DNA of 21,906 nt from a virus. Positions within the stretch are counted from its first letter, which is position 1; each line of letters opens with the position of its first letter. Made by a program: the position numbers and the translations under genes. The notes under the pieces were generated by a model. The model searched no databases. It worked only from the letters and a program-made list of their open reading frames with translations, and was not told the DNA's origin. Below, in pieces: positions 1 through 21,906 of the stretch. The DNA lies in IMG/VR virus record IMGVR_UViG_3300008262_000970, positions 1 through 21,906 of that record. One strand, written 5' to 3'.

Positions 1-1
1 A

Positions 2-175
2 CTGTTACTCTGCAAGATCCCTGTTGAATTTATGGATCAGCGTAAGGCTTATTACGCCAAGGCCACAAAGGACAACATGGAAGCCGTAGATAACACGTTC
101 ATGAGAGAGAACGACCCGAGGATGCCGCTCTTTAAAGAGCGTTCTTCTAAAACGTCGTTCGGTAAAGGTAAATAA
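2..175 (+). CDS. C-terminal fragment of an unidentified capsid-module protein
   Basis: An open frame enters from the left edge and stops with TAA at 173-175, giving about 57 residues that end in Lys-Gly-rich SFGKGK. The visible part is hydrophilic and charged, with a probable helix around MDQRKAYYAKATKDNMEAV. The product is not recognised. It sits directly upstream of two virion protein genes including the major capsid protein, so a scaffold, protease or portal-associated role would fit, but this is only a context argument. The next gene starts 20 bases downstream. Confidence 0.7.
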   Translation: MLLCKIPVEFMDQRKAYYAKATKDNMEAVDNTFMRENDPRMPLFKERSSKTSFGKGK

Positions 176-195
176 ACTTTTAACGAGGTTAAAAA

Positions 196-798
196 ATGGC
201 ATATCCCACCGTATCAGGCCCTTACGGGCTTATTCCGATCAATTTGATCGGCGGTCAGGTATTTGCTGGTGCTACTCGTGAGATCCCCATTGGTTCCGGT
301 GAGACAACCGCTATTTTCTTTGGCGACGTTGTGAACCTGAACTCCGATGGTAATGTTACGAAACTAACCACCACAAGTTCTGGCTCTGTAGTTGGTGTTT
401 TCCTTGGTTGCACCTATGTCGATCCGACACTTGGTCTGACCTTCCGTCAGTCGTACCCCGGTGGCTTAACAAACTCCACAATGCAAGCGTATGTGCAGGA
501 CGATCCGGATGCTTTGTTTAAAGCCGCAGTGTGTGACACTGGCACCACAACCATCAGTTACTTAAATCGTACTGATGTTAACCGTAACGCTGCTCTGGTT
601 CAGAACACCGGTTCTACGACCACAGGTAACTCGGCTGTAGCCATCAATGATGCTACTGACACTACGACGACCCTGCCTGTTCGTATTGTTGATGTTGTAC
701 CTGAGACGGCAATTGCTGGCAATCCCGGTTCTTACACGGAAGTAATCGTGAAATGGAACTTTGGTGTGCACCGGTATTACAACGCCCTTGGCGTATAA
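196..798 (+). CDS. Phage virion structural protein, possible head decoration or fibre
   Basis: This 200-residue protein is rich in Gly, Thr, Val and Asn, with no signal peptide or membrane segment, and looks like an all-beta virion protein. It begins MAYPTVSGPYGLIPINLIGG and ends with an aromatic stretch, KWNFGVHRYY. The start is supported by GAGG at 185-188, seven bases before the ATG. It lies immediately before the major capsid gene with a 12-base gap, an arrangement common for minor head or decoration proteins. The exact role is not shown by any motif; structural protein is fairly sure, decoration is inference. Confidence 0.75.
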   Translation: MAYPTVSGPYGLIPINLIGGQVFAGATREIPIGSGETTAIFFGDVVNLNSDGNVTKLTTTSSGSVVGVFLGCTYVDPTLGLTFRQSYPGGLTNSTMQAYVQDDPDALFKAAVCDTGTTTISYLNRTDVNRNAALVQNTGSTTTGNSAVAINDATDTTTTLPVRIVDVVPETAIAGNPGSYTEVIVKWNFGVHRYYNALGV

Positions 799-810
799 GG
801 AGCATATTAA

Positions 811-1620
811 ATGGCTATTTCTCGTGCACAACTACTGAAGGAACTCCTCCCGGGACTGAACGCTTTGTTTGGTCTTGAGTATGCTCGCTACGGCGAAGAG
901 CATAAAGAGATTTTCGAAACCGAAACCTCTGAGCGTTCCCGCTACAACCACGAAACCATTGCTCTTGGCTTCTCGCTGACGGAAGAGGCAATTGAGGACA
1001 ACCTCTATGACTCCCTGTCCAGCCGGTACACCAAGGCTTTGGCCCGTGCTATGGCTTACACCAAGCAGACTAAGGCTGCTGCAATCCTGAACAACGGCTT
1101 TGACACCAATTATGACGGTGGCGATGGCGTAGAACTGTTCTCGACTGCTCACCCCCTAGTTTCTGGTGGCGTAAACAGCAACGAACCCGCAACTCCTGCC
1201 GACCTGTCTGAGACCTCCCTTGAGGCTGCTGTTATTCAGATCGCTGCTTGGACGGACGAGCGTGGCCTGCTGATCGCTGCAAAGCCGCGTAAATTGGTCG
1301 TTGCTCCTTCCAACATGTTCGTTGCGACTCGTATTCTTGAGACGGAACTGCGCGTTGCTACGGCTGACAACGACATCAACGCTCTGAAGAGCAATGGTTC
1401 GATCCCAGAAGGTTACTGTGTAAACCACTTCTTGACCGATCCTGATGCTTGGTTCTTGACGACTGACGTTCCTAACGGTCTGAAGCACTTCGTTCGTACC
1501 CCGATGGCAACATCGATGGACGGCGACTTCGACACCGGTAACGTTCGTTACAAGGCTCGTGAGCGTTATTCGTTCGGCTGGTCTGATCCGCTAGGCGTCT
1601 TCGGTTCACCGGGCGCTTAA
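811..1620 (+). CDS. Major capsid protein, HK97-fold type
   Basis: The 269-residue product reads like a small HK97-fold major head protein of the kind that needs no long cleaved N-terminal arm. An N-terminal helical part (residues 1-40) is followed by a long helix-rich segment with SLTEEAIEDNLYDSLSSRY and LARAMAYTKQTKAAAILNN. Then comes the characteristic GFDTNYDGGDGVELFSTAHP stretch at about residues 96-115, and later KLVVAPSNM and the C-terminal YSFGWSDPLGVFGS. AAGGAG at 797-802 lies eight bases before the ATG and overlaps the previous stop. A strong terminator follows within 10 bases, consistent with a highly expressed gene closing a transcript. Of the head genes here, this is the most confident assignment. 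Confidence 0.85.
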   Translation: MAISRAQLLKELLPGLNALFGLEYARYGEEHKEIFETETSERSRYNHETIALGFSLTEEAIEDNLYDSLSSRYTKALARAMAYTKQTKAAAILNNGFDTNYDGGDGVELFSTAHPLVSGGVNSNEPATPADLSETSLEAAVIQIAAWTDERGLLIAAKPRKLVVAPSNMFVATRILETELRVATADNDINALKSNGSIPEGYCVNHFLTDPDAWFLTTDVPNGLKHFVRTPMATSMDGDFDTGNVRYKARERYSFGWSDPLGVFGSPGA

Positions 1621-1626
1621 GTTGTA

Positions 1627-1659
1627 GGAGGGGGGGTTGCAAAACCCCCCTTTTGTTGT
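1627..1659 (+). terminator. Rho-independent terminator with GCAA tetraloop
   Basis: GGGGGGTT at 1631-1638 pairs with AACCCCCC at 1643-1650 around a GCAA loop (1639-1642), a GNRA tetraloop. The stem can extend outward by wobble pairs, and TTTTGTTG follows immediately from 1651. It starts seven bases after the capsid stop codon. This is a textbook intrinsic terminator and probably limits or attenuates read-through from the capsid gene into the next genes. Confidence 0.88.
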
Positions 1660-1670
1660 ATTCTGTAAGG

Positions 1671-1749
1671 ACTAGGATTTTACTCGTACCAACTGACCTA
1701 GCAGACTTAGTAGAGAGGGTACGAGGATGTGCTACTACACGAGGACAAT
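1671..1749 (+). promoter_or_regulatory. Untranslated leader with long inverted repeat
   Basis: CTCGTACC at 1683-1690 is complemented by GGTACGAG at 1718-1725. The 27-base loop contains an inner stem, ACTGA (1692-1696) with TTAGT (1707-1711), including one G-U pair. CTAGG (1672-1676) could instead pair with CCTAG (1697-1701), which excludes the inner stem. The hairpin lies between the terminator and the gene at 1750. It could be an RNA processing site, a stabilising 5' end or part of a promoter region. A candidate TTGTAT (1656-1661) and TTTACT (1679-1684) pair with a 17-base spacer is weak. The structure is seen in the sequence; the function is inference. Confidence 0.5.
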
Positions 1750-2205
1750 ATGGCAACTACTACCTTTTCCGGCCCAGTAAAGGCTGGCACAATCAAAGAT
1801 ACTACCGGTACCACGGTAGGCACCGACGTAGCAAACGTAGGTTTTGTTTTGATGGCTCAATCTGCCTTAATCGACATTATTGGCGCCACTTCAAACAACC
1901 AAGTCGTGGCTACTATCCCTGCAAACTCACAAATTGTTGACGTTATTCTGAACGTCGCAATTGTCAATAACGACACTGGTACAGCCACTGTTGAAGTTGG
2001 AACCTCTTCTGATGCTAATGCGTTTATTCCAAGCACTAGCGTTAAGGCTCTTGCGACCACTCGTGGAACTCTGGATACAGAAGCCACGAACGTCGGAACA
2101 ACAGATTTGCAGGTTCTAGTTGACTTTGCTGCCCAAAACGGTGACGGTACGACTGGTTCAGCAACGGTAACTGTTCTTTATATTCAGAACAACAACTTAG
2201 CGTAA
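1750..2205 (+). CDS. Beta-rich virion structural protein
   Basis: The 151-residue product starts MATTTFSGPVKAGTIKDTTG and is Thr/Val/Ala/Asn-rich with alternating hydrophobic strands, no cysteine and no membrane segment. It looks like a small jelly-roll or beta-sandwich virion protein. The start chosen is the ATG at 1750, with GAGG at 1741-1744. An in-frame GTG at 1729 would add seven residues but lies inside the leader hairpin region and has only a GAGG directly abutting it. It is the first gene after the terminator and leader and is followed by another small structural gene. Specific function unknown; head decoration or fibre are possibilities. Confidence 0.75.
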   Translation: MATTTFSGPVKAGTIKDTTGTTVGTDVANVGFVLMAQSALIDIIGATSNNQVVATIPANSQIVDVILNVAIVNNDTGTATVEVGTSSDANAFIPSTSVKALATTRGTLDTEATNVGTTDLQVLVDFAAQNGDGTTGSATVTVLYIQNNNLA

Positions 2206-2217
2206 TAGGAGGCTGAC

Positions 2218-2532
2218 ATGGCTTCCATGCAATATGATGTATTTGGCACAAAGCCGTTAACTGCTACTGGTAACTTTAAAGACCAGAACAATAACGACAT
2301 TAACCGGACTCGTATCAAAACCATATATGCGGTAAATGGTACGAACGCCGGGTCTGTCGTTATCCGCGAAGGCGGCGCTAGTGGTGACATCGTGCTTACT
2401 GTAAATACTGCCGCAAGTGGTACGGCTGGATACACCATTATCCCGTTACCGGGTGAAGGTATTCTGGTCAAAACCGGCACGTTACATGGCACTGTTACTG
2501 ACACAACCTCAATGGTACTTTTCTACGGATAA
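2218..2532 (+). CDS. Small virion-associated protein, function unknown
   Basis: This 104-residue protein has an excellent ribosome-binding site, AGGAGG at 2207-2212, five bases before the ATG. It begins MASMQYDVFGTKPLTATGNF and is mostly predicted beta strand with a GYTIIPLPGEGILVKTG segment near residues 70-90. There are no cysteines, signal peptide or membrane span. The strong translation signal and its place among head genes suggest a protein needed in many copies, such as a minor head or head-tail protein. No specific family recognised. Confidence 0.72.
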   Translation: MASMQYDVFGTKPLTATGNFKDQNNNDINRTRIKTIYAVNGTNAGSVVIREGGASGDIVLTVNTAASGTAGYTIIPLPGEGILVKTGTLHGTVTDTTSMVLFYG

Positions 2533-2540
2533 CCAAAAAA

Positions 2541-3278
2541 ATGCAAAATGAAAAAGGTTACACGTTGGCAGGCCGTCAGATTTTCTTTGGCATCCCTGCT
2601 TACGACCACAAAGTTTCACTCAAGCAAGCAATCTCACTTATGCGTTTTGCCCAACAAGCGCCGCAGCATGGGATTGACATTATGGTTGGAAGTATTTGTG
2701 GGTGCTCGGTAGTTTCCCGGGCACGTAATCTTTTAGTTCAGGATTTTTTGGAGTCTAACGCTACAGAGTTGATGTTCATTGATGCGGACATTAACTTCCA
2801 GCCAGAAGACATTATTCGGCTAATGGCATGGATTTCTGAGCCAAATATCGACATTGCTGCCGGTATCCCCTGCGCCAGAAAGACCGAAAAGACCTATATC
2901 GTCAAGTTAGACGAAGATGGGAACGGCGTCACTATGAACGGCATGGGGCTAGTACGCGCGCAACGTGTGGCTACCGCCTTCATGATGATTAAGCGTGAAG
3001 TCATTGAGAAGTTGATTAAAGACAACCCCCAGTGGAATTACTGGGATAACAAGACCGAGCGCACGCTGTCTGCCATTTTTGACTTTGCGGTTAAAGATAA
3101 CTCCTACGTGGGTGAAGACTACCTATTCTGTGACCGCGCCCGTGCGGCAGGTTTCCAAGTCTGGGTAGACCCAACTATTAAGTTGGGGCACATGGGAGTT
3201 CAAGAGTACGAGGGTGATTATGGCAATGAAGCCTTCTACCCACGGCTCGTTAAAGATGGAAAAGTGGCAAATGGCTAA
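2541..3278 (+). CDS. GT-A fold glycosyltransferase-like protein
   Basis: The 245-residue product has the layout of a GT-A (GT2-like) glycosyltransferase. It has a first strand IFFGIPAYD (residues 14-22), a GSICGCSVVSRARNLLVQDFL segment, and a DxD metal/nucleotide-sugar motif in MFIDADINF (D81, D83). YVGEDYLFCDRARAAGF (from about residue 189) resembles the acidic acceptor-side motif of this fold, and H217 in LGHMG may be the third metal ligand. It would transfer a sugar from a nucleotide-sugar donor; the acceptor is unknown and could be a virion protein or host surface glycan. No Shine-Dalgarno is obvious before the ATG, which lies eight bases after the previous stop. The last eight bases overlap the next gene. 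Confidence 0.78.
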   Translation: MQNEKGYTLAGRQIFFGIPAYDHKVSLKQAISLMRFAQQAPQHGIDIMVGSICGCSVVSRARNLLVQDFLESNATELMFIDADINFQPEDIIRLMAWISEPNIDIAAGIPCARKTEKTYIVKLDEDGNGVTMNGMGLVRAQRVATAFMMIKREVIEKLIKDNPQWNYWDNKTERTLSAIFDFAVKDNSYVGEDYLFCDRARAAGFQVWVDPTIKLGHMGVQEYEGDYGNEAFYPRLVKDGKVANG

Positions 3279-3525
3279 GACTCCTGCGTGGCAACGCAAA
3301 GAGGGTAAGAACCCAAAAGGTGGGCTAAATGCTAAGGGAAGGGCATCGTATAACGCTGCTAACCCCGGTAAGCCCGGCTTGAAGGCTCCGCAACCCGAAG
3401 GCGGCTCACGTAAGAAGTCATTCTGTGCCCGCATGACGGGTATGAAGAAGAAATTAACCAGCGCTAAAACCGCTAACGATCCAAACAGCCGTATCAATAA
3501 AAGCCTGCGGGCGTGGAAGTGCTGA
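3271..3525 (+). CDS. Small basic phage protein (DUF6321-like)
   Basis: This 84-residue, strongly basic protein starts MAKTPAWQRKEGKNPKGG. It carries NAKGRASYNAA, then QPEGGSRKKSFCARMTGMKK, and ends SLRAWKC. These blocks match, from memory, a widespread uncharacterised phage family that I associate with DUF6321. Cys 52 and the C-terminal Cys are the only cysteines. The ATG at 3271 overlaps the glycosyltransferase stop by eight bases; GGAAAAG just upstream can serve as ribosome-binding site. An upstream in-frame start at 3214 would overlap that gene by 65 bases and is less likely. Function unknown; it opens the run of small basic genes. Confidence 0.78.
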   Translation: MAKTPAWQRKEGKNPKGGLNAKGRASYNAANPGKPGLKAPQPEGGSRKKSFCARMTGMKKKLTSAKTANDPNSRINKSLRAWKC

Positions 3526-3526
3526 C

Positions 3527-3769
3527 ATGGAACAGTTTTTCTTAGTTGGGTGGTCTGCCCTACTAACTGCTTTTGTAGCAGTAGTTGGGTTTATTGCCCG
3601 TGAAAAGAACGAGAAATTAAAAGATCTCGAAGATAAAGTTAATAACGCTAGAGTGGAGGTGGCCCGTGAAAACGCTACTAAAACAGAAATTGCACAACTT
3701 GTTGAACACTTTGACACAAGGTTTAACCGCCTTGAAATCAAAATTGATGGCCTTATTTCAAAGGGGTAA
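3527..3769 (+). CDS. Small membrane protein with coiled coil
   Basis: The 80-residue product has one clear membrane segment at residues 5-23 (FLVGWSALLTAFVAVVGFI). A highly charged helix follows, with heptad-like spacing (NEKLKDLEDKVNNARVEVA, then HFDTRFNRLEIKIDGL). It probably sits in the inner membrane with a cytoplasmic or periplasmic coiled coil. Such proteins occur as lysis accessories (holin-like, XhlA-like, spanin-like), but nothing here decides between them, and the clear lysis genes are 13 kb away. It is the only membrane protein in the small-gene cassette, one base after the previous stop and touching the next start. Confidence 0.65.
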   Translation: MEQFFLVGWSALLTAFVAVVGFIAREKNEKLKDLEDKVNNARVEVARENATKTEIAQLVEHFDTRFNRLEIKIDGLISKG

Positions 3770-3961
3770 ATGATGCTAAAAGACATTCCGGAAGATAATA
3801 CCGGACTTCCTAATCTACCTGAAGCTGTTCGCAACAAAATGGGGTACAAGCGTAGCGGTGGCAAGATCCCTACTATGAAAAAAGGAGGTTCCGTTGGCTC
3901 GGCTTCTAAACGTGCTGATGGAATTGCTATGCGCGGTAAGACTAAAGGACGGATGGTGTAA
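3770..3961 (+). CDS. Small basic protein with ADG-A-GKT C-terminal tag
   Basis: This 63-residue Lys/Gly-rich protein has a mildly acidic N-terminus (MMLKDIPEDNTGLPNLPEAV), a GGKIPTMKKGGSVG linker and a C-terminal tag, SKRADGIAMRGKTKGRMV. The ATG directly abuts the previous TAA, so translation is probably coupled; an ATG follows as the second codon. The tag is almost identical to that of the next gene. It appears to be a separate small gene rather than noise, because the tag is preserved while codons differ. Function unknown. A nucleic-acid-binding or virion-packaged role is suggested only by charge and location. Confidence 0.7.
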   Translation: MMLKDIPEDNTGLPNLPEAVRNKMGYKRSGGKIPTMKKGGSVGSASKRADGIAMRGKTKGRMV

Positions 3962-4541
3962 TCATGGCTGACGATAAAAGAATTGAAGGCCGCACTACTT
4001 ATATAGAAGAGAACATGAAGGATGGGGTTCTTAAAGATCTTGTTATGAAAGTTAGCAAGATGGGTGATGCTGTTGGGTTTACTCAAGAAGACAAGTACAA
4101 GGGTAAAACCAGAGAAGAGGTAGCCAAGAAATCTGCGCCTGAGAAAAAGCGGGCTGGTGGCGCTGTTAAGTCATCCGCCTCTAAGCGAGCCGACGGTGTT
4201 GCTATGCGCGGTAAAACTCGCGGAAGGATGGTGTGATGCCAGCCGTATCAGCCAAGCAAGAAAGGTTTATGCAAGCAGTGGCTAATAACCCAAAGTTTGC
4301 AAAAAAGGTGGGCGTACCAACGTCCGTAGGCAAAGAGTTCACTAAAAAGGAAGGTGGAGTCATGAAAGAGTCAAAGGCAATGATGAAGAAGGAAGTGTCC
4401 TTTATGAAGAAAAAGGGCGCCCCCAAGTCCATGCTCAAGCATGAAATGAAAGAAGCCGGTATGAAGAAGATGCGTGCTGGTGGTCTAGCTGGCGGTCATA
4501 AATCTGCTGATGGCGTTGCTAAAAAAGGCAAAACCAAAGGC
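3899..4541 (+). repeat. Three copies of a C-terminal peptide tag in consecutive genes
   Basis: Copy 1 is 3899-3961, copy 2 is 4174-4236 and a more diverged core copy is 4506-4541 (ADGVAKKGKTKG). Copies 1 and 2 encode 20 residues each and share 18. Comparing their codons, nine differ synonymously and only two change the residue (Ile/Val and Lys/Arg). Copies 1 and 2 end exactly at the stop codon. Copy 3 is followed by a Lys/Met/Gly tail. This is a protein-level repeat maintained by selection rather than a recent DNA duplication. Confidence 0.8.
3964..4236 (+). CDS. Small basic protein with ADG-A-GKT C-terminal tag
   Basis: The 90-residue product has an N-terminal helical part unlike its neighbour (ADDKRIEGRTTYIEENMKDG, then LVMKVSKMGDAVGF). 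A KKRAGGAVK linker leads to the C-terminal tag SKRADGVAMRGKTRGRMV. It differs from the preceding protein everywhere except the tag, so the two look like different proteins carrying the same terminal peptide. The gene starts two bases after the previous stop and its TGA overlaps the next ATG. No enzymatic motif is seen. Confidence 0.7.
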   Translation: MADDKRIEGRTTYIEENMKDGVLKDLVMKVSKMGDAVGFTQEDKYKGKTREEVAKKSAPEKKRAGGAVKSSASKRADGVAMRGKTRGRMV

Positions 4542-4580
4542 AAAGAAGTAAAAATGATGGGCGGCGGGATGTACAAATGA
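4236..4580 (+). CDS. Lys/Met-rich phage protein, third carrier of the tag
   Basis: The 114-residue product begins MPAVSAKQERFMQAVANNP and continues FAKKVGVPTSVGKEF, a block I recognise from many uncultured-phage genomes without a known function. The middle is unusually rich in Lys and Met (KAMMKKEVSFMKKKG, then MKEAGMKKM). The C-terminus has the ADGVAKKGKTKG core followed by KEVKMMGGGMYK. The ATG at 4236 overlaps the previous TGA; the in-frame GTG one codon earlier is a less likely start. Strong positive charge would suit binding DNA or an acidic partner. Function unknown. Confidence 0.72.
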   Translation: MPAVSAKQERFMQAVANNPKFAKKVGVPTSVGKEFTKKEGGVMKESKAMMKKEVSFMKKKGAPKSMLKHEMKEAGMKKMRAGGLAGGHKSADGVAKKGKTKGKEVKMMGGGMYK

Positions 4581-4858
4581 GGCCAAGCCGGGGGATGGGG
4601 GTAATTAACCCCTCTAAAATGCCGAAGGCCAAGACGATCACCCGTAAGGATGATCCGAATAAGGTCAAGATGTTTGCTGAAGGCGGTGAGTCTAAGGTAA
4701 ACGAGGCTGGTAATTACACCAAACCCGGCATGCGTAAGCGCGTGTTTGAAAGTATTAAGGCTGGTGGCAAGGGCGGTGCTCCGGGTCAATGGAGTGCCCG
4801 TAAAGCCCAGATGCTGGCTTTGCAGTATAAAAAATCTGGTGGTGGGTATAGAGATTGA
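4577..4858 (+). CDS. Small basic protein with GAPGQWSARKAQ motif
   Basis: This 93-residue basic protein carries RGMGVINPSKMPKAK, RKDDPNKVKMF and NEAGNYTKPGMRKRVFESIK. The GGKGGAPGQWSARKAQMLA block and GGGYRD end follow. The GQWSARKAQ block is a recurring element of an uncharacterised phage family (possibly DUF5872, from memory). In phages I recall, this block is often fused to the sequence encoded by the next gene. It starts in an ATGA overlap with the preceding gene and ends in a TTGA overlap with the following one, so it is translationally coupled on both sides. Function unknown. Confidence 0.75.
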   Translation: MRPSRGMGVINPSKMPKAKTITRKDDPNKVKMFAEGGESKVNEAGNYTKPGMRKRVFESIKAGGKGGAPGQWSARKAQMLALQYKKSGGGYRD

Positions 4859-5109
4859 AAGCGCCCCAAAAAAGTCTGAAGGCATGGACAGAACAAAAGT
4901 GGAGAACTAAGAGTGGCAAACCTTCTACGCAAGGATCGCAGGCTACAGGGGAAAGATACCTCCCAAGCAGCGCCATCAAAGCGCTCTCCCCGCAAGAGTA
5001 CGCCGCGACCACGAAAGCCAAAAGAGCCGGTAAAGCAGCCGGAAAGCAGTTCGTCGCCCAGCCTAAAAGAGTGGCTAAAAAAGTTGCTCCGCATAGAAAG
5101 ATAGGATGA
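4855..5109 (+). CDS. Small basic protein starting at TTG, other half of a split family
   Basis: The 84-residue product starts KAPQKSLKAWTEQKW after the initiator, followed by TKSGKPSTQGSQATGERYLP, ALSPQEYAATTKAKR and a basic tail. These blocks match a common uncharacterised phage domain. There is no in-frame ATG, so the only early start is TTG at 4855, in a TTGA overlap with the previous stop. That suggests termination-reinitiation, unless a one-base indel has split a single gene. The frame is closed by TAG at 4849 just upstream, so a frameshift further back cannot produce a fusion. Ends before another small gene. Confidence 0.72.
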   Translation: MKAPQKSLKAWTEQKWRTKSGKPSTQGSQATGERYLPSSAIKALSPQEYAATTKAKRAGKAAGKQFVAQPKRVAKKVAPHRKIG

Positions 5110-5110
5110 T

Positions 5111-5284
5111 ATGGCTGAAAAGTGGATCCAAAAGGCTATCAAAAAGCCCGGTGCCTTGAAGAAATCTTTAGGGGTCAAGGCTGGTGAGAAAATCCCGGCA
5201 AAGAAACTTGCTACAGCGGCTAAAGCCCCCGGCAAACTGGGCCAGCGTGCCCGTTTAGCGCAAACACTTAAGAAGATGAAATGA
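5111..5284 (+). CDS. 57-residue basic protein, WIQKAIKKPGAL family
   Basis: The ATG at 5111, preceded by AGGA at 5103-5106, opens a 57-residue frame ending with TGA at 5282-5284. The product begins MAEKWIQKAIKKPGALKK, continues GVKAGEKIPAKKL and ends GQRARLAQTLKKMK. The KW-IQ-AIKKPGAL and RARLAxTLK blocks recur in many phage genomes as small proteins or domains of unknown function. It starts one base after the previous stop and its stop overlaps the following ATG. Net charge is strongly positive. Confidence 0.75.
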   Translation: MAEKWIQKAIKKPGALKKSLGVKAGEKIPAKKLATAAKAPGKLGQRARLAQTLKKMK

Positions 5285-5325
5285 GTACAACTGGGACGAC
5301 CACTTTTAACCTAGAATTGATTTGA
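5281..5325 (+). pseudogene. Orphan N-terminus of a head-tail adaptor gene
   Basis: The ATG at 5281 sits in an ATGA overlap with the previous gene and encodes only MSTTGTTTFNLELI before TGA at 5323-5325. This is the typical start of an adaptor/stopper protein that I know from related phages, in which roughly 60-75 more residues normally follow before the segment resumed in another frame at 5328. The junction reads GAATTGATTTGATGG, with two adjacent TTGAT copies, as expected for a deletion between short repeats. Evidence for the broken state is the comparison with the recalled family layout plus this scar. Confidence 0.6.
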
Positions 5326-5924
5326 TGGACATGGTGATTCGTACCCAGACCGGTATTAATCAGTCAGACATTAATATCAACCGAATTTCTAGCAGCACCT
5401 ACTCTACGATCCCCAACAAGAACGCTCAAGGCCGACCCATTCAGGTCTGGATTAACCGGCAGACTGGGTACAGTTATCTTTCTAATGTCACCTTGAGCGG
5501 CAACATTACGTCCTCGGATACGACCATAACTCTGAGTTCTACGGCTGATCTAGCCAATGTAGGCTTTATTCAGATTGGGTCAGAAGTCATTGGATACAGC
5601 GGAGTTAGCGTAACTGCTCCTCTAAATCAACTCCAGAACTGCGTGCGGGGCGTAAATGGTACAACGGCTGCTGCCCATACATCGGGCGCGGCAATAACGG
5701 TACAGAACCTGCCATCGGTTAACGTCTGGCCCGCCCCAGATCAAGGATCTACAGCGGCTCCTTACTACACATTTGTTTACTGGCGCTTGCGTCGGATGCA
5801 GGATGCCGGTAATGGTACGTCCACAGAAGATATTCCAATTGGTGGGCTATGTCAGGGCCAAAGTTTGCTTCTGGTAAAAAGGCAATATCGGAGTGCGATA
5901 GATGCGGTTTTCAGTACAAGTTAA
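5325..5924 (+). CDS. Truncated head-tail adaptor-like protein with inserted beta module
   Basis: The open frame gives 199 residues. DMVIRTQTGINQSDIN, RISSSTYSTIPNKNAQGRPI and YTFVYWRLRRMQDAGNG belong to a head-tail adaptor family (gp4/tail tubular A-like). Between RPIQVWINRQ and VNVWPAPDQG lies an insert of about 75 residues (5475-5708) with TLSGNITSSDTTITL and RGVNGTTAAAHTSG, resembling a beta-sandwich module of phage fibres. The N-terminal part is missing and no Shine-Dalgarno precedes the ATG; TTG at 5322 is an alternative start. After EDIP the family C-terminus is also absent: the last 27 residues are an out-of-frame reading of the next gene. Probably non-functional or a reduced protein. 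Confidence 0.6.
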   Translation: MDMVIRTQTGINQSDININRISSSTYSTIPNKNAQGRPIQVWINRQTGYSYLSNVTLSGNITSSDTTITLSSTADLANVGFIQIGSEVIGYSGVSVTAPLNQLQNCVRGVNGTTAAAHTSGAAITVQNLPSVNVWPAPDQGSTAAPYYTFVYWRLRRMQDAGNGTSTEDIPIGGLCQGQSLLLVKRQYRSAIDAVFSTS

Positions 5925-6280
5925 AGGAATTGAAGAAGATCGTCATCAAGACGAAGAACATCAATTTGCTAGTTTGCCCCACTTGCTGGGAACCAGATCA
6001 GCCGCAGTTGCAGTTAGGGATGTATCCTGTATACGACCCACAGGCTTTGCAGAACCCAAGGAAAGATACAAGTTATTTTCAGGCAGGTTTTAATGGGACA
6101 CAAGTTGATAACATTAACCCGCCTGACCCAGATGCAACCGATGCCTTTGGTATGCCGTCTGGAGGTAGTAGGATCATCCAGTGGGGGTGGAACCCTGTTG
6201 GCGGGGCAAGAGATAATGGGTTAACGCCCAATAATTTAGTTGCACAGGGCAGCGTTGGAACCGTAACAGTAACTACTTAA
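5849..6280 (+). CDS. Zinc-ribbon phage protein
   Basis: The 143-residue product has two CxxC pairs, C16/C19 (ECDRCG) and C43/C46 (VCPTCW), spaced as a zinc ribbon. EPDQPQLQLGMYPVYDPQAL follows, then a variable middle, then IIQWGWNPVGG, LTPNNLVAQG and a terminal GSVGTVTVTT. The family is common in uncultured phages and uncharacterised. It probably acts in the head-neck region, judging by its adaptor-like neighbours. The ATG at 5849 follows GGTGGG closely and overlaps the truncated adaptor frame by 76 bases, which is probably an artefact of deletion in that gene. The C-terminus resembles half of the 22-residue repeat of the protein at 8303. Confidence 0.75.
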   Translation: MSGPKFASGKKAISECDRCGFQYKLKELKKIVIKTKNINLLVCPTCWEPDQPQLQLGMYPVYDPQALQNPRKDTSYFQAGFNGTQVDNINPPDPDATDAFGMPSGGSRIIQWGWNPVGGARDNGLTPNNLVAQGSVGTVTVTT

Positions 6281-6290
6281 GGAGTTTAAA

Positions 6291-6479
6291 ATGAGTCTTA
6301 AAGAAGCATTAAAGAAACACATGGCTAAAAAAGGCGCTCAGGCTCACCCGGACGCTAGTGTAAAGAAGTTGGCTAAGGGTGGTAAGACTAATGCTCAAAT
6401 GAAGGCTATGGGCCGTAATTTGGCAAAAATTGCCAACCAGAAAAAGCCCATGTCAATGGTTCGTAAGATGGGGATCTAA
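6291..6479 (+). CDS. Small basic protein, KGGKTNAQM type
   Basis: This 62-residue protein is basic and helical, starting MSLKEALKKHMAKKGAQAH and carrying LAKGGKTNAQMKAMGRNLAK and a PMSMVRKMGI end. AAGGAG, seven bases before the ATG, is a strong ribosome-binding site. The composition matches the earlier Lys/Gly-rich cassette, from which it is separated by the adaptor and zinc-ribbon genes. The KGGKTNAxM block recurs in phage small proteins of unknown function. It could bind nucleic acid or an acidic virion surface; this is inference from charge alone. Confidence 0.7.
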   Translation: MSLKEALKKHMAKKGAQAHPDASVKKLAKGGKTNAQMKAMGRNLAKIANQKKPMSMVRKMGI

Positions 6480-6480
6480 T

Positions 6481-6621
6481 ATGGATAAGCCAGTTAAGCA
6501 AATACCTATCGTACCCAATAACAACGGGTACCCAAACAACGTGCCTAACACCCAGACGATGCGTACTCGTGGTACTAAGAACACCACTCGGGGTAACAGC
6601 AATAGCAAAAAGATGGGCTAA
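6481..6621 (+). CDS. 46-residue Asn/Pro-rich protein with basic tail
   Basis: The ATG at 6481 is one base after the previous stop and the frame ends with TAA at 6619-6621, directly before the next ATG. The product starts MDKPVKQIPIVPNNNGYP and ends RTRGTKNTTRGNSNSKKMG. It looks disordered, with a basic Arg/Lys/Thr C-terminus reminiscent of RGTGAATKG-type tails in related small phage proteins. A longer in-frame start at 6430 would overlap the previous gene by 50 bases and is rejected. Function unknown; it may be part of the basic small-protein set. Confidence 0.6.
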   Translation: MDKPVKQIPIVPNNNGYPNNVPNTQTMRTRGTKNTTRGNSNSKKMG

Positions 6622-7317
6622 ATGAACTACACCGAATTAAGCGCCGCAGTTAAGGCTTATTGTGAAAATGACTTCCCACAGGTAGTGGGGTCAGGCGGTC
6701 TTACGTCTGCTGAACAGATAGCGATATTTGTTCAAAATGCTGAGGAGCGGATCTATAACTCTGTCCAGATCCCAGCCATTCGTAAGAATATGACGGGGGC
6801 TACAACTTCCGGCAATAAGTACTTGGCGCTGCCACCGGATTGGCTCTCTACATTCTCCCTAGCGGTGGTGTGTAACGGCCCAACTACCCTCCCAGACGGG
6901 CGGGTTTTTGCTTCCGGGGACTATGTGTACCTGTTGAATAAGGATGTGAACTTCATTCGTGAGGCATATCCAAGTCAGACGGATACGGGTTTACCCATCT
7001 ATTACGCTGTTTTTGACTACAACACGTTCATTCTTGGGCCGATGCCAAACTCAAACTATACGGTTGAGTTGCATTACTTCTACTACCCAACCTCGATTGT
7101 GACTGCTGGTACGTCATGGCTTGGGGATAACTTTGAGTCTATTCTCCTGTACGGCTCTATGCTAGAAGCGGCGTCGTTTATGAAGTCTGATGCCGATGTC
7201 GTCACTATGTATAAAGAGCGCTACAACGAAGCCATGCTGCTTCTCAAGCAGTTGGGCGATGCCAAGGATCGTCAGGATGCCTATCGTTCTGGTCAGGTGA
7301 GGTACCCGGTCAAATGA
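6622..7317 (+). CDS. Head-tail adaptor (tail tubular A / gp4-like)
   Basis: The 231-residue protein begins MNYTELSAAVKAYCENDFP and includes FVQNAEERIYNSVQIPAIRKN, YLALPPDWLSTFSLAVV, YVYLLNKDVNFIREAYPS and FILGPMPNSNYTVELHYFYYP. A C-terminal helical part has GDNFESILLYGSMLEAASFM and YNEAMLLLKQLGDAKDR. This is the layout of phage adaptor proteins that line the portal-tail junction of short-tailed phages (tail tubular A class). It appears complete, unlike the broken adaptor-like gene at 5281-5924. The ATG directly follows the previous stop, and its TGA overlaps the next ATG. Neck role is well supported by family; the exact gp number is not. Confidence 0.78.
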   Translation: MNYTELSAAVKAYCENDFPQVVGSGGLTSAEQIAIFVQNAEERIYNSVQIPAIRKNMTGATTSGNKYLALPPDWLSTFSLAVVCNGPTTLPDGRVFASGDYVYLLNKDVNFIREAYPSQTDTGLPIYYAVFDYNTFILGPMPNSNYTVELHYFYYPTSIVTAGTSWLGDNFESILLYGSMLEAASFMKSDADVVTMYKERYNEAMLLLKQLGDAKDRQDAYRSGQVRYPVK

Positions 7318-8015
7318 TCCCTGATCTGTCCGGCAAGAAGATCGCAATCGTGGCTATGGGTAAGTCCCATAATCAGTTTGTGCTGGCTAAAACCCACTCT
7401 CAGCCGATTGACGAGGTCTGGGCGATCAATGCTATGGCAGGCGTTATCTATCACGACAGAGTGTTTATGATGGATCCAGCGAGCCGATTCTTGGATTCTG
7501 ATGACGCTGGCACCCAGACTGGGATTATGCGGTCTGTTCTTAAGTCCCACCCCGGCCCAATCTATACCTGTGAGTTAGATGACCGTTGCCCCGGATTAGT
7601 AGATTTCCCCCTCGATGAGGTCATGAACGCCTGCGGAACGGGGTACTTCAATAACACGGTTGCTTACGCTATTGGATATGGCATTGCAGCAAAAGTGGCT
7701 GAGATGCATCTTTACGGGATTGACTTCTCCTACAAGAAGGTTGTGCATTTTGCCGAGGCTGGACGGGCCTGCTGTGAGTTTCTACTGGCTAAGGCTATGG
7801 AGCGTGGCATCAAGGTTGGAATCGCTCAAGGGTCTTCCCTGCTAGATACAAATGAGCCAATAGCAAGTAAACTCTACGGGTACCATAGATTGGCTGAACC
7901 CTTGGTGGTAGGCATTGAAGACGATAAGTTTGTGACCAAAAAGTATTCGGAAATCAAAGATTCTTTAGAACCACAGGAGCCTGAGTACCGTGCTCCAGAA
8001 GCGCTGAGGACTTAA
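7314..8015 (+). CDS. Rossmann-like protein, possibly DUF115/MptE-like
   Basis: The 233-residue product begins with a beta-strand and Gly-containing turn, KKIAIVAMGKSHN (residues 8-20). DEVWAINAMAG, DRVFMMDPASRF, CGTGYFNNTVAYAIGYGI, MHLYGIDFSY and AGRACCEFLLAKAMERGI follow, an alternating alpha/beta pattern. It resembles the MptE-like/DUF115 group, which includes enzymes of pterin pyrophosphorylation and accessory factors linked to flagellin glycosylation. The identification is tentative because no catalytic residues are certain. It is encoded in an ATGA overlap with the adaptor gene and could form part of a virion modification route with the glycosyltransferase at 2541. C-terminal 30 residues are acidic and probably disordered. 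Confidence 0.6.
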   Translation: MIPDLSGKKIAIVAMGKSHNQFVLAKTHSQPIDEVWAINAMAGVIYHDRVFMMDPASRFLDSDDAGTQTGIMRSVLKSHPGPIYTCELDDRCPGLVDFPLDEVMNACGTGYFNNTVAYAIGYGIAAKVAEMHLYGIDFSYKKVVHFAEAGRACCEFLLAKAMERGIKVGIAQGSSLLDTNEPIASKLYGYHRLAEPLVVGIEDDKFVTKKYSEIKDSLEPQEPEYRAPEALRT

Positions 8016-8302
8016 TGTTTGAAGTAAAGATGGGGCAGATCCATAGCCCAATGATTAAAACCAGCGACTTTGGTGGCTTGCCGCTAGAGGATTTGGCTGA
8101 GGTATGCGCCGACAAGATTTTGGGTGTTGCTGATTCTGCCCCTCCGGCTATCCGTGAGCAGGCTAAGTATTTCAGGCAACAGATTGAAAAGACAATTTTT
8201 GAGTATTTAAAGAGGGCAGCGCAGTCTGAAAGGGCTACCTGTATTCAAGTTTGTGTTCAGGGCGGGGAAGAAAAAGCCGCCCATTTATTAAGGAGAAGTT
8301 AA
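8015..8302 (+). CDS. Small helical phage protein, function unknown
   Basis: This 95-residue protein contains FGGLPLEDLAEVCADKI, SAPPAIREQAKYFRQQIEKT and EYLKRAAQSERATCIQVCV. Two or three amphipathic helices are likely, with no membrane segment. The LADxC...APPxIREQA pattern is one I have seen in similar phage neighbourhoods without assigned function. Its ATG overlaps the previous TAA (TAATG), indicating coupled translation, and the next ATG follows its stop directly with AAGGAG inside its own 3' end. Confidence 0.68.
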   Translation: MFEVKMGQIHSPMIKTSDFGGLPLEDLAEVCADKILGVADSAPPAIREQAKYFRQQIEKTIFEYLKRAAQSERATCIQVCVQGGEEKAAHLLRRS

Positions 8303-9967
8303 ATGGCTTTCACCGGTAATTTCATGCCAACATCTTTCAAGGTAGAGATCCTGAAGGGTGTCCACAATTTTTCAACTGGCTCAGGTCAGACCTTTAAACT
8401 GGCTATGTATAACAACAGCGCCTCGTTTACCGCTGCGACCACGGCTTACACTACAACTAACGAAGTAGCGGCTTCTGGCTCTTATGTGGCTGGTGGCGGC
8501 ACATTGACCAAAGTTACCCCTGTATCTTCAGGAACCACGGCGTTTACCGACTTTGCTGATATTTCGTTTACCACGGCAACTATTACTGCTTACGGCGCCA
8601 TGATCTATAACGACACGGCTACGGGTAATCCCGCAGTAGCGATTCTGGACTTTGGTGGTGCTAAGACTTCGACTTCGGGGACTTTTACTATTATCTTCCC
8701 TGGGCAAACCCCTTGGGGATCTGACCAAACCAACGTCGAAGTTCCGCTTGGTGGCTGGGGCTATGACGGCTGGGGCACAACCGCTTGGGGTGTTGGCGGC
8801 GGTGTCCAAGCAAACGGCGCTGTTGGCTCCGTCACAGTCCAAACAACAGTCGATGTCAACGTCAACGTTACCGGCGTATCTGCGGCAGGATCAGTTGGTC
8901 AGGTACTTGTCACTGGCACTGCAAACACCTCAGTCATCGGAGTTCAGGCCACAGGTCAAATTGGTCAAGCCTCAGTTGGCGAAGGCATTGGAGTCCTCGT
9001 CACAGGGGTTCAATCCACAGGCTTTATCGGCGCTTCAACCCAAACCGGAAACGCAAATGTTTACCCCGTATCAGGTAGCGGAAATTCGGCTAGGGGGTAT
9101 GACGGTTGGGGTGTCACCTCGTGGGGAGGTGCTGAAAGTTCAATATCCGCAACAGGCGAAATTGGATCTGTCACCGTTAATGCTGCTACAAACGTATTTG
9201 TCTCAGGCGTACAAGCAGTTGGTTCTATTGGTGCAGTGCAAACAACCGGCAGTGCTTCTGTCACCCTCACGGGAGTCCAAGGTAACGGGTTCATCGGACA
9301 GGCCACAGTCAGTACAGGTACAGTTGCCAACGTCACGGGGGTCTCAGGTAGCGGTTCTGTTGGCTCCGTTACCGTCAGCGCAGGGGCTAGTGTCGCCCTT
9401 ACCGGGGTCAGCGCAACGGGCTTTATCGGGCAAGCGCAAGCCACAGGAACAGCAAACGTCACCCTCACAGGGGTTAGCGGGTCTGGTCAAATCGGTTCAG
9501 TTACGGTTGTCCCGCAGACAGTCGTTCCGGTTACAGGCGTCCAAGCCACAGGCTTTGTCGGACAAGTCTCTGTCACAGGTAACGGGGTTGTTACTGTTAC
9601 TGGCATTCAGGCAGTTGGCTTTATTGGTCAAGCAAATGTCGTCCAAAGCGCCACGGTTACACTTACTGGCGTTGAAGGCACAGGCCAGATTGGGCAAGTC
9701 ACCACTCAGGCTAATGCCGATGTACCTACCACGGGGCTACAAGCCGTTGGTCAGGTTGGGTCAGTTACAGCGTTTGTCGGGGATGCCAATGTTTACCCAA
9801 CGGGTGTCCAAGGAAATGCTCAGGTTATGTCTGTCTTTATATCGGTTTGGACTTCGGTTAATGACAATCAGACCGCTAACTGGCAAAATGTCAATGATTC
9901 GCAGACTTCAGGTTGGGTACCCGTTAATGATTCACAGACCCCAAGTTGGGTCGATATAGCAGCGTAA
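8303..9967 (+). CDS. Repeat-rich tail fibre or appendage protein
   Basis: The 554-residue protein has a beta-sandwich N-terminal domain (about residues 1-145). This includes MPTSFKVEILKGVHNF, FKLAMYNNSASF and ISFTTATITAYGAMIYND, a head found on many phage appendage proteins. A GWGYDGWGTTAWGVGGG segment follows, then about fifteen tandem 22-residue repeats (from about residue 167), interrupted once by a second YDGWGVTSWGG segment near residues 263-277. Three 11-residue VNDxQTxxW units close the chain. Such repeats probably make a beta-solenoid or elongated fibre. Start supported by AAGGAG before the ATG. Likely a virion appendage; receptor binding is not shown. Confidence 0.75.
   Translation: MAFTGNFMPTSFKVEILKGVHNFSTGSGQTFKLAMYNNSASFTAATTAYTTTNEVAASGSYVAGGGTLTKVTPVSSGTTAFTDFADISFTTATITAYGAMIYNDTATGNPAVAILDFGGAKTSTSGTFTIIFPGQTPWGSDQTNVEVPLGGWGYDGWGTTAWGVGGGVQANGAVGSVTVQTTVDVNVNVTGVSAAGSVGQVLVTGTANTSVIGVQATGQIGQASVGEGIGVLVTGVQSTGFIGASTQTGNANVYPVSGSGNSARGYDGWGVTSWGGAESSISATGEIGSVTVNAATNVFVSGVQAVGSIGAVQTTGSASVTLTGVQGNGFIGQATVSTGTVANVTGVSGSGSVGSVTVSAGASVALTGVSATGFIGQAQATGTANVTLTGVSGSGQIGSVTVVPQTVVPVTGVQATGFVGQVSVTGNGVVTVTGIQAVGFIGQANVVQSATVTLTGVEGTGQIGQVTTQANADVPTTGLQAVGQVGSVTAFVGDANVYPTGVQGNAQVMSVFISVWTSVNDNQTANWQNVNDSQTSGWVPVNDSQTPSWVDIAA
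8801..9840 (+). repeat. 22-residue (66-bp) tandem protein repeat array
   Basis: About fifteen units follow the pattern G-[VI]-[QS]-x-x-G-x-[IV]-G-[QSA]-x-x-V, then a variable half ending V-x-[VL]-[TS]. Most units are exactly 22 residues, for example at 8873, 8939 and 9005. The first is 24 residues and the one at 9005 is expanded to 47 by a GWG insert. Codons vary between units, so this is an old, protein-level repeat and not recent slippage. The regular G-x-I-G turn and short strands fit a beta-helix or solenoid. Confidence 0.88.
9857..9955 (+). repeat. Three 11-residue VNDxQTxxW repeats
   Basis: Units at 9857-9889, 9890-9922 and 9923-9955 encode VNDNQTANWQN, VNDSQTSGWVP and VNDSQTPSWVD. They sit at the very C-terminus of the repeat-rich fibre protein, each with one Trp at the same place. 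They may form a small aromatic-clasped tip or an oligomerisation element; this is inference. Confidence 0.85.
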
Positions 9968-9977
9968 AGGACTAAAA

Positions 9978-10763
9978 ATGACTATTAACCGCACCACCCT
10001 TTTGGATCTCCCGCTTCCAGTTACTGGAACCGAGTCTGGTACTTGGGGAGATGTTACAAATAACGGGCTAACCCAATACCTAGATATTGCCATCGCCGGA
10101 CGGACTGCGTTAACCAGTTCAGACTTTACCGCCGGTGCTTTGACTATTTCTACGACAGAGGGTGATTCTTCTGCAACCAACATCGTTGCCGGAAGTGCCC
10201 AGTACGCCACTATCTATGTATCTTCGTTGGCGGCTAACTCCACGATCACGGCTCCGAGTTCAAACCGGGCGTATCGGATTATTAATGCAGATGCTACATA
10301 TACCCTGACGGTTAAGGCTTCGGGTCAGACCGGAGTTACATTCCCAGTCAGCACATCTGGTACGGTTGTGTTTAACGGCACGGACTACCAGATTGTTGAT
10401 ACCTTTAGCACACTGCTCAACGTTGATAACCTAAGACTAGACGGCAACACGCTGTCTGCAACAAACACCAACGGAAACATCACGATCTCTGCAAATGGTA
10501 CAGGTCGGGTTCAGGTTACGGGTACTTCTGCGGTTGCTGGCGGGATTGAGTTTTATGAGGATACCGACAACGGTACTAACTACATTGCTCTGCAAGCACC
10601 AGCAGCGGTTGCTTCAAACGTAAGTTTTACCCTGCCCAACGCAGATGGTACAAGCGGACAAGTTTTGCAAACTAATGGTAGCGGTGTACTTTCTTTTACA
10701 ACCCCGTCTGCTGGTATTTCCACAGGTAAAAGCATCGCAATGGCGATGATCTTCGGCTTCTAG
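9978..10763 (+). CDS. Tail fibre-like virion protein
   Basis: The 261-residue protein begins MTINRTTLLDLPLPVTGTES and continues GTWGDVTNNGLTQYLDIAIAG, an N-terminal element shared by many marine and freshwater phage fibre proteins. The rest is Thr/Ser/Asn/Gly-rich with short strands. A FTLPNADGTSGQVLQTNGSG segment near residues 217-236 is typical of shaft-to-tip regions in fibres. The C-terminus is short and hydrophobic (KSIAMAMIFGF). AAAGGA upstream supports the start. The role is most likely an appendage subunit in the fibre region. Confidence 0.72.
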   Translation: MTINRTTLLDLPLPVTGTESGTWGDVTNNGLTQYLDIAIAGRTALTSSDFTAGALTISTTEGDSSATNIVAGSAQYATIYVSSLAANSTITAPSSNRAYRIINADATYTLTVKASGQTGVTFPVSTSGTVVFNGTDYQIVDTFSTLLNVDNLRLDGNTLSATNTNGNITISANGTGRVQVTGTSAVAGGIEFYEDTDNGTNYIALQAPAAVASNVSFTLPNADGTSGQVLQTNGSGVLSFTTPSAGISTGKSIAMAMIFGF

Positions 10764-10786
10764 TGTCCCTATTTAAGGAGTAAGTA

Positions 10787-11164
10787 ATGGCAAACCCAAA
10801 TATTGTTAACGTCACGACGATTTACGGTAACTCGTCCAGTACGTCTCTCACAACAACTAGCGCAACATCTCTAGTCAGCAACGCTGCGGCAAGCGGGAAG
10901 GTCTTCAAGATCAACTCAATTGTTGCGGCTAACGTGGATGGTACATCTGCGGCTGATATTACGATCAACGTCTACAGCGCTGCGGCTCTAGGTGGAACGG
11001 CGTTCCCAATAGCGTCTACCATCTCTGTCCCGGCTGATGCTACACTGATCGTGACGGACAAGACCACATCGTTCTACCTGCTTGAGAACCAATCCATCGG
11101 TGCTACAGCAGGCTCGGCAAGTGACCTAGTGGTTACTGCTTCGTGGGAAGAGATCAACTCGTAA
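10787..11164 (+). CDS. Small beta-rich virion protein
   Basis: This 125-residue protein starts MANPNIVNVTTIYGNSSSTS. Alternating strands follow (KVFKINSIVAANVDG, ITINVYSAAALGG, ISVPADATLIVTDKTTSFYL) to a final VVTASWEEINS. It has the pattern of a single jelly-roll or Ig-like domain. TTAAGGAGTAAGTA before the ATG is a strong translation signal, so high expression is expected. It lies between fibre genes and may be a fibre accessory, tip or head-surface subunit. Similar small proteins recur in phage appendage regions, without a defined role. Confidence 0.72.
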   Translation: MANPNIVNVTTIYGNSSSTSLTTTSATSLVSNAAASGKVFKINSIVAANVDGTSAADITINVYSAAALGGTAFPIASTISVPADATLIVTDKTTSFYLLENQSIGATAGSASDLVVTASWEEINS

Positions 11165-11173
11165 GGACTGACA

Positions 11174-13702
11174 ATGCCCATTCACGGCTACCCCGGTAAC
11201 GTAATTACCGCCAATCCAACAGCGCCGACATCGAGCGTTGCTTCTGGCGTTTGGACTACTGAGCAGCAGTTGATTGCTAAGGCGGCTGGGAATTGGCCTC
11301 TTTATGTACCGCCTTACCAGATCAGTAGAAGCCTTAGATTCAATAGCGCAGATTCGGCATATCTGGACAGAACTCCCGCAAGCGCCAGCAACCGCAGAAC
11401 TTTTACTTTGAGTGGCTGGGTAAAACGAACTTCACCGGGTTCACTTCTTGAAGTATTTAGTGGCTATACAGGGCTAGGAAACGGAGACTTAAGAACAATC
11501 GCTAGATTTACTGCGGGTAATCTTCTCAGTATAAGTTCAACTCAAATGCAGGTTGCCGGTGACTGGGCTGTAGAAACAACTCAAGTGTTTCGTGACCCTT
11601 CCGCTTGGTATCACATAGTAATTGCTGTTGATACTACACAAGCAACATCAACTAATAGAGTAAAGATGTATGTAAACGGAGCGGAGGTAACAGCATTTTC
11701 ATATGCAGTATATCCATCGTTAAATTACCAAAACGCTATCAACTATAATTTTGTTCATTACATTGGTCTTGGCTACGATTCTGCTAACCCTAATACATTT
11801 ACAAACGGCTACATAACCGAATTTAACTTCATCGACGGTCAAGCCCTAACACCATCCTCATTTGGAGAAACTAATACATCAACAGGGGTGTGGCAGGCTA
11901 AAGCATATTCTGGGTCGTATGGCACTAACGGCTTTTACCTCAACTTCTCAGACAACTCCAACACCACGGCTGCAACCCTTGGTAAGGACTACTCAGGAAA
12001 CGGTAACAACTGGACACCTAATAACTTCTCTGTAACTGCTGGTGTCGGTAACGACAGTCTCGTAGATTCTCCAGCGTCATATAGTCCGGGCGATACTGGT
12101 GTTGGTGGTCAGGTGCGTGGGAATTACTGTACGCTGAATCCTTTATCTACGACTGCTGGTACTTATACTCAAGGCAATCTTAGGTATGTTGGTGCATCCG
12201 CTTTTAGAAGAAGTAACGGAACAATAGCGGTATCTACGGGTAAATGGTATTGGGAGGTTACTTTAGGAAATAACCCATATTCACCAAGAAACAGCGGAAG
12301 TGTTTACAATGCGTTTGGTTTTGGATTGTCAACTGTTTTTAACTCTACAACGGCACCTACATCAACCACAGATGCAATAATTTTACAAGATAGCGGGTAT
12401 TACAAGAATTTTTCTGGAGCAGTCACCGATGCTGGGTCTGCTTTTGTTAGTGGGGATGTTCTTTCAATTGCGGTAGACTTAGACGCTAATACATTTACAT
12501 TTTATAAAAACAACACCCAATTAGTTACTGGAACAATAGGAGGCACTGCTGGGCGTGAATTAGTTCCAATTATCATAAGTGACAGCGCTACTTATGGCGT
12601 GATGGATTGCAACTTCGGTCAACGCCCCTTTGCCTACACCGCCCCCTCTGGCTTTTCTTGCTTGGTAACAACTAACCTACCTGACCCGACTATCGGTGCA
12701 ACTAGCACGACACAGGCTGATGATTACTTTGGCATTGCAACATACGCTGGAACTGGTGGGTCTGGAACAGTAACCACAGGTATTGACATGGCTACTGGCG
12801 GTGGTCTTGTATGGTTCAAAGCAAGAAATGGTGCGTTTGACCACCACTTAATTAACAATGTTGCTGGATATGATAAGTTTTTGTCGTCTAATAAAACAGA
12901 CGTAGAGAACACATACTCGTTTGTAACTAGCGCAACAAGTACTGGTTTGTCGATAAACGGCGGCTCAACAAACGTAAACGGATCTGGATACAACTATGTC
13001 GCATGGAACTGGAAAGCCGGTGGCACAGGCGTAACCAACACCGCTGGACAGATAACATCAACGGTTTCTGCCAACACAACAGCAGGATTTTCGATAGTCA
13101 CTTTTACAACAGATAACACAACAAAAACTGTTGGTCATGGGTTGGGCGTAAAACCTTCTTTAGTGATAGTAAAGTCCAGAAGTGTTGCTGGCAACTGGCT
13201 TGTAATTACTGACATTCTTGGCTCAATGCAATATGGGGTATTAAACAGCACCGCTGCATTTACAAGTATTGGGTATTCAGCGCCGACATCTACTGTTTTC
13301 CAATACAACGACAACAACGGCGTGACACAAGTAGCCTACTGCTTCGCACCCGTGGCTGGCTATAGTGCCTTCGGAAGTTACACGGGCAATGGTAGTGCTG
13401 ACGGGCCTTTTGTGTACACAGGGTTTAGGCCGCGTTGGCTTCTGTTCAAAGATTCCAGTAATGGAACATGGCCTTGGATTATTGTTGATACTGCTCGCAA
13501 CACATACAACGTAATGAATGCTTATTTGAGTCCCAACAACTCAAACGCAGAGGCCACTAACTTTACTGGCAACGCAATTATTGACGCTACGGCTAATGGA
13601 TTTAAGGTTCGCACTAGCGATGCTTACACCAACACGTCTACTAATACTTATATTTACGCCGCTTTCGCCGAATCACCCTTTAAGTACGCTTTAGCCCGAT
13701 AG
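11174..13702 (+). CDS. LamG-SPRY tail fibre, probable receptor-binding protein 1
   Basis: The 842-residue protein has an N-terminal anchor (PGNVITANPTAP, residues 7-18). A LamG/concanavalin-like domain follows at about 48-262 (SRSLRFNSADSAYL, WYHIVIAVDTTQ, FNFIDGQAL, NGFYLNFSD), then a SPRY-like domain at about 335-490 (TGKWYWEV, GDVLSIAVDLDANTFTFYKN, NFGQRPFAYTAPSGF). A large phage-specific C-terminal region (515-842) carries YVAWNWKAGG, TVGHGLGVKPSLVIVK and TYIYAAFAESPF. LamG and SPRY folds bind glycans or proteins, so recognition of the host surface is likely. It is paralogous to the next gene. GGACTGACA precedes the ATG nine bases after the prior stop. Confidence 0.82.
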   Translation: MPIHGYPGNVITANPTAPTSSVASGVWTTEQQLIAKAAGNWPLYVPPYQISRSLRFNSADSAYLDRTPASASNRRTFTLSGWVKRTSPGSLLEVFSGYTGLGNGDLRTIARFTAGNLLSISSTQMQVAGDWAVETTQVFRDPSAWYHIVIAVDTTQATSTNRVKMYVNGAEVTAFSYAVYPSLNYQNAINYNFVHYIGLGYDSANPNTFTNGYITEFNFIDGQALTPSSFGETNTSTGVWQAKAYSGSYGTNGFYLNFSDNSNTTAATLGKDYSGNGNNWTPNNFSVTAGVGNDSLVDSPASYSPGDTGVGGQVRGNYCTLNPLSTTAGTYTQGNLRYVGASAFRRSNGTIAVSTGKWYWEVTLGNNPYSPRNSGSVYNAFGFGLSTVFNSTTAPTSTTDAIILQDSGYYKNFSGAVTDAGSAFVSGDVLSIAVDLDANTFTFYKNNTQLVTGTIGGTAGRELVPIIISDSATYGVMDCNFGQRPFAYTAPSGFSCLVTTNLPDPTIGATSTTQADDYFGIATYAGTGGSGTVTTGIDMATGGGLVWFKARNGAFDHHLINNVAGYDKFLSSNKTDVENTYSFVTSATSTGLSINGGSTNVNGSGYNYVAWNWKAGGTGVTNTAGQITSTVSANTTAGFSIVTFTTDNTTKTVGHGLGVKPSLVIVKSRSVAGNWLVITDILGSMQYGVLNSTAAFTSIGYSAPTSTVFQYNDNNGVTQVAYCFAPVAGYSAFGSYTGNGSADGPFVYTGFRPRWLLFKDSSNGTWPWIIVDTARNTYNVMNAYLSPNNSNAEATNFTGNAIIDATANGFKVRTSDAYTNTSTNTYIYAAFAESPFKYALAR

Positions 13703-13709
13703 GATCGAC

Positions 13710-16208
13710 ATGGACTACCCCGGTAAAGTCATAACTAAAACTCAGGTAACTCCTACCCAGACCAGCGCATCGGGTAACTGGACGCTGGACGATCAAGCCG
13801 CAGCCATCAAGAACAACAACTGGCCTGTAGCGGGAGTGCCAAACCCCATCTCTAAAAGCCTAAGATTCAATAGCGCAGACTCGACCTATCTGAATAGGAC
13901 TCTTACAACGCCAACAAATAACCTTATATGGACTTGGAGTGCATGGGTTAAGCGATGTGACAATGCCAACCCCTATCTGTTTACAACTACAGCAACAGAT
14001 GGTTCTGGTGGATATATTTATTTTGCTTCTGGTACTTTGGTTTATTGGGACGATAGACAAGCAGGTAACGCTACAGTTTTACAAACAAGTGCTGTATACC
14101 GTGACCAATCCGCTTGGTATCACTTTATGGTCGTTACTGATAGAACACAAGCAACAGCCTCAAACCGAGCAAAAATTTATGTAAACGGTAGTCAAGTAAC
14201 TAATTTTAATGCGACTGCATATCCAAATCAAAATGAGGCTTCACAATTTAATTCGGCTATACCACACTATATTACAGCACCCAGTTCTTTTTTTAATGGC
14301 TACATGACCGAAATAAACTTCATAGATGGGCAAGCCTTAGACGCATCATCATTTGGCCTGACCAACCCACAGACAGGTCAATGGATACCTAAGAAGTACA
14401 CAGGAACCTACGGGACTAACGGGTTCTACTTGAACTTCAAGGATGCAACTTCGACCACCACGCTGGGCTATGACTACTCTGGCAATGCTAATAACTGGAC
14501 TACCAACAACTTTAGCGTGACTGCTGGATCAGGCAACGACAGCCTAACCGATGTTCCTACCCCGTGGGTTGCGTATAGCGCCACAGGCGATGTTGGCGGG
14601 GTGATACGGGGGAATTACTGTACTTGGAATCCGTTGCGTAATGACCAAAACGCAGTTCTTAGCAATGGGAACCTAGATTTAAGCACCGCTGGTAGCACAA
14701 GCCGATACGGAACCTATACAACACTGGGTGTTAGTTCTGCAAAATGGTATTGGGAAATTACCGCAGGTTCATTGTCCACTGATGGCTATAACATAGGCAT
14801 TGCTTCTGCAAGCAAAGGCGCAACATCACCACTTGGTTCAGATACTCAAAGTTACATTTATTTGTCTAATGGAGATAAAAGAACCAATGCCACAACCGCT
14901 GCTTATGGTGCAACATATACCGCTGGAGATGTAATTGGTGTTGCGTTAGACCTTGATGCGGGGACGCTCGTATTTTATAAAAACGGCTCAAGTCAAGGAA
15001 CTGCATACTCAAGCATCCCATCAAATACTTGGTTTCCAACTGTTGCTGATGACGCTACTGCAAGCACAACTGGTTCAAGTTTTGTAGCCAACTTCGGTCA
15101 ACGCCCATTTGCGTATACACCCCCCGCTGGATTCCGTTCACTATGTACCACTAACCTACCAGCAACGACTATTGGCTTTGGGCTGACGAATCAGGCTGAT
15201 GATTACTTTAATACTGTAATCTTTACTGGTAATAGCACAAGTGACCGCACCATAACAACGGGGCTACAGTCTGACTTTGTTTGGGCAAAACGCAGGAATG
15301 ATGCCTATAGTCATCTATTGTTTGATGCTATTCGTGGTGCAGGAAGAACATTAAGATCAGACAGCACAAATATAGAATCTAACGATGGTGGATTTTACGT
15401 TCAGCAATTTAATTCAGATAACTATTTGATTGGGGCAACGGATCAGGCGCTTAACCATAGCAGCGGTACCTATGTGTCTTGGGTCTGGAACGCTGGTGGC
15501 TCTAACGCTACTAATACCGCAGGAACCGTTACCTCAACTGTCAGGGCAAACACGACTGCTGGATTTAGCATAGTAACTTGGACTGGTGCTGCCGCTGGCG
15601 ATACTATTGGACATGGCCTTGGTGCAGCCCCTTCTTTAATAATTACTAAAACCCGTACTGATAATACAGCCCAACCTTGGCCTGTTTACCACAGAAGTTT
15701 AGGGCGTGGTAAATATCTTACACTAAATACCACAGCAGCAGAAAACGCAAGTTATTCAACTTATTGGGGCAATAGCGAACCATCATCCACAATTTTTGGA
15801 ACTCTTACGATAGCGCAAGGCGCAAACAATATCGGGAACATGGTTGCCTACTGCTTCGCACCTGTTGCGGGGTATTCTGCGATTGGTTCGTATACTGGTA
15901 ACGGAAGTTCTGATGGCCCGTTTGTTTACTTGGGCTTCCGTCCTGCTTTCCTAATGGTTAAACGCACAGATAGTACTGGAACTTGGGTAATTATTGACTC
16001 AAAAAGAAATACGTACAATCCTGAAAACTTAGAGTTGTATCCGAACACAACTGCTGCTGAAGGTAACGGTGGTACAACTTACATTGAAGATTTCTTATCT
16101 AATGGATTTAAGATTAGACAAACAGATACCACATGGAACGCCTCTGGTGGAACCTACATCTACGCCGCCTTCGCCGAGTCACCCTTTCAATTTGCTAACG
16201 CACGATAA
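13710..16208 (+). CDS. LamG-SPRY tail fibre, probable receptor-binding protein 2
   Basis: This 832-residue paralogue has the same order: a DYPGKVITKTQVTPTQ anchor, then LamG (about 47-245; SKSLRFNSADSTYLNR, SAWYHFMVVTDRTQ, INFIDGQAL). SPRY follows (about 335-470; AKWYWEITAG, GDVIGVALDLDAGTLVFYKN), then the C-terminal region (about 495-832; YVSWVWNAGGSN, GHGLGAAPSLIITK, TYIYAAFAESPF). It is clearly related along its whole length but diverged, most in loops. The two genes are separated by seven bases and AGGATCGAC gives the start signal. Probable role is receptor recognition, either as a heteromer with the first or as an alternative specificity. The segments RFNSADS and QADDYF are conserved at DNA level. 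Confidence 0.82.
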   Translation: MDYPGKVITKTQVTPTQTSASGNWTLDDQAAAIKNNNWPVAGVPNPISKSLRFNSADSTYLNRTLTTPTNNLIWTWSAWVKRCDNANPYLFTTTATDGSGGYIYFASGTLVYWDDRQAGNATVLQTSAVYRDQSAWYHFMVVTDRTQATASNRAKIYVNGSQVTNFNATAYPNQNEASQFNSAIPHYITAPSSFFNGYMTEINFIDGQALDASSFGLTNPQTGQWIPKKYTGTYGTNGFYLNFKDATSTTTLGYDYSGNANNWTTNNFSVTAGSGNDSLTDVPTPWVAYSATGDVGGVIRGNYCTWNPLRNDQNAVLSNGNLDLSTAGSTSRYGTYTTLGVSSAKWYWEITAGSLSTDGYNIGIASASKGATSPLGSDTQSYIYLSNGDKRTNATTAAYGATYTAGDVIGVALDLDAGTLVFYKNGSSQGTAYSSIPSNTWFPTVADDATASTTGSSFVANFGQRPFAYTPPAGFRSLCTTNLPATTIGFGLTNQADDYFNTVIFTGNSTSDRTITTGLQSDFVWAKRRNDAYSHLLFDAIRGAGRTLRSDSTNIESNDGGFYVQQFNSDNYLIGATDQALNHSSGTYVSWVWNAGGSNATNTAGTVTSTVRANTTAGFSIVTWTGAAAGDTIGHGLGAAPSLIITKTRTDNTAQPWPVYHRSLGRGKYLTLNTTAAENASYSTYWGNSEPSSTIFGTLTIAQGANNIGNMVAYCFAPVAGYSAIGSYTGNGSSDGPFVYLGFRPAFLMVKRTDSTGTWVIIDSKRNTYNPENLELYPNTTAAEGNGGTTYIEDFLSNGFKIRQTDTTWNASGGTYIYAAFAESPFQFANAR

Positions 16209-16226
16209 TTTTTTAAGGAGAACATT

Positions 16227-16820
16227 ATGTTCGCAGTAGTTCAAAACGGTAACATCGTTCAACTCATCCAGCCCGATACGGCCTTTGTCATTGGCGAGAA
16301 GCAATACTCAGCCAGATTTATCCGCAACGCTACCGAGGCAGAGCGCAAGTCCGTAGGTGTCTACGAGGTCATCCAAGGCACTCAACAAGACCAGCGGTTC
16401 TACTGGGTAACTGGCCCGTCCTACCGTGTCAACGAGACCAACCAGACGGTTGAGGCTACCTACACGGCTACTCCCAAGGCGCTTGAGGACAAGTTAGAGA
16501 CCAAGGAAGACGGTACTCCTCTGTACGTGCAAAAGTTCGACTCCGCTGCAAACGGCGGCAAAGGTGGGATGGTGGACACCACAGAACAGGTTGTTACCAA
16601 AGGTCTCAAGTCACAGTGGATCGCACAAACCAAAGCCGCTGCTAACTCAGAACTTGCCCAAACCGACTGGATGGTGATCCGTAAGGCCGAGCGCAACGTA
16701 GAGATTCCCGGTGGTGTAATGGCTGACCGTGCCGCTGTAGTGGCTTTGTGTGCTGAGAAAGAGGCAGCGATTGCCGCCTGCACAACGGTTGAACAGTTAA
16801 TGATTGCAGTTCAGGGGTAA
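16227..16820 (+). CDS. Probable fibre-associated or fibre-assembly protein
   Basis: The 197-residue product starts MFAVVQNGNIVQLIQPDTAF and contains FYWVTGPSYRVNETN and LYVQKFDSAANGG. A C-terminal helical part (TKAAANSELAQTDWMVIRKA, then DRAAVVALCAEKEAAI) resembles the end of phage tail-fibre assembly and DUF4376-type proteins. Position directly after the two fibre genes supports a chaperone or accessory role. TTTTAAGGAGAACATT gives a strong Shine-Dalgarno for the ATG. Identification is moderate: the N-terminus shows no known chaperone motif. Confidence 0.62.
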   Translation: MFAVVQNGNIVQLIQPDTAFVIGEKQYSARFIRNATEAERKSVGVYEVIQGTQQDQRFYWVTGPSYRVNETNQTVEATYTATPKALEDKLETKEDGTPLYVQKFDSAANGGKGGMVDTTEQVVTKGLKSQWIAQTKAAANSELAQTDWMVIRKAERNVEIPGGVMADRAAVVALCAEKEAAIAACTTVEQLMIAVQG

Positions 16821-16822
16821 AT

Positions 16823-17032
16823 ATGAAACGCATAGTCGAAGCGCAGGACATTGACGGAACCATAGTGCCAAAGCACGAAGTAGAACTGCTTTGCAAAGCC
16901 TGTGGGTATGACTTGGATGAGTCTGAGTTAGAGGCCGACACCTGCGCCGACTGTGGAGTTGACCTAGACCTCCAGCAAAACGTAGCAATCCATACGACAA
17001 CACTACCTGCTGCTGGCGGCGGGGTGTTCTAA
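16823..17032 (+). CDS. Small zinc-ribbon protein
   Basis: This 69-residue protein has CKAC (C24, C27) and CADC (C41, C44), a classic four-cysteine zinc ribbon, followed by an acidic LDLDLQQ-type segment and a PAAGGGVF tail. It starts two bases after the previous stop. Proteins like this can bind nucleic acid or act as small structural adaptors, but no partner is indicated. It lies at the boundary between fibre and lysis genes. Confidence 0.7.
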   Translation: MKRIVEAQDIDGTIVPKHEVELLCKACGYDLDESELEADTCADCGVDLDLQQNVAIHTTTLPAAGGGVF

Positions 17033-17043
17033 AAGGATGAATT

Positions 17044-17502
17044 TTGTCAGATTTAGACCCGATTATCGATACCGCAAAGGCGGCAACCCAGAGCATTAAG
17101 TCTGCTATCCAATCAGGTAAGGAAATAAGTTCAGCAGTCGAGTCGATTCAAAATTTTGGTATGGCGGAGGTCAAAGCCCGCCATGCTTTTAAGAACGTAC
17201 GCAAAAGTCAAGAAGGTGAAATAACGATTATGACCGCCATGGCGGAGTGGCGCAGGCTAGACCAAATTCGCCGCATGGAGTTGGAAGTAAAGGACTTTCT
17301 GATCCAGCAGTTTGGGCACTTCAAGGGTGAGGAAGAGTTCGAGAAGGTCAAGAAGATTAAAGAGGACATGATTGCCCGTCATGCCAAGAGTAAAGATGCA
17401 ATGGGCAGGGATATAGAGAAGTTACGAGAGTTGCAGATTATTTGTGTGATGCTGGCGTTTCTGGTGGTCACCATTTATTACATCATGAGGGGTCATCTGT
17501 AA
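17044..17502 (+). CDS. Coiled-coil protein with C-terminal membrane anchor
   Basis: The 152-residue protein is mostly charged helix with a predicted single membrane span at residues 131-148 (QIICVMLAFLVVTIYYIM) and only four residues beyond it. The start is TTG at 17044, with AAGGATG 6-12 bases upstream. The next in-frame ATG is at 17161 and would remove 39 helical residues. It is next to membrane and lysis proteins, which suggests a lysis accessory, but no known spanin or holin signature is visible. The stop overlaps the next ATG (TAATG). Confidence 0.62.
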   Translation: MSDLDPIIDTAKAATQSIKSAIQSGKEISSAVESIQNFGMAEVKARHAFKNVRKSQEGEITIMTAMAEWRRLDQIRRMELEVKDFLIQQFGHFKGEEEFEKVKKIKEDMIARHAKSKDAMGRDIEKLRELQIICVMLAFLVVTIYYIMRGHL

Positions 17503-18092
17503 TGGCTGAGAAACTAAACGCTAATGACACGCTTTCAAAGGTGCTGGCGTATGTTGACTCACCATTTAAACTTATTGCCCTGATTCTCATGGCGGTGCTG
17601 GCCTTCGGTGGCTGGATGCTGTACGACAACAAAGACCTGATCGTAGGCACCTATAAAGAACACCAGAAGTTGCCAGACATCGTGGAAGACCGGGTTGAGG
17701 ACGCTGTAGCCCACCTATTTAAAACCACGGGTGCGACTACCGTGGCGGTATTTAAAGTAAACCCCCTGCTGGGAACCCGGGTGCAGTATCGGGCGTATAC
17801 CAAAGAGGGCAGGGACAAGACGAACGACGGGCTGGACGTAGGACTCTTTACGACCAACCAATCCAACAATCAGGACGTAGTAAACCTGATGGCAGGCACC
17901 ACCCCGTGTGGGGAGTACAAGGCGGCACAGTCTGAGATTGGCCTGTGGTACATCGAGAAGGGTATGCGGTTTGGGTGCAGGATCAGTATCCCGCCTGAGC
18001 CGAGTCGGTTCATAGGGCAGATTACCGTGGGATGGGACAAGCCCCCCGCTGATTTAGACCAGACCCGGCCAAGGCGCAGGCCATGCTTATAG
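17502..18092 (+). CDS. Single-pass membrane protein with exposed domain
   Basis: The 196-residue product has one membrane span at about residues 22-41 (FKLIALILMAVLAFGGWMLY) and a soluble C-terminal domain of about 150 residues. The domain includes TGATTVAVFKVNPLLGTRV, C136 and C159 (GMRFGCRISIPP) and FIGQITVGWDKPP. The strand order is reminiscent of a GAF-type fold, which is inference. The ATG at 17502 overlaps the previous TAA; an in-frame start at 17442 would lie within that gene and is rejected. It is in the lysis block and its end overlaps the holin-like gene by 10 bases. Confidence 0.62.
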   Translation: MAEKLNANDTLSKVLAYVDSPFKLIALILMAVLAFGGWMLYDNKDLIVGTYKEHQKLPDIVEDRVEDAVAHLFKTTGATTVAVFKVNPLLGTRVQYRAYTKEGRDKTNDGLDVGLFTTNQSNNQDVVNLMAGTTPCGEYKAAQSEIGLWYIEKGMRFGCRISIPPEPSRFIGQITVGWDKPPADLDQTRPRRRPCL

Positions 18093-18394
18093 AGATGCAG
18101 CAAAAGGGTGAACTAGCCCAACTACAAGCGGACATGAACGAGCAGGATAACCTGACCAAGCGGGCTGAGGCTGACATGAAGTCGGACTCGTGGCTATCTA
18201 AGAACATCCGGCCTATGACGCTGATCTACATCCTGACTGCCTACTTAGCCCTAGCCGTGATGGATGCTATGGGGCTGGATATTTCTGACAATTTCGTATC
18301 TTTGCTGGGCCAGTGGGGCATGCTGGTGATGTCATTTTATTTTGGGGGACGCACCCTTGAGAAGGTCATGGACATGAAGGCCAAGCAGAAATGA
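18083..18394 (+). CDS. Holin-like membrane protein (GTA holin 3TM type)
   Basis: This 103-residue protein has a charged, helical N-terminus (residues 1-40, EMQQKGELAQLQADMNEQDN) and two membrane spans. These are at about 44-62 (MTLIYILTAYLALAVMDAM) and 72-88 (VSLLGQWGMLVMSFYFG), followed by GRTLEKVMDMK. The SWLSKNIRPMT and WGMLxMxFYFGGRTLEK patterns match holins of the GTA_holin_3TM group as I recall them. It sits directly before the endolysin in an ATGA overlap, the usual place for a holin that permeabilises the inner membrane at the end of infection. Holin is likely; lysis timing is unproven. Confidence 0.7.
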   Translation: MLIEMQQKGELAQLQADMNEQDNLTKRAEADMKSDSWLSKNIRPMTLIYILTAYLALAVMDAMGLDISDNFVSLLGQWGMLVMSFYFGGRTLEKVMDMKAKQK

Positions 18395-18855
18395 ACCTGA
18401 CCGCCAACTTTTCTCTTGCCGAGATGGTGAAGTCTGATACTGCACTGCGGCATGACATGGACAACACACCGGGGGAGGCTGAGATTGCTAATCTTAAAAC
18501 ACTCTGTGAAAAGGTATTGCAGCCCGTCCGTGATCACTTCCAAACCGGAGTTAAGGTCAACTCAGGATTCAGGCACCCCGAAGTTAACGCAAAGGTGGGA
18601 GGCTCCAAAACGTCCGACCATTGTAAAGGACAAGCCGCTGACATTGAGATTCCCGGTGTTGCCAACGCAGACTTAGCCGTGTGGATTATGGACAACCTTG
18701 ACTACACTCAGTTAATCCTTGAGTTCTACACCCCCGGGGTGCCAGATTCGGGGTGGGTGCACGTCTCCTACGACTCTGCTAACCTCAAGAAAGAGAACTT
18801 GACGGCTACTAAGCAGAACGGTAAAACGGTGTATCTAAAAGGACTTGTTGCCTAA
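18391..18855 (+). CDS. Endolysin, M15 family peptidase
   Basis: The 154-residue protein has the conserved zinc-peptidase core of the M15 group. NSGFRHPEVN is followed by SKTSDHCKGQAADIEI, with H77 and D84 spaced H-x6-D as zinc ligands, and WVHVSY supplies H124. E111 or D119 may be the general base. Such enzymes are D-Ala-D-Ala-type or L-Ala-D-Glu-type peptidases that cut the peptide stems of peptidoglycan. N-terminal LTANFSLAEMVKSDTA is typical of this small family. No signal peptide, so export through the adjacent holin is expected. Overlaps the holin-like gene (ATGA) and the next gene (TAATG). Confidence 0.88.
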   Translation: MNLTANFSLAEMVKSDTALRHDMDNTPGEAEIANLKTLCEKVLQPVRDHFQTGVKVNSGFRHPEVNAKVGGSKTSDHCKGQAADIEIPGVANADLAVWIMDNLDYTQLILEFYTPGVPDSGWVHVSYDSANLKKENLTATKQNGKTVYLKGLVA

Positions 18856-20711
18856 TGGCCTTATCAAAACTCCAATTTAAACCCGGACTAAACCGAGACC
18901 AGACGAACTACTCTGGTGAGGGTGGGTTTTACGAGTGCGACAAGGTTCGCTTCCGGTCAGGGTTCCCCCAAAAGATTGGCGGCTGGTTACGCTATAGCCT
19001 GTTTACGCTGGCTGGTATATGCCGCCAGATGTATAACTACATCACCACCGAGTCCGACAACCTTATGGGCTTGGGTACTAATGAAAAGTTATATCTTGAG
19101 ACGGGTGGCAACTTAATTGATATAACCCCAATTCGGGCAACCTTTGTTAGCCCCGCTACAGACAACTGCTTTGACACCACCAATCTGTCAAGAATAGTAA
19201 ACGTCAATATTGCTAGCCACGGCGCTACGGCTGGCTCCTACGTGACCTTTTCAGGTGTTGTTGGCCCGATAGGCGGAATCCCGCAGGCTCAGTTCAACGC
19301 AGAGTTTCAGATCCAAACTGTGGTGGACGGCAATAACTTCACCATCCAAACGACCACAGCCGCAACTAGCACGACAACTAACGGCGGTGGTACAGCCATC
19401 ACGGCGGTCTTTCAGATCAATATCGGCAACCCGTATATCGCCTATGGATACGGCTGGGGTGCTGGTGCTTGGGGCCGTTTAACATGGGGTGAGGGTGCGC
19501 TTACGCCGGTTGTAGACCAGCAGCGTGACTGGTTTATGGATAACTTTGACAATGACTTAATTGCCAATATCCGCAACGGCCCAATCTACATCTGGGAGTA
19601 CACGGGGGTATTTAATACTCGCGCCGTTCTTCTTTCCTCTTTAACAGGAGCCGCCAGTGTCCCCGTCGAAGCCATGCAAATTCTTGTATCACAAAACGAT
19701 AGGCATCTACTCGCTTTTGGCTGCGTGCCTTACGGTTCTAGTAGCGCTGGTGATTTTGACCCCCTTCTTATTAGGTGGGCTAATCAGGATGATCCTGTTA
19801 ACTGGGCGCCAGCCGCGACAAATTCCGCAGGTTTTATCCGAGTATCTCGCGGATCAAGGATTATCAGGGCGCTACCTACCCGGCAGGAGACGTTAGTATT
19901 TACTGACTCACACCTGTATTCGTTCCAATTTACAGGTACAACAGATGTGTTTGCGTTGCAGGAGTTGGCTGACAACACCTCAATCATGTCCCCAAGGGCT
20001 TGCATTACGGCTAACAACGTGACTTACTGGATGGGACAGGATAAGTTCTATGCCTACTCAGGCCGAGTCGAGACACTGCCTTGCACCCTGCGGAACTTTG
20101 TATTTAACAACTTTAACTACAACCAAGCGGCTCAGGTTGTATGTGGCACGAACGAAGGCTGGCATGAGATTTGGTGGTTCTACCCAAGCCAGAACTCCGG
20201 TGTAAATGATAGTTACGTGATCTATAACTACATGGAGCGTATTTGGTACTACGGCTCTATTAATCGCACGGCTTGGCTTGACACGCCTCTACGTCAGTAT
20301 CCGCAGGCGGTTGGTGGGAACTACGTCTATAACCATGAGCAGGGCACGAACGACGATACCTTGCCAATGACATCCTATGTGCAGACCAACGACATTGATT
20401 TAGTAGATGGCGATCAATTCATACTTATTAAAAGGATCATCCCTGATATTAACTTTGAGGGGTCTACGGCAACAAGCCCTCTCGTGTACATGACGATGAG
20501 GCCACGGAACTTCCCGGGGTCAAACTACAAAACAACCAATAACCCATCAGTTACCCGATCTACCACGGTGCCGATTGAGCAGTACACCGATCAGGTATTT
20601 ATCCGTGCCCGTGCCCGTCAGATGGGGTTTAAGATTCAATCCGAAGACTTAAATGTGCAGTGGCAGTTAGGTACGCCAAGACTTGATGGTAGACCGGACG
20701 GTAAACGATGA
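18855..20711 (+). CDS. Tail nozzle-like protein (tail tubular B type)
   Basis: The 618-residue protein begins MALSKLQFKPGLNRDQTNYS and GFYECDKVRFRSGFPQKIGG, the beginning of large neck/nozzle proteins of short-tailed phages. An insert at about residues 100-192 is beta-rich (VNIASHGATAGSYVTFSG, EFQIQTVVDGNNF). YGYGWGAGAWGRLTWGEG at about 195-215 is a WG-rich motif, and a beta-propeller-like region follows with LLAFGCVPYGSS, WANQDDPVNW and WYYGSINRTAW. This is consistent with the tail nozzle that forms the lower end of the short tail. Position after the lysis genes is unusual, since nozzle genes usually lie near the adaptor. Confidence 0.75.
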   Translation: MALSKLQFKPGLNRDQTNYSGEGGFYECDKVRFRSGFPQKIGGWLRYSLFTLAGICRQMYNYITTESDNLMGLGTNEKLYLETGGNLIDITPIRATFVSPATDNCFDTTNLSRIVNVNIASHGATAGSYVTFSGVVGPIGGIPQAQFNAEFQIQTVVDGNNFTIQTTTAATSTTTNGGGTAITAVFQINIGNPYIAYGYGWGAGAWGRLTWGEGALTPVVDQQRDWFMDNFDNDLIANIRNGPIYIWEYTGVFNTRAVLLSSLTGAASVPVEAMQILVSQNDRHLLAFGCVPYGSSSAGDFDPLLIRWANQDDPVNWAPAATNSAGFIRVSRGSRIIRALPTRQETLVFTDSHLYSFQFTGTTDVFALQELADNTSIMSPRACITANNVTYWMGQDKFYAYSGRVETLPCTLRNFVFNNFNYNQAAQVVCGTNEGWHEIWWFYPSQNSGVNDSYVIYNYMERIWYYGSINRTAWLDTPLRQYPQAVGGNYVYNHEQGTNDDTLPMTSYVQTNDIDLVDGDQFILIKRIIPDINFEGSTATSPLVYMTMRPRNFPGSNYKTTNNPSVTRSTTVPIEQYTDQVFIRARARQMGFKIQSEDLNVQWQLGTPRLDGRPDGKR

Positions 20712-21906
20712 CCATCTGTGTTGATAATGATATTCAAAAGACCTTCGTTGCACCTGCCCTACCGGTGCCGCCTGTTGAGTACGACCAAAAGTATGCAACA
20801 GACCTTATTAGGGTTTTGCGGCTGTACTTCAACCAGATTGACAACTTTCAAAATGCCGTAGCAGGCATACTAAATGGAACGGCTTGCGAGGGAAATATGA
20901 CCCCATTACCAATTTCGATAGGCGGCACTAACGTAGATGCTTTTGGGCGTTTGCGTGTGAGCGAACCCTACAGCCTATTTGACAGCCAAAGCCGTTACGC
21001 TGCTGACAATCAATTTAGCACTTCTACATCTGGTACTGGGACATCGACATTTAATACCAATCAGTCCAGCGTTAGTCTGGCTGTGACGGGTGGTGGCGTT
21101 GGGTCTGTGGTACGTCAGTCCTTTCGCAATATGCTGTATCAGCCGGGGAAAAGCCTGTTGGTTCTAGCAACCTTTCAGATGGACAACGGCACTTCTGCCA
21201 ACCTTAATCAAAGTGTTGGGTACTTTAATACCCAAAACGGGCTGTTCTTCCGTCGTACCGGAGGGGTTAATGCGCTCGTATTGCGTTCAAACACTTCTGG
21301 CACGCCAAGTGATGCACGATTTGTTAATCAAGCAGACTGGAATGGCGACAAACTAGACGGTACTGGCACCTCTGGATACACGCTTGACCTGACCCACCCA
21401 CAGATCTTGTGGATGGACTTTGAGTGGCTTGGTGTCGGTTCAGTCCGGTGCGGCTTCATTATTAATGGGCAATACGTCCTTTGTCATACATTTAATACCG
21501 CCAACGTCTTCGGCACGACGGTCTACATGACCACTGCTATATTGCCTATTCGCTACGAAATCACTACTACAACGGCAGCAGTTGCCGCTACGCTCACGCA
21601 GATTTGCTCGTCGGTAATATCCGAAGGAGGCTTTGAGGCCACATCAATTGAGCACGTTGCAAGGCGGACAACGGTGCTTGGCACCATAAACACGGCGGCC
21701 AACTTCCTCCCAGTTGTCTCGATCCGGCTGGCTTCGACGGCTCTGGGCGCGGTGGTGCTTCCAAACCGTATACAGTTTCAGCCGACCACGCTGCAAGACT
21801 ACGAGATTGCGCTGATTAAAAACCCCGTCCTTACGGGAGCCACTTGGGCGGCAACTGTTCCTTCTGATGCCAACGTTGAGTTTGATGTTGCGGCTACGGC
21901 GATTGC
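20708..21906 (+). CDS. Virion or appendage protein, 3' end outside the window
   Basis: An ATGA overlap with the nozzle gene opens a frame that stays open to the right edge (about 399 residues visible). It begins MTICVDNDIQKTFVAPALPV. VEYDQKYATDLIRVLRLYFN (residues 24-43) is an N-terminal helical element I associate with neck- or tail-attached proteins of related phages. DAFGRLRVSEPYSLFDSQ (around 78-95) begins a large beta-rich domain, with SFRNMLYQPGKSLLV and WMDFEWLGVGSVRCGFIING. It is probably a tail-associated structural protein. Catalytic motifs are not visible. The remainder and the stop lie outside. Confidence 0.7.
   Translation, partial: MTICVDNDIQKTFVAPALPVPPVEYDQKYATDLIRVLRLYFNQIDNFQNAVAGILNGTACEGNMTPLPISIGGTNVDAFGRLRVSEPYSLFDSQSRYAADNQFSTSTSGTGTSTFNTNQSSVSLAVTGGGVGSVVRQSFRNMLYQPGKSLLVLATFQMDNGTSANLNQSVGYFNTQNGLFFRRTGGVNALVLRSNTSGTPSDARFVNQADWNGDKLDGTGTSGYTLDLTHPQILWMDFEWLGVGSVRCGFIINGQYVLCHTFNTANVFGTTVYMTTAILPIRYEITTTTAAVAATLTQICSSVISEGGFEATSIEHVARRTTVLGTINTAANFLPVVSIRLASTALGAVVLPNRIQFQPTTLQDYEIALIKNPVLTGATWAATVPSDANVEFDVAATAI

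Follow-up and report, generated by a model that had tools for sequence, protein, structure and literature searches.

Encapsulin cargo-loading peptides are short, C-terminal and carried by unrelated proteins, and they dock inside a shell of the HK97 fold. In phage T4, IPI-III and Alt carry a capsid-targeting sequence (CTS), an N-terminal peptide of about 10 residues on small proteins with divergent mature parts, for which targeting is proven and which is removed proteolytically in the prohead (PMC9026906). The scaffolding protein of P22 has a basic C-terminal peptide (residues 280-296, R293/K296) that is thought to bind the negatively charged N-arm of the coat protein, and fusions to this scaffold bring cargo into the capsid (PMC9962691). 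In the giant phage SPN3US, it has been proposed that head propeptides direct a range of inner head and ejection proteins to the prohead (PMC5694885). Here, we describe a peptide tag on small basic proteins encoded in the capsid-adaptor block of many uncultured phages, which may act as a comparable address label.

The window, i.e., the whole stretch of DNA analysed, is a virus record of 21.9 kb (IMG/VR, IMGVR_UViG_3300008262_000970). Three adjacent genes on its plus strand carry the core [S]ADG[IV]Ax[RK]GKT[KR]G at or near the C-terminus (Table 1), and the pattern is matched three times in the window versus none expected (0/100 shuffles). In genes 1 and 2 the tag forms the last 20 residues; in gene 3 a looser version is followed by 12 further residues (KEVKMMGGGMYK) and is not terminal. 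The conserved part of the window tag reaches upstream into SASKR and a GG-containing linker. Over SASKRADG[IV]AMRGKT[KR]GRMV, copies 1 and 2 differ by nine synonymous codons and two replacements (I/V and K/R; codons read by eye), which reproduces codon by codon the nine silent and two conservative differences counted in a sequence-only reading of this DNA. That reading had also placed the core on three consecutive genes, in two of them at the very C-terminus; this observation is confirmed, and the tag family is larger than it had noted. Relatives of gene 2 in four other loci (L070, L087, L220, L239; 60-82% identity) are all tagged.

Table 1. Features of the window that are discussed in the text.
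Feature	Position	Strand	Remarks
Major capsid protein	811..1620	+	Lineage predicts tag type
Cement protein	1729..2205	+	86% identical to the DSL-LC04 cement protein
DUF6321 protein without tag	3271..3525	+	Some homologues elsewhere add a GG linker and the tag past the same domain end
Tagged gene 1	3770..3961	+	63 aa; body LKDIPEDNTGLPNLPEAVRNKMGYKRSGGK and tag SASKRADGIAMRGKTKGRMV
Tag copy 1 (gene 1)	3899..3961	+	20 residues and stop
Tagged gene 2	3964..4236	+	90 aa; body unrelated to gene 1 body
Tag copy 2 (gene 2)	4174..4236	+	20 residues and stop
Tagged gene 3	4236..4580	+	114 aa; helical N-module MPAVSAKQERFMQAVANNPKFAKKVGVPTSVGKEF, MKESKAMMKKEVSFMKKKGAPKSMLKHEM module, tag and KEVKMMGGGMYK
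Tag copy 3 (gene 3)	4500..4541	+	KSADGVAKKGKTKG, then 12 residues
Small gene ..YPNNVPNTQT.. upstream of adaptor	6481..6621	+	Window version RTRGTKNTTRG..
SU10-type adaptor	6622..7317	+	Downstream border of variable block; lineage predicts tag type

IMG/VR was scanned with one DNA pattern for the tag peptide and one for its Cys form; the counts cover the matches listed only, so the frequencies are no population estimates. Among these matches, the family comprises at least 516 distinct proteins from about 300 loci or more, in line with the remark in the earlier reading that the same kind of tail occurs in other uncultured phages. The consensus of the 516 unique proteins listed is roughly KGGxVxSASKRADG[ICV]Ax[RK]GKT[KR]G[KR][MI][VIC]-stop, with the core D-G-x-A-x-[RK]-G-K-T-[KR]-G usually ending three residues before the stop codon: among the matches listed, exactly three residues and then the stop follow the core in 346 of the 515 tags counted, and the remaining tags mostly continue for 10 or more residues. 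D, G, A, G, T and G stand at 100% by construction, since only sequences with these residues could match the patterns and the regular expression; SASKRA upstream and [KR][MI][VIC]-stop downstream are also kept, though not required by all searches. The tagged proteins listed have a median length of 117 aa, and each tagged locus holds 1 to 6 of them. Stripped of the tag, 478 bodies of at least 30 aa among the matches listed fell into 167 single-linkage BLAST groups, many of them singletons, a grouping that over-splits disordered proteins; 44 groups have two or more members and the largest has 151 (gene 3 type together with low-complexity links). Within 43 families among the matches listed, identity is 0.82 in the tag versus 0.55 in the body, the tag being higher in 40 of the 43, and between unrelated families listed the tag still reaches 0.71. 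The N-terminal parts thus form several families on which the tag stays constant and is conserved above the rest of the protein, as the sequence-only reading had led one to expect.

Among 45 diverse carriers searched against PHROGs, Pfam and PADLOC, no family had more than two matching members at E 0.1, and where two of the 45 hit a PHROG it was one of the gene 3 N-module; no effector or anti-defence function was recognised in the bodies with these resources. Sequence searches of the PDB gave no match for either the tag or the window capsid, and literature searches with the tag letters found no relevant paper. PHROGs, Pfam and the open literature searched apparently contain no description of this portable short linear signal. 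As a separate observation, some bodies (L067, L185, L347, L376) contain a single EF-hand/dockerin-like loop, e.g., FPDLTGDGKVTKADVLKGRGV, which is seen with either of the two tag types described below.

The tagged genes lie in a defined part of the genome. The window phage combines a gpT-like major capsid protein with an SU10-type adaptor, as in DSL-LC04, Pag-Yong1 and the HTVC023P group. In loci ascertained by their capsid gene, all 66 tags are on the capsid strand and follow the major capsid gene at a distance of 1.5-5.7 kb, with no tag upstream of it in 364 kb of such loci. Of these loci, 25 have at least 5.5 kb downstream, and 22 contain a strict tag, two contain variants (L183, L199) and one (L184) contains a second tag. 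All matches to the pattern in five records of 52-67 kb (G011, G012, G020, G021, G032) lie no farther than about 6 kb from the capsid gene, and the order in G011 is terminase, portal, GroES, capsid, tags and adaptor. The window's capsid is found in 30 of 40 tagged records at 77-92% (longest aligned stretch). Other features of the structural genes are noted here for their own sake. The window capsid lacks, at a junction near 939/940, 33 residues (FEEETKLSGFSAAPVKNEGSAIAYDNGQEAWTA) that are present in the close relatives L143 and L296, and this in-frame gap is either a deletion or an assembly fault. The cement protein and the protein at 20780-21886 are 85-86% identical to those of DSL-LC04 and the capsid only 58%, a mosaic structural module. 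Judged by eye, the adjacent long genes at 11174-13702 and 13710-16208 (842 and 832 aa) resemble paralogues, with the motifs SLRFNSADS and NFGQRPFAYT in common.

Among cultured and named relatives, Planktothrix phage Pag-Yong1, whose capsid is 67% identical, encodes, between cement and adaptor, a protein of 308 residues with GRDGCAKRGRTKGRFI at its end, and the corresponding protein of Synechococcus phage MinM2 has the same end (UMO75986.1 and WEV89192.1, respectively). The Pag-Yong1 variant was found by a genome scan after a tblastn search of cultured phages with the tag alone had given no match, a search in which the low-complexity filter may hide so short a query. A scan of genome contigs gave 11 matches, four of which (L124, L126, L130, L131) look like real tags and the rest like chance; these four are metagenome-assembled or uncultured records only. 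No paper was found in a literature search on Pag-Yong1 and MinM2.

The second tag, RGMGAAx[RK]GG (tag B, the first being tag A), was traced from L184, the capsid-ascertained locus without tag A, and from DSL-LC04, a metagenome-assembled lake phage in which tag A was not found. Of 116 occurrences, 87 lie close to the C-terminus, where GG is in nearly all cases followed by 4-6 residues, and 28 are N-terminal, so a C-terminal position is not essential for tag B. Both tags have R..G.A.[RK]G in common at about equal distance to the stop, and tag B lacks GKT. They occur on related bodies: the gene 1 body (LKDIP..LPxxVRNKMGYxxxGG) is joined to tag A in the window, its relatives in L340 and L400 are joined to tag B, and other short modules are likewise common to proteins of both types. 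Homology of the two tags is plausible. The N-terminal form (MAGRGMGAATRGGGAV) was seen in a small-protein family of L315, L326, L382 and about 25 others; in L329, L339 and L416, tandem RG[MG]G[AIV]A[LQ] units (RGMGAALRGGGIAQRGMGVAL) stand near the N-terminus of an ORF of 126-127 aa, as if tag B were one repeat unit. Relatives of the small gene upstream of the adaptor (L112, L086, L209) have RTRGTGAATKG near their end, another RG-G-A-A tag-like end, which is altered in the window.

Each record has one tag type and mixing almost never occurs: both types were found together in one of 377 tagged loci, where the records are fragments and most loci were collected by the tag pattern. On the capsid tree the tag-type labels need 4 changes versus 17 when shuffled, and tag A fills one side apart from three tag B loci. 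This tracking of the capsid lineage could also reflect plain descent without any receptor.

The sequence-only reading took the tag for a sorting or cargo-loading signal, for example one that places small basic proteins into the capsid. The signal itself finds support in a terminal peptide that sits on unrelated bodies, is kept above them, recurs in many phages within the capsid-adaptor block and comes in one type per record; the capsid as its destination is what we infer. We give close to an even chance to the reading that the tag serves as a portable linear signal for docking on a single component of the head or neck, by which small basic proteins would be loaded into the virion. In such a mechanism the tag core D-G-x-A-x-+-G-K-T-+-G would recognise, during prohead assembly, a single component of the phage's own head or neck, the candidate partners being the major capsid, scaffold, portal or adaptor protein and probably not the cement protein. 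Tag type does not follow the cement protein, which is an unlikely partner since it is 86% identical in DSL-LC04, where tag A was not found; each of the three parts of the window capsid that were measured is net acidic, which would permit binding of the basic tag. Via the tag, several small basic and largely disordered proteins (1 to 6 per locus) would enter the virion, where they would accompany the DNA, perhaps also on its way out, and the bodies would change fast under a constant label, as in the T4 internal proteins. A more specific form of the proposal is possible and is held with more reserve: a C-terminal exchangeable capsid label of at least two types, matched to their own capsid or adaptor, that would load fast-changing small modular proteins into the virion for delivery to the host.

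The composition of the tagged proteins would also fit another function, namely that the tag is a disordered basic tail which condenses phage DNA or binds RNA and has no protein receptor. The tag has a median net charge of about +6, with K and R freely interchangeable at three core positions, and the bodies are basic (median +5), poor in Cys and Trp and, for about 82% of them, predicted to be disordered by the charge-hydropathy rule, unlike most other window proteins tested. In AlphaFold models of two carriers, a tagged DUF6321 protein and gene 3, the helical N-terminal parts reach pLDDT values of 62-91 and the tags mostly stay below 50 and contain no helix, the overall confidence being modest; the tag is thus predicted to be disordered in both. 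Moreover, the string GxxxxGKT resembles a phosphate-binding loop. A P-loop/Walker A motif (GIAQRGKT) was nevertheless rejected: the string lies in the last 20 residues, the models have neither a helix nor a strand of at least 3 residues beside it as the strand-helix context of a real P-loop would require, and tag B has no GKT. Charge alone would require neither the fixed spacing nor the retention of D, A and T, though these residues were demanded by the search pattern itself, and the tag types almost never mix within one record. We regard nucleic-acid binding as rather unlikely.

The tag might instead be an assembly peptide of the neck, docking on the portal-adaptor rather than in the head interior, with its carriers as small neck or tail components. 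The SU10 adaptor closes the gene block, and the fit of tag type to the adaptor tree is as clean as that to the capsid tree: over 167 rows the labels need 3 changes versus 34 when shuffled, and two of the three tag B exceptions on the capsid tree group with B adaptors here. However, such a variety of disordered basic bodies, with 1 to 6 of them in each locus, would be odd for defined neck rings, and we think a neck peptide quite improbable. DNA binding and neck docking are both live rivals.

That all carriers are one paralogous family, in which the N-termini diverged past recognition and the tail is the slowest part, would agree with bodies that are mostly disordered and fast-evolving and with the many singletons left by grouping. 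Yet among the loci gathered there are 207 homologues of DUF6321, a separate Pfam domain: 180 finish with the domain (..RAWKC or NC), a GG linker and the strict tag follow it in 20, and six more have variant forms such as EGGAVRGGGCEVRGKTKGKMV (about 26 of 207 tagged). The tag also stands behind the N-module of gene 3 (4236-4343; MPAVSxKQxxFMxAVAxNPxFAKKVGVPxSVGxEF), which is common to phiKZ PHIKZ165.1 and forms the N-terminus of jumbo-phage proteins annotated as virion structural (121Q, PBECO4), labels of other phages that are taken as given, and on the gene 1 body tag A is replaced by tag B. A one-family origin is refuted for the DUF6321, N-module and gene 1 bodies and may hold for some others; as a general account it is very unlikely. 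Tagged and untagged DUF6321 proteins, together with the exchange of tags on the gene 1 body, exclude one continuous domain in all carriers, an outcome that would have overturned the earlier reading. The tag is an independently inherited, mostly C-terminal module and is portable. Relatives of gene 3 are chains of short reusable pieces, among them the gene 1 body. Separately, in several PHROG families with much longer profiles (3477, 727 and 30733), the DUF6321 protein of the window aligns with the C-terminal end.

Finally, the bases at fourfold third positions are identical in 42.1% of comparisons of tags within a locus versus 39.5% between loci; such sites are barely more alike within than between loci, so the peptide is conserved and not the DNA. 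The last core Gly codon is GGA or GGG in 71% of short tags versus 12% of extended tags, and the first ATG of the next gene overlaps or adjoins the tag stop in most cases; a Shine-Dalgarno sequence for the next gene seems to be laid over the last tag codons. An effect at the DNA level, with the 3' ends kept as recombination arms for cassette exchange or as the ribosome-binding site of the next gene, fits this codon bias but is hardly probable and for the core largely refuted, since fourfold sites vary almost as freely within as between loci and extended tags retain the core without the bias, and it could hold for the last codons only.

Should the tag be a head address label, sequence alone would suffice to mark the virion-borne small proteins of a large group of uncultured phages, the tag would provide a 20-residue handle for loading chosen proteins into such heads, and what these phages carry into the host would become directly testable. 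Even without head addressing, it is a clear example of a portable short linear signal in phages.

Compared with the systems described at the outset, the CTS of T4 appears to be the nearest, differing in the end that is used, in length and in processing, and the tag would behave like a capsid-targeting sequence only if it docks as proposed. Both are short terminal peptides on small proteins with unrelated mature parts. The tag, however, is about 20 residues long, glycine-rich, basic and known here from sequence, and it is mostly C-terminal: 346 of 515 tags end three residues past the core, and N-terminal cases occur in tag B only (28 of 116). With the P22 scaffold the tag shares the basic C-terminus, whereas the coat-binding region of P22 is a helix-turn-helix of one scaffold and the tag is a tail common to many proteins and predicted, in two models of modest confidence, to be disordered. 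The SPN3US propeptides, unlike the tag, are mostly long, N-terminal and removed by a protease (PMC5694885). Encapsulins, in turn, are host nanocompartments, and their sequence, shell and genetic context differ from those of the tag.
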